Shown one piece after another: positions 1 through 44,192 of a stretch of DNA of 44,192 nt (its first letter is position 1; every line of letters starts with the position of its first letter). Both the position numbers and the translations under genes were made by a program. The stretch spans positions 1 to 44,192 of the IMG/VR virus record IMGVR_UViG_3300007735_000975; one strand, given 5' to 3'. A model generated the notes under the pieces. It was not told where the DNA came from. It did not search any database and worked only from the letters and a program-made list of their open reading frames with translations. The stretch comes from a virus.

Positions 1-10
1 CCCTTTCCCT
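1..10. repeat. Left copy of 10-base terminal direct repeat
   Basis: The window begins with ccctttccct and ends with the same ten bases (44183-44192). The repeat lies just upstream of the terminase genes, where cos sites of many siphoviruses lie. A filled-in 10-base cohesive end would produce this pattern; so would an assembly overlap. The frame of the first gene reads without a stop back through the repeat. Confidence 0.6.
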
Positions 11-49
11 GTCGACTTCTACACCCCTCGAAAAAAACCGGGTACATCC

Positions 50-511
50 TTGACCATCCCCCGCCACGCGCAGTTGCAAGAGGTCGCCGACGAGGCCCGG
101 GCTTCCGGCGACTTCGCGCCGGCTGTCGCGGCCTTGAAGGCTGCCGAAGCCTTGAGCGCCGAAGCGCGCATCTTCGCCGAAGCCGCCGATTGGGCGGGCC
201 GCCCGAAGAGCGCGCAGATTCGCCACGCGGCAGGGTTGGCTCTGGCGAAAGGTTCGTTCGTCGCGTATCAAAGATTGTTGGCCGACCTTGAGCGGGCCGA
301 AGCCGAAGAGACAAGCGCCGCGGGTGCGGCGGAGCGCGAACACGACGACGCCACGCCTGACAGTGTGTTGGTTGCCGCGGCGGTCGATCCTCTGGCGGCT
401 CTGCCGCGGCATCTTGCAGTCGAGGCTTTGCGCCAGCTTGCGGCCCGCCTGCACTTGCCGGCAACCTACGCGGACGGCACCCCGATCCGCCCCTTGGACG
501 GTGCGCAGTGA
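50..511 (+). CDS. Putative terminase small subunit (5' end may lie across the genome join)
   Basis: A 153-residue alanine-rich helical protein lies directly before the large terminase and overlaps its start by four bases. Residues 10-40 form an amphipathic helix pair resembling the C-terminal part of small terminases, which bind the packaging site and oligomerise. The listed start is a TTG with no convincing ribosome site. The frame is open upstream to base 2. If the window is circularised it runs back to an ATG at 44154, adding about 32 residues (beginning MCQKAHPPG). The true start therefore probably lies at the other end of the window. Function is inferred from position and composition; no definite DNA-binding motif is visible. 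Confidence 0.6.
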   Translation: MTIPRHAQLQEVADEARASGDFAPAVAALKAAEALSAEARIFAEAADWAGRPKSAQIRHAAGLALAKGSFVAYQRLLADLERAEAEETSAAGAAEREHDDATPDSVLVAAAVDPLAALPRHLAVEALRQLAARLHLPATYADGTPIRPLDGAQ

Positions 512-2073
512 CGGGCAGCCCTGAGGCCCCACAGGGCACCACAAGCGCGCCCACGCCATCGGGCGACCGTGCACACGTGGCGGCGACCGTCGAGGCGGTA
601 GACGCATCTGTGCGGGCTGTAGAGCGACTGCAGGCAAAGGTGCGTCGGCGGCCCGGTGAATACATCCGATGGCTCCCCCGGCAAGACCGGTTCCTGCGCG
701 ACACTTCGCGGCGCAAACTCATTCGCGCCGGTAACCAGCATTCGGGCAAAACCACCGTCGCACTCTATGAAGTTATCTGCCGATGCCTTGGGCGGCATCC
801 CTACCTATCCGTGCGCCCCCCTCCGATTCGCTGTTGGGTGGTGTGTGCCCGCGTTGATCAGTCGATCCCGATCCAACAGAAGTTCGTGGACCTGCTACCT
901 GAGGGTGTTTTGGATAATCTCGACCGCTTCGACCCGGGCGCGGGTTTCCGCAACGAGGCTCGGGAAGCGGTCTTCAAGAACGGTAGCCGGGTCAAGTTTA
1001 TGACCACGGGGCAGGACCCTATCGCTTTCGCCGGCGCAACGCTTGACCTTGTCCTGTTCGACGAGCCGCCACCAATGCGGGTTTTCCACGAGGCCAACAA
1101 GCGATTGATGCGGCGTGCGGGTGTGATGCTGATGAGCCTCACCCCAATCAACGCGGGCCCTATGGATTGGTTGCAGGCGTTGACCGAAAAGAGCCCGCCC
1201 GTCATCAAAGACATATGGGAACCGCTGCGCCCTGAGAGTTTTATCCCTGTCGGCGCGTTTGAGCCGCTGCGGTTGGATGACGGCACCCCGCTTGATGCGG
1301 AGTTTGTCAAGCGGCTTGAAGACGAGGGCGATCCGTATGAAAACCCGGTCGTTATTCACGGCGAATGGAACCCGCGCACGACCGGGCAGGTCTTCGCACA
1401 GTTCACGCCTGCGGAGCACGTGATCGGCGCATTTTCAGCGCAGCCGGGCGAGGATTGGCGGGTTTGTGTTGGCGTGGACCACGGCGAGCTTGTGGGCAAG
1501 GAATGCGCCGTCTTGGCCCTTACCCGTAGGGCACGGGCCGAAGAGGGCGAAGGTGACGTCGTTATTGTGCTGGGCGAATACGTCGGCGGTACTGACCTTA
1601 CGGTTGAGGCGGACGCCGAAGGTATCTTGTCGATGCTTTCGCGCTGGGGCCTCGATTGGGGCAACGTAGACAGCGCATGGGGTGACAAGACCACGACTGA
1701 CAGTACTTTCAGAAGCAAGGGCAACACCGATCTAATCGCGGCAATCCGCAAAGCGTTGGAGCGCAAGAAGCGCGGCGCTGGGCGGCTTGTGACCAAGCGC
1801 AACGAGTTCCAGCAGGTCAAGACCGGCGAAGGTCGGGCGCAAGGGTCGGTAAATCTTGGGTATAAATACCTGAACCAACGCATGCTGCGCCGTGGTCAGT
1901 TTGCCGTACACGAATCCTGCCGCGCCTTAATCAAGGCGCTGCAAGAGTTTGACGGGCACCCCAAGCATCCAGCCAAAGACATTCTTGACGCGCTACGTTA
2001 TGCCATCAATGATTCGGTCTTCGAAGGGCGCCGCGTGGCATACGTGCCCCGCCTTGACGCCGCGCCGCGATAG
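508..2073 (+). CDS. terL: Terminase large subunit (packaging ATPase/nuclease)
   Basis: This is the motor that pumps DNA into the prohead and cuts the concatemer. The N-terminal ATPase shows a Walker A motif GNQHSGKTT (residues 75-83), a Walker B LVLFDE (181-186) and a coupling motif SLTP (210-213). The C-terminal RNase H-like nuclease begins near VGVDHGE (321-327); later acidic positions include DSAWGD (about 385) and DILDALRY near the end. Its 521 residues are normal for the family. The GTG start overlaps the preceding stop (GTGA), indicating translational coupling to the putative small subunit. All catalytic motifs appear intact. Confidence 0.95.
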   Translation: MTGSPEAPQGTTSAPTPSGDRAHVAATVEAVDASVRAVERLQAKVRRRPGEYIRWLPRQDRFLRDTSRRKLIRAGNQHSGKTTVALYEVICRCLGRHPYLSVRPPPIRCWVVCARVDQSIPIQQKFVDLLPEGVLDNLDRFDPGAGFRNEAREAVFKNGSRVKFMTTGQDPIAFAGATLDLVLFDEPPPMRVFHEANKRLMRRAGVMLMSLTPINAGPMDWLQALTEKSPPVIKDIWEPLRPESFIPVGAFEPLRLDDGTPLDAEFVKRLEDEGDPYENPVVIHGEWNPRTTGQVFAQFTPAEHVIGAFSAQPGEDWRVCVGVDHGELVGKECAVLALTRRARAEEGEGDVVIVLGEYVGGTDLTVEADAEGILSMLSRWGLDWGNVDSAWGDKTTTDSTFRSKGNTDLIAAIRKALERKKRGAGRLVTKRNEFQQVKTGEGRAQGSVNLGYKYLNQRMLRRGQFAVHESCRALIKALQEFDGHPKHPAKDILDALRYAINDSVFEGRRVAYVPRLDAAPR

Positions 2074-2097
2074 GGGATAGCGCAGCCCTGCCGCCTG

Positions 2098-2106
2098 TGC
2101 TATGAT
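2098..2106 (+). promoter_or_regulatory. Extended -10 promoter candidate before portal
   Basis: The sequence TGCTATGAT has the form TG-n-TATGAT, a good extended -10 box, in the gap between the terminase and portal genes. No matching -35 is visible. If used, it would favour the TTG start at 2123 for the portal gene, because the ATG at 2102 overlaps the box. Confidence 0.4.
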
Positions 2107-3958
2107 TTTTGCGAGGTCAGCCTTGGACGCTATCACTACCGCAGCAGCCAACGCCAACGCCGCGCAACGGTCTATCCCCCTGCCCTCGGGTGCGGGCGAA
2201 ATCAACCGCGTGCGGTCTACCCGTTCGCGCCGGGCAATGCTTGAGGGCACGTGGTCAAGCCTACTGGCGGAACGGACTACCCAAGTCCTGGGTGCCACGC
2301 GGGCAGCAATGCAGGCTGACCCAAGCCTGAGCCTCAACCCTTTCAAGTCTGTCTGTCGCGCTCTGTCTGTGCTATATGATGCTGCGCCAACGATTCAGCA
2401 TCCGACCGCAACCGCTGATGACCTGCGCAATCTGACAGGCAAGATTGCGGCGTCGGGTTTGTGGCCGATGATGCAGCGGGTGCAACAGTATACGCTGGGC
2501 CTGCGGGAAATGATGGTGCATGCCGCGCTTGACCCAAGCAACGGCGCGCTTCGGTTTCGCGCGGTATATCCCGATATGGTGTATGCCCGCGCGACAGAAG
2601 ACCGGCCCGATGAACCCGCCCGCATCGAAGAGTTGCGGGCGAGGTCGGCGGGCTATCTGCGGTCGCGTGGTATCGCGGTCACGCCAAACGTTGTAAACAC
2701 GGATGATGTCTGGACTGTCGATGTCTATGACATTAGCGGCCCGTTTCCTTTTCATGCGGTGCACCTGTTAGGCGGCGGTGCAACCGGTGCCGGTTGGCAG
2801 TTGGGGCTCGACATCACGGCACAGATTTACGGCGGCGCGCTTGCCGGTGAGGCGTACCCGTGGCGGGCGACTCCGACCCGTGCGGCGCTTGCGGACAATC
2901 CCGACGCGCAGGGCGCGCCGGTCCTGCCTTATGTGCTGTACCACGCAGCCCCGAACGGCGATCGGCTTTGGGATCCGTATGAATGGATTGAAATCGTCGA
3001 TGGCACTCTGACCGCGGGCGTCTTGAATAGCTTCCTGTTGCATACTTTCGCGGATGCAAGTTGGCCGCAGAAATACCTTATCGGCGGTGCGCCAGCCGGT
3101 GCTGCTGTCACGATGGCCGACGCGGAGGGCGAGCGCCGGGCATATGTGCCAGCGGACCCGACGTCGATCTTGGTGGTCGAGAAGTTGCCGGGGTTTGATG
3201 GTCAGGTAACCGCTGGGCAGTTCCAGCCGGGCGGCGATATCGCCACGCAGGAAAGCGTACTTGGCAACATGATTTCGGCGCTGATGGAATCGGCGGGCAT
3301 TAGTCCTTCGGACGTTCAGCGGCTTTCTGGTAACGCTCGAAGCGGTGCCGCCATCGCGCTAACCAACGAGGGCAAGCGGGAACTACAGCGGCGATACCAA
3401 GCGATTTTCGAGGCGTCCGATCAACGGTTGGTGCGGCTGTGCGCAATCCTACTTAATCGATACAGTGACGGGTTGGAACTTGCCGCAGAAGCGGCGGGGC
3501 AGCCAATCCCGACCCGGTATCGGTTCCCTGAGGGTGGGTATAGCCTGACCTATCCGCGCATCCCTCGCAGCCCCGAAGAGTTGAAGGCGCACCGAGAGCA
3601 TATTTTCGCGCTGCTCGATCGCGGTATGCTGACGGCTGCCGAAGCGTTTGCGGCGCTGCATGATGTGCCGCTTGACGTTGCGGAAAGGCGCGTGCGGGAG
3701 ATTACGCAAGAGCGGGACCCCGTCGAGGCCGCACCTGTAGAGCCTGCGCAGCCGATGCCGTCACAGCCTGCCCAGACTGAGAAGCCAAAGCGCGATATGA
3801 TGCGCGAGGCGATTCAAGACGTTATCGACGCTATCCAAGACGGCGAAAGTGCGGCAGATATTGCGGTCACTTTGCTTGCCTTGCTTGACGACGAAAACGA
3901 AGATGAAGACGAAGAAGACGTCTTGGATGATGTCTCTGTTGGGGGCGAGGATGCCTAA
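2102..3958 (+). CDS. Portal protein
   Basis: At up to 618 residues, immediately downstream of the large terminase and upstream of the scaffold and capsid genes, this is the expected position and size of the dodecameric portal through which DNA enters the head. The middle is mixed alpha/beta (residues 130-400). A long helical region follows (NMISALMESAGIS, then QRRYQAIFEASDQRLV), consistent with the stem and wing of portals. The tail is strikingly acidic (residues about 590-618, rich in Asp and Glu). The ATG at 2102 has no ribosome site. An in-frame TTG at 2123 has GAGG seven bases upstream and may be the real start. Identification rests on order, length and fold-like pattern. Confidence 0.85.
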   Translation: MIFARSALDAITTAAANANAAQRSIPLPSGAGEINRVRSTRSRRAMLEGTWSSLLAERTTQVLGATRAAMQADPSLSLNPFKSVCRALSVLYDAAPTIQHPTATADDLRNLTGKIAASGLWPMMQRVQQYTLGLREMMVHAALDPSNGALRFRAVYPDMVYARATEDRPDEPARIEELRARSAGYLRSRGIAVTPNVVNTDDVWTVDVYDISGPFPFHAVHLLGGGATGAGWQLGLDITAQIYGGALAGEAYPWRATPTRAALADNPDAQGAPVLPYVLYHAAPNGDRLWDPYEWIEIVDGTLTAGVLNSFLLHTFADASWPQKYLIGGAPAGAAVTMADAEGERRAYVPADPTSILVVEKLPGFDGQVTAGQFQPGGDIATQESVLGNMISALMESAGISPSDVQRLSGNARSGAAIALTNEGKRELQRRYQAIFEASDQRLVRLCAILLNRYSDGLELAAEAAGQPIPTRYRFPEGGYSLTYPRIPRSPEELKAHREHIFALLDRGMLTAAEAFAALHDVPLDVAERRVREITQERDPVEAAPVEPAQPMPSQPAQTEKPKRDMMREAIQDVIDAIQDGESAADIAVTLLALLDDENEDEDEEDVLDDVSVGGEDA

Positions 3959-4304
3959 GTTGGCCCGGCCCCCTGTCGAGGTCGCGGCGGCAGCGCGTCG
4001 CGGGTTGGAGTTGCGTGCGCAGCAACCCCCATTAAACCGGGCGGGTACACCTGTCGGTCTTCGGCGGGCGGTACAACTTGCCAATCGGCAGCCTGTCAGT
4101 CTGTCGACACTACAGCGCATGATTTCATATTTTGCGCGGCATGAGGTCGACAAGCAAGGCGAAGGCTGGGGCGTCGACAGCAAAGGTTACCAAGCGTGGC
4201 TTTTGTGGGGCGGCGATGCCGGGCGCGCCTGGGCAAAACGTATGATCCCCAAAATGCACGGCTACAAGCCTCAACCCAACCCATCGGAGAGCCCCGATGT
4301 CTGA
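3951..4304 (+). CDS. Small head-region protein with FARHEVDKQ signature
   Basis: A 117-residue protein starting inside the end of the portal gene (8-base overlap) and ending inside the scaffold gene, so the three are translationally coupled. Its C-terminal half carries FARHEVDKQGEGW, then GYQAWLLWGGDAGRAWAKRM. I recognise this signature from phage head-assembly proteins next to portal or protease genes, but its biochemical role is unknown to me. The N-terminus is basic and alanine-rich. No protease or nuclease catalytic motif was found. The ATG at 3951 is preferred over in-frame upstream Met codons because those lie inside the portal reading frame. Confidence 0.7.
   Translation: MPKLARPPVEVAAAARRGLELRAQQPPLNRAGTPVGLRRAVQLANRQPVSLSTLQRMISYFARHEVDKQGEGWGVDSKGYQAWLLWGGDAGRAWAKRMIPKMHGYKPQPNPSESPDV
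4282..4299 (+). promoter_or_regulatory. Start-codon hairpin, copy 1 (scaffold)
   Basis: CATCGGAGAGCCCCGATG: the arms CATCGG and CCGATG pair, the loop side carries the GGAGAG ribosome site, and the last three bases are the scaffold ATG. Identical 18-base copies start the genes at 6057 and 9157. The hairpin would sequester both ribosome site and start codon. Confidence 0.75.
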
Positions 4305-4917
4305 TACCGATATGGTCCCCCGGTCCCGTCTTAACGAAGAGATCGCCAAGCGCAGAGAGCTTGAAGCCGATCTTGGCGCATTGCGCGGCAATCTCGCAGC
4401 GGCAGAGGCAAAGGCAGCCGAAGCCGAAACTGTGCGGGCTGCACTTGCCAAGGCAACCGCTGAGTTTGAGACATACAAAGTTGGCGTCGATGCCGGGATC
4501 ACTGACCCCGAAGGGTTGGAGTTGGCGCGATACTACTATGACAAAGTGCCGACCGGCGAGGGTGACGATGCCAAGCCTGCGTTCGGCGATTGGATGGCCA
4601 AGCTCAAGACAGACGCCACGGCGCGCCCCAAGGGGCTTGGGGCCTACTTCGCGGATCAGCCTGCCGTGGCTACGGCGACGCCAGCGGCTGCGCCTGTAGC
4701 GCCGCCCAAGGCGGCACAGGCTGCCCCGCCGCGTAGTGCCGCCCCGCTGCCGCCCGCGGCGACAGGCGCGAACCCTGCGCCGGCCCCGTCGCCTACGGCG
4801 GCGGGCTGGACGCGGGAGAGTATCGCGCAGATGGACCCGGCGACCTGGGCCGCCAATCGCGCCGATTTGATCAAGGCCGCGTCGGCTGGGTTGGTATCTA
4901 AGCTCGGCGGCGCGTAA
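4297..4917 (+). CDS. Head scaffolding protein
   Basis: This 206-residue protein sits directly before the major capsid gene, the classic scaffold position. Residues 8-60 form a strongly charged coiled coil (LNEEIAKRRELEADLGALRG and following). Residues about 125-165 are a flexible Ala/Pro-rich linker. The C-terminus has a compact segment with WTRESIAQMDPATW, typical of the capsid-binding end of phage scaffolds. Such proteins direct prohead assembly and are lost before maturation. Translation starts in the hairpin at 4282-4299 and overlaps the stop of the preceding gene. No protease motif is seen here or in neighbouring genes. Confidence 0.85.
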   Translation: MSDTDMVPRSRLNEEIAKRRELEADLGALRGNLAAAEAKAAEAETVRAALAKATAEFETYKVGVDAGITDPEGLELARYYYDKVPTGEGDDAKPAFGDWMAKLKTDATARPKGLGAYFADQPAVATATPAAAPVAPPKAAQAAPPRSAAPLPPAATGANPAPAPSPTAAGWTRESIAQMDPATWAANRADLIKAASAGLVSKLGGA

Positions 4918-4931
4918 CTTGCATGCATTGC

Positions 4932-4971
4932 GCGACCGTGCTACCGTTTGATTGACGGCTATCACGGTCGC
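4932..4971 (+). promoter_or_regulatory. Hairpin and promoter-like sites in capsid leader
   Basis: In the 119-base gap before the capsid gene, GCGACCGTG (4932-4940) pairs perfectly with CACGGTCGC (4963-4971), with partial pairing inside. The hairpin contains TTGACG (4952-4957), which lies 18 bases before TGTAAC (4976-4981), and an extended -10-like TGCTACCGT (4939-4947). This is either a capsid promoter with a structured leader or an attenuator after the scaffold gene. Confidence 0.5.
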
Positions 4972-5036
4972 ACCGTGTAACAAATGCGAATGGCCGGCAG
5001 TGACCACACTACCTTCCTACGCTTTTGAGGTGCCTA

Positions 5037-5954
5037 ATGGCTAACGAGATTCTTGCCGCATCGTCGGACTTTTTGGTTGCATCCGTCCTTGAGATGGAGA
5101 TTCTGACCAAGCTCAACAGCCTGATCAACCTGCGCGGTAGCCCCGCCCTGGTTGACTTTTCGCCGATGGCTTCGCGCGGTAGCCTCACCCTGGCGATTCC
5201 CCTCGCCGGCTGGGATAGCCTCGCGATGACGGCCCCCGGTGAGGCAACCGGTGTCAGCAACACCGCGCTGGACAGCGATCAGATCACCTTGACCATTGCC
5301 CGGCAGGCGATTCAGTTGCAAGTCTCTGACGAGCTTCTGGTTTCCAGCCTGGGCGGCGCGATGAACATCGAACGCCTTGCGCAGTCGACCGTTAGCGCCT
5401 ACCTGAACCGTCACAACGATCTGACTGTTGGCCTGTTCAGCGGTGTGACCGCTTCGGCTGGCACTTCGGGCGCCGATCTGACCCTCGATGACGTCATCGA
5501 CGCCATGCAAACGCTGATGAAGGCCAATAACACCGATGGCCTCTATTGCATGCTGCACGGTCAGCAGATGGCCGACCTGCAGAACAGCCTGCGCGGTGAG
5601 GGCGGCGCTCTGTCTTTCGCGGCTCCGACCGCCGAAATGATCGCCGCCAAGGGCAAGGGCTACGCCGGTTCCTATCTCGGCGTGGACTTCTGGGTGAACA
5701 ACCGTGTGGCTACCGCGAACGCCGGCGCAGACCGTGCCGGCTGCATGTGGAGCCGCGGCGCCTTCGGGTACGCGGAGGCCACTCACCCGCTTTCCGCTCT
5801 GCGCGGCAGTGTCAACCCGCAGGTTGTTTCGCCTGTGGTTGTCGAGTTCGAGCGCGCTGGAACCAGCGGTCTGAACACCGTTATCGCGTCCGCCTTCCTG
5901 GGTGTCGCGATGGTGGAGGACGCTCGCGCCTGCAAGATCGTCACTGACGCCTGA
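5037..5954 (+). CDS. Major capsid protein
   Basis: A 305-residue protein following the scaffold, with its own GAGG ribosome site (5027-5030) and a dedicated leader. The pattern suggests an HK97-type fold without a long delta domain: an N-terminal helix (MANEILAASSDFL), a beta-rich stretch with SRGSLTLAIPLAGWD, a spine-like helix with DLTLDDVIDAMQTLMKAN and a C-terminal P-domain strand set ending in VVVEFERAG. It would form the icosahedral shell. A strong hairpin follows its stop, as expected for a highly expressed gene. Identity rests on gene order, length and composition; I cannot name a close family member. Confidence 0.9.
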   Translation: MANEILAASSDFLVASVLEMEILTKLNSLINLRGSPALVDFSPMASRGSLTLAIPLAGWDSLAMTAPGEATGVSNTALDSDQITLTIARQAIQLQVSDELLVSSLGGAMNIERLAQSTVSAYLNRHNDLTVGLFSGVTASAGTSGADLTLDDVIDAMQTLMKANNTDGLYCMLHGQQMADLQNSLRGEGGALSFAAPTAEMIAAKGKGYAGSYLGVDFWVNNRVATANAGADRAGCMWSRGAFGYAEATHPLSALRGSVNPQVVSPVVVEFERAGTSGLNTVIASAFLGVAMVEDARACKIVTDA

Positions 5955-5965
5955 TCAGTGAGTCA

Positions 5966-5995
5966 CCCGGCGGGCGGCTAACCCTGCCCGCCGGG
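5966..5995 (+). terminator. Strong hairpin after capsid gene
   Basis: CCCGGCGGGC (5966-5975) pairs perfectly with GCCCGCCGGG (5986-5995) across a 10-base loop, 12 bases after the capsid stop. There is no U-run, so it may be a partial terminator or a 3'-end stabiliser rather than a complete stop. Confidence 0.55.
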
Positions 5996-6041
5996 CCTGC
6001 CGCGGGTCAGGCTATACCCGTCCCTCTTGTGTTTCCCCCCA

Positions 6042-6059
6042 CATCGGAGAGCCCCGATG
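6042..6059 (+). promoter_or_regulatory. Start-codon hairpin, copy 2
   Basis: CATCGGAGAGCCCCGATG, identical to the copies at 4282 and 9142. The ribosome site and the ATG at 6057 lie within the hairpin. It fixes the start of the next gene at 6057 rather than at an in-frame codon 30 bases upstream. Confidence 0.75.
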
Positions 6060-6725
6060 CCGCTGCCTACTACCGCACGCCGCGCCGCAGAAGCCCCTAT
6101 CTTGGGTGAGTCTGTCGGAAGTCTGACCACAAGCGAACGCCTGCGCATTGACCCGTCGCCTGCGTTCCTGTTGTCGTGTAGCCCTGAAAGCTATGAGCTT
6201 TCCGATGTCGACGGCGAACCGGTGTACCTACCCACTGTGCAGCGGCATGACGTTTCGCCCGGCTCTAACGGTGTGGACAAAGCCGGCGGCATCGCGCACT
6301 TTTCGGCAAACTTGCATACCCGCGGGCAGGTGTTGATTCAGCCGAACCAATGCCCGGCGGACCTTACCCCCGATGGGCGGCCCGGGTATCTGCGTCGGTA
6401 TGAAGGCACGCAGGGTCTTGTCCACCTTGAGGCGTGGGTACAGGTCGTCAAGGCCCCGGGCAACAAGCACGTTGCACAGCTTACCCGCGAAAATGAACAG
6501 CTTTATCGCAAATGGCGGCTTTGGCTGATGGATTCGGGTATCGTTCCGTTTCCCTCTGACGATTGGATTCAGCGATATGAGGACCGTCTTGGGGAACGTG
6601 CCCTTCGTCGGGCGACCCAGGCAAGCGCGCCAGAGGTCAAAGCCGAACGCGCAGCAGAAGCAGACGCCAATCTAAAGCGTGCACGCAAGGCGCGTGCAAA
6701 CGTCGCGGAGGTCGCCAATGGGTGA
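6057..6725 (+). CDS. Unknown protein downstream of capsid gene
   Basis: A 222-residue protein that I do not recognise. The N-terminal two-thirds is mixed, with short beta-like stretches (YELSDVDGEPVYLPTVQRHD, then VLIQPNQCPADLTPDGRPGY). Residues 125-180 contain a helix with TRENEQLYRKWRLWLMDSG. The end is a basic, alanine-rich helix (KAERAAEADANLKRARKARA). Lying between the capsid and decoration-like genes and starting in the shared hairpin, it is probably a virion or head-assembly component. It overlaps the next gene by 8 bases. No enzyme motif was seen. Confidence 0.7.
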   Translation: MPLPTTARRAAEAPILGESVGSLTTSERLRIDPSPAFLLSCSPESYELSDVDGEPVYLPTVQRHDVSPGSNGVDKAGGIAHFSANLHTRGQVLIQPNQCPADLTPDGRPGYLRRYEGTQGLVHLEAWVQVVKAPGNKHVAQLTRENEQLYRKWRLWLMDSGIVPFPSDDWIQRYEDRLGERALRRATQASAPEVKAERAAEADANLKRARKARANVAEVANG

Positions 6726-6903
6726 ATCTGTCGCAGGCCGGCGGGCTATGGAAGAGACACAGCGCCGATTGGTCAACGAAGGTATGCGCCCCGATCGCGC
6801 AGCCGAAATCGCGCGCGACTCTGCCATTCGGATTGATATAAGAGAACAGGGCGGGAAACCGCCCCCGCGCCGGTCGGATACCGGAAGCAACCCGCGGCGA
6901 TAA
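6718..6903 (+). CDS. Small basic protein, unknown
   Basis: A 61-residue charged protein beginning with ATG at 6718 behind a clear GGAGG ribosome site (6707-6711) and overlapping the previous gene by 8 bases. Residues 5-40 form one amphipathic helix (RRAMEETQRRLVNEGMRPDR); the C-terminal third is Pro/Arg-rich and probably disordered. No family is recognised. Context suggests a head-assembly helper. A short GC hairpin (CCCGG-gtaaag-CCGGG) follows the stop. Confidence 0.6.
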   Translation: MGESVAGRRAMEETQRRLVNEGMRPDRAAEIARDSAIRIDIREQGGKPPPRRSDTGSNPRR

Positions 6904-6936
6904 GCCGCGCCCGGGTAAAGCCGGGCGGGAGACACT

Positions 6937-7392
6937 ATGCCAAAAGGGCCCCTTCGTTTCCGCGATGCCGTAGGCGCCGCGTTCCGCAAACTGACTGTGT
7001 GGACCAGCGGCGCCGAATCGGCGGTCGCGACCAGCCCCACGGTTACCAGCGGCAGCGGTGCACCTTCGGCCAGTGAGCCTAACGGCTCGGTCTATCTGCG
7101 CACCAACGGCGCGTCGGCGAACACCCTGTATCTGCGCATTGGCGGTGCATGGGTTTCTGTTGGCGCTTCGGTTCTGCCGTCCACTTCGGTCTTCTTGTCG
7201 ACCGAACAGACCGGTAGCGGTAGCGCGCAGAACGTGGCGCACGGTTTCGGCACCGTCCCTGCGCTTGCCTTTGCGATTCCTTCGGATCACTCTGGCGGCC
7301 CATTTGCGATCACCTACGGCACCCACACCACTACCAACGTTGTGGTCACTGTGACCAACAACGAGAAGTATCGCGTGGTCGCCTTCAAGTGA
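6937..7392 (+). CDS. Putative head decoration or minor structural protein
   Basis: This 151-residue Ser/Thr/Gly-rich protein is nearly all beta-strand after residue 40. The stretch EPNGSVYLRTNGASANTLYL, followed by RIGGAWVSV, is a pattern I associate with small phage virion proteins and fibre-tip modules. The second half (SAQNVAHGFGTVPALAFAIP, then TNVVVTVTNNEKYRVVAFK) resembles another small beta-sandwich. Its place right after the capsid genes suggests decoration of the head surface, but a fibre-like role is possible. The ribosome site GGGAG lies about 8 bases before the ATG. Confidence 0.6.
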   Translation: MPKGPLRFRDAVGAAFRKLTVWTSGAESAVATSPTVTSGSGAPSASEPNGSVYLRTNGASANTLYLRIGGAWVSVGASVLPSTSVFLSTEQTGSGSAQNVAHGFGTVPALAFAIPSDHSGGPFAITYGTHTTTNVVVTVTNNEKYRVVAFK

Positions 7393-7415
7393 TCTGACGG
7401 TAGGGAGGCCACACA

Positions 7416-8156
7416 ATGAGCGCGACCGCATACCAAGCGAGAATGTCCGGCCCGACCCTTTTGGAGAAGGGTCGCGACACTGTGATTTCTCTGCCCGTCT
7501 ACAAAGACGGCGCGTTGGTCACTCCCTCGGCGGTTGTCGTTTCGGTGTGGTCTGCCGCAAATGCCCTTGTGGTTGCGGCTGCGTCGGGTTCGGTAGTGGG
7601 CTCAATCGCTACCTATACCGTGCCAGCCGCATCCACCTCTGCGCTTGCGTATGGGGCAGATTGGCGCATCGAATGGACGTTGACCCTTGCCGGCGTTGTT
7701 GAGGTCTTCCAGACCGATGCGGCGTTGGTTCGCAACCCCATCCGATGCCCTGTGACTGACCTGGACCTATACGCGCGGGAGCCAAGCCTGAACCCCTCTG
7801 GTTCTGCGCCGATTCACAGCCTAAGCAACTTCCAGGCATTTATCGACGATGCCTGGAAGACCCTGCTAAACCGACTTCTTGCCGATGGTCAATACCCGTG
7901 GAAGATGCCAAGCGCAGCGGTAGTGCGTGAAGCCGCTTTGGCTTTGACGTTGCACCGTGTGTTTATGGCATTCACTACGGGCCTGAACGAAAGTTATGGA
8001 AAGTCGGCAGATGTGTATCGTCGCGACTATGAAGCCGCATACAACGCAATCCGGTACACAGAAGTCATCGACCCTGATAGCCCGTCCCCCACGGGCAACA
8101 AGGTCGCGGCCCGCCCTGTGTATTTCTTGGGTGAGCCCAAGCGGAGGGCCTTCTAA
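7416..8156 (+). CDS. Putative head-tail connector protein with N-terminal Ig-like domain
   Basis: This 246-residue protein has two parts. Residues 1-110 look like a beta-sandwich (GRDTVISLPVYKDGALVTPS, then TYTVPAASTSALAYGADWRI). Residues 120-235 are helical (IHSLSNFQAFIDDAWKTLLN, then REAALALTLHRVFMAFTTG), with a conserved-looking YRRDYEAAYNAI helix that resembles adaptor proteins binding under the portal. It sits between head and tail genes, fitting a connector. Its TAA stop overlaps the next ATG (TAATG). Function is inferred from order and secondary-structure pattern only. Confidence 0.6.
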   Translation: MSATAYQARMSGPTLLEKGRDTVISLPVYKDGALVTPSAVVVSVWSAANALVVAAASGSVVGSIATYTVPAASTSALAYGADWRIEWTLTLAGVVEVFQTDAALVRNPIRCPVTDLDLYAREPSLNPSGSAPIHSLSNFQAFIDDAWKTLLNRLLADGQYPWKMPSAAVVREAALALTLHRVFMAFTTGLNESYGKSADVYRRDYEAAYNAIRYTEVIDPDSPSPTGNKVAARPVYFLGEPKRRAF

Positions 8157-8614
8157 TGGCCCTGACAGTTTCAGACCTAATCGACAGGATCGGCGATCAC
8201 TTGGTCGCGACCCTGCCGACTTCGCCGGATGCGGCGCGCTGGACCCGTTCGCGGTTCCTGCCGCCACAGTTGGGGCAAGATACTGAGGCTAAGATTGCGC
8301 GGTGTTGGTCTGTATGGTCGCCGTCATTGACGATCACACAGCCAACCCAGCGGCAGGTTTCGAGCGAGGGTGTACACGTTACGTCCACGATCGAAGCCGG
8401 GTTCAGCTTTGCGCTTCGGCAGGATGGCACCGCGGCGGACTACACCGCGGCGCTTGCCGCCGAAGCCGCGTTCACGGCGGCGCTGTTCAGTGTGGGGCGG
8501 GTGTCTTTGCCCCGCTTCACGTTGCAGACGGTTAGCCGGCAAGTGCAGACCGATAACCGTACCCTTGTGGTAGTGTTGACCCTGTTTGCTTCCCACCAAA
8601 TCCCGCTGACCTGA
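8156..8614 (+). CDS. Putative tail terminator/completion protein
   Basis: A 152-residue protein immediately before the tail tube gene, starting at an ATG that overlaps the previous stop and has GGAGG at 8142-8146. Its pattern is helix (LTVSDLIDRIGDHLVATLP), then strands with a helix (TAALAAEAAFTAALFSVGRV), then strands (TDNRTLVVVLTLFASHQIPL). This matches the small alpha/beta fold of proteins that cap the tail tube and join it to the head. Both size and position fit that role; no sequence motif proves it. Confidence 0.6.
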   Translation: MALTVSDLIDRIGDHLVATLPTSPDAARWTRSRFLPPQLGQDTEAKIARCWSVWSPSLTITQPTQRQVSSEGVHVTSTIEAGFSFALRQDGTAADYTAALAAEAAFTAALFSVGRVSLPRFTLQTVSRQVQTDNRTLVVVLTLFASHQIPLT

Positions 8615-8624
8615 GAGGTACGCC

Positions 8625-9125
8625 ATGCCGGCTTCTGTTATCCCCAAGCACTTCACCGATGGGTCCGTCACCTTCAAGGACGGCACCGGCACGCCGGTCA
8701 CCCTGTCGGTGCCGTTCACCATGGGCGACTGTTCGATTAGTGGCCTTGCGCAAGATGCGCTTGGTCGCGCGACGAATGCCTATGAAACTCGCGGCGTCCT
8801 GGTCGGCTTGCGCCGTGGCGCGCGGGAGTATCCGACGTTTTCGATGTCTCTGATGGTCCCGGATGTCAGCGATGGCACCAACGTCACCCCGCTCGACTTC
8901 ATTCGCAAGAAGGGTGCATACGCCTCGAACGTGTCGACTACCACTGCCCTTGGTGATGTCTACACGATCGATATCGTGCTGACGATCGAAGGCACCGACT
9001 TGGGCGACGCCGCCGACCATACCTTCACCCTCGAAGATGTGGACTGCCGCGCCGACTTTGCCGAAGGCGAGCCGAACACCCTGACCATCAACGGCACGAT
9101 TTACGGCACGATTACCCCGGCCTAA
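8625..9125 (+). CDS. Major tail tube protein
   Basis: This 166-residue beta-rich protein lies before the tail chaperone and tape measure, the standard tube position in siphophages. Strand-like segments include SVTFKDGTGTPVTLSVPF, then PTFSMSLMVPDV, then VYTIDIVLTIEGTDLGD and LTINGTIYGTITPA. These suit the tube beta-sandwich that stacks as hexamers. A long insertion at residues 85-110 (TPLDFIRKKGAYASN) resembles the helix region of tube proteins. The gene has a GAGAGG ribosome site about 9 bases before the ATG. Confidence 0.8.
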   Translation: MPASVIPKHFTDGSVTFKDGTGTPVTLSVPFTMGDCSISGLAQDALGRATNAYETRGVLVGLRRGAREYPTFSMSLMVPDVSDGTNVTPLDFIRKKGAYASNVSTTTALGDVYTIDIVLTIEGTDLGDAADHTFTLEDVDCRADFAEGEPNTLTINGTIYGTITPA

Positions 9126-9141
9126 GTCGCCTAACCATCCA

Positions 9142-9159
9142 CATCGGAGAGCCCCGATG
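9142..9159 (+). promoter_or_regulatory. Start-codon hairpin, copy 3 (tail chaperone)
   Basis: CATCGGAGAGCCCCGATG, the third identical copy, positions the ATG at 9157. Compared with copy 2, identity also covers two bases either side (ACATCGG at left, GATGCC at right). Confidence 0.75.
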
Positions 9160-9489
9160 CCCGACAACATTACATTTGGCGGCGCCACTTACGCGCTGCA
9201 TGCCCCTCGCAGCCCAGCCCGTGCGGCGGCTGTCCTGCAAATCCAGGCCAAAGACAGCCCCCACGTTGCACTTGCTGCGGCGTTGGGTCTGTGTGCGGAC
9301 TGTCACGGGGTCCAATGGAAAGGGTCGGCATCGGCATTCGGTGAAGCCGTCTTCGACGCGCTGCAGGCCCGAAAAGTTGCCTTCGGCGCGATTTGCGAGG
9401 CCGGCGCAAAGTGCATGGAACTTGTCGCAAGCGCCGTGCTCTTCGAGGATGAGGTCGCCACCGAAGAGGCTTTTACCGTGGCCCCGTAG
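9157..9489 (+). CDS. Tail assembly chaperone (first frame)
   Basis: This 110-residue protein is mostly helical (ARAAAVLQIQAKDSPHVALA, then FGEAVFDALQARKVAFGAIC) and lies between the tube and tape-measure genes. Such chaperones coat the tape measure before tube polymerisation, and many are made in two forms through a programmed -1 frameshift. The -1 frame here is open from 9453 and runs to 9671, encoding a WGQAPGWWGTL segment typical of the second part. A TTTT run at 9471-9474 gives a Phe codon that can re-pair one base back. Translation starts in the shared hairpin. Confidence 0.7.
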   Translation: MPDNITFGGATYALHAPRSPARAAAVLQIQAKDSPHVALAAALGLCADCHGVQWKGSASAFGEAVFDALQARKVAFGAICEAGAKCMELVASAVLFEDEVATEEAFTVAP

Positions 9490-9494
9490 GTCGG

Positions 9495-9671
9495 TTGGAT
9501 TTCCAGACCTTGGAAATCTGCCGCCTGTGGGGCCAAGCGCCGGGATGGTGGGGCACCCTATCGCGCACCGATAGGGTAGCCCTTACCGCGTGGTATCGGG
9601 TACACTGTGACCCGACGAGGGGGCAAGCCAAGGCGCCACCGCCACCGCCACCGCCTGCGCGTCGCCGGTGA
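9495..9671 (+). CDS. Tail chaperone second-frame segment (frameshift extension or TTG-started small protein)
   Basis: This reading frame is -1 relative to the preceding gene and open from 9453 to the TGA at 9669-9671. From the only possible start, TTG at 9495, it encodes 58 residues: LDFQTLEICRLWGQAPGWWG, then TLSRTDRVALTAWYRVHCDP, then a Lys/Ala/Pro tail with seven consecutive prolines and final arginines. The Trp-rich middle followed by a Ser-Arg-x-Asp-Arg helix looks like the short second part of phage tail chaperones. It ends three bases before the next ATG. Either -1 frameshifting near 9471-9486 or reinitiation at the TTG would express it. Confidence 0.6.
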   Translation: MDFQTLEICRLWGQAPGWWGTLSRTDRVALTAWYRVHCDPTRGQAKAPPPPPPPARRR

Positions 9672-9674
9672 AGC

Positions 9675-10235
9675 ATGAGTCGACCCATCAAAGTGCGAAG
9701 CGGTAAAGTGTCGATCGATATCGACGCCACACTGCAGGCACAGATTGATTCGATGGTGCGGGGCATGGCCCCTGCCGTAAGTGGCGCGCTGGACGCCTAT
9801 CTTGATAAGGCAGAGGCATACGTCGCGCAAGAGTACCCGCGCCCCGGGGATAGTCGATTCCCCACGGCTACCGGCAACAGCCGCGATGCATTCGCCTATG
9901 TCCGCACCGTTGAACAGCGCGGCGACGGCGCTGTTTTGGTTGCCTCGATAGACAACGACGCCAGCAACTACGGCAAGATTAGCCGTCTGCGCGGGCGAGC
10001 CAATGAGCTACGCCGGCAACTGCAAGACGGGCAAGAACTGACACCGGATGAACTGCGCGAACTAAGGGTCATCGAAGCCCTTGAGAAACAGACGGGTCGC
10101 AAGGCGTTGATTCCCTATGTGGTGTTTGTCCACCGCGGCCTATATTGGCAGACCCTGCGCCGCATGCGGAAAGAGGCAGAACGGGCTATCGTTGCAGAAG
10201 CAGCGGCAGAGTTGCGCCGCCTTGCCGGAGGGTAA
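9675..10235 (+). CDS. Putative minor tail protein
   Basis: A 186-residue protein between the chaperone and the tape measure. It begins with a short beta region, then a long helix (QAQIDSMVRGMAPAVSGALD), then FPTATGNSRDAFAYVRTVEQ, which resembles the P-x-x-TG-x-S/R segment of HK97 gp10-type neck or tail proteins. The rest is charged helix (LRGRANELRRQLQDGQELTP, then RRMRKEAERAIVAEAAAELR). Its position between chaperone and tape measure is unusual, as those two are normally adjacent. It is followed by the tape-measure ATG after three bases. The role is inferred. Confidence 0.5.
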   Translation: MSRPIKVRSGKVSIDIDATLQAQIDSMVRGMAPAVSGALDAYLDKAEAYVAQEYPRPGDSRFPTATGNSRDAFAYVRTVEQRGDGAVLVASIDNDASNYGKISRLRGRANELRRQLQDGQELTPDELRELRVIEALEKQTGRKALIPYVVFVHRGLYWQTLRRMRKEAERAIVAEAAAELRRLAGG

Positions 10236-10238
10236 ACC

Positions 10239-12398
10239 ATGGCTGATGTAGCAACCCTAACCCTTCGGGCCGATATCTCTGAACTGCAGCGTAAGTTGCG
10301 GAGCATTCCCGACGAGGCAAGCGGCAGCGCGAAACAGATGGCGATTGCCCTTGAGCGCGAGTTCAAGCGGGCGAGCGCAGCGGCAGAAGCGGCGGCAAAG
10401 GCCAGCAGCGCGGCAAACGTTCGCGCCGCGGCAGAGACTGAGAGGGCAACGCAGAAACTGCAAGAGTATCTTGCGGCGGGTGACCCTATAGCCGAACTGA
10501 CCCTAAAGTTTCAGCGGCAAGCGGCTGAAATCGAGAAGATCGGCAGGGTCACCGGCGATGCGAAAGGCGCGCAACAGGCGCTTGCAAAAGCATCGGCGGA
10601 CTACTCGCAAAGCTTGCAAGCATTGACAGCGCCGGCACAAAGCACCTTTTCGGCAGTCAGCGATGGAGCCACCAAAGCCGCCGGGTCAAACTGGAAACTG
10701 AACCAACAGACCCTAAGCCTGCGTAAGAACGTCGGCGATTTTGCCAATAGCCTTATCGCTGGGCAGTCGCCGTTTACCGTGTTGATGCAGCAAGGCCCGC
10801 AGGTTGTCGAGCTTTTCGCAGAAGCGGATAGCGCGACGGCGCTCTTGCAATCAAGCTTTGGCGGTCTGTTTGCCAAGGCGGCGGCGTTGGCCGTTCCGCT
10901 CGCGGCTATCGCAACAGCGGTTGCGGCAGCCGTTGCTATCTATTCAGTGTATGCAAACGCAACCGACGAAAACGCCGAAGGCAATAACCGTTTGGCCGCA
11001 TCGTTCCGCAAGTTGACAGAAGAAGTTGATACGTCAAGCGATGCCATCAACAAACAACAGGCTGCGTTGACCCAACTCAAGAAGGCAACAGACGATCGGC
11101 GCGAAAGTCTGTTGGTTGAGATTGGCGTATTGAACGAGCATGACGTTGCCGCAAAGCGCGAAGCTGACGCGCTGCGCGAATCGACGCGCGCAACAATGCT
11201 TGATATCACGATGAAAAAAGCCAAGCTGCAAACTGATTTGCAGACGGCGGAAGCGGTCTTGCGCAATAAAGACGCAAACGTGGCGATGCGCGCGGAAGCT
11301 TCGCAGGTCGTCAAGGTATTGCGCGATCAAGTCAAAGCCGAACAATCGAAGATTGATACGGCGCAGGCAAACCTAAGCCAGCAACTCGAAGATATCGACA
11401 ATATGCGGCTGGTGCGCCAAGTACGCGACGAGGCTACCAATGCAGACGAGAAAGGCACAACCGCAAAGCAGGGCCTGACCAAAGCCACCAAAGACGAAAG
11501 CAAGGCGAACCGCGATCTTGCCGCAGCCTATGAGACTGTGCAAGGCATTTTGGGCGCAACCGTTGAAGCCAATGCATCAGCCGAACGCAAGCTTGGTATT
11601 GCCGCAGCAGAGCGCATCAAGGTTCTGACCGATATCGCAGAAAAGTATGCGGACCAACCCGATATCGTCGCCAAGGCAGCGCAAGCCGAAGAGGCTGTGC
11701 GTGACCAGTTGCGCGCCGATCTTGCCGCGCAACAAGCCAAAGACGACGAAGCATTTGATGCCGCGAAACAGAAACTGCATGAACGACAGATGGCGCGGGC
11801 AAAAGAGCTTGCCGATCAAGAAGAGCGGCTGCAAGCGCAGCGAATCGCCAACGCGCAAGCGGTCGGTACGTTTGCCAGCGGCGTTAGTGACCTGTTGGCG
11901 CAGCGGGCCGAAGCCAATGCAAAGCGCGATCGTGAGCTTGCATTGAGACAGTTCAAGGCCAGCAAAGCCGCGGCTGTTGCAGAGGCAACGATCAACGGTG
12001 CGGTCGCTATCACCCGTGCGCTTGCAACTCTGGGGCCTGTCGCCGGTGCACTTGCGACGGCGGGTATCGCGGCAAGTACCGCAGCGCAGATCGGCGTAAT
12101 CGCCAGCCAAAAGCCCGCGTTTGACCGCGGCGGTATGATTCAGGGCGGCGCTATGGTTGACCAAGTACCGGTAAACGCACTGCCCGGCGAGGCTGTGCTA
12201 TCGCGCGGCGCTGTGCGTGCGATCGGCGGCCAAGCCGGGGTCGATCGGCTCAACCGCGGCGAAAGCACCGGCCCGCAAGTGGTAGTTGTCGAGGCATACA
12301 AACACTTCGGGCGATTTGTACAGGATGAGCTTGGGCGCGCCGGTGTGCTCCAACGTGCTATGCTCAGTGGGCGCCCTGTCGGCGCTTTGGGGTACTGA
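10239..12398 (+). CDS. Tail tape measure protein
   Basis: A 719-residue largely helical protein, the longest helical gene product in the tail module, sets tail length and later enters the host with the DNA. Residues 40-130 and 300-540 are coiled coil, rich in Ala, Lys and Gln. A central segment with NWKLNQQTLSLRKNVGDFAN and MQQGPQVVELF is typical of lambda-type tape measures. Two hydrophobic stretches fit membrane insertion: about residues 209-235 (AKAAALAVPLAAIATAVAAA) and about 585-620. The length predicts a tail near 110 nm if about 0.15 nm per residue applies. The C-terminal GQAGVDRLNRGE segment is common in this family. Confidence 0.9.
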   Translation: MADVATLTLRADISELQRKLRSIPDEASGSAKQMAIALEREFKRASAAAEAAAKASSAANVRAAAETERATQKLQEYLAAGDPIAELTLKFQRQAAEIEKIGRVTGDAKGAQQALAKASADYSQSLQALTAPAQSTFSAVSDGATKAAGSNWKLNQQTLSLRKNVGDFANSLIAGQSPFTVLMQQGPQVVELFAEADSATALLQSSFGGLFAKAAALAVPLAAIATAVAAAVAIYSVYANATDENAEGNNRLAASFRKLTEEVDTSSDAINKQQAALTQLKKATDDRRESLLVEIGVLNEHDVAAKREADALRESTRATMLDITMKKAKLQTDLQTAEAVLRNKDANVAMRAEASQVVKVLRDQVKAEQSKIDTAQANLSQQLEDIDNMRLVRQVRDEATNADEKGTTAKQGLTKATKDESKANRDLAAAYETVQGILGATVEANASAERKLGIAAAERIKVLTDIAEKYADQPDIVAKAAQAEEAVRDQLRADLAAQQAKDDEAFDAAKQKLHERQMARAKELADQEERLQAQRIANAQAVGTFASGVSDLLAQRAEANAKRDRELALRQFKASKAAAVAEATINGAVAITRALATLGPVAGALATAGIAASTAAQIGVIASQKPAFDRGGMIQGGAMVDQVPVNALPGEAVLSRGAVRAIGGQAGVDRLNRGESTGPQVVVVEAYKHFGRFVQDELGRAGVLQRAMLSGRPVGALGY

Positions 12399-12400
12399 CA

Positions 12401-15400
12401 ATGGCCACAAATACCGCCCGTCCGCAACACCCGGCTATGGTGGTCATGGACCCCCGCCTTGACCGCGTGGTTGAGGCGTGGTCAAGCCAAAGCAACTATA
12501 CCGAAGCGAGCCCCCGGGCAGGGCTGCCTGACCCGTCTGGTGCCTATACAGGCAGCCTGCGGGCCAGTGGAGCGCAGACGGCCAAGGTGGTTACCCGTGT
12601 GCAGTCTGCGGGCTTGCCGGGCAGCACAGGCACGGCGGCGACGGTTGTGCACAGCCCCGATGGTTCTACCGGTTGGGTGGGCTGGGAAGGCCCCGGCACG
12701 GTGTCACATTGGGAAGCGGTCAACTACACCGCAACCACGACCGACTACCTTATCGATCCGCATATCGTCACCACGCCAGAAGGCGCGCTTGTGGCGTGCG
12801 CACGCAAAGGTGCGGGGACCGGCGGCGGTTCGCTTGTGGTGTATCGGCGGGCAATCGGCGCGGCTTCGTGGGGCTCGCCCATCACCGTAGACACAAACGG
12901 CCTTGAGCCCTTCAACCCATGCCTTTGCGTGGTTGGGTCGCGCCTGTTTCTGTTTGCAGCGATTGAGGCCCCTGTCGGCACCGATAGCTACGTGTGGACC
13001 TTTACGTCAGATGATGACGGCCTCACGTGGCAGACTGCCGCGGCGCCCGCAACGGTCGACCGGACCACGGTGCAGGCTGTACCGGTTGCCGATATCCAGC
13101 GGCTGCGGGCCGCATACGCCAACGGTCAAATCATTCTGTTTGTGCATACCCGCAACGGGACCACAAACACGACGTATCAATGGGCGTCCGATGACTTGGG
13201 CGCTTCGTTTGTGCTGGTGACCACAATCGCGGGCGAAGGCTATTGCGATGTGGTCGCAGTCGGCGGCCAGTTTATCGCGATCTTCGGTCGGTTCAGCGGG
13301 GCGGCGTATACCACGCGAATCCGGCGCTTTGGGTCGGCATTCCAGGGTGCGGCATCGGCGATTATCGTTAGCGCAGTCGACAGCGGTAACGCTCTTGGGT
13401 CTGTGTATCTCGCCAACGTCGCGGCAACTGTCAGCCTGCATAACGGCTTCGCGATCGTCGCCGATGAGGTCGGTTGCGTGTACATCTTCGGCGTGTACTA
13501 CACCGCAGACCCTGACACTCCGACCTATCGCGGAGTGGTAGCCGTCAGCGAAGACCGCGGGTTGACCTGGATTCCTTGTGGTCAGGATACCTATAGTGCC
13601 AGCGACCCGACCGGCTACGGATACAGCGCGCGTTGGTTTAGCCCCATCAATACCGATAGTGGCACGCCAAGCCCAAGCATCTGCAGGGTGCGGCGGTTTG
13701 CGGTCGCAGCCCAGCGCGGGCGGTTTGTGGTTGCGCATAACTGGGTTGCTCCGACTGCTACGTATGGGAATAGCCTGGGCGTCGCCTATCTTGGCGGTCT
13801 GACCACGCAGTGTTTGCCGCCAATCAACCGCGGCGCGCGGTATCAAGACCAAGCCTCTTGGGATTACGCTTGGTGGCCATTCGAGGAACCTTCGCAACTT
13901 AGCGGCGTGACATACACCGAAACCGGCACCGGCTCATCCGTTCTGTCGGCACCGGGCGCGCTGAACCTGACAACGCCGCTTGCATCAACGACGTTCGCGA
14001 CCCTCGAAGACCCGATGAGCCTGGACCCAACCCAGCGCGATAGCGTCGGCGAAACCGTGATCGCTGAAGCGGCATTCGAGGCGACGGCAAACCCCGATAC
14101 ATCGACCGACCGCATCGCCCTGCGCGTGCGGGCAGATGATGGCGTGTATGGGTATCAAGTCAGTGTGCGCGTAAACACTTCCTTTATCGTCGTTTATGAC
14201 GATGTATCGGGTTCCAACATCCTGACTTCGCTTGCGGTGCAAGGCGTCAAACACGTTCGCGTGGGGCTTGACGGCAGTACCGGCACGGTTGCGATTTGGT
14301 ATCGCGCTTGGGCGCCGGACGTTACCCGTTCGTGGACCTTCTTGGGCTCCGATACTCTGACCGATGACGGCGGGACAGTCGGCAATCACCGCGTGCAATG
14401 GGGGCAGTTTGCAGGCGCAGCCTCTGCCCCGACGTCGTCGTGGTACTTTGTCGCGGCGTCTTTCGGCAGCCGGGCGGGCTTCTCGAACGTCGGCACATCG
14501 GCGCATTGGGATAGCTTCGATGCCTCACAGTTGCCGGATATCCTAAAGGGGCGGCAACTCCCCGCGGTGCCGAACGCGGCCTTCGCGGCTTCTGAAGTCA
14601 GCGTTACCGGCCTGCGGGGCCCGTTCTATACCGGCCAAGTGTGGAGCACGGCGCCCGATGCGACCTTCGCGGTTCGGCGTATCCTGCCGCAGATTGCGCG
14701 CTCGCCCCGCTTGGGTTGGCGGTCGCAAGCCGACAATGTGCAACAGACTATTGCGTTCCGGCTGCAGTCGACCGGCACAGATAGCTCCCCGCTGGGGCCT
14801 GTGATGGCTTGCGTTCTGCGCGGAATCAACTGGCGCACGGGTGCCGTGCAAGCTCGCATCGGCGGCGTGTGGACTACGCAAGCGACGATTGACGCGGCGC
14901 TTTCGTCAACGGCTATTGGGTTCACCCGCAACGGCGATACCCTTACCCCGTCGACCTATGCAGCCGATCGGCCCTATTTTGCGACGGCAGAGCTTGAGGG
15001 CTGGACTGCCGAGTTCGGGAATATCTCAGGCGGCGTGCTTATCGCGCAGCGCAAAGTCAGACACAGCACCGAAGGCAAGCTTTCGACGGGCACCTATGGC
15101 GGCCCGGTCTGCCGTATGACGTTGGCCGGTGTGACCGGCACCGAACAGACCAGCGGCACGATGCGCCTATGGTCGCCTGAAATCGCGGTTATCTTCCCGT
15201 TCAGCGCAAACGCTGACGGCTGGCGTATTCTGATTGATGCCCAGCAAACGGCAGAAGATTACTACACTATCGGGCAGATGGTCTTGGGTCCGCTGCATGT
15301 CTTGGCGGCGCCGTATTCGTGGGGACGTACACAAACGACTGAACGCGGCTCGGTTGTCGAGGTTCAGCCCGACCGCAGTACCTATCTGTCGAGGCCAGCC

Positions 15401-15751
15401 CCCACGCGGCGGGTCATTCAAATGACCTGGGCAGACGGTGTTGACGAAACGCAGATGTGGGCGGCCAGCCCAGAACCCGACTTCGTAGACTACGACAGCA
15501 GTGACGCAAGCAATGCAAACGCCGCGACTTTGCACAGCTTGACCGGATTGTTGAACGAAGCCGATGGGCGCATGGTCGCCTTGATTCCTAAGGTCACACT
15601 GCCGATCACCACAACGCAGACGATTCGACGCCGCGCTGGTTTGATCGTCGGCACCGCTTCGGCGGTCGATCAGATTGACACGATTCAAGGCGAAGAGTTG
15701 ACCGATGAAGTACACCGCAGCGGTAACCTTGTCATCACCGAAGAGGTCTAA
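12401..15751 (+). CDS. Large tail protein with Asp-box (sialidase-like) propeller
   Basis: This 1116-residue protein follows the tape measure by two bases. Residues about 70-430 contain three Asp-box motifs: TSDDDGLTW (202-210), ASDDLGASF (262-270) and VSEDRGLTW (382-390). Asp boxes mark beta-propellers of sialidase or glycosidase type. Residues 500-740 look like a lectin-type jelly roll (laminin G-like: RDSVGETVIAEAAFEA, then KHVRVGLDGSTGTVAIWYRA). The C-terminal third is beta-rich with a final NLVITEEV. I infer a receptor-contacting or glycan-binding tail-tip or spike protein. Catalytic sialidase residues were not established, so binding rather than cleavage is equally possible. Confidence 0.7.
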   Translation: MATNTARPQHPAMVVMDPRLDRVVEAWSSQSNYTEASPRAGLPDPSGAYTGSLRASGAQTAKVVTRVQSAGLPGSTGTAATVVHSPDGSTGWVGWEGPGTVSHWEAVNYTATTTDYLIDPHIVTTPEGALVACARKGAGTGGGSLVVYRRAIGAASWGSPITVDTNGLEPFNPCLCVVGSRLFLFAAIEAPVGTDSYVWTFTSDDDGLTWQTAAAPATVDRTTVQAVPVADIQRLRAAYANGQIILFVHTRNGTTNTTYQWASDDLGASFVLVTTIAGEGYCDVVAVGGQFIAIFGRFSGAAYTTRIRRFGSAFQGAASAIIVSAVDSGNALGSVYLANVAATVSLHNGFAIVADEVGCVYIFGVYYTADPDTPTYRGVVAVSEDRGLTWIPCGQDTYSASDPTGYGYSARWFSPINTDSGTPSPSICRVRRFAVAAQRGRFVVAHNWVAPTATYGNSLGVAYLGGLTTQCLPPINRGARYQDQASWDYAWWPFEEPSQLSGVTYTETGTGSSVLSAPGALNLTTPLASTTFATLEDPMSLDPTQRDSVGETVIAEAAFEATANPDTSTDRIALRVRADDGVYGYQVSVRVNTSFIVVYDDVSGSNILTSLAVQGVKHVRVGLDGSTGTVAIWYRAWAPDVTRSWTFLGSDTLTDDGGTVGNHRVQWGQFAGAASAPTSSWYFVAASFGSRAGFSNVGTSAHWDSFDASQLPDILKGRQLPAVPNAAFAASEVSVTGLRGPFYTGQVWSTAPDATFAVRRILPQIARSPRLGWRSQADNVQQTIAFRLQSTGTDSSPLGPVMACVLRGINWRTGAVQARIGGVWTTQATIDAALSSTAIGFTRNGDTLTPSTYAADRPYFATAELEGWTAEFGNISGGVLIAQRKVRHSTEGKLSTGTYGGPVCRMTLAGVTGTEQTSGTMRLWSPEIAVIFPFSANADGWRILIDAQQTAEDYYTIGQMVLGPLHVLAAPYSWGRTQTTERGSVVEVQPDRSTYLSRPAPTRRVIQMTWADGVDETQMWAASPEPDFVDYDSSDASNANAATLHSLTGLLNEADGRMVALIPKVTLPITTTQTIRRRAGLIVGTASAVDQIDTIQGEELTDEVHRSGNLVITEEV

Positions 15752-15753
15752 CC

Positions 15754-17364
15754 ATGCCACGCGCCGATGCTGATTTGGTTTGGCTTCTGACGATCAAACT
15801 GCCGGGGTATACCTTCCGCCTATCCACGCGTCCGATCGCTGTTACCGAAGCCAATGGCACAGTCACCGAATACAGCGGCAGCCTGTCAGATGTCGACTTC
15901 GCCGAAGAGATCGATCTTCTCAGTGTGTCGCCAGCCTCGCAGACGGTATCGGTTGAAGGCCATATCGACCCGACGCCTGCAGAGCTTGCCCGCCACGGTT
16001 TCGATCTGCGTGAAGGCATGGCGCGCCTATCCTATGCCCTTGTCGAGCCACACCGCGGCTATATCATACAAACCATCAGTCACACGGCCCGCGTTGACGT
16101 CGCCGAAGGTCGGCTGGCACAGCCTGCATGGGGTGACCCCTTGCGGGCTGACACGTGGTTTAGCGCATCGGTAGAGGCTACCCCGTGGACGTCGCGGGTT
16201 CCGCTGCTAAGCCCCGCGGCGACGATCACGGCAGAAGACTTCCCGAATCTGCGCGATGATGCCGCAGGCTTTCCGTTCCCGCTGGTGATTGGCCAGCCGG
16301 GCGATACGGTGATCGGGCTGTATTCTACGCCTGCCTATGTGGTCGAGACTGCAGGCGCACAGGCCGAACATCTGTTGATCGCCGGGTATGACGTCGCATC
16401 ACCGGGTGATGCTGTTGTAATCAGCGACGGGAGCACAAACGAGGCACAAACGGTTTTGGCTGGCATTACCGATTCGGGTCTGCCTTACTACTACGTGGAT
16501 ATCCTCGCCAGCGCCGTTCTCGACAAGACAGCGAGTGCATATGCGGTCGCGTGGTCGGCGGCGTCTGGCGTCGGCGGGGCATCGCAGCCCGGCGCGCCTT
16601 CGTCTGTCGGCGAGGCTATCCGCTACCTAATCGCAAGGGCGGGGCTGCCGTTCGACATCGGCGGAAGTGCCGCGGCAATCGACTATCTGCGCGCGATCCG
16701 GTTTGACGCCTATCTCAACGATCCGGCGGTTTCGGCCTGGGAGTATCTGTCTACGCAGGTTCTGCCGCGCTTGCCGATCACCTTGCGCTATACGTCTGCA
16801 GGGCTGCGGATCGATGCGCTGAATCCCGACCTGCCGCCCGCTTTGGCGACAGCGGCAAGCCTTGATGACGGTTGGTGCAGGCTATCTGCATGTGTCTATG
16901 ATGATGCCCCGGCCCCCAAACGCCTTGTGCTCAAGGGCGGCCAAAACATGAACACCGGCGGATATGCCCGCATCGTGATCGTCGACGGGCGCGCTGAAGA
17001 GGTGCCGTCAGACCAGCCAAGCCGGCGCAGCGGTGTAGATGTGCGCACGCGCACGCCTGTAGGCGTACAGCCCAGCGAAGACGAGGCGATCGAAATCCCT
17101 TGGTGCCAAGACCTGGGCAGCCTGTATACCCTCGCCCTATGGCGCGCTGGTTTCCGTTCTGCGCGACCGTTTACAGTGACCTATAGTGCACCCGTGCAAT
17201 ATGAACATCTCGAACCGGGCGCCGCTGTAGCGGTCACAGATGCGGCCTTGGGTTGGGTCGATCGCGTTGTGTTCGTGCGCTCGAAGCGATGGGTTGCAGG
17301 CCGGTGGATATTTGGGCTTTGGGGCGTGGAGCGCGCTGCTTTCGATGTGTATACGGGCGGGTAG
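15754..17364 (+). CDS. Tail tip / baseplate hub-like protein
   Basis: A 536-residue protein starting three bases after the previous stop. It opens with a beta-rich domain (WLLTIKLPGYTFRLSTRPIA), as in tail-tip proteins that attach to the tube end. Two strand-rich blocks are separated by a helical section (SVGEAIRYLIARAGLPFDIG, then NDPAVSAWEYLSTQVLPRLP). The C-terminus has an OB- or lysozyme-less hub-like pattern (HLEPGAAVAVTDAALGWVDR, then VVFVRSKRWVAGRWIFGLWG). Its place after the tape measure and large propeller protein supports a baseplate or hub role. No peptidase motif was found. Confidence 0.6.
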   Translation: MPRADADLVWLLTIKLPGYTFRLSTRPIAVTEANGTVTEYSGSLSDVDFAEEIDLLSVSPASQTVSVEGHIDPTPAELARHGFDLREGMARLSYALVEPHRGYIIQTISHTARVDVAEGRLAQPAWGDPLRADTWFSASVEATPWTSRVPLLSPAATITAEDFPNLRDDAAGFPFPLVIGQPGDTVIGLYSTPAYVVETAGAQAEHLLIAGYDVASPGDAVVISDGSTNEAQTVLAGITDSGLPYYYVDILASAVLDKTASAYAVAWSAASGVGGASQPGAPSSVGEAIRYLIARAGLPFDIGGSAAAIDYLRAIRFDAYLNDPAVSAWEYLSTQVLPRLPITLRYTSAGLRIDALNPDLPPALATAASLDDGWCRLSACVYDDAPAPKRLVLKGGQNMNTGGYARIVIVDGRAEEVPSDQPSRRSGVDVRTRTPVGVQPSEDEAIEIPWCQDLGSLYTLALWRAGFRSARPFTVTYSAPVQYEHLEPGAAVAVTDAALGWVDRVVFVRSKRWVAGRWIFGLWGVERAAFDVYTGG

Positions 17365-17390
17365 ACCGGCGCGATTGACCGTGCTACGCT
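17362..17390 (+). promoter_or_regulatory. Promoter candidate before distal tail and lysis genes
   Basis: TAGACC (17362-17367) lies 17 bases before TACGCT (17385-17390), which is preceded by TG-c (an extended -10). GACCGTGCTAC here also occurs in the capsid leader near 4934. A GAGG ribosome site and the ATG at 17409 follow, so a transcript could start here. Confidence 0.4.
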
Positions 17391-17408
17391 TGCAATGCGA
17401 GGTGTTCC

Positions 17409-17738
17409 ATGGCCGCAACTGTCAGCAAATCCGGCACGCCGGGCCCGATTACCGACCGCATCGCCTTGGGTGGTACAGGCGGCAACGCGACCGCTGTCAC
17501 CTTCCCGCGATGGGCGCGCGAAATCTCGATCCGCATCTTTGCCAGCGATAACGAAACGCAGTCTGCGGGCTTTGTTTCGTCGACCGGCACGGATGGTGCG
17601 GCAATCGATAGCAACGGCGTTCGGGTCGAGCTTGGCGTGCCCTATATGGTCAACCCATCGCCGGGCGGCGCAGCCGTCGTGCTGTACGTTAGCGGCGACG
17701 CGGCAAACGACGTCGCCCACATTAGCGTGAGTGCCTGA
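17409..17738 (+). CDS. Small beta-rich tail-region protein, unknown
   Basis: This 109-residue protein of alternating short strands (TAVTFPRWAREISIRIFASD, then GVRVELGVPYMVNPSPGGAA and VVLYVSGDAANDVAHISVSA) looks like a small single-domain beta-sandwich. It lies at the start of a probable transcription unit and just before the Fn3-repeat protein. I infer a minor virion or fibre-associated protein. The ATG is preceded by GAGG. Its stop precedes the next ATG by one base. No family was recognised. Confidence 0.6.
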   Translation: MAATVSKSGTPGPITDRIALGGTGGNATAVTFPRWAREISIRIFASDNETQSAGFVSSTGTDGAAIDSNGVRVELGVPYMVNPSPGGAAVVLYVSGDAANDVAHISVSA

Positions 17739-17739
17739 A

Positions 17740-19122
17740 ATGCCACGCCTTCGCACACGCATCATTCCCCGGCCCGGTGGTTCAGTTGTCGACCTGACCC
17801 CGCCGACCCCGCCATCCCCGCAATCCCTCGCATCGTCGGCGACGACTGCAAGCCTGACCTGGACCCATACCGGGGCGCCCGCGGGCACTACGTATGCGTT
17901 GACTGTGGTTGATGATGCTGGCGGTTCCGTGTCGCCTTCGTCGGGTTCCGGACTTGGTGCATACGTTATCCCTGTCACAGCAGGCAAGGCGTATACCGCA
18001 CGCCTTCGCGCGACCGGTACAGATGGTCAAATCGCCCAATCCAGCGCGCTTGTATATGTCGCGACCGCCGATCTGTCGGCACCAACTCCACCATCCCCGC
18101 AATCCCTCGCATCGTCGGCAACGACTGCAAGCCTGACCTGGACGCATTCGACCGCACCTGTAGGCACAACCTATACCCTCGCAGTGGTGGACGAAACCGG
18201 CGCTTCCGTGTCGCCTTCGTCGGGCTCCGGTCTTGGCGCATACGTTATCCCTGTCACAGCGGGCAAGGCGTATACCGCACGGTTGCGGGCGACGGGTCCA
18301 GACGGCCAACTCTCACAGTCGAGTGCACTTGTATATGTGGCACCATCTGCCACTATCGCCGGCGCGTGGACACAGATTGGTTTGGTGAATTTTGTAGGCG
18401 CGACTGCGCAGACGTTTACCACGACGGGCGATAAGACAGTAACCTTGGCCGATTCGTCGACAGTGACCGTCAACGTGTCGATGAGTGTAGGCACCGTCAC
18501 GACCGGCACGGCGGGTGCGGATGCAACGCGCGGTCTGATCGCTGATGTCCCCGGCGCGGTCGCATCGACGGCCTACCGCCTGCGGACGGCGGTTCCTGTT
18601 TCGCCGTCGATTTCCAGCACCCACGATCTGTTAGTGTCGATCCGCTGGCGGGCCAATCTCGCCACAGGCACGGGGCAGCGGGCGCTGGTGGGTGTCACTG
18701 TCGCAAGCGGGAGCGAGGCTTCAACCGAGTTCTCAGGCGGTGTCCTGCAAAACACCGCGACAAACGCGGTGAAATGGCAATGCCGCAAAACCGCAACGGT
18801 CGCCGACGTGGCGGCATCGGTGGACACCGGTTGGCGGGACGGCACCACGCGCATTCAGACTGATGTGCGGGTGGTCGGCAAGGCACGGACATTGTTCGCA
18901 ACGGCGACCAGCCGCAACGTGGACAGTGGAACCGCAACATATACCAGCGACATCGGCGGCGATAGTTCAGGACCAAACGCGGGCCTTGAAGCTCCGCTGT
19001 TTAGTGGATCAACGGTATATGTCCAACTGTATAGTTGGAATGGCGCCGCATCCGGCGCAGCGTGTTCCACCGCGATCGAGCGCATCACTGTGTATTCGCG
19101 CGCATCAACCCGCGTACCCTGA
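17740..19122 (+). CDS. Fibre-like protein with two near-identical Fn3/Ig-type repeats
   Basis: A 460-residue protein. After a basic N-terminus, two tandem domains of about 93 residues (bases about 17812-18068 and 18091-18347) are nearly identical. Each begins PPSPQSLASSATTASLTWTH and includes SPSSGSGLGAYVIPVTAGKA, the pattern of fibronectin type III or Ig-like modules. The remaining 260 residues are a separate beta-rich domain (AYRLRTAVPVSPSISSTHDL, then GSTVYVQLYSWNGAAS) that may contact a receptor or glycan. I prefer the ATG at 17740 to the GTG at 17731, which lies inside the previous gene. A tail-fibre role is inferred. Confidence 0.7.
   Translation: MPRLRTRIIPRPGGSVVDLTPPTPPSPQSLASSATTASLTWTHTGAPAGTTYALTVVDDAGGSVSPSSGSGLGAYVIPVTAGKAYTARLRATGTDGQIAQSSALVYVATADLSAPTPPSPQSLASSATTASLTWTHSTAPVGTTYTLAVVDETGASVSPSSGSGLGAYVIPVTAGKAYTARLRATGPDGQLSQSSALVYVAPSATIAGAWTQIGLVNFVGATAQTFTTTGDKTVTLADSSTVTVNVSMSVGTVTTGTAGADATRGLIADVPGAVASTAYRLRTAVPVSPSISSTHDLLVSIRWRANLATGTGQRALVGVTVASGSEASTEFSGGVLQNTATNAVKWQCRKTATVADVAASVDTGWRDGTTRIQTDVRVVGKARTLFATATSRNVDSGTATYTSDIGGDSSGPNAGLEAPLFSGSTVYVQLYSWNGAASGAACSTAIERITVYSRASTRVP
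17812..18347 (+). repeat. Tandem 279-base duplication encoding Fn3-like domains
   Basis: Two direct copies in phase (period 279 bases, 93 codons), beginning ccatccccgcaatccctcgc at 17812 and 18091. Differences are scattered and mostly at third positions, indicating a fairly recent in-frame domain duplication. Confidence 0.8.
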
Positions 19123-19131
19123 GAGGCGTCT

Positions 19132-19338
19132 ATGATTATCCAGAATGCGCGACAGGTAACCATTTCAGACGAATCCGGTGAACGGATTGGTGTCACTGGT
19201 GAGTTTCTGATCGAAGGCGCTCAGCTTGAGATGCTGCGCACCACAGACCTGTCAAGCGCCACCAAACCGAGCGCGGAAGATAGCCGCGAACTGACAAGAC
19301 CGTTTGCGCAAACGGTGCAGGCCTTGGTTCTGCCGTGA
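19132..19338 (+). CDS. Small protein, unknown
   Basis: A 68-residue protein with GAGAGG 8 bases before its ATG. The first half could form two strands (MIIQNARQVTISDESGERIG), the second half a short helix and a disordered stretch. Its TGA overlaps the next GTG start. Within the distal tail/lysis unit it may be a fibre chaperone or minor tail component; no family is recognised. Confidence 0.55.
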   Translation: MIIQNARQVTISDESGERIGVTGEFLIEGAQLEMLRTTDLSSATKPSAEDSRELTRPFAQTVQALVLP

Positions 19339-19646
19339 CCGATATCGCCCTGCAAGACTGTGGCCCCTGCCTTTCCGGCGCGGGCCGCGTGGTCGACCAT
19401 TTGCCGGGGCACCTATCGGCGACAGCGCGGCAGGTGATCGAGGTCAGGCTATCGCACGGGGCCGCCCTATATGGGCAGCCGCTGCGGTTGGGTTGGGCCC
19501 CGGCACCAATCGAGGCGGTGCAAGAGGCCGCCGATCTTGTGGCATATCTGGTCAGCGCAGGCGCGCCCGAAGGGCTTTTGCGCGATGCTTCCGCACTTCT
19601 TGAGGGCGTGATAAGATGGCAGGCACAGGCCAAACAGTCTTCGTGA
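19335..19646 (+). CDS. Small helical protein, unknown
   Basis: A 103-residue protein starting with GTG that overlaps the previous stop (GTGA). Two helices are likely (LPGHLSATARQVIEVRLSHG, then IEAVQEAADLVAYLVSAGAP). Cysteines at positions 9 and 12 (DCGPC) could bind metal or be redox-active, but no further partner cysteines are present. Its end overlaps the next small gene by 31 bases. The role is unknown; position suggests a tail or lysis accessory. Confidence 0.55.
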   Translation: MTDIALQDCGPCLSGAGRVVDHLPGHLSATARQVIEVRLSHGAALYGQPLRLGWAPAPIEAVQEAADLVAYLVSAGAPEGLLRDASALLEGVIRWQAQAKQSS

Positions 19647-19747
19647 TCACGAACGGCATCGCAAAGTTGCGCGCGCCGTTGCGGCCTGTTGACCTTGTGG
19701 CGTTCGCCGAACGCCGCATGCGCCGTCAAGGCGCACCGGAGGCCTAA
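19616..19747 (+). CDS. Very small basic protein, unknown
   Basis: A 43-residue reading frame from ATG at 19616 to TAA at 19745-19747. It starts MAGTGQTVFVITNGIAKLRA and continues with a basic helix containing AERRMRRQ. It overlaps its upstream neighbour, and its stop shares a base with the next ATG (TAATG), a coupling pattern seen elsewhere in this cluster. The tight packing supports translation, but the ribosome site (GATAAG) is weak. Confidence 0.45.
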   Translation: MAGTGQTVFVITNGIAKLRAPLRPVDLVAFAERRMRRQGAPEA

Positions 19748-19932
19748 TGCCCAAGCCTATGCCCCAAGACGTCAAACCCATTCTCTCGAAGCTTCTGCGC
19801 CTTGCCGCCAAGGCGGCGCGATATTGGGCGGGTGGGTTTACCGCTGCCGAAATCGCGGCGCTTGCGGTTGACTTGATTGAGATTGCGGTAGAGCTTGCAC
19901 AGTCTGCAAAAGAGGATGACGATGGGATTTAG
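19747..19932 (+). CDS. Small amphipathic protein next to endolysin
   Basis: A 61-residue protein coupled to its upstream neighbour through TAATG and overlapping the endolysin start by 11 bases. Residues 10-30 form a basic amphipathic helix (LSKLLRLAAKAARYWAGG); residues 33-52 form a second, hydrophobic-acidic helix (AEIAALAVDLIEIAVELAQS). The end is acidic. The two-helix form and lysis context could suit a membrane-active lysis helper, but neither helix is a clear transmembrane segment. Confidence 0.55.
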   Translation: MPKPMPQDVKPILSKLLRLAAKAARYWAGGFTAAEIAALAVDLIEIAVELAQSAKEDDDGI

Positions 19933-20362
19933 CTTCGGTGCAACGTCAACGGCCCGGCTGCATACCTGTCACCCGCTGTTGGTGACACTGTTTCGGCGGG
20001 CGTTGGCGCATCCAGATATGCCGCATGATTTGACCGTGGTGTATGGTCATCGGTCGGCGGCAGAGCAGGCGGCGCTATATGCCAAGGGTCGGACGATGCC
20101 CGGTGATATCGTCACCTACGCAAAGCCGGGCAAGAGCAAGCACAACACCAAACCCAGCCAAGCGATTGATGTTGTGCCGTATATCGATCGCAAAGCCAGC
20201 CCCGCAGATTGGGGCCCTATCCGCGCATGTGCTCCGGTGATATACGCAACCTGGGCAGAGATGCAGGCAGACGGTACGGTGCCCCACGGTGTTACACTGC
20301 ATTGGGGCGGTGATTGGAACGGCCCGCCGGATGGCGCACACTGGGAAATCCGCGGCGTATAG
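19922..20362 (+). CDS. Endolysin, M15-type peptidase (L-Ala-D-Glu or D-Ala-D-Ala)
   Basis: This 146-residue zinc peptidase degrades peptidoglycan cross-bridges at lysis. Family M15 features are clear: VVYGHRSAAEQAALYAKGRT (residues 39-58), the zinc-binding pair H74 and D83 in SKHNTKPSQAIDVVPY, and the C-terminal HWGGDW (127-132) and AHWEI with H140. Length and lack of a signal peptide match phage M15C endopeptidases, which need a holin for export. The ATG at 19922 has GAGG upstream and is preferred over a GTG-like start 27 bases earlier. A holin-like gene follows. Confidence 0.85.
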   Translation: MGFSFGATSTARLHTCHPLLVTLFRRALAHPDMPHDLTVVYGHRSAAEQAALYAKGRTMPGDIVTYAKPGKSKHNTKPSQAIDVVPYIDRKASPADWGPIRACAPVIYATWAEMQADGTVPHGVTLHWGGDWNGPPDGAHWEIRGV

Positions 20363-20385
20363 GCGCCCGAATCGGAGGCTAAACC

Positions 20386-20742
20386 ATGCTCGCACAAGTC
20401 GATCCACTTGCTTTGGCTCCGTATCTTGCCGGCCCAGGCGCCGCGACGTTGGTACTTTTGATCGTCGGCGCTGCGGTGTATCGCCTTGTGATTTCGCACC
20501 TGTTGCCGCTTGCGGCGCATGCGATCGACCGTCACTTGAAACAGATCGATGCGTTGATTGACAGCCAAAAGACCGAAGCTCAGCACACGGCGAAGGCCTT
20601 GAGCAGCCTGGAAAAGACTGTCAAGGCCCTTGAGCGGCGCATCGCTCAGGCTGACGGCGGCACCGGATGGGGCCCCGATGGCGACGGCGGCAGCATCGCG
20701 CGGCGGGCGGTGATCGATGGGGATGGGCGCATCAAGCCCTAA
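20386..20742 (+). CDS. Holin-like membrane protein
   Basis: A 118-residue protein with one clear transmembrane segment at about residues 18-45 (GAATLVLLIVGAAVYRLVIS, then HLLPLAA). A long coiled coil follows (residues 47-90, DRHLKQIDALIDSQKTEAQH and beyond) and then a Gly/Asp-rich tail. One membrane helix plus a cytoplasmic coiled coil immediately after the endolysin fits a class III-like holin or a lysis regulator. A GGAGG-type ribosome site precedes the ATG. It is the last + strand late gene before a terminator. Confidence 0.6.
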   Translation: MLAQVDPLALAPYLAGPGAATLVLLIVGAAVYRLVISHLLPLAAHAIDRHLKQIDALIDSQKTEAQHTAKALSSLEKTVKALERRIAQADGGTGWGPDGDGGSIARRAVIDGDGRIKP

Positions 20743-20782
20743 GCGATAAGCGCCCGCGTGCGCCTATGCGTTGCGGTCGCAC

Positions 20783-20819
20783 ACGCGGCGGTCGGCATGG
20801 TATCGGCGCCGCGTTTTTT
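20783..20819 (+). terminator. Intrinsic terminator of the late arm
   Basis: ACGCGGCG (20783-20790) pairs with CGCCGCGT (20807-20814), and the arm runs directly into TTTTTT (20814-20819). It lies 40 bases after the holin-like stop and marks the meeting point of the + strand late genes and the - strand early genes. Confidence 0.8.
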
Positions 20820-21078
20820 ATCGGCAGTGCTCTCCGCGCTCGATGGCGTCCGCGATCGCGTCGAGGTCGACGAGCGATAGCCCCATCGGGCCCCGGTTTG
20901 ATGTGCGCCGTAGGGCAGCTACCACGGCGGCGCGCTCGGCGGCAGCGCCGCGAGCCTCCGTGGCCGCGAAGCGCGCGGGCTGTGTCTCGCAGTACACGCT
21001 GCACCAAAGCCGGGGCGCCTCGGCATTGTCCAGGAATGCACGGCCACACTCGGCGCATGTGCTGACGATGTGGGTCAT
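20818..21078 (-). CDS. Small zinc-finger-like protein
   Basis: An 86-residue protein. Residues 8-30 hold CAECGRAF and, 11 residues on, WCSVYC, a C-x2-C...C-x3-C pattern likely to bind zinc. The C-terminal half is helical and charged. The ATG at 21078 is preceded by GAGGGGG and overlaps the upstream stop (ATGA). It is the last gene of a four-gene block driven from the promoter-like element at 21982. Role unknown; small early zinc proteins often target host regulators (inference). Confidence 0.6.
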   Translation of the reverse strand: MTHIVSTCAECGRAFLDNAEAPRLWCSVYCETQPARFAATEARGAAAERAAVVAALRRTSNRGPMGLSLVDLDAIADAIERGEHCR

Positions 21079-21425
21079 CGCGCACCCCCTCGCACCGTGC
21101 GGCGCACGGCGGGCCCTACTGTCCAGACCGTCTCGGCCTGTGCGGGCGCGCGCCAATAGGCGCCGCGCTCGGGGCAGGGCAGCGCCGCGGCCTGCGGCAC
21201 ATTGGGTGCGCATCGGCCTTCAAGCTGCATTTCCCATAACACCGCCGCTTCGGCTTTTTGGCGTTCGCCGCTGCGTTCCCATTCGATCTCTGCCGCGGCC
21301 ATGTCGGCGGCTGTGAGCGCGTCGAGGTGCGCCTGCCACGCATCGGCAACACTTCCGGCGGTCAACGAAAGCACAGCACAAACCAGCGTAACGATGCCGC
21401 GGGCGGCCTTGTCGATGTCCTTCAT
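21075..21425 (-). CDS. Small membrane-anchored or exported protein
   Basis: A 116-residue protein. After MKDIDKAARG comes a hydrophobic stretch at residues 11-28 (IVTLVCAVLSLTAGSVAD) that fits a signal peptide or single anchor. A charged helix follows (ADMAAAEIEWERSGERQKAE) with a C-terminal part containing two cysteines. GGGAG precedes the ATG at 21425. It overlaps both neighbours through ATGA junctions. Its topology resembles an inner-membrane spanin, but it lies in an early, opposite-strand block, so that role is doubtful. Confidence 0.5.
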   Translation of the reverse strand: MKDIDKAARGIVTLVCAVLSLTAGSVADAWQAHLDALTAADMAAAEIEWERSGERQKAEAAVLWEMQLEGRCAPNVPQAAALPCPERGAYWRAPAQAETVWTVGPAVRRTVRGGAR

Positions 21426-21616
21426 TTGACACTCCCTTCGTCGCAATCGTCGTTTTGGTCGCATTCGAGCGTGAAGCAATCGGGGCAATCATCAGCCCCA
21501 CACGGGCCGTCATATGCGTTCCAGCCGCCGCAACCCCCCATCTGGCGCCGATAGCCGTGGTCAGGGTCGCGCTCGCAGTCTGGCGAATAGGCGTAACTGT
21601 GGTAGTACTCGGTCAT
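21422..21616 (-). CDS. Small Cys-rich protein
   Basis: A 64-residue protein with eight cysteines (CERD, then GGCGGW, CGADDCPDC, LECDQNDDCDEG), strongly acidic and probably zinc-binding. AGGGGG lies 5 bases before the ATG at 21616. No family is recognised. It is part of the four-gene unit running from 21900 to 20818. Confidence 0.55.
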   Translation of the reverse strand: MTEYYHSYAYSPDCERDPDHGYRRQMGGCGGWNAYDGPCGADDCPDCFTLECDQNDDCDEGSVK

Positions 21617-21687
21617 ATGTCCCCCTAATGGCGCCGCTTGCGGCAAGCGCCGGGCCGATGTGGTTGCTTTGTGGTCGCCTTGATGTG

Positions 21688-21900
21688 TCAGCAGCTCATC
21701 GACGCGGCATACCAATCGCGCGCATCACGCAGGGTCCGAAATGCACGGGTGTTGCGAGCGATGCCGTTACAGACCACCTCAACGGTAAAGGTTGCGCGGC
21801 CTGACAATGAAGCCCACCGGGCAAGCACAACAAGGACGGGAAAATCGGTGCCGTTGATCGTTTGAAAACCGCTGGTGGTTGTCGAAAGTACCGTGCGCAT
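21688..21900 (-). CDS. Small beta-rich protein, unknown
   Basis: A 70-residue protein and the first gene after the promoter-like element at 21982-21999. Its leader carries the shared hairpin and GGAGCCGACC ribosome-site block. The sequence is strand-rich (TDFPVLVVLARWASLSGRAT) and ends in a short helix with RDARDWYAASMSC. An upstream in-frame ATG would lie inside the promoter-like element (its bases read MFVRESYC) and is rejected. Role unknown. Confidence 0.55.
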   Translation of the reverse strand: MRTVLSTTTSGFQTINGTDFPVLVVLARWASLSGRATFTVEVVCNGIARNTRAFRTLRDARDWYAASMSC

Positions 21901-21927
21901 GGTCGGCTCCTGCGGGTCAGTGTGGCG

Positions 21928-21949
21928 CCGGGGTTCTCTGTCGCCCCGG
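21928..21949 (-). promoter_or_regulatory. Leader hairpin, copy 1
   Basis: CCGGGG and CCCCGG pair across a 10-base loop in the untranslated leader of the gene starting at 21900. The same hairpin, followed by the GGAGCCGACC ribosome-site block, occurs in the leaders at 27363-27382 and 28987-29007. Confidence 0.6.
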
Positions 21950-21981
21950 CCCCCTCTTTGTACTTCGGCACGTTCTACCCT

Positions 21982-21999
21982 GCAATAGCTTTCGCGCAC
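21982..21999 (-). promoter_or_regulatory. Early-arm element A (GTGCGC-N4-GC-TATTGC)
   Basis: On the - strand this reads GTGCGCGAAAGCTATTGC, 81 bases before the ATG at 21900. TATTGC has the position of a -10 box, but no consistent -35 is found among the nine copies. It is nearly identical over 38 bases to element B at 24344. Confidence 0.65.
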
Positions 22000-22014
22000 A
22001 AACACGAAAGAAAG

Positions 22015-22518
22015 TTATCGCACGTTCAGAATCGCCAGCCTTAGCGCCTTTTCGTGAACAGGCCCCAAGCTCTTTGCAGCGGCTTCGGCTTGCGCTTGCG
22101 CGTCGCCGGTTGTCCACCCCTGGGGGCGCGGGCATTGTGCCGCCAAAGCGGCGGCAAGTTCGCCGATGTCGATGCGCCCCGCGGTGCGCAGATAGTGCCG
22201 CGCCACACGCAGCGGGTCGGCGCTGTGTGCTACGGCGATCGTCGGACCGCGGGAAGCCGATGGCATCGTCTTGGTCAGCTTCTGCGGTTCGCGGCTGGAC
22301 CCCGCAAGAAGCGCGTCGCGCTGCGCTTTGTCGATCTTGGCCCAGGCGCCAAGGGTCAGAATCCGAAGCTGCACTTGCCGCGGCGATCGATGCGGAAGCG
22401 CGGCGCATAGGTCCGCGAAAGTCCGCGCCGCTTTTGCAGCCTGGATAACGATCGCGTCATCGTGCGTCACCCAAAGCGGCGCATTGGTACGCTTTGGGCC
22501 GCCTTTTGGCTTGGTCAC
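22015..22518 (-). CDS. Putative SANT/Myb-like DNA-binding protein
   Basis: A 167-residue protein. Residues 15-60 (LWVTHDDAIVIQAAKAARTF, then ADLCAALPHRSPRQVQLRIL) have the three-helix spacing of Myb/SANT domains, with W16 and the PHRSPRQVQLR recognition-helix pattern. The C-terminal half is alanine-rich and helical. It is the last gene of the thyX operon (ATGA junction with its neighbour), making it a candidate phage transcription regulator for the repeated early-arm elements. That target is speculative. Confidence 0.55.
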   Translation of the reverse strand: MTKPKGGPKRTNAPLWVTHDDAIVIQAAKAARTFADLCAALPHRSPRQVQLRILTLGAWAKIDKAQRDALLAGSSREPQKLTKTMPSASRGPTIAVAHSADPLRVARHYLRTAGRIDIGELAAALAAQCPRPQGWTTGDAQAQAEAAAKSLGPVHEKALRLAILNVR

Positions 22519-22739
22519 TTTTTTCCTACCTGCCCGTAGGCGAGAATGATGTCATGGTCGGAAATCTTGGCCCCCGCTGCCTTCTCTCTGCGCATCGCTT
22601 CGGCTGTCGCCAAATCCGCCAACACCGCGGCGGGCACTACACCCTGCCGATCGGCGCGGGCCTGCGCACGGCGGCGCGCCTTGATTGCAGCGGTAGTGAC
22701 CAGTGAATCAGAGCCGTACCCCGGAAAGATGGCAGTCAT
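22515..22739 (-). CDS. Small helical protein, unknown
   Basis: A 74-residue basic, helical protein coupled to both thyX upstream and the SANT-like gene downstream by ATGA junctions. Residues 17-52 form a charged helix (TTAAIKARRRAQARADRQGV, then AVLADLATAEAMRREKAAGA). ISDHDIILAYGQVGKK forms the end. No family is recognised. The ATG at 22739 is preferred to a TTG 12 bases upstream. Confidence 0.55.
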   Translation of the reverse strand: MTAIFPGYGSDSLVTTAAIKARRRAQARADRQGVVPAAVLADLATAEAMRREKAAGAKISDHDIILAYGQVGKK

Positions 22740-23632
22740 CGCGCACCCCAAGCAGAAGTTAGCGCAGCCAAAGTTTCGCGGCGTTCACGTTCGGGCAAGC
22801 CCGAAAGCGCATCGGCCAAGCGATCGGCGTCAACGATGCCCGCCAAAGCGCGCCACGCAGAAGCCGAAAGCCGCGGCGCATCGCGCACATGCTCAACCCA
22901 CGCAGCCCAAGTCAGCGGGTAGGCGTCGGCGACAATGGCTGCGATTTCGTCGGCAAGCAAGCGGATTTCGCGCTGTGCGTCCGGCTTGGTGCGTAGGCCC
23001 AAGAAGTGCAGAAGGTTATGTAGGTCGACCTTCCAAACCCACTCGGTCATCGTCGCAAGAGGCAGCAAGACCCGCGCTTGTTCGCGGGCGATGCCGGCCT
23101 TTCGCGCATGCTTGTATTCCAAATCGGCTTGTTGCAAATCAAGCGCAAACCCAAGCGAACCCCACGCCGTCTTGTCGAGCGCGTCCGGCGTAAATGGCCC
23201 AAGTTCCAAGGGTTTGCCGCGCCCTTGCTTGCTATCTTTTGGGTCAGGGTCGCGGCAAAGCGGACCCAGGCCGCGAACGTCCATCACGGCATCGTTTTCG
23301 GCTTCGGTGTAGCGCAGGCTGATTTCATTGATGCTGGCCATCCGGTGCCGCATCCACTGCCGCGCAACGAAGATCGGCGCCCGAATGTGAAAGACAAGCT
23401 CGCACATCTCGAAGGGCGACGTATGCCGGTGCCGCATCAGATAGCTGATTAGTTTGGCGTCTTCGCCTTCGGTTCGTGCTGCATTGTGGCGCCCATAGCT
23501 GACACGTGCCGCCCGGCTGATGCTGGCGTCGGTGCCGCAATAATCGCGCAGGGTCACACTCCCCAAGTGTGCGACCGTACGGGTTTGCCCGATGTGCAGT
23601 TCGGCGCCGGGGTTGATTGGGCGCTTGGTCAT
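22736..23632 (-). CDS. thyX: Flavin-dependent thymidylate synthase ThyX
   Basis: This 298-residue enzyme makes dTMP from dUMP using methylene-tetrahydrofolate and FAD. The ThyX signature is complete in RHRMASINEISLRY (residues 95-108). RHRHTSPFEMCELVF (67-81) forms the other flavin-binding segment. Its C-terminal extension (about residues 230-298) is helical and longer than in many bacterial ThyX proteins. With dUTPase and the B12-dependent reductase it completes a route to dTTP independent of host ThyA. It starts at an ATG overlapping the previous stop. Confidence 0.95.
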   Translation of the reverse strand: MTKRPINPGAELHIGQTRTVAHLGSVTLRDYCGTDASISRAARVSYGRHNAARTEGEDAKLISYLMRHRHTSPFEMCELVFHIRAPIFVARQWMRHRMASINEISLRYTEAENDAVMDVRGLGPLCRDPDPKDSKQGRGKPLELGPFTPDALDKTAWGSLGFALDLQQADLEYKHARKAGIAREQARVLLPLATMTEWVWKVDLHNLLHFLGLRTKPDAQREIRLLADEIAAIVADAYPLTWAAWVEHVRDAPRLSASAWRALAGIVDADRLADALSGLPERERRETLAALTSAWGAR

Positions 23633-23907
23633 GCGTGCACCTTGCGCGCGCAAGCGTTGAGAGTGTCGCCGGTCACCACAAGAACACTGGGCTGATGGCC
23701 GCCTTCGATGCTTACCACAAGCCCCGGCACCAAATGCAAGCCAGACACGTGCACCCACACGCGCTGCTCAACTCGACCCCCGATATCGCGCCCGAAGTGC
23801 GGCCACGCAAACGAAGCGGCGAAACAACGGCTTGCATCGTCACTTGGCGATACTGTGAACCGATCGCCAACTTGCCAGTCACGAAAAATAGAATCCTGCG
23901 TGTGCAT
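23629..23907 (-). CDS. Small protein, unknown
   Basis: A 92-residue protein and the first gene of the thyX operon. Beta-like segments (WQVGDRFTVSPSDDASRCFA, then QRVWVHVSGLHLVPGLVVSI) suggest a small barrel or SH3-like domain. Its stop overlaps the thyX ATG. No promoter-like element lies just upstream, so it may be reached by read-through from element B or from the structured gap at 23908-24025. Confidence 0.55.
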   Translation of the reverse strand: MHTQDSIFRDWQVGDRFTVSPSDDASRCFAASFAWPHFGRDIGGRVEQRVWVHVSGLHLVPGLVVSIEGGHQPSVLVVTGDTLNACARKVHA

Positions 23908-24005
23908 CCTCGCCCCTATAGGTCAGTGTGGGCGGTCGCCTTGGTCGCCTGCCGATTGGCTGGCGTGCACCCCGCGCCGCGTGCAGGCGGCGACCGTGCG
24001 GGGCT

Positions 24006-24019
24006 GGCCCCGAAGGGCC
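24006..24019 (-). terminator. UUCG-tetraloop hairpin after gene 24026
   Basis: On the - strand GGCCC-TTCG-GGGCC forms a very stable C(UUCG)G hairpin seven bases after the stop of the gene at 24026-24265. There is no U-run, so it may stabilise the 3' end or cause partial termination before the thyX operon. Confidence 0.5.
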
Positions 24020-24025
24020 GGGCGG

Positions 24026-24265
24026 TCAGGCGCTTGCATGCGCTCCGTTGGTCGCGTACTTCACCGCGCCGGCTTCGCTTTTGAAGAGCCTTTCAGCGCG
24101 TGAGATCGTGCGGGTCTGACCGCTGTAATCCGATCCAACGTGATAGCCGTAGACAGCCGCGAAGCCTCGGCCAGTCTCGCGCACAACTGCCCAGCCGCGA
24201 CCGCATGGGGTGGTCAGGTCGATGATACGGCGGCCTGCAATGTCAATGGTTTCAGTGCGGTTCAT
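24026..24265 (-). CDS. Small protein, unknown
   Basis: A 79-residue protein with mixed strands (TIDIAGRRIIDLTTPCGRGW, then AAVYGYHVGSDYSGQTRTIS) and a C-terminal helix, like a compact alpha/beta domain. GGGGATCAAG precedes the ATG at 24265; a second in-frame ATG lies four codons earlier. It is the only gene between element B and a UUCG hairpin, so it probably forms its own short transcript. Role unknown. Confidence 0.55.
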   Translation of the reverse strand: MNRTETIDIAGRRIIDLTTPCGRGWAVVRETGRGFAAVYGYHVGSDYSGQTRTISRAERLFKSEAGAVKYATNGAHASA

Positions 24266-24343
24266 CTTGATCCCCATGTCGGCTGGCGGCTCCGTTGCCG
24301 CGCCCTTCCGACACAAAGACTCTATCGGCTTGCTTTCTGGACT

Positions 24344-24361
24344 GCAATAACTTTCGCGCAC
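24344..24361 (-). promoter_or_regulatory. Early-arm element B
   Basis: Reads GTGCGCGAAAGTTATTGC on the - strand (one base off the consensus GC before TATTGC), 78 bases before the ATG at 24265. Its upstream part overlaps the last codons and stop of the RuvC-like gene, so a promoter-like element is embedded in a coding end. Confidence 0.6.
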
Positions 24362-24376
24362 AAACACGAAAGAAAG

Positions 24377-25066
24377 TTAGGCGGCCTTCGTCTTTCGCTT
24401 GCCTGTGCGCTTTTTCGGCTTGCCCTCTGTGTGCGCAGCCCAAAGCGCAACAGCGCACGCCTCGATGACGTCGACAGGCAAGGCGGCGTCGCCATCTGGG
24501 CTAAGCACTTGCGCAAGATTGGCGGGGATGCCGTAGTGCAGCATCTTTCCGATGACTTCGGCAGTTGGCTTTTCGCCGGAGGGCAGCCCAAGCCCGGCGC
24601 GCCATTGCATCGGCATCGGGCGCAGAAGCTGCGCTTCGGGGTGCCGTGCCAGAATCGGGCCACACACAAGGCCCGAAATCCACACGATTTGGCCAGCCGA
24701 TCGCGCGAATCCGCCCATTGGGGGCGGCTTCTCGCACGCAATCATAAGGGGCATCGCTGCACAATGCGCCGCGATTAGCGCGCCGATCTGCGCGTGCGCA
24801 GGGTGCAGCGGCGTGCCGTCAATGCGCTCGGCACCTGTGGGCGTACAGGCTGCCGCACTCAGCCGAAGCCCCGCCGGGCCCGCCGCTTTGGCTGTACTGC
24901 CGCGCCAAACCCAAGCGGCAAGCAGCCCGGGCAGTTGGCCAGCCGCAAGGCGATCTGCGGAAGGGCAGAACAGCGCGACTGCGGCGCCGTTGGTGGTTGC
25001 CGGGTCGATTCCGATGATCACGCAGGCGCGGGTTGGTGACTCGATCGGCAAGGCGCGCTGTGTCAC
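24377..25066 (-). CDS. RuvC-like Holliday junction resolvase
   Basis: A 229-residue RNase H-fold nuclease expected to cut branched DNA before packaging. The acidic active-site residues appear in order: D21 in IIGIDPATTNG, E111 in MIACEKPPP, and D198 with E201 in PVDVIEACAVAL. A basic tail follows (KPKKRTGKRKTKAA). Relative to cellular RuvC it carries an insertion at about residues 30-85. It starts with GTG overlapping the stop of the cytosine methyltransferase gene and probably shares that transcript. Confidence 0.75.
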   Translation of the reverse strand: MTQRALPIESPTRACVIIGIDPATTNGAAVALFCPSADRLAAGQLPGLLAAWVWRGSTAKAAGPAGLRLSAAACTPTGAERIDGTPLHPAHAQIGALIAAHCAAMPLMIACEKPPPMGGFARSAGQIVWISGLVCGPILARHPEAQLLRPMPMQWRAGLGLPSGEKPTAEVIGKMLHYGIPANLAQVLSPDGDAALPVDVIEACAVALWAAHTEGKPKKRTGKRKTKAA

Positions 25067-26130
25067 TGTGCCGCCTGGATGAGTGCGCGGGCCACAACTT
25101 CCGCGAGCTTTGGGGGCACCGCGTTACCGACCTGCCGATACTGCGAACCGATACCACCCTGAAACGGATGGTCGGCGGGGAAGTCCTGCAAAATGGCGCA
25201 CTCTGTCGGGGTTAGTCGGCGACGGCCCGTGCTTAGATAGAGCGCATCGGACGCCCACTGCATCTTCTCCAGGTTGCCACCTGATCCGCTGCCCTTCTCT
25301 TCGCCGACAGCAGTAACGGTGGGGTTTGGCTTAGACAGGATTTGATCGACGATCGCCCACGGACCAGCGTTGCCAATCACTTCCGCTGTGATGGTGGTGG
25401 ATGGCTCGTGTGTCAGGTCGCGCTCTGTCCGATCTTGGGGCCGTCCTTTCTTGCTCGGATTGGCGCCTGCCCCAATAAACACGGCCACATGTGGGAGCGC
25501 CGATCCCATCGATACCCACGGCGCTGCGCGGCCCAGCCCATGCGTCGGGGTCGGCTCCGCCAGCGGGCACGGCCCCGCCCACAGGATGACCCGCCGCCGA
25601 TGCTGGGGCACGCCGTAGTCTGCCGCGTCAAGGAGCCACCACCCGACGTGCGCGAAGCGGCGCCGCAGGTCTGGCAGGATGACACGCTCAAAATAGCAGC
25701 CGGGGCACGCCTGCGGGTCGGGCCGCGAAAACAGGCCCTCTTGACCACCGGCGGATCTGCACCCGACAGTGTGAAGTATAAGCCCGCGCACGTTCTCACA
25801 TAGTACCCACGCCGGACGGAAGCGGTCGATGGCCGCCGTGGTCCAGGGCCAGCCGTTGCGCTCATCGGCGGCGCCGCGGCGCTTTCCAGCAAGGCTAAAA
25901 GCTTGACATGGAAAACTCGACCAAAGTACATCAATCGGGTCCGCCCCAATCGCGGCGGCGATCGCGTCGAGGTCGCGCACGTCACCTTCCACCACTGGCC
26001 CCAAGCCCGCGGCGCGCAGCGTGGCGCAGGCGTCCCGATCCCACTCGCACAGTGCGGCGTGATGCAGGCCGGCGCGCTCAAGGCCAAGCGCGGCTCCGCC
26101 GGCGCCCGCGAAAAGCTCAAGGCAGCGCAT
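25063..26130 (-). CDS. C5 cytosine DNA methyltransferase
   Basis: A 355-residue enzyme that methylates cytosine in phage DNA, probably as protection against host restriction. All key motifs are present: I (FAGAGG, 7-12), IV with catalytic C75 in SSFPCQAFS, VI (CENVRG, 111-116), VIII (QHRRR, 176-180) and X (GNAVPP near the C-terminus). The target-recognition region lies between VIII and X (about residues 185-300). I prefer the ATG at 26130, preceded by CGGGG, to the ATG at 26148, which has no ribosome site. It overlaps the upstream gene by 14 bases. Confidence 0.9.
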   Translation of the reverse strand: MRCLELFAGAGGAALGLERAGLHHAALCEWDRDACATLRAAGLGPVVEGDVRDLDAIAAAIGADPIDVLWSSFPCQAFSLAGKRRGAADERNGWPWTTAAIDRFRPAWVLCENVRGLILHTVGCRSAGGQEGLFSRPDPQACPGCYFERVILPDLRRRFAHVGWWLLDAADYGVPQHRRRVILWAGPCPLAEPTPTHGLGRAAPWVSMGSALPHVAVFIGAGANPSKKGRPQDRTERDLTHEPSTTITAEVIGNAGPWAIVDQILSKPNPTVTAVGEEKGSGSGGNLEKMQWASDALYLSTGRRRLTPTECAILQDFPADHPFQGGIGSQYRQVGNAVPPKLAEVVARALIQAAQ

Positions 26131-26497
26131 GCAAAACCCCGACTCCATGCGCGTCCGCGTGCGCGTCGATCACGGCTTTGACGACCTGACTCAACGAAAC
26201 GTCAAGCACAACCGCCAGATAGCGCACTTCGGTATGATGCGCCGCCCATTCGGGGCCCGATAGCTGACAGATGCCCAGGCCCTCAGCCTCGATCCCGCGC
26301 AGACACACGGGCAGAGGCGCACGCACCGGTCGCAGCTTCGGGGCGGCAAAGTTCGCAGGCCCCAAGGCGGCGCGTGGCCAGATCGAAAGCAGCGCCGCCG
26401 TGCGGCTTGGCAGTCCCCCGACTTTGGCGACAGCATCGAGATAGCTCATTCGAGCCGGGCCGATGGCTACACTTGTCGCGATGCGCTCAATCGCCAT
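26117..26497 (-). CDS. Small protein of the methyltransferase operon, unknown
   Basis: A 126-residue protein with a helix at residues 15-45 (MSYLDAVAKVGGLPSRTAAL) and a Pro-rich middle containing a possible metal site (PVCLRGIEAEGLGICQLSGP). A C-terminal helix contains LAVVLDVSLSQVVKAVIDAH. The start (26497) overlaps the end of the HTH-like gene; other in-frame Met codons exist at 26506 and further down, so the N-terminus is uncertain. It overlaps the methyltransferase start and is likely co-expressed. Function unknown. Confidence 0.45.
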   Translation of the reverse strand: MAIERIATSVAIGPARMSYLDAVAKVGGLPSRTAALLSIWPRAALGPANFAAPKLRPVRAPLPVCLRGIEAEGLGICQLSGPEWAAHHTEVRYLAVVLDVSLSQVVKAVIDAHADAHGVGVLHALP

Positions 26498-26852
26498 CGG
26501 GCACATCCAAATAGCGGCGAACCAACGCCATAGCGGCGGTCTTGCGGTCATCTGAAAGTGCGGCAATCGCGGTCAAGACGTCGTTCGCAACACGCACGTC
26601 AAGAGCCCAGGCATTACCGATGGGCTCAAGCTCGGCAGCCTTGCGCATTTTGCGCACGCCGCTTGCGCTGCAGCCCAGGATCGCGGCAAGAAGCGCATCC
26701 GGCACAAGGCCCACAAGATAAGCCAGCGGGTGCGCTGCAGTTGATGCGGTGCGGCGCGGCTTTGCGCTGATGCGGGCGGCTCTTTCCGCGCGCTCGGCAT
26801 CTGACAGCTTGGGGCGCCCGCGCCTGGGTTCGGTGGGATTGACGTTCGGCAT
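26487..26852 (-). CDS. HTH-like DNA-binding protein
   Basis: A 121-residue protein. Residues 1-30 are basic and disordered (RRGRPKLSDAERAERAARIS). Residues 45-75 fit a helix-turn-helix (GLVPDALLAAILGCSASGVR, then KMRKAAELEP). A C-terminal helix follows. GAGG lies 8 bases before the ATG at 26852. Element H lies about 46 bases upstream of this ATG, which supports this start over a Met codon 66 bases further up. A regulatory role for the methyltransferase/RuvC operon is possible. Confidence 0.6.
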   Translation of the reverse strand: MPNVNPTEPRRGRPKLSDAERAERAARISAKPRRTASTAAHPLAYLVGLVPDALLAAILGCSASGVRKMRKAAELEPIGNAWALDVRVANDVLTAIAALSDDRKTAAMALVRRYLDVPDGD

Positions 26853-26898
26853 AGCATCCTCGAAGTGTGTGGCAGGATAGCCCGCGCGCACCAATCGT

Positions 26899-26916
26899 GC
26901 AATAGCGCCCAAGCAC
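26899..26916 (-). promoter_or_regulatory. Early-arm element H
   Basis: Reads GTGCTTGGGCGCTATTGC on the - strand; GTGC and GC-TATTGC are conserved. It lies 46 bases before the ATG of the HTH-like gene and just after a perfect 9-bp hairpin that may end the upstream transcript. Confidence 0.6.
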
Positions 26917-26918
26917 AA

Positions 26919-26941
26919 GCGCCGCGGGTTTGCCGCGGCGC
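26919..26941 (-). terminator. Perfect 9-bp hairpin after gene 27020
   Basis: GCGCCGCGG (26919-26927) pairs perfectly with CCGCGGCGC (26933-26941) around a 5-base loop. On the - strand it is followed by TTGTGCTT, moderately U-rich, and then element H. It probably separates two transcripts. Confidence 0.55.
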
Positions 26942-27019
26942 CGGATTCTTGGCGATGATTTCGCGGTAGTGCATCTTGCGGAATCAGTACCAGTTAGCCA
27001 GCGGCGGCGTTGCGGGCGG

Positions 27020-27334
27020 TCATTGTAGCCGCGCCTTGGCCCATGCCTTCGCCGCGGCGAGCGCGGTTGCGGCGGTGTAGCCATCGTCCGCGTCAAAATC
27101 GGCCTCTAAATCCGCGTCCCAAAGCACGGCTCGCACGCGGCTAAACGTCAGGTGTTTAGCTGGGGAAAAGATCAGGGCCTTTTCACTTGTGATCTCGCCC
27201 ACAAGCTGCCCGTCCCGCAGGACATCCCAGGCTTTGACGCCGGGCTCGACGGTGTAGCCGTTCCCGAAGGTCACGGCAGGGCCGCCGACAAGGTTGGTGG
27301 CAAGGTTGGCGGCAAGCGCGCGGGCGGTGGGCAT
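27020..27334 (-). CDS. Small protein, unknown (first gene after element C)
   Basis: A 104-residue protein with a helix at the start (ARALAANLATNLVG), strands (TVEPGVKAWDVLRDGQLVGE) and an acidic end (DADLEADFDADDGYTA, then a helix AAKAWAKARLQ). GGAG precedes the ATG within the block GGAGCCGACC, identical to the ribosome-site block at the gene starting at 28959. No family is recognised. It may be an early protein acting on a host target; nothing in the sequence shows which. Confidence 0.55.
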   Translation of the reverse strand: MPTARALAANLATNLVGGPAVTFGNGYTVEPGVKAWDVLRDGQLVGEITSEKALIFSPAKHLTFSRVRAVLWDADLEADFDADDGYTAATALAAAKAWAKARLQ

Positions 27335-27362
27335 GGTCGGCTCCGTTGGGTCTTTGGTAGCG

Positions 27363-27382
27363 CCGGGATTCTCTCGCCCCGG
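27363..27382 (-). promoter_or_regulatory. Leader hairpin, copy 2
   Basis: CCGGG pairs with CCCGG across about 10 bases, 29 bases before the ATG at 27334. Most of this leader is identical to the one at 28960-29039, including the ribosome-site block. Confidence 0.6.
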
Positions 27383-27414
27383 CCTCCAAGTCATATCCGC
27401 CAACGTCTGAACGT

Positions 27415-27432
27415 GCAATAGCTTCCGCGCAC
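27415..27432 (-). promoter_or_regulatory. Early-arm element C with inverted partner
   Basis: Reads GTGCGCGGAAGCTATTGC on the - strand, 80 bases before the ATG at 27334. GTGCAATAG (27413-27421) and CTATTGCAC (27449-27457) form a perfect 9-bp inverted repeat around the element, suggesting a dimer-binding site. Confidence 0.65.
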
Positions 27433-27480
27433 AAAGTTATAATAAAGTCTATTGCACCGATGCCAGCGCCATTCTCACCA

Positions 27481-28479
27481 CTACAAGAGCGCCAGACGTT
27501 CACGCGCAAGCGCGACCAAGCGCGCAAAGGCAGCATCACTCAAGGCGTCCGGCGCGAGATGCGGCGCTTTAGCCAGAGCTTCGGAGAGTGCGCCTTGTGC
27601 GGCGGTGTTGCGGTCGCCTTCGTCGCCCTGCAGTTCGTCGGCGACGCGCACCAAAACGGCGGCCCAAGGGTTAGCGTCATCGGCTGTCGCTTCTGACGCC
27701 GCCGGTTCGTCTTGTGGCGGCGCGGCTTCGGGTTCAAGCATCGGTTCGGGTGCGGCCACAAGCGCGGCCACAGGCGCGACAGGCACGGCCACAGGCGCGA
27801 CAGGATGCGCGCCCAACACCGGCACAACCGACACCGGCGCTTGCGGAACGTCGCCACGATCAACAGCGATCGAAAGCGCCTTGCTTCGCGCCATTCCCAC
27901 AGGGTCAGTTGCCCACGGGCCTTTGTCGCCACTCGACGAACGGCGCTTTCGCACTTCGATTTCACCAGCGGATACCCAAACACGGCGCACAACGCCGCTT
28001 GCGGCGCACACGGTCACAATCACCCCGCGAAGCTCGGCCCAGGTTGTCGGGCGCGCGTCGAGGTCTGCCGAAAGACCGATAACGTCGCCGTCTTCGTTCA
28101 GTTCAAGCGTATCCGCGCGCCCAACCGCGAAGGTCGACACGTCGACGCCAGCCGCTGCAGCCATGCGAATACGGCCCAGCGGGTTCGGTTTGCCGACTAC
28201 GGCGCGGTTTTGTAGGTATAGGTAGGCTGTCGCGGTCTTGTCGCCCGCGGCGCCGGGCACGAGCCCATTGCGCGCGATCGAAGACAGCGCCGCAAAGAGC
28301 GCCGGCGGCTGCGCCCTGCACAGGTCAGGCAGGGCAGTTGCGCAAGCTGCGCAGGCGGCCTTGAGGCTTGCGGCATAGCCAAGAAGCGCGACCGGTGCGG
28401 TTTCCGGTTGGTAGCCGTGCACACGAATAGCGATGCGTTCGGCAAGTGTGCCGATTTGATCAGCGGTAAAGTCGGGCAT
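27481..28479 (-). CDS. recT: RecT-family single-strand annealing protein
   Basis: A 332-residue protein that anneals complementary strands together with its partner exonuclease. Typical RecT features are present: SSIARNGLVPG (about 66-76), GDKTATAYLYLQNRAVV, PTTWAELRGVIVTVCAASGV and, near residue 190, GPWATDPVGMARSKALSIA. The C-terminal third is an Ala/Pro linker (about 225-275) and a helical tail, as in other RecT proteins. The exonuclease gene lies two genes upstream on the same strand. GGAACG provides the ribosome site. Confidence 0.8.
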   Translation of the reverse strand: MPDFTADQIGTLAERIAIRVHGYQPETAPVALLGYAASLKAACAACATALPDLCRAQPPALFAALSSIARNGLVPGAAGDKTATAYLYLQNRAVVGKPNPLGRIRMAAAAGVDVSTFAVGRADTLELNEDGDVIGLSADLDARPTTWAELRGVIVTVCAASGVVRRVWVSAGEIEVRKRRSSSGDKGPWATDPVGMARSKALSIAVDRGDVPQAPVSVVPVLGAHPVAPVAVPVAPVAALVAAPEPMLEPEAAPPQDEPAASEATADDANPWAAVLVRVADELQGDEGDRNTAAQGALSEALAKAPHLAPDALSDAAFARLVALARERLALL

Positions 28480-28496
28480 TTTCGTTCCGTTTGAAA

Positions 28497-28523
28497 GGCG
28501 CCGCGTTGGCCCCGCGCGGCGCC
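28497..28523 (-). terminator. Perfect 9-bp hairpin before recT
   Basis: GGCGCCGCG (28497-28505) pairs perfectly with CGCGGCGCC (28515-28523) in the 75-base gap between the 134-residue gene and recT on the - strand. Without a U-run it is more likely an attenuator or processing site than a complete terminator. Confidence 0.45.
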
Positions 28524-28554
28524 GGATTGGTGGGCCCGGGGCGGCCCGGGTGGC

Positions 28555-28959
28555 TTAGGCGACCAGGAGGCAGCGCACCGACGCGCCGGGCTCAGAGGCG
28601 GCGTCAAAGCGCATCAAGATATCGAGCAACCGGGCGCGGGCCTTGCCGCTGAAGGCGCGGCCGGTGCCAAGGGCGGCGGCATAGGCGGCGTCCACGTCCG
28701 CGGCGACAGCACCGGTCAACTTGGTGGCGGTCCACGCGCGACCGGCGGCGAGAAGTTCGCTCTGCGCGTTGGTGCGGTCCTGGGCAGCGGCCCAGGCGCC
28801 GGTCGCGGTCATCGCGTCATCCCAAGCGTCGCCGTCTTCGGCGCTGCTGTCATCGGTCAACGTCACCATCGCGGCGGCCTCAGCGGCGGCCACGTCGTAG
28901 CGGGCAGAGGCAGCGAGAACGGCGTTGCGGGCGGTGATGATGCGGTCGATGGCGTTCAT
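28555..28959 (-). CDS. Helical acidic protein between exonuclease and recT genes
   Basis: A 134-residue, mostly helical, acidic and alanine-rich protein (RIITARNAVLAASARYDVAA, then WAAAQDRTNAQSELLAAGRA). It lies between the exonuclease and recT genes. Genes placed there in other phages sometimes encode inhibitors of host RecBCD-like nucleases or accessory recombination proteins, but this sequence has no motif that shows such a role. It has its own leader with element D, the shared hairpin and the GGAGCCGACC block. Confidence 0.55.
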   Translation of the reverse strand: MNAIDRIITARNAVLAASARYDVAAAEAAAMVTLTDDSSAEDGDAWDDAMTATGAWAAAQDRTNAQSELLAAGRAWTATKLTGAVAADVDAAYAAALGTGRAFSGKARARLLDILMRFDAASEPGASVRCLLVA

Positions 28960-28986
28960 GGTCGGCTCCGTTGGGTCTTTGGTGGC

Positions 28987-29007
28987 CCGGGGTTCTCAGC
29001 GCCCCGG
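28987..29007 (-). promoter_or_regulatory. Leader hairpin, copy 3
   Basis: CCGGGG (28987-28992) pairs with CCCCGG (29002-29007) in the leader of the gene starting at 28959. Same arrangement as copies 1 and 2: element, about 50 bases, hairpin, ribosome-site block, ATG. Confidence 0.6.
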
Positions 29008-29039
29008 CCCCAAAGCCTTATCCGCCAACGTCTGAACGC

Positions 29040-29057
29040 GCAATAGCTTCCGCGCAC
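29040..29057 (-). promoter_or_regulatory. Early-arm element D with inverted partner
   Basis: Reads GTGCGCGGAAGCTATTGC on the - strand, identical to element C, 80 bases before the ATG at 28959. CTATTGCAC at 29073-29081 faces it as an almost perfect inverted partner, at about the same spacing as at element C. Confidence 0.65.
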
Positions 29058-29103
29058 AAAGTGCAAAGAAATCTATTGCACGATGAAAAGATCGATCGGC
29101 ACG

Positions 29104-30309
29104 CTATAAAGAGCCAAGCACATCGGCAAGAAGCGCAGCATCTTCGGCAGACAGCGCAGGCGCCGCGGGTTGGTCGGCCCAGCGGGCCACCATCTGCCCG
29201 ACCGTCACCCCGTCGACCTGCACCGCCTGCGGCGGTGTGCGCGCATCGTGTGCCAGGGTCGCAGGGTCGGCACCGGCGAGCCAACCGGGAGTCACGCGCA
29301 AAGACCGCACGCCGCCAAGTTTGCCTGTGATGGCCACTTTTGCCGGGTTGCCTTCGCGGTCGGCTTTGCGTTTTGCACCGGGGTCCGCGCTCGGATCGGG
29401 CACGGTGACAGTCGCGGCTTCGTGCGCTTCCAGTGTTGCCAAAAGCAGCACGCGGGCTTCTTCTTTGGCGACCTGGGCGGCCTTTTCCGCTTCACTTGCG
29501 GCCACGTATTCGGCGGCCAGACGCGCCAGACCGGGCGCCACGTGCTGCCCTTCCGCGGCCCACAGGCGCACGGCGATCGTGGCGTCATCTGCGCAACCGA
29601 TTGGCACCGGCTGCCCCTCGACGATGTGGCGCTGCCGCCATTCGCCGATAGCGTCGATCAGCGCGGCAAAGGCAGCATCGGCGCCGTCATCCCACACGAG
29701 GCGCACGCGGCGGTGCGCGTGGGGCGAGGGCCAGCACCACAGGTCGATCCAAGCGGCGGGCTCGCCGTTGGCGCGAATCGTGCCAAGCTCAACGAGGCAT
29801 TGCAGCGCGTAAGCCCTGGGCACAGCCGGGCCCTTGGGATCGGCGAGGGTCGCCGCAAGGCCGTAGCCCTCTGGCGCATCGGGCGCGTAGTCCTGCAGGG
29901 CGGCAGCCGATCGCGGGATTTTCGCCTGTACCAAGCCGTAAGCCCTGCCATCTGCGCCAACAAGGCCGGCATCTGGGCTTACCGCAAGCCACGGCACGCC
30001 GGGATGGGTCCACCGCGTAATAGCGGTTCCAAGCTCGCAATCTTCTGGAATGTGGTGATGCACTGCATACTCAGCGAGCGCAGCCGCTTCCAGGCGCAGA
30101 CCAACCGCCCGCGGGTCGTTTAACGCCATGTCTTCGCCGTCTTTGGGCATCTGTCCGCGCTTCTGGGCGGCAAAGCGCGCTGGCGACACAAAGCCGAGGC
30201 CAAAGATGATAGCGACGTCTGACGCGCCGATCATCGGATAACCATCGGCACAAGGCGCGTTTCGCGCGGCAAGCCAAGCATCGCGATCGCGGTACACACT
30301 GCAGGACAT
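29104..30309 (-). CDS. YqaJ / lambda-exonuclease-type recombination nuclease
   Basis: A 401-residue nuclease expected to resect dsDNA ends and hand single strands to RecT. The N-terminus DAWLAARNAP and GASDVAIIFGLGFVSPARFA (residues 28-47) are the YqaJ signature. LRLEAAALAEYA (71-82) carries E74, and AVSPDAGLVGADG (109-121) carries D113. The final catalytic position reads VQAKIP, with Gln128 where Glu is normal (codon CAG), although Lys130 is kept. The C-terminal 170 residues are an extra helical region. The ATG at 30309 has GGAG 7 bases upstream. Confidence 0.75.
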   Translation of the reverse strand: MSCSVYRDRDAWLAARNAPCADGYPMIGASDVAIIFGLGFVSPARFAAQKRGQMPKDGEDMALNDPRAVGLRLEAAALAEYAVHHHIPEDCELGTAITRWTHPGVPWLAVSPDAGLVGADGRAYGLVQAKIPRSAAALQDYAPDAPEGYGLAATLADPKGPAVPRAYALQCLVELGTIRANGEPAAWIDLWCWPSPHAHRRVRLVWDDGADAAFAALIDAIGEWRQRHIVEGQPVPIGCADDATIAVRLWAAEGQHVAPGLARLAAEYVAASEAEKAAQVAKEEARVLLLATLEAHEAATVTVPDPSADPGAKRKADREGNPAKVAITGKLGGVRSLRVTPGWLAGADPATLAHDARTPPQAVQVDGVTVGQMVARWADQPAAPALSAEDAALLADVLGSL

Positions 30310-30516
30310 GGTCACTCCGTCTTGTTGAAAGGCCCCGGGTTGCCGTAGAGGCTGCGGCTTCGCTGGCGTGAGATCGCCAATCGGCGCACCCGGGGGCTTG
30401 GGGCGCCTTGCGGTTCGTCGGGGTCCGCTACCCGCCGGTTGGACCAGGAGATCGCGCGCTTCCAACCGGTTCAGACTGCGCGCTTGGACGCATCCTATAT
30501 TGCAGCGGTGCGTGGC

Positions 30517-30534
30517 GCAATAGCCACGGCGCAC
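30517..30534 (-). promoter_or_regulatory. Early-arm element E1
   Basis: Reads GTGCGCCGTGGCTATTGC on the - strand, upstream of the exonuclease gene. A second TTGTGCG lies 16 bases before TATTGC. Confidence 0.6.
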
Positions 30535-30562
30535 AAACGCACAAAAAATATTCCGCGCTTTC

Positions 30563-30580
30563 GTGCGCGCTAGCTATTGC
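30563..30580 (+). promoter_or_regulatory. Early-arm element E2
   Basis: Reads GTGCGCGCTAGCTATTGC on the + strand, 65 bases before the dut ATG. It shows that the element's direction follows the direction of the gene it serves. Confidence 0.65.
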
Positions 30581-30645
30581 AGCCTGCCACCCCCCGGGAT
30601 AAGGTCGCGGGGCGCCGCCAAGCAGCGGCGATCGGAGGTGCAAGA

Positions 30646-31170
30646 ATGGCATTGGAGGTCAAGATACACGCGCGCAACGGCGTTTTGCCTGCGCACGCAT
30701 CACAAGGCGCGGCGGGACTCGATCTGCGCGCTGACAGCCTGCAGCGAGCGACTGAGTACTACGCAGGCGAAGCAGACACGATCGGGACCGGCGTGCACGT
30801 GGCGATTCCAGCCGGACACGTGGGGCTCTTGTTTCTGCGGTCCAGCCTTGCCAAGCGCGGCTTTCGGCTGGCTAACGGCGTCGGCGTGATTGATAGCGAC
30901 TATCGCGGCGAAATCAAGGTCGCGCTGTATTACAGCCCTCAGGGCATGCAACCGGGCACGATCGCCCCGGGCGAGCGCATCGCGCAACTTGTCGTGCTGC
31001 CCTGTCCCGCGCTCGAAGTAATCGGCGAACCCGATGTGGATGCTCTCGGCTCAACGCCGCGGGGCGACGGCGGCTTTGGGTCGACCGGGCGCGGCGTCCC
31101 TGACCTATCGCCGGGCGTTGATGCTCTGCCGGGGCAGGTCGGTCTTTTCAACACAAAGGAAGGTGCATAG
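30646..31170 (+). CDS. dut: dUTPase (dUTP pyrophosphatase) with clamp-motif-like tail
   Basis: A 174-residue trimeric dUTPase that hydrolyses dUTP to dUMP, the ThyX substrate, and keeps uracil out of DNA. The five motifs are intact: AAGLDLRA (22-29), RSSLAKRG (65-72), GVIDSDYRGEIKVAL (80-94), GERIAQLVVLP (109-119) and RGDGGFGSTG (139-148). The C-terminal extension ends PGQVGLFNTKEGA; QVGLF (164-168) fits the bacterial sliding-clamp binding motif Q-x-x-L-F. The next gene encodes the clamp and starts at the base where this gene stops. GGAGG precedes the ATG. Confidence 0.95.
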   Translation: MALEVKIHARNGVLPAHASQGAAGLDLRADSLQRATEYYAGEADTIGTGVHVAIPAGHVGLLFLRSSLAKRGFRLANGVGVIDSDYRGEIKVALYYSPQGMQPGTIAPGERIAQLVVLPCPALEVIGEPDVDALGSTPRGDGGFGSTGRGVPDLSPGVDALPGQVGLFNTKEGA

Positions 31171-32339
31171 TGTTTTCTGCTCAGATCAACGTTTCCGCGC
31201 TCAAGACGGCACTAAACACGGTGCGGGCGGCGATTAGTCCGCGGGCAGCCAACGAAATCAACAAGTGCGTGCGGCTTGAAGTGGGCGCGGCGGGGCTGAC
31301 TTTGACGGCGACTTCGGGGCTTATCGCGATCGAAGCGCATGCCGAATGCGAAGCTATGGGCGATGAAGCGATCGTCGTCCCGCATGACAAACTTGCGATG
31401 GTTTGCGGCCTGTATGACGGTGTTCTCAGCCTGAGTTTCAACGCCAATCGGCGGCGATTGGTGGTCAAGGCTGGCAAGTCGGAACACACTTTGGCGTGCC
31501 TCGATGCCGCCGACTGGCCCCCGATCGCCTGGGAGCCGGAAGGCGCGGGCCTCGCCCTTGTGGCAGATGGCGCAGCCTGGGCGCGCGGCTTTGCAGTTGC
31601 CGGCCACGCAAGCCAAGATGAAAACCGGTACGGGCTAAACGGCGTGAATGTCGAACGCATCGGCGACGAGGGTCTGCGCTGTGTTGCCACCGACGGCAGC
31701 CGCTTGGCCTGGGCTGATGTCGAATGCAGTCTGCCGATCGGCGCTATTGCCATTCCGGGTAAGCAGCTTGTGCCGGTCGAGGTATCGCGCGCCCTTGTGC
31801 GCAGCGCGGCGGGTGGCGGTTCGTGGGGGCTGCGCCTGGGGCAGCGGTCGGGCGCTTGGGGGCAGGTCGATGCGGATGGGCAGCCCGCCAAGGGCGCGGG
31901 CCGCATGTGGTTCCGCTTGGTTGAAGGCGAGTTTCCGCAATACCAAATGGTTCTGCCGGCGAGCTACAAGCGCACGGTCAAGGTCGACGGCGCAGCGCTT
32001 TCGCGGGCGCTCAAGGCTGTTTGCCTTACCGCAAACGATAAAAACAACAGTGTGCGCGCCACTTTCGAGGATGGTCGGGTTCTGTTCGCCACGCAGGACA
32101 CGAAAGACACCAGCGGCGTCAAGGTCGAAGTCGATGCGGATTTGGTCGGTAGTGCGCTGACTACGGGCTTCAACGCTTCATTCTTGGCTGAAGCTTTGGC
32201 GCTATTGGGCAGCCCGGCGCAGGTAGTGGTATCGCTGGGCGATACCCTCGATCCTGTGCTGTTGACCGCGGGCGCACCGGCGGCGAAGACCGTCGAAACC
32301 GCCGAAGCCATCGTCGTTATGCCGATGCGCCTTGATTGA
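31170..32339 (+). CDS. dnaN: DNA polymerase sliding clamp (DnaN, beta subunit)
   Basis: A 389-residue bacterial-type ring clamp that tethers polymerase to DNA. It starts MFSAQINVSALKTALNTVRA and ends with EAIVVMPMRLD, the conserved C-terminal strand forming the peptide-binding pocket in DnaN. The three repeated domains of about 120-130 residues fit the length. A GTG start follows GGAAGG, with its first base being the last of the dut stop. No DNA polymerase III alpha or other replicative polymerase is recognised in this window, so the clamp may recruit the host polymerase (inference). Confidence 0.9.
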   Translation: MFSAQINVSALKTALNTVRAAISPRAANEINKCVRLEVGAAGLTLTATSGLIAIEAHAECEAMGDEAIVVPHDKLAMVCGLYDGVLSLSFNANRRRLVVKAGKSEHTLACLDAADWPPIAWEPEGAGLALVADGAAWARGFAVAGHASQDENRYGLNGVNVERIGDEGLRCVATDGSRLAWADVECSLPIGAIAIPGKQLVPVEVSRALVRSAAGGGSWGLRLGQRSGAWGQVDADGQPAKGAGRMWFRLVEGEFPQYQMVLPASYKRTVKVDGAALSRALKAVCLTANDKNNSVRATFEDGRVLFATQDTKDTSGVKVEVDADLVGSALTTGFNASFLAEALALLGSPAQVVVSLGDTLDPVLLTAGAPAAKTVETAEAIVVMPMRLD

Positions 32340-32352
32340 TCGGTTCCACACT

Positions 32353-32396
32353 TTGACAGGCCCGTGATCGTGGTAGATTGCGGGCCTGTCTTGTTT
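32353..32396 (+). terminator. Hairpin terminator overlapping a promoter candidate, dnaN to reductase
   Basis: GACAGGCCCG (32355-32364) pairs perfectly with CGGGCCTGTC (32381-32390) and is followed by TTGTTT. The same bases contain TTGACA (32353-32358) and, 15 bases on, TAGATT (32374-32379) preceded by TG-g, so terminator and promoter are interleaved. Confidence 0.6.
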
Positions 32397-32407
32397 CCGG
32401 AGGTAGT

Positions 32408-34489
32408 ATGTCCACGTTGTTTGGGTTGGGTGAATGGTCAAAGCATCAGGACAAATGCGAGGCCTGGGCGGCTGATGCAATCGCCGATCTTTCCGATAGT
32501 GACGCGCTTGTGGGCCTTTCGCCCGGTGCACAGTTGGCAAGCGAAATCGTGCGGCTGCGGACCTATGCCAAGGTTAAGGCAGACGGCCAGCGCGAAACGT
32601 GGCGGGAGACTGTCACCCGTTGGGGCGGGTATTTCTATTATCGGCTGTGTCAGCGCACGACCGACCTAAACGCACAAGCAGAGATGCGCGAAGCGGTGCG
32701 GGCGGTATTTCGGCGCGAAGTGATGCCGTCGATGCGCGCACTTTGGGCGGCTGGCGATGTGCTCGAAAAGAATGATATTGCCCTGTACAACTGCGCTTTT
32801 GCGCCTGCCGATAGCTTGGCGGTATTTTGGGAGGGCCTGTATATTCTCATGCACGGAACCGGCTTTGGGTTCAGTGTGGAATCGCAGTTCGTCAACAAGC
32901 TGCCGATTCCGACCCTTTGCGATGGGCTGACCTTGACCACACACAGAGTCCACGACAGTACAGAAGGTTGGCGCGATGCCATCGAAGAGGGTGTTCGGGC
33001 ATGGTTTGCCGGTCATACAGTCACGTTTGACTTCTCGCAAATCCGGCCCGCCGGCGCACGTTTGGCGACCAAGGGCGGCGAAGCTTCGGGCCCCGAACCG
33101 CTGCGCAAGTACCTGAACGCTTTGCGGGAGACTATCCAGAACGCAGCCAAGAATAGCCGCCGACTAACCACCCTCGAAGTTCATGACCTTCTGTGTTGTG
33201 CGGCTGGGGCTGTGCAGGTCGGCGGCGTGCGGCGGTCGGCGATGATTTCGTTTAGTGACGTCAACGACGCACAACTTCGGTGGGCGAAGCACTATCCTGC
33301 CGCATATGGCCTTGGCGTCGATATCCCAATCGAACGCTGTCAAGCCAACAACAGTTGGGTATGGTCTGACCCAGAAGCCTTGAGCTTCGCCGACTTTGAC
33401 GCCGAATGGCAGGTCTTGCGCACATCGCATGCAGGCGAGCGGGGTATCTTCTCACCGGCTCGATTGGCCTACCGGGGTGTACCTTTGCGCGCAAACCCGT
33501 GCGTGGAAATCGGCTTGGCGTGGCAAGATGCCGCAGACCCTTCGGGGGACAGCGGCGGCGGGCAGTTCTGCAATCTGTCAAACGTTATCCTTCGACCAAC
33601 CGATACCCTGCAAACCGCGACAGCGAAAGCAAACCTTGCCGCGTTTATCGGCACGGTTCAGGCTTCGTGCACGCAGTTTGTGGGTTTGCGCGATGGCTGG
33701 GCGACAGTGACGCGCCGTGATGCTTTGTTGGGTGTGGGTCTGTCAGGGCAGGCAGATTGCCCCCAAATCGCATCTTCAACGCACAAACTTGCGGCGCTGA
33801 ACGCAACCGCAATCGACGCGAACGCGCATTGGGCGGCCATTCTTGGCATCAACGCGGCAGCCGGTGTCACGTGTGGCAAACCAGACGGCAATAGCTCCGT
33901 GTTCCTAGGGTGTTCCAGCGGTGTGCACTCGCACCATGCCCGGCACTATCTGCGGCGCATCACTGTTAGCGCCAAGTCGCCAATCTGCGCAGTGTTGCGC
34001 GAAGCCGGGGTGCCGTGCATCCCTTCGCTTTATACCACTGCCGATAAGCTCGAACGCGGGATTATCGCTGCAGACGAGGTTGAGGCGTGGCTCTTTGAAC
34101 TGCCGATGGCGGCACCGGGCGGTGCCCTGGTTCGGCAGGATGAAGGCGCGATCGAACTTCTTGAGCGCGTCAATGTGATCAATGCCGGTTGGTTGGGCGT
34201 GAAGGGTCACAACCAATCCGTGACCGTAAACGTGCGGCCCGAAGAGTGGGATACCGTCCGAGATTGGGTATGGGCACATCGCGCAAACCTGGGCGGGGTG
34301 AGTTTCTTTCCCTTTGATGGCGCCGTGTACTATGGCCAGCCTCTCAGCGATTTGACGCAAGAAGAGTATGCCCAGCGGGTTGCCGACCTTCCGCCCGTCG
34401 ATTGGGCCCGGCTTGCGGTGTATGAAACCGGGTTCAGCGAAGCCGGGCAGACGTTCGCCTGCGTTGGCGGGGCGTGCTCAATCGTGTAA
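32408..34489 (+). CDS. nrdJ: Adenosylcobalamin-dependent (class II) ribonucleotide reductase
   Basis: A 693-residue monomeric reductase that makes dNTPs with vitamin B12 instead of an iron or manganese subunit. The radical site reads NPCVEIG with thiyl C365 and E367. Redox cysteines are C129 (YNCAF) and C388 (FCNLSN), and the C-terminal shuttle pair is CVGGAC. KPDGNSSVFLGCSSGVHSHH is typical of the Lactobacillus RTPR type. Between C365 and C388 are 22 residues rather than about 10, including a Gly/Ser/Asp loop. GGAGG is at 32399-32403. With ThyX and dUTPase it forms the nucleotide-supply set. Confidence 0.9.
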   Translation: MSTLFGLGEWSKHQDKCEAWAADAIADLSDSDALVGLSPGAQLASEIVRLRTYAKVKADGQRETWRETVTRWGGYFYYRLCQRTTDLNAQAEMREAVRAVFRREVMPSMRALWAAGDVLEKNDIALYNCAFAPADSLAVFWEGLYILMHGTGFGFSVESQFVNKLPIPTLCDGLTLTTHRVHDSTEGWRDAIEEGVRAWFAGHTVTFDFSQIRPAGARLATKGGEASGPEPLRKYLNALRETIQNAAKNSRRLTTLEVHDLLCCAAGAVQVGGVRRSAMISFSDVNDAQLRWAKHYPAAYGLGVDIPIERCQANNSWVWSDPEALSFADFDAEWQVLRTSHAGERGIFSPARLAYRGVPLRANPCVEIGLAWQDAADPSGDSGGGQFCNLSNVILRPTDTLQTATAKANLAAFIGTVQASCTQFVGLRDGWATVTRRDALLGVGLSGQADCPQIASSTHKLAALNATAIDANAHWAAILGINAAAGVTCGKPDGNSSVFLGCSSGVHSHHARHYLRRITVSAKSPICAVLREAGVPCIPSLYTTADKLERGIIAADEVEAWLFELPMAAPGGALVRQDEGAIELLERVNVINAGWLGVKGHNQSVTVNVRPEEWDTVRDWVWAHRANLGGVSFFPFDGAVYYGQPLSDLTQEEYAQRVADLPPVDWARLAVYETGFSEAGQTFACVGGACSIV

Positions 34490-34526
34490 GGTGAGGGCAC
34501 CCCGCCGGGGTGAGTAACCCCGGTCT

Positions 34527-34562
34527 GATGGCCGCCGGTTTCGATCGGCGGCCATCTTCTTG
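34527..34562 (+). terminator. Terminator after ribonucleotide reductase
   Basis: GATGGCCGCCG (34527-34537) pairs perfectly with CGGCGGCCATC (34546-34556), followed by TTCTTGT. It ends the + strand dut-dnaN-reductase block. A weaker GC hairpin lies between it and the reductase stop. Confidence 0.75.
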
Positions 34563-34579
34563 TATGGGGCTGGCATAAC

Positions 34580-34599
34580 AAAAGCGCCCGTTGGGGCGC
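34580..34599 (-). terminator. Terminator after adenine methyltransferase (- strand)
   Basis: Read on the - strand, GCGCCC-CAAC-GGGCGC is followed by TTTTGTT, a standard intrinsic terminator about 25 bases after the methyltransferase stop. It faces the reductase terminator. Confidence 0.8.
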
Positions 34600-34623
34600 C
34601 TTGTTGCGAAGATTAGAGCGGGA

Positions 34624-36492
34624 TTAGAAAAGGCTACCTTGTTTGGGCGGAATCCATGCAGGCGGGCGGTTCAGGGTGACCCATTCAGCTTGTTGCCTGC
34701 TAAATGTCCGCTTTTGCCCCACTCTTTGCCCTGTTATGTCGACTGTATGCCAACCATCCGCGACCAGCTCGGGGATCGGCTCGGCCTCCGAGATCGCCAC
34801 GGTCGCGCCAGCGGCGGCCCAGCGGCGGGCGAGGGTGACCACATCGGCGCGCGGCAGATCGTGGGCATAGCCGGTGGTTTTTCTGCCCGGGATGCGAAGA
34901 TGTGTGTTAGTATCCAGACGCACCCGCACCCGGAGTAAGCAATGCCGTTCCAAGTCCCCTGCCAGATCTGTGGAACCACCCTCACGCGCGCATGGAGTCC
35001 GGCGTCCGGAAAGCGCGCAACCTGCCCAGGCGACTGCCTGCGAGAACTTCGCCGCCGCACCGGGCTGCGCTTGGCAGCGGAGGGCAAAGTGCCTAAGATC
35101 ACCCCTGAGATCCAGGCCAAGGCGGCTATCGGCCGCACCGGCAAGGGCAAGGGCTGGATTGAGAATGGGTACAGGTTCCTCATGAGTGACGGCCGGCGCA
35201 TTAGCGAGCACCGTCTTGTCATGGAGCGCCACATCGGACGCGAACTGACTCCAAACGAGGTCGTCCACCACATCAATCACGACCCGCTCGACAACCGAAT
35301 CGAGAACCTCCACCTGTACGCCAGCCGAGCGGAGCACTTCAAAGATGGCCACCCGGAGATGGGCGACAGGCTCCCGAAGGTGATCGAGTCCGCTTGCGCG
35401 GAGTGCGGCATCACCTTCCTCACGCCCGCAAGCGTCAAGCGGCAGGAACTGTGCCGCAAGCACCGGCGGTATTATCGGCGCTACGTCTGAGTACGGCGGA
35501 TCGATGAAAACCACGGTCCCGGGCGGGAGCGTGGGCGGGTCGATGAGGCGGGCGTCGGGGGCGATGGTGGCGGGGAGGGCTGGCGTCACGTCGAACCGGT
35601 CTGCCACCACTTGCACGGTGCGGGGGCGGCTGCCGTGGTTGGTTGCCGTTGCCAGGTAGTCCCTCAGCAAGTGCGGGCTGAAACCGCTCTCAGGCTCACC
35701 CTGCCGGTGGGCGTAGTGCGCGAGGTTGCACCACCGCGCCACCTCCCTCGGGTCCACCTCGCGGGCGTCGGGGGCGATGGTGGCAGGGAGGGAGGGCAAC
35801 GTATCGGCGCGGAGAGCGAGCCAATCCGGCGGCGGTGCCTTCCATGAGCCGTCCGCGTTGCCGTCGGGGTTCTGGTACTGCGCCGCCAGTCGCGGCGGCT
35901 TGCTGCTGTCGCCGTGGCCTTGCACCCAAGCCCACCGCGCCACCTCCCTCGGGTCCACCTCGCGGGCGTCGGGGGCGATGGTGGCGGGCATGGCATCGAT
36001 GCGCGACATGCGGTTTGGCACGAAGTCCCGCACATCACCACCCCATCTCTCGCCACGCGCAGCACGCTCTGATGCGCAGTCATAGCCTCCGCTCATTCCA
36101 GTAAGCGCGTGCGATACCGCCCACCGCGCCACCTCCCCCGCATCCGCACCCTCATCCGGCAGCCGCGGCGGCCCTTCCGCTCGCAGCCGCTCCCACAGGG
36201 CGCGCGGGTCCTCGGCGGCCCATGACCGGATGATGGCCGCGGCGGCACGGGCAAGCGCGGCGTCGCGGTAGGCGTGGAGCAGTAGCCGGACGCCGGGGTC
36301 GGGCTCGCACCACAGGTATCGCTCGGCACGCTGCCCCGGCATCAGCCCCAAGACGCGCAAGATGGTATCCGCGTACCCGGTTTTCGCGCCCATGCGCGAT
36401 ACAGGCGGGCGGGCGCCGTCGCGGTGGAGCCGTAGTGATAGCGCGGCGGTCCCGGCGCAAAGCTCAACGAACAGGGGGACAGGTTGGTGCAT
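34624..36492 (-). CDS. Adenine (D12-class, Dam-like) DNA methyltransferase, split at DPPY by an opposite-strand HNH gene
   Basis: A 622-codon frame. The N-terminus shows FVELCAGTAALSLRL (cofactor site, 8-22) and SRMGAKTGYADTIL (32-45). The catalytic motif IV reads FIDPPY near residue 330 (codons at 35491-35502). In relatives DPPY is followed within two residues by TTGY; here about 204 codons intervene before TTGYAHDLPRADVV (from 34878 down). Those codons are the antisense of the HNH gene. The frame stays open throughout, so a bulky, probably inactive, protein could still be made; splicing or excision is not evident. The C-terminus is KQGSLF, matching the clamp motif Q-x-x-L-F. Two 54-base repeats lie within residues about 170-255. 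Confidence 0.75.
   Translation of the reverse strand: MHQPVPLFVELCAGTAALSLRLHRDGARPPVSRMGAKTGYADTILRVLGLMPGQRAERYLWCEPDPGVRLLLHAYRDAALARAAAAIIRSWAAEDPRALWERLRAEGPPRLPDEGADAGEVARWAVSHALTGMSGGYDCASERAARGERWGGDVRDFVPNRMSRIDAMPATIAPDAREVDPREVARWAWVQGHGDSSKPPRLAAQYQNPDGNADGSWKAPPPDWLALRADTLPSLPATIAPDAREVDPREVARWCNLAHYAHRQGEPESGFSPHLLRDYLATATNHGSRPRTVQVVADRFDVTPALPATIAPDARLIDPPTLPPGTVVFIDPPYSDVAPIIPPVLAAQFLPLDACGREEGDAALRASGLDHLREPVAHLRVAIFEVLRSAGVQVEVLDSVVERVVIDVVDDLVWSQFASDVALHDKTVLANAPAVTHEEPVPILNPALALAGAADSRLGLDLRGDLRHFALRCQAQPGAAAKFSQAVAWAGCALSGRRTPCAREGGSTDLAGDLERHCLLRVRVRLDTNTHLRIPGRKTTGYAHDLPRADVVTLARRWAAAGATVAISEAEPIPELVADGWHTVDITGQRVGQKRTFSRQQAEWVTLNRPPAWIPPKQGSLF
34905..34913 (+). promoter_or_regulatory. 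Promoter candidate for HNH gene
   Basis: TGTTAGTAT fits the extended -10 form TG-n-TAGTAT, 29 bases before the HNH ATG and inside the insertion. GGAG (34931-34934) is the ribosome site. The mobile gene would thus carry its own expression signals. Confidence 0.4.
34942..35490 (+). CDS. HNH homing-type endonuclease
   Basis: A 182-residue endonuclease. The HNH core reads SEHRLVMERHIGR (88-100) and VVHHINHDPLDNRIENL (107-123), with H109, H110, N112, H113 and N118 as candidate active and metal residues. It is flanked by two cysteine clusters: CQICGT with CPGDC (7-32) and CAECGIT with CRKH (152-174), probable zinc fingers. It lies on the + strand inside the - strand methyltransferase gene, exactly at its DPPY codons. 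This is typical of homing enzymes that target conserved active-site sequences. It likely spreads by cutting uninterrupted alleles. Confidence 0.85.
   Translation: MPFQVPCQICGTTLTRAWSPASGKRATCPGDCLRELRRRTGLRLAAEGKVPKITPEIQAKAAIGRTGKGKGWIENGYRFLMSDGRRISEHRLVMERHIGRELTPNEVVHHINHDPLDNRIENLHLYASRAEHFKDGHPEMGDRLPKVIESACAECGITFLTPASVKRQELCRKHRRYYRRYV
35731..35985 (-). repeat. Two perfect 54-base direct repeats inside the adenine methyltransferase gene
   Basis: The copies at 35731-35784 and 35932-35985 are identical over 54 bases and 201 bases apart (67 codons, in frame). Each encodes ATIAPDAREVDPREVARW; a third, degenerate copy near 35545 encodes ATIAPDARLIDP just before DPPY. Duplication of the region before the catalytic motif has enlarged the protein. 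Confidence 0.8.
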
Positions 36493-36493
36493 T

Positions 36494-36655
36494 TCAAGCC
36501 TCTATGGATTGACTAACCATCCGCACAAAACCAACCGGCAAGACCACACATGACCCGTTCCGGTCCACAATCGCGCGCCCATCTGGCAACAGAAACCCCA
36601 ACAGGCGCGCACCAATCGGCAGTGTGCGCGTAGGGCGCACAAGTTCAAGCACCAC
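36494..36655 (-). CDS. Small protein before the methyltransferase, unknown
   Basis: A 53-residue beta-like protein (MVLELVRPTRTLPIGARLLG, then FLLPDGRAIVDRNGSCVVLP). It ends one base before the AAATG of the methyltransferase. I chose the GTG at 36655 because earlier codons lie upstream of the Lar-like stop at 36676; an alternative start 60 bases upstream is possible. The ribosome site is weak, suggesting coupling to the Lar-like gene. Confidence 0.4.
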   Translation of the reverse strand: MVLELVRPTRTLPIGARLLGFLLPDGRAIVDRNGSCVVLPVGFVRMVSQSIEA

Positions 36656-36675
36656 ATATCTGTATCGGTCTGTTA

Positions 36676-36912
36676 TCAATCCTCTTCGACCCCTACAGGG
36701 TACAGCCGAAGCCAACGGGCGACAGCCTCACCCGCTGCAATCTGCCGCGACCCGCCGCAACCCTCAGCCGTGCAGCCGCAACAGCCGATCGCGGCGTCAT
36801 AGGCCGAAACCCCGCCGGTTTCGTCGAGGCTGTAGGCGTCCACGCGCATCAGCGGTTGCCCGCCACACTTTGGACAGGTCAACCCGTCCGTTGGGTTTTC
36901 GAAGGGATACAC
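36676..36912 (-). CDS. Lar-like (restriction-alleviation) zinc-ribbon protein
   Basis: A 78-residue protein. TCPKCGGQPLM near the N-terminus and CCGCTAEGCGG followed by EAVARWLRL in the second half match the layout of Lar-type zinc-ribbon proteins, which reduce restriction of phage DNA. The GTG at 36912 has GAGG overlapping the SSB stop and is preferred over an ATG at 36954 inside ssb. It lies in an operon with SSB and the adenine methyltransferase, which supports an anti-restriction role (inference). Confidence 0.6.
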   Translation of the reverse strand: MYPFENPTDGLTCPKCGGQPLMRVDAYSLDETGGVSAYDAAIGCCGCTAEGCGGSRQIAAGEAVARWLRLYPVGVEED

Positions 36913-36919
36913 GGTGTCC

Positions 36920-37387
36920 TCAGAATGGCAAATCGTCGGGGTTGTAACCTGCATAATCGTCGGCAAGCGCCTTTGATTCAGCGGGCTTGGTGGCTGCAGG
37001 CTTCGGCGGCGAGGCGCGGCGCGTTTGCGGTTCGGCTTGCGGTGCGCTTTCGGCATCGCGGGCACCGCCCAACAGCCGGATATCGCTGGCGACAATCTCA
37101 GTGACCCAACGCTTGTTGCCCTCTTTGTCCGTGTATTCGCGGGTTTGAATCTTGCCCTCGATATACAGTTGTTTGCCCTTCTTGCCGAAGCGTTCCATCA
37201 GCGCGGCCAGCTTGTCGAAACACGTGACCGAATGCCATTCGGTATGATCTACCCATTGGCCGCTTTGGTCTTTTTTGCGGTCAGCGGTCGCCACACGCAG
37301 GCTTGCGATCTGCATTCCGCTGTTGGTGGCGCGCACTTCCGCGTCTTTGCCCAGGTTGCCGACCAAGATGCACTTATTGACTGACAC
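36920..37387 (-). CDS. ssb: Single-stranded DNA-binding protein
   Basis: A 155-residue protein with the OB-fold of bacterial SSBs (residues 1-108: VNKCILVGNLGKDAEVR, then DHTEWHSVTCFDKLAALMER and GKQLYIEGKIQTREYTDKEG). A Pro/Ala/Lys linker follows, then the acidic tip GYNPDDLPF, which docks host or phage partner proteins. It coats ssDNA at forks and during RecT recombination. Element G lies 55 bases upstream, inside the end of the helicase gene, so SSB, the Lar-like protein and the methyltransferase can be transcribed separately. Confidence 0.95.
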   Translation of the reverse strand: MSVNKCILVGNLGKDAEVRATNSGMQIASLRVATADRKKDQSGQWVDHTEWHSVTCFDKLAALMERFGKKGKQLYIEGKIQTREYTDKEGNKRWVTEIVASDIRLLGGARDAESAPQAEPQTRRASPPKPAATKPAESKALADDYAGYNPDDLPF

Positions 37388-37423
37388 GTGATGTCCTGCG
37401 TGGTTGAGGGGTGCACAAGCGTA

Positions 37424-39331
37424 TCAAGGGCGGGTGCCGCGTGCAATAGGCACAGCGCACGACGCCGGGCTTGGGGGGATAGTAAGGTCGGCAGGCCAGC
37501 CATACAGGCCCACAAAGCTCTTGATCCAGCCTGTGACGGCCATCACGGCGGAAGCTTGGGCCCGCGTGAGGCGGCCCGAATCTACAACGCGGGCAACTTC
37601 GGCGCGGGTCGATGCGCAGGGGTATCGCGCCCATGCGCGCGAACGCAGAACCGAAACAATGGCCTGCCGCTGCTTTTCGGTCATTGGCTGGCGGCGATTC
37701 TTGCGTAAATCGCGAATCAGCCAAGGTAAGAACTCACGTTCCTTCTCGGATAGTCGCCCGGTCTGTTTCAGGGCCTCGATCATGCACAAAGCCCAGGCGT
37801 CGATTCGTTCCAACATCACCGCTTGGGGCGGCGGGCCGGCTTCGGGCGCTTCGGCGTCTTGGTCGCGTTCAGATGCCTCTTCTGGATCGCCGGCTTCGTC
37901 GATTGCGGCACCCAAAGCTTCCGGGTGTTCAAGGCCGTGCGATGCGAGCAAAGCCAAGGGGTCGAAGACATAGCCGGTCACCTTCCCTGCATTTGTGCGG
38001 CAGACACGGCCCACTTCCTGCACAAAGCGCACTTTGGCCTTGACGTTTCGGCGGCAGGCAAGCGCGGCGAGCCAAGGGAAGTCCGCGCCTTCGGACAACA
38101 TCGAAACATGCACAAGCACAGCAATCGCGCCGGTACGTAGGGCCTCGATGCGGGCGGCCTGTTCGGCCCAGGTCAGCCGGCTATGTATGCTCGCAGCCGG
38201 GTAACCGTGGACGGTCAACCGATCGGCGAAAGCATCGGCGTCGGCGATGCTTGCGGCGTTTGCCAAGGTCGGGCCCGGCAGCCCGTGGCGCCGAAACATC
38301 GCGATCAACGCATCGTCGACGACCGGTGCCGAAGGGTCTGTCGTCCGGTCGCCCTGTGGTTCGGGCAGGTAGGGCACACAATCGGGTGTCCAGTGGATCG
38401 GCGTGATCGTGGTCACCACGCCATCCCTAAGCCCATCGGCAAAGGTATAGCGGAATACCACTTCATCCCAAAGGCTTAGGCGTTCGTCTTCGTCGCTTCG
38501 GAAGGGTGTGGCGGTAAGGCCAACCATCCATTTCGGGTTTAGTGCCAGCATTGCTTGCGCGTGGATTGGGGCCTCGGACCCGTGGCATTCGTCGACGATT
38601 AGCAGATCACAGCGGCGGCCCGATTCAATCAGACAGGCGCGCGCCTGTTCCAAAGAGGCGTAACAGGCGACAATCACGGTTGCAGGCTGTCGATAGCCGG
38701 ACATAACCAAGCCGGTATCTGGCACAAACGCTTGGATCGTCTCGCCCAACTGCCTTACCAGCTTCTGCCGTGGCGTGGCCACCACGACGCAGAAACCCTT
38801 GCGCGCACAAAGACGGGCAAGCTCAGCGATAAATACGGACTTGCCCGCGCCCATAAACGCAGAAACTACCGGGCGCAGCGCGCGCCGCGGCCCGCCGTCT
38901 TCGGGGTCGATTTGCCGGCCAAGCGCCGGGCGCACGGCATCTAAGGCGCGGGCCTGCCAAGCCCGCAAGGGGTGCGGCGGCGCATCCGGTATCGGCAAGT
39001 CAGGGCGCGGGGTGTGTCGCGGCGGCTTGGCGTCTGTAGGGCGTTCCAGGCGCGCCAGAACCCCGGCTTCGGGCGGCGGCAGGTCAGCGGTAGGGCTCGG
39101 CTTGCGGCGGTGCCCTGCGGCCTTCTGCGCGGTTCTGGCCGCTTCGGCGGCTGTGCCCTTGACGCCGGGCAGACCGGCGGCCACAAGGCGGGCCGAAAGG
39201 CGTTCCGCCGCGGCGGTCGCGCTGTCGCGCTCGGCTGCGTGGGTCGACGATGCGGCCAAGTCGAGGCAGGCGCGGGCCTTACGCCTGACTTCTGCGGCCT
39301 CGGCTGGCGTCAACGACGGCCCGGCAATCAT
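37424..39331 (-). CDS. SF2 DEAH-type helicase
   Basis: A 635-residue helicase. Residues 12-55 (EVRRKARACLDLAASSTHAA and following) resemble a DUF2786 domain. Walker A is MGAGKS (160-165), motif II DECH (247-250), motif III TATP (273-276). In the second RecA-like domain VSMLSEGADFPWL is followed by RFVQEVGRVCR (motif VI). It probably opens DNA at replication start or remodels recombination intermediates. Its ATG overlaps the stop of the DUF927 gene (ATGA), in an operon with the AEP primase. Confidence 0.85.
   Translation of the reverse strand: MIAGPSLTPAEAAEVRRKARACLDLAASSTHAAERDSATAAAERLSARLVAAGLPGVKGTAAEAARTAQKAAGHRRKPSPTADLPPPEAGVLARLERPTDAKPPRHTPRPDLPIPDAPPHPLRAWQARALDAVRPALGRQIDPEDGGPRRALRPVVSAFMGAGKSVFIAELARLCARKGFCVVVATPRQKLVRQLGETIQAFVPDTGLVMSGYRQPATVIVACYASLEQARACLIESGRRCDLLIVDECHGSEAPIHAQAMLALNPKWMVGLTATPFRSDEDERLSLWDEVVFRYTFADGLRDGVVTTITPIHWTPDCVPYLPEPQGDRTTDPSAPVVDDALIAMFRRHGLPGPTLANAASIADADAFADRLTVHGYPAASIHSRLTWAEQAARIEALRTGAIAVLVHVSMLSEGADFPWLAALACRRNVKAKVRFVQEVGRVCRTNAGKVTGYVFDPLALLASHGLEHPEALGAAIDEAGDPEEASERDQDAEAPEAGPPPQAVMLERIDAWALCMIEALKQTGRLSEKEREFLPWLIRDLRKNRRQPMTEKQRQAIVSVLRSRAWARYPCASTRAEVARVVDSGRLTRAQASAVMAVTGWIKSFVGLYGWPADLTIPPSPASCAVPIARGTRP
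37443..37460 (-). promoter_or_regulatory. Early-arm element G
   Basis: Reads GTGCGCTGTGCCTATTGC on the - strand (CC in place of GC before TATTGC). It lies inside the last codons of the helicase gene and 55 bases before the SSB ATG. Confidence 0.55.
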
Positions 39332-41487
39332 TTCTCGCCCATCGCGGATTCCACCGCGGCGCGCTGAATGCAGACACAGCGCATGCTTTGGCCGTCAACC
39401 TTGACGGGCTTATCATGCCCCGCGCCCGAAGTGGGCAGCACAAGCCAGCCGCGGGCGGCCCACTGTGCAATCACCCCGGGGCCATCATATCGATCTTCGG
39501 CCAGCCAACGGCGCAGCACGTGCGAGGCGACGGCAATAACGGCCCAGCGGTCTTTGTCGGCGTCCGGTTTCCACTGACCCAACCAACCCGCGGGCGGGGT
39601 CCGCGCGTCGCCGTCGCGGTCCAGCGCGTGGCGGCCCCAAAATGACGACTGCAAAGCAGCGGCGCGCGAAAGTGTCGCACGAAGCGCAGCAAGCGGCTTG
39701 TCCGCATCTGCGCCGCTGTGTGCGGCTGCAGCGGCGGCAACGCCCGTCGCAGTCGCGATTTCCTCCCAGGAACCGTTTGGCAGCCCGCAATCTTCGTGCG
39801 CAACCATCGCGGCAACTTCGATCGCGGCGATATGCGCGGCCAATCGGGAGGCGAGCGGACCCGCAGACGCCAGAGCATCGGCCCATGCTGCGTCGCGCTC
39901 TTCCCACAGGGTATTGATTGCAGCGCGACCCCTGGCAAGCAAGGCCCCAACAAAACGAGCGCCCAAATGCCCATAATGACGGTCGGTCGCGCGATTGACG
40001 GTAACGGCTTCCGCCCGTTCGCCGAATGGCGCCCCCTCGACACTAAGGCACCGCGCGCGGGCGCCTTCGTCTTGCGAGGTGCCAAGCAACGGGCTTTCAC
40101 CGGTTGAAATCGTAAAACTGCACCAAACGGCGCGGGCCTGCGCGCCGAAGACGAAGCCGCGGCCCTTGCCCTGCCCATCGGCCAACTGATACACGGTTTG
40201 GCCGATAAGTTCGCGTTCTTTGGGCGGAATCTGGCGGGTATCATCAAGCAAAAGCGGAAGGCACGATAGAACCGCGGCGCTGCGTTCGCGAAAGGTCATC
40301 GTCGAGGCCCACTTCCCGACATATGCCCGGGGTTGGGCCCAAACGGAAGCCGCAAGGTTTAGGGCGGTTGTCTTGCCGATCGAAGTTTCGCCCCAAATGT
40401 CAAGGACACAGCCGCGATCGGTCGTCCACGGCAGCAAAGCGGAGGCCAGCGCGGCATACACAGCCAAGCGCGCCACAGGTCGATTCGCCGCGACAGCCCA
40501 AGCGTCAAGCCAACCTTCCCACGTGCCGCGTTCGTGGATCGCGGCGGTCAAAGCTTCATATCCGCCGGGCGGTGTCAGATGCACGGGCGGAAGTGTTGGC
40601 TCGCCATCTTGCGCCGGCGCGGGGTGCCAGCCTTGCCCGCGCAGGAAACCGCCCCGAATGTGGCCCAAGCGCACGGAAACGGCGCGCTGGGGCAGCTTCG
40701 CGGCCCATGTGCTGTCGCACCAATCGAGAAACCGCGACAGGTCAGAGGCTGTAGGGCTGCAAACCGGCGCGCCTTTTGTCGCCAAACTCACAAGCTTGCG
40801 CCCATCCATAACGTCGGCGCGCGGCGTCCATGCGCGACCGATCCGCCCATCTTCGTCGATCCAGGCCACTTCGACGGAATATTCAGCGGTATCAACGTCG
40901 ACAGCGCGACCCGAAAGCAAGATCGGGCGGGTCGCCGCGACCTTGACTTTATCGCTTGGAACGCCGTCTTCGTCGACTGACACATGCACTACGCCGTTAT
41001 CGGACAGTTCCCAACCACCCCCAACCGCGGCGCCGGGCACGAGTTCCAGCAAACGATCTGCAGCGCCACGCGCCGACAGGCGGGGCGGGCCGGTGCGCGC
41101 TTGCTCGGCAGCCCAGGCTTTCGCAGCTTGAGCTTGTGCCTTTTCCACGGCCTTCATCGTGCGCGCCATTGCGGCGTCCAGCGCGCGATAGTCGGCACCG
41201 GCGCCACGGATTGCACCCGCGGCAGACAGCAGATCGCGCAGATCGTCTGACCCGGCAACGTGTAGAAGCTCGGCGACGTCACAAGCTGATGCCCGAAGTT
41301 TTGCCCAGGCGGCCAAACGAGCGCCCGCATCAACGGTTTCGTTCGCGGCTTGCTCGATTAGCGGGGCCAGCACAGCGGTAGCCCTATCGCGGCGGGCACG
41401 GGCAGCCGACGTTTCCAATCCCCAATCAGCAGGCGGTGCAAGCGAAAGTGCGGGCGGGTTCATTGTTCTTGCCGTTTGTGGTGCCAT
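39328..41487 (-). CDS. DUF927-type replication ATPase/helicase
   Basis: A 719-residue protein. The N-terminal 130 residues are helical. From residue 280 the sequence follows DUF927: GHIRGGFLRGQGWH, then DIWGETSIGKTTALNLAASV (Walker A GETSIGKTT, 366-374), GKWASTMTFRERSAAVLS, LLLDDT (Walker B, 412-417) and QLADGQGKGRGFVFG. Such proteins accompany AEP primases in phages and plasmids and act as initiation or replicative helicases. The ATG has GGAGG 8 bases upstream. It is cotranscribed with the primase and SF2 helicase. Confidence 0.8.
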   Translation of the reverse strand: MAPQTARTMNPPALSLAPPADWGLETSAARARRDRATAVLAPLIEQAANETVDAGARLAAWAKLRASACDVAELLHVAGSDDLRDLLSAAGAIRGAGADYRALDAAMARTMKAVEKAQAQAAKAWAAEQARTGPPRLSARGAADRLLELVPGAAVGGGWELSDNGVVHVSVDEDGVPSDKVKVAATRPILLSGRAVDVDTAEYSVEVAWIDEDGRIGRAWTPRADVMDGRKLVSLATKGAPVCSPTASDLSRFLDWCDSTWAAKLPQRAVSVRLGHIRGGFLRGQGWHPAPAQDGEPTLPPVHLTPPGGYEALTAAIHERGTWEGWLDAWAVAANRPVARLAVYAALASALLPWTTDRGCVLDIWGETSIGKTTALNLAASVWAQPRAYVGKWASTMTFRERSAAVLSCLPLLLDDTRQIPPKERELIGQTVYQLADGQGKGRGFVFGAQARAVWCSFTISTGESPLLGTSQDEGARARCLSVEGAPFGERAEAVTVNRATDRHYGHLGARFVGALLARGRAAINTLWEERDAAWADALASAGPLASRLAAHIAAIEVAAMVAHEDCGLPNGSWEEIATATGVAAAAAAHSGADADKPLAALRATLSRAAALQSSFWGRHALDRDGDARTPPAGWLGQWKPDADKDRWAVIAVASHVLRRWLAEDRYDGPGVIAQWAARGWLVLPTSGAGHDKPVKVDGQSMRCVCIQRAAVESAMGEK

Positions 41488-41491
41488 GTGG

Positions 41492-42445
41492 TCAGCCTCC
41501 GTATGCAGCGGGATGCATACCTGCCGCCGTCACAAGATCACCGATTGAGCCGAACCAACCGCAAGAGTTGCGATGATTGCAGTATGCGCCCCATGCACGG
41601 CGCGGATCGATCACGAACCATGCATCCGGGCGACCGCAAGATGGGCACGGCAGCCCGTGGGCGACGTCTGACCCATCGCGCGGGGCGACCTTAGCCCCAA
41701 GGTCAGCCGCGGCGCGGCGGCGCGCTTCGGGGTCTGCGCGCAATGCGGCATGCCCGCGGCGCTCTGCCCTTTCGGCGGCGCTGTAGCCGTCGTCCTGAGG
41801 TGCGGCAGCCCAGCGGCGCGCCGCTTCGGCCCGGGCGGCTTGTTTGGCGCGCAGATGATCGGCGGCGATGCGCGCAAGCTCGGCTTCATATTCCGCTTTG
41901 GCCACGTATTCGCCGACGTCGATCAAGTCGCCGGGCGCGTGATCGGCGACTTCGACCGGGCCACGACAAGGCAGAAGGTAAAGCCTCGAAGGGTCGATGC
42001 ACTTCGGGTCTGCGGCGCTCTTGTCTTGCCCGATGTCCTTGAGAATCTGGCGCATCGTCGCAGCCCAAAGCGCGCCGGCGACGGGCACAGCCAAGGGAAG
42101 CACAAGGCGGCAGCGCGGGGCGCCGGGCTGGGCGCTGTACGTGCTGTAAGCGCAGCGCTCTTTGGTCGGGAACAACGCCATAACGTCGGGAACGTCGGCG
42201 CCGTCATCAAAGTCGAGCACAAGCGCATATACGGCTGTGATTGATGCGGCGGTGCGCCGGTTGCCCTGCGCCGCATGCGGGGCCCAGCACGCAGCATCCA
42301 GCTTGTCGGCGGCCCTGTCGCGATCGTGCGAGGTCAGCGCCTTGCGCAGTTGGCCCCAAGAAGTCGGCACCGGGCGGCCAAAGGCAGAGCGCCGGGCCGC
42401 GGCGTAGTAAGCCGAGGGGCAAGCAAGCCCATCGTGGCAAAGCAT
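41492..42445 (-). CDS. AEP-superfamily primase (PrimPol-like) with zinc finger
   Basis: A 317-residue primase. The catalytic acids sit in ALVLDFDDG (75-83). The next block is YSTYS with RCRLVLPL (100-118), then DPKCIDPSRLYLLPC (146-160), typical of archaeo-eukaryotic-type primases of phages. The C-terminus is a CHC2-like zinc finger: CPSCG (267-271) and YCNHRNSC (288-295). It would make primers or short DNA for phage replication. It is the first gene of the replication operon, next to the proposed origin. The hydrophilic middle (181-250) is a charged helical linker. Confidence 0.75.
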   Translation of the reverse strand: MLCHDGLACPSAYYAAARRSAFGRPVPTSWGQLRKALTSHDRDRAADKLDAACWAPHAAQGNRRTAASITAVYALVLDFDDGADVPDVMALFPTKERCAYSTYSAQPGAPRCRLVLPLAVPVAGALWAATMRQILKDIGQDKSAADPKCIDPSRLYLLPCRGPVEVADHAPGDLIDVGEYVAKAEYEAELARIAADHLRAKQAARAEAARRWAAAPQDDGYSAAERAERRGHAALRADPEARRRAAADLGAKVAPRDGSDVAHGLPCPSCGRPDAWFVIDPRRAWGAYCNHRNSCGWFGSIGDLVTAAGMHPAAYGG

Positions 42446-42497
42446 CGTGTGACCTGGGAACGGGTGGACCTGCAGAAGCGCGTGGGGCCCGTTGTTC

Positions 42498-42530
42498 CTG
42501 CCGCCCCCGGGGATCAGTCGAGGGCGGCAG
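42498..42530 (-). promoter_or_regulatory. Hairpin in primase leader
   Basis: CTGCCGCCC (42498-42506) pairs perfectly with GGGCGGCAG (42522-42530) in the 5' leader of the primase mRNA on the - strand. It may be an attenuator or a protein-binding structure. Confidence 0.45.
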
Positions 42531-42617
42531 GCGGGGTGCCCAGGTCAGCAGGCGCAGCCGGTGTAGCCGTAGGTAGCGGACCCGTCAAGCGGCGAGCATC
42601 GCCCTTGGTCGCGCGAT

Positions 42618-43110
42618 GGGTCGCGGGTTCTTGCGACCCGTGGACTTTTGAGAATGGCGTGATGGTCGAAGCCCTGAACGTGTGGCTTGCGGTGGGTCGT
42701 TAGGGTCGCGACCCGTTGACGACCGGCGAAAAGGCCCATAGGCTCTATGCTTTCATCTATAAAACATGATTCAGTTACAACTTTTCAGATTACTATACCT
42801 ATACGCGCGCGGACTTTTCATTATGTCCTGATTATTGCACTATTAGTGCGCGAAAGCTATTGCATTCCAGCCCTCTTCTTCTATTTTGAACTTTTCTCTG
42901 TGGGCGAGACTATGTGATTTCCCGTAGACCGACGACCCAAAATGAGAATGTGCATGGGCGCGATGCTTTCGACGATTTTCGGGTCGCGGGGCGCTGTAAC
43001 CAGCCGCGACCCGACCCCACGAAGACGGGCGAAACCACAAGCGGATCAATGGTGTAACGGGTCGCGACCGGCCCGCGACCCAACGACCGGCCCGCGACCC
43101 GTCCGCGACC
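42618..43110. repeat. GGGTCGCG / CGCGACCC iteron-like repeats
   Basis: Copies of GGGTCGCG or its complement lie at 42618, 42703 (with 42707 as palindrome GGGTCGCGACCC), 42981, 43005, 43059, 43074 and 43093, with near copies at 42633, 42694 and 43104. GACCGGCCCGCGACCC is repeated in tandem at 43066-43081 and 43085-43100 (19-base period). A further copy lies after the HTH-like gene at 43580-43587. Confidence 0.75.
42846..42863 (+). promoter_or_regulatory. Early-arm element F
   Basis: Reads GTGCGCGAAAGCTATTGC on the + strand, identical in its core to element A. TTGCAC lies 17 bases before TATTGC, a plausible -35. It points toward the HTH-like gene 357 bases downstream, across the second iteron cluster. 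Confidence 0.6.
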
Positions 43111-43162
43111 GAAGGCAAGCAAGGTCGCTCTGTGACGTTACGGTTACGCGGCGGTCGCATAT

Positions 43163-43176
43163 TGTTGCTTGCAACA
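43163..43176. promoter_or_regulatory. Palindromic operator candidate upstream of HTH-like gene
   Basis: TGTTGC-TT-GCAACA is a perfect inverted repeat, followed by the near-palindrome aaggtaacctt (43184-43194). Both lie within 60 bases of the ATG at 43221 and could be autoregulatory sites. Confidence 0.45.
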
Positions 43177-43220
43177 CTTGACTAAGGTAACCTTATGCAG
43201 CCGCAAGGGAGGCGGTCCAA

Positions 43221-43571
43221 ATGGCGAACCAGCGCAACAACAGATATTCAGCAAATCATCCGTTTGTAATCGCGACCTATAAAATGCGCGCTCAGGGCAT
43301 GTCGGTAAACCAGATTTCAGACGCGATTAAACTCAACAAGGGGCAGGTGTGGCGCTTTCTGCAAACGCCAGCCTATGACCCAGCCAACAAAGACAAAGCA
43401 TCGCCGTCGCAGACGGTCATGGCCAGCAAGGCAGCCGCTGTGCGAGTGCAAGGCTTGACAATCAAAGCGGACGATGGGCGACCCGTTGAACTGCGTTGCA
43501 TGTCATGCACAAAGGACCAAGGCGGCTCAACGTTCGTGATTACTGTCTTTCTGCCTGATTGCAACAACTAA
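43221..43571 (+). CDS. Small HTH-like DNA-binding protein
   Basis: A 116-residue protein. Residues 19-50 (TYKMRAQGMSVNQISDAIKL, then NKGQVWRFLQTP) fit a helix-turn-helix of the kind that reads short repeats. The second half is beta-like, with a C-x2-C pair (CMSC) and strands STFVITVFLPD. GGGAGG precedes the ATG. Surrounded on both sides by GGGTCGCG repeats, it is a candidate iteron- or element-binding regulator. That link is an inference from position. Confidence 0.6.
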   Translation: MANQRNNRYSANHPFVIATYKMRAQGMSVNQISDAIKLNKGQVWRFLQTPAYDPANKDKASPSQTVMASKAAAVRVQGLTIKADDGRPVELRCMSCTKDQGGSTFVITVFLPDCNN

Positions 43572-43637
43572 AGCCCGTCCGCGACCCGACCCAAGCCAGG
43601 GGCTGCACTTGCCCGCGGCGTGCGCGGATGCTATCTT

Positions 43638-43657
43638 GCCCTTGGGTCACCAAGGGC
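43638..43657 (+). terminator. Hairpin after HTH-like gene
   Basis: GCCCTTGG pairs perfectly with CCAAGGGC across a 4-base loop, 66 bases after the HTH-like stop. Only a short TTG follows, so it may be a weak terminator. The rest of the 191-base gap to the next gene shows no further structure. Confidence 0.45.
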
Positions 43658-43762
43658 TTGACGCCGTTGGCGACCTGGGCCGCCCCGTTCCGCTTGCGGC
43701 CCGCGTGAGGCGACTTGCGCGGGAGGGCGTGGCGGCCCCTTTCCCCCCATCGCCGGTGCGCC

Positions 43763-44095
43763 GTGCCTCTGCCCGACAATCTGCCCACACAACCGCATCC
43801 CGACGACGGGCGGCCCGATTGGCTGCGCGGTGCGCCGCAAGTCGCGCAAGACGTTTGGCAGGCGGTGCGGCATCTTGAGCCGGGCGCTTGGGTGACCCAA
43901 GCCGATCTGATTGATGCGGTGCCGGATTGCGCCGACGACTTCGGGCGGCTGCGGATCGAAGCCCAGTCAACGCTCGAAGCTCTCGCCATCGGGCGCGTAT
44001 ATGGGCCGATCGTTGACGGGCGCTCGGAGGTCCGCTGGCGTCGGGCCCCGTGGCGTGCGCCGGTACCCTGTAGGCGGTGTGGGGTGGTGCGGTGA
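43763..44095 (+). CDS. Small protein before the terminase genes, unknown
   Basis: A 110-residue protein with a winged-helix-like centre (AQDVWQAVRHLEPGAWVTQA, then DLIDAVPDCADDFGRLRIEA) and a basic end containing CRRC. The GTG at 43763 is chosen because the protein-like sequence begins there; a TTG at 43715 would add 16 low-complexity residues. No good ribosome site is visible. Its position just ahead of the putative cos site and small terminase would suit a packaging accessory or regulator, which is inference. Confidence 0.45.
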   Translation: MPLPDNLPTQPHPDDGRPDWLRGAPQVAQDVWQAVRHLEPGAWVTQADLIDAVPDCADDFGRLRIEAQSTLEALAIGRVYGPIVDGRSEVRWRRAPWRAPVPCRRCGVVR

Positions 44096-44182
44096 GAATG
44101 CCGATCAGCAGCGCGTTTCCGGCGGACACTGCGCGGGTGTACAGTGTACCCCCATGTGCCAAAAGGCGCACCCCCCCGGGTG

Positions 44183-44192
44183 CCCTTTCCCT
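44183..44192. repeat. Right copy of 10-base terminal direct repeat
   Basis: ccctttccct, identical to bases 1-10. An ATG at 44154 upstream opens a frame that continues into the gene at 50-511 if the ends are joined. GTAC-AGT-GTAC at 44139-44149 is a near-palindrome close to the putative cos site. Confidence 0.6.

Follow-up and report, generated by a model that had tools for sequence, protein, structure and literature searches.

PICI origins always consist of two sets of iterons that flank an AT-rich region, and replication from a PICI pri-rep-ori segment has been shown experimentally (PMC6092414). The SaPI Rep protein recognises its iteron origin through its C-terminal domain, and the DUF927 protein Cch is related to Rep of SaPIbov1 (PMC7581432). 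Here we describe a locus that compares closely with these systems in the virus record IMGVR_UViG_3300007735_000975, the whole of which (44,192 nucleotides) constitutes the window analysed. An initial annotation had pointed to a likely origin near the right end of the window. Three lines of evidence support that proposal, namely a layout conserved in eight relatives, a peak of meltability, and a helicase related to a staphylococcal pathogenicity island protein of solved structure. Based on these sequence comparisons, we consider it likely that positions 42600-43111 are the replication origin of a tailed phage, with a DUF927 self-loading helicase acting on GGTYRCRR iterons and an operon gated by its leader.

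Genes for the terminase large subunit, capsid and tape measure were detected in the window, and the element is a full tailed phage and not a satellite. No DNA similarity between the window and known phages was found, a tyrosine integrase was not found, and a scan of the neighbouring genes for defence families gave no match. The ends of the window (1-10 and 44183-44192) are both CCCTTTCCCT, with terminase genes following the start; the record may represent the genome in full, with a short cohesive terminus, or the identity may reflect an assembly overlap. The window also encodes a C5-cytosine DNA methyltransferase (25066-26148), and the GC-form of the iteron described below has two CpG steps. 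The phage has a DNA polymerase III beta clamp of its own (31170-32339) and, with weak Pfam support, a protein resembling ribonucleotide reductase (32378-34489).

Searches with the primase and the helicase yielded eight relatives, 67-97% identical in the primase or the DUF927 helicase. The primase of L014, a contig of a Sphingomonadaceae metagenome-assembled genome (MAG), is 91% identical to that of the window, that of L004 84%, and those of L007 and L008 about 67%. L023-L026, which were recovered later, are nearly alike among themselves, and their helicase is 69% identical to that of the window. By these identities the window and its relatives would represent about four or five lineages. All eight relatives show the same order of repeats, AT-rich core, repeats, promoter, leader and primase, and the DUF927 helicase follows the primase wherever the contig extends that far; that of L004, a fragment, stops just past the primase. 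Searches for the helicase in 398 genomes, and for the leader in 200 genomes, of the family of the Sphingomonadaceae MAG matched only the genome to which L014 itself belongs. The distant primase relative L009 encodes its primase as a fusion with a helicase and lacks a DUF927 partner, and repeat searches upstream of the primase in L009, L010 and L011 turned up no more than chance-like families of two copies. A 126-aa gene of unassigned family, adjoining the genome end, is common to the window (43715-44095) and L014 (70-459).

Iteron arrays and AT-rich core

Copies of the octamer GGGTCGCG number 18 in the window, where 5.45 would be expected, and none of 100 shuffles reaches this count. Eight of these copies lie in 42446-43220 (at 42618, 42703, 42707, 42981, 43005, 43059, 43074 and 43093); two of them overlap in the 12-bp palindrome, and counting these once gives seven. 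A ninth lies at 43580, and one-mismatch copies within 42446-43220 are found at 42606, 42632, 43010, 43063 and 43104. This is the densest octamer stretch of the window, as other 775-bp stretches hold no more than five copies of any octamer. The repeats, the palindrome and the 19-bp tandem (confirmed at 43074 and 43093) that had been noted around an AT-rich island are therefore real (Table 1). The definition of the iteron was, nevertheless, too narrow: GGGTCGCG is present, but comparison of the relatives indicates that the true repeat is GGTYRCRR, of which GGGTCGCG is merely the GC-rich form.

Table 1. Features of the proposed origin and the adjoining operon (window coordinates)
Feature	Position	Strand	Details
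DUF927 AAA+ helicase, proposed initiator	39328-41487	-	719 aa; PF06048, E 6e-36
Primase-like protein	41492-42445	-	317 aa; C-terminal zinc-ribbon-like CPSC..C.H motif
Structured mRNA leader	42443-42553	-	105 nt; ends at primase start codon
Sigma70-like primase-operon promoter	42560-42590	-	TTGACG-N17-TACACC
Primase-side iteron array	42606-42714		GGTYRCRR at 42619(+), 42631(-), 42704(+), 42706(-)
20-bp dyad in primase-side array	42619-42638		GGTCGCGG-N4-TTGCGACC
12-bp palindrome in primase-side array	42703-42714		GGGTCGCGACCC
AT-rich core, proposed melting region	42745-42900		37% G+C vs 63% in genome
Conserved element in core	42793-42812	-	CCGCGCGCGTATAGGTATAG
Distal iteron array	42981-43111		GGTYRCRR at 42982(+), 42994(-), 43004(-), 43060(+), 43062(-), 43073(-), 43092(-), 43103(-)
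Mixed-form dyad in distal array	42982-43001		GGTCGCGG-N4-CTGTAACC
HTH-like gene, accessory cassette outside conserved origin	43221-43571	+	116 aa
Outlying iteron past HTH cassette	43579-43586	-	GGTCGCGG

Most relatives carry the GC-form GGTCGCGG, whereas L007 and L008 carry the AT-form GGTTACAA (10 and 9 copies, respectively) and lack GGGTCGCG altogether. Absence of the repeats from relatives had been named as an outcome that would count against an origin. The exact octamer is indeed missing from these two, but the AT-form occupies the same slots. The two forms differ by transitions (GGT-C-G-C-G-G vs GGT-T-A-C-A-A), and the 43 iteron columns shared in the alignment show 15 transitions, 4 transversions and 24 identities, as against 100 transitions and 130 transversions in the rest of the alignment. 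Both forms sit in corresponding slots among the relatives, even mixed in one dyad: that at 42982 is of mixed form in the window, and both of its arms are of the AT-form in L014. The idea that an unrelated iteron had been swapped into L007 and L008 was rejected, since the forms differ mostly by transitions in aligned slots and mix within a single dyad of the window.

The motif was first set by eye from five sequences, and was safeguarded by an open octamer search and by the four later relatives. The window holds 12 copies of GGTYRCRR, L014 15, L004 8, L007 13 and L008 10, where about 0.5 are expected; beyond the origin its density is 0.5-0.8 per 720 bp. Among all octamers with four two-fold degenerate positions it ranks first in the five sequences (minimum 8, sum 58), with shuffles attaining at most a minimum of 2 and a sum of 14. 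L023-L026, which played no part in deriving the motif, have four copies each, a number equalled in 0-1 of 500 shuffles, and these include iterons at -263, -186 and -175 from the primase start codon, compared with -268/-266, -193 and -181 in the window. Many copies take the form of a 20-bp dyad, GGTYRCRR-N4-YYGYRACC, which is confined to the origin locus (two in the 44 kb of the window and two in 13 kb of the relative L015). Iteron offsets from the core agree between relatives, with the primase-side slots being equal in L014 and L004 and shifted by about 7 bp or more in L007 and L008. L023-L026, the most distant group, have only these four perfect iterons and are without the CGCGCGCG element.

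The AT-rich core, which also holds TTGTAAC, has the lowest stability in the 44-kb window by a wide margin, whether segments of 60, 100 or 150 bp are compared: the 60-bp segment at 42744-42803 has -1.13 kcal/mol per step, the next best -1.32, and the mean is -1.585. The matching place in L015 is likewise its least stable DNA for 60 and 100 bp. In L004 (4600-4640), L007 (5580-5620), L008 and L023-L026 (3600-3655 in L023) the core is bordered by a hairpin whose arms resemble AGAAGAAG/CTTCTTCT; the window and L014 retain one arm, with a promoter-like element inserted instead. The dispersed sequence TGCAATAGCTTYCGCGCA is found with 0-2 mismatches at 21981, 24343, 27414, 29039, 30564 and 42847. Its reverse complement ends in a hexamer resembling TTGCRC, with a -10-like hexamer about 17 bases on, and one copy lies upstream of the dUTPase gene. 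Promoters similar to this type precede the divergent gene in L007 and L008, and the copies may form a family of activator-dependent phage promoters; a plain consensus scan for promoters of this type gave nothing above chance.

The primase-helicase operon and its leader

The 100 bp adjoining the primase gene, which fall within the stretch named in the initial annotation, are taken up by a promoter and a structured mRNA leader and not by origin repeats. The promoter is on the minus strand, with the nearest iteron some 30 bp upstream of it, and its -35-like and -10-like blocks align among the relatives, with a spacer of 17 in the window, L004, L007 and L008; L014, with 10, is the exception. In the predicted fold of the leader the closing helix GACCUGGG/CCCAGGUC covers the ribosome-binding sequence AGGU just before the start codon, and thus the leader probably represses translation of the primase until it is opened. 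The fold has no broken pairs in five sequences and four pairs changed on both sides, and pairing falls from 100% to 32-48% when the structure is slid by 1-3 columns. One stem, CCTGCCGCC/GGCGGCAGG, is replaced by CCTGCCTCC/GGAGGCAGG, CCTGCCCTC/GAGGGCAGG and CCTGCACCG/CGGTGCAGG among the relatives. A covariance model built from the five leaders detects the leader in four unseen relatives (E <= 8e-14), and Rfam models gave no match with E <= 1 in 42300-44192. The leader is a candidate new regulatory RNA that is backed by compensatory changes.

The best PHROG match of the primase is phrog_9765, DNA primase (E 1e-10, partial); it has no match among solved structures, and its AlphaFold model is of low confidence (mean pLDDT 55). 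The DUF927 protein matches phrog_8841 over residues 156-712 (E 3e-83), as well as the PDB entries 8tch ("Pathogenicity island protein", E 3e-31) and 5dgk ("Active helicase", E 2e-8). The PDB match spans the helicase core (residues 172-519) and leaves outside it the C-terminal candidate iteron-binding domain; the AlphaFold model of the protein is again of low confidence (mean pLDDT 33). A C-terminal block of the protein, RRWLAEDRYDGPGV.AQWAARGWL...DKPVKV.GQ.MRCVC, shows almost no variation from one relative to another and is one of its least variable parts, as would be expected if all the relatives read one degenerate motif. This block might be the iteron reader. The primase and the DUF927 protein are what stays constant at the locus among the relatives, and by analogy the latter is the putative iteron binder.

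Initiation model and rival explanations

We propose that initiation takes place at 42600-43111, where the DUF927 self-loading helicase, perhaps together with the primase, would bind the two GGTYRCRR iteron sets, often as 20-bp dyads, melt the AT-rich core between the arrays and load there as the replicative helicase. The primase would then prime synthesis, with the phage clamp and SSB working with the host polymerase. The primase-helicase operon would be transcribed away from the origin from the sigma70-like promoter, and its translation gated by the structured leader through pairing with the ribosome-binding site. No clear turn in GC skew marks the site. No DnaA box (TTATNCACA) with 0-1 mismatch is present in the origin region of the window, which speaks against a DnaA-dependent oriC.

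The repeats could alternatively be operators at which a transcription factor acts on the flanking divergent promoters, with the AT-rich island being promoter DNA. They are intergenic with divergent genes on either side, and the island itself contains a promoter-like element pointing rightward (TTGCAT-N16-TATTTT). Nevertheless, 150-200 bp separate the primase promoter from the island, and the distance of its -35 box to the nearest perfect iteron is not fixed, ranging among the relatives from about 20 to 65 bp. Moreover, the repeats are spread along 500 bp, with copies to either side of the most meltable DNA, and they persist together with the core while the divergent neighbour gene changes between relatives. 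Taken together, these points make operators an unlikely explanation. Short-repeat arrays might also suggest a parS-like partition centromere of a phage-plasmid, and ParB_N-domain genes do lie near the terminase in L007 and L008. However, ParB_N was not found in the window or in the fragmentary L004 record, both of which have the same arrays, although control genomes gave matches, and an AT-rich core with a helicase-primase operon is unexpected at a centromere. We accordingly regard this explanation as very improbable.

The adjacent, divergent HTH-like gene, whose PHROG matches are weak, had been grouped with the origin machinery, and its product could in principle bind the repeats as the initiator or its regulator. 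This assignment did not survive comparison with the relatives, as the L004, L007, L008 and L014 records yielded no match to the gene, even though the iterons of L014 are nearly identical. Furthermore, the gene has iteron copies on either side and is bounded by a direct repeat of 13 bp, CCCGTCCGCGACC (43098-43110 and 43574-43586), which itself consists of iteron sequence, as would be the case for an inserted or excisable cassette. Its absence from relatives and its position between repeats argue that the HTH protein is not the binding protein, and we hold the contrary to be scarcely credible. An origin read by the DUF927 helicase thus remains our preferred interpretation of the arrays.

Comparison with known origins

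The alpha/ori/crr system of the satellite phage P4 is a phage-encoded primase-helicase origin-binding system with iterons, but P4 alpha is one fused protein and the P4 repeats lie in two separate regions, in contrast to the locus described here. Lambda-type origins resemble it in having iterons bound by a phage initiator, the O protein; the lambda iterons, however, are inside a replication gene (PMC11447400), whereas here they are intergenic and the candidate initiator is itself a helicase. Further parallels are offered by SCCmec, where Cch carries DUF927 and Cch2 binds iteron-like direct repeats beside its own operon via its C-terminal domain. In this case replication of SCC was not demonstrated in vivo, the site bound by Cch2 comprises just three iterons of 5 nt, and the primase is different (PMC7581432).

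As in PICI/SaPI origins, two iteron sets flank an AT-rich region, the primase and initiator-helicase genes are adjacent, and the helicase is a DUF927 protein homologous to SaPI Rep and Cch (PF06048; 8tch, 5dgk). The differences are that in the window and relatives the proposed origin lies on the 5' side of the primase gene, as opposed to 3' of rep; that the iteron tolerates transitions; that a structured leader precedes the operon; and that the element is a full tailed phage, whereas a PICI is a satellite without a full virion gene set. If the origin reading is true, a complete tailed phage has the two-array layout and a helicase of the SaPI-Rep family; the layout would then extend beyond satellites, with a bearing on the source of satellite replicons. 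As both GC-form and AT-form arrays occur in nature, with helicases that are 78% identical to each other, they also provide a ready test of how such helicases read origins. More tentatively, and with somewhat less than even confidence, we suggest a self-sufficient tailed-phage lineage with a satellite-type (PICI/SaPI) two-array origin, in which the DUF927 self-loading helicase reads the purine/pyrimidine-coded GGTYRCRR, the array can therefore drift between GC-rich and AT-rich forms without a change of initiator, and the operon is gated by an RNA leader not described before, which conceals the ribosome site of the primase. By these analogies, the origin appears to work like a PICI origin, yet the element that carries it is not a PICI.
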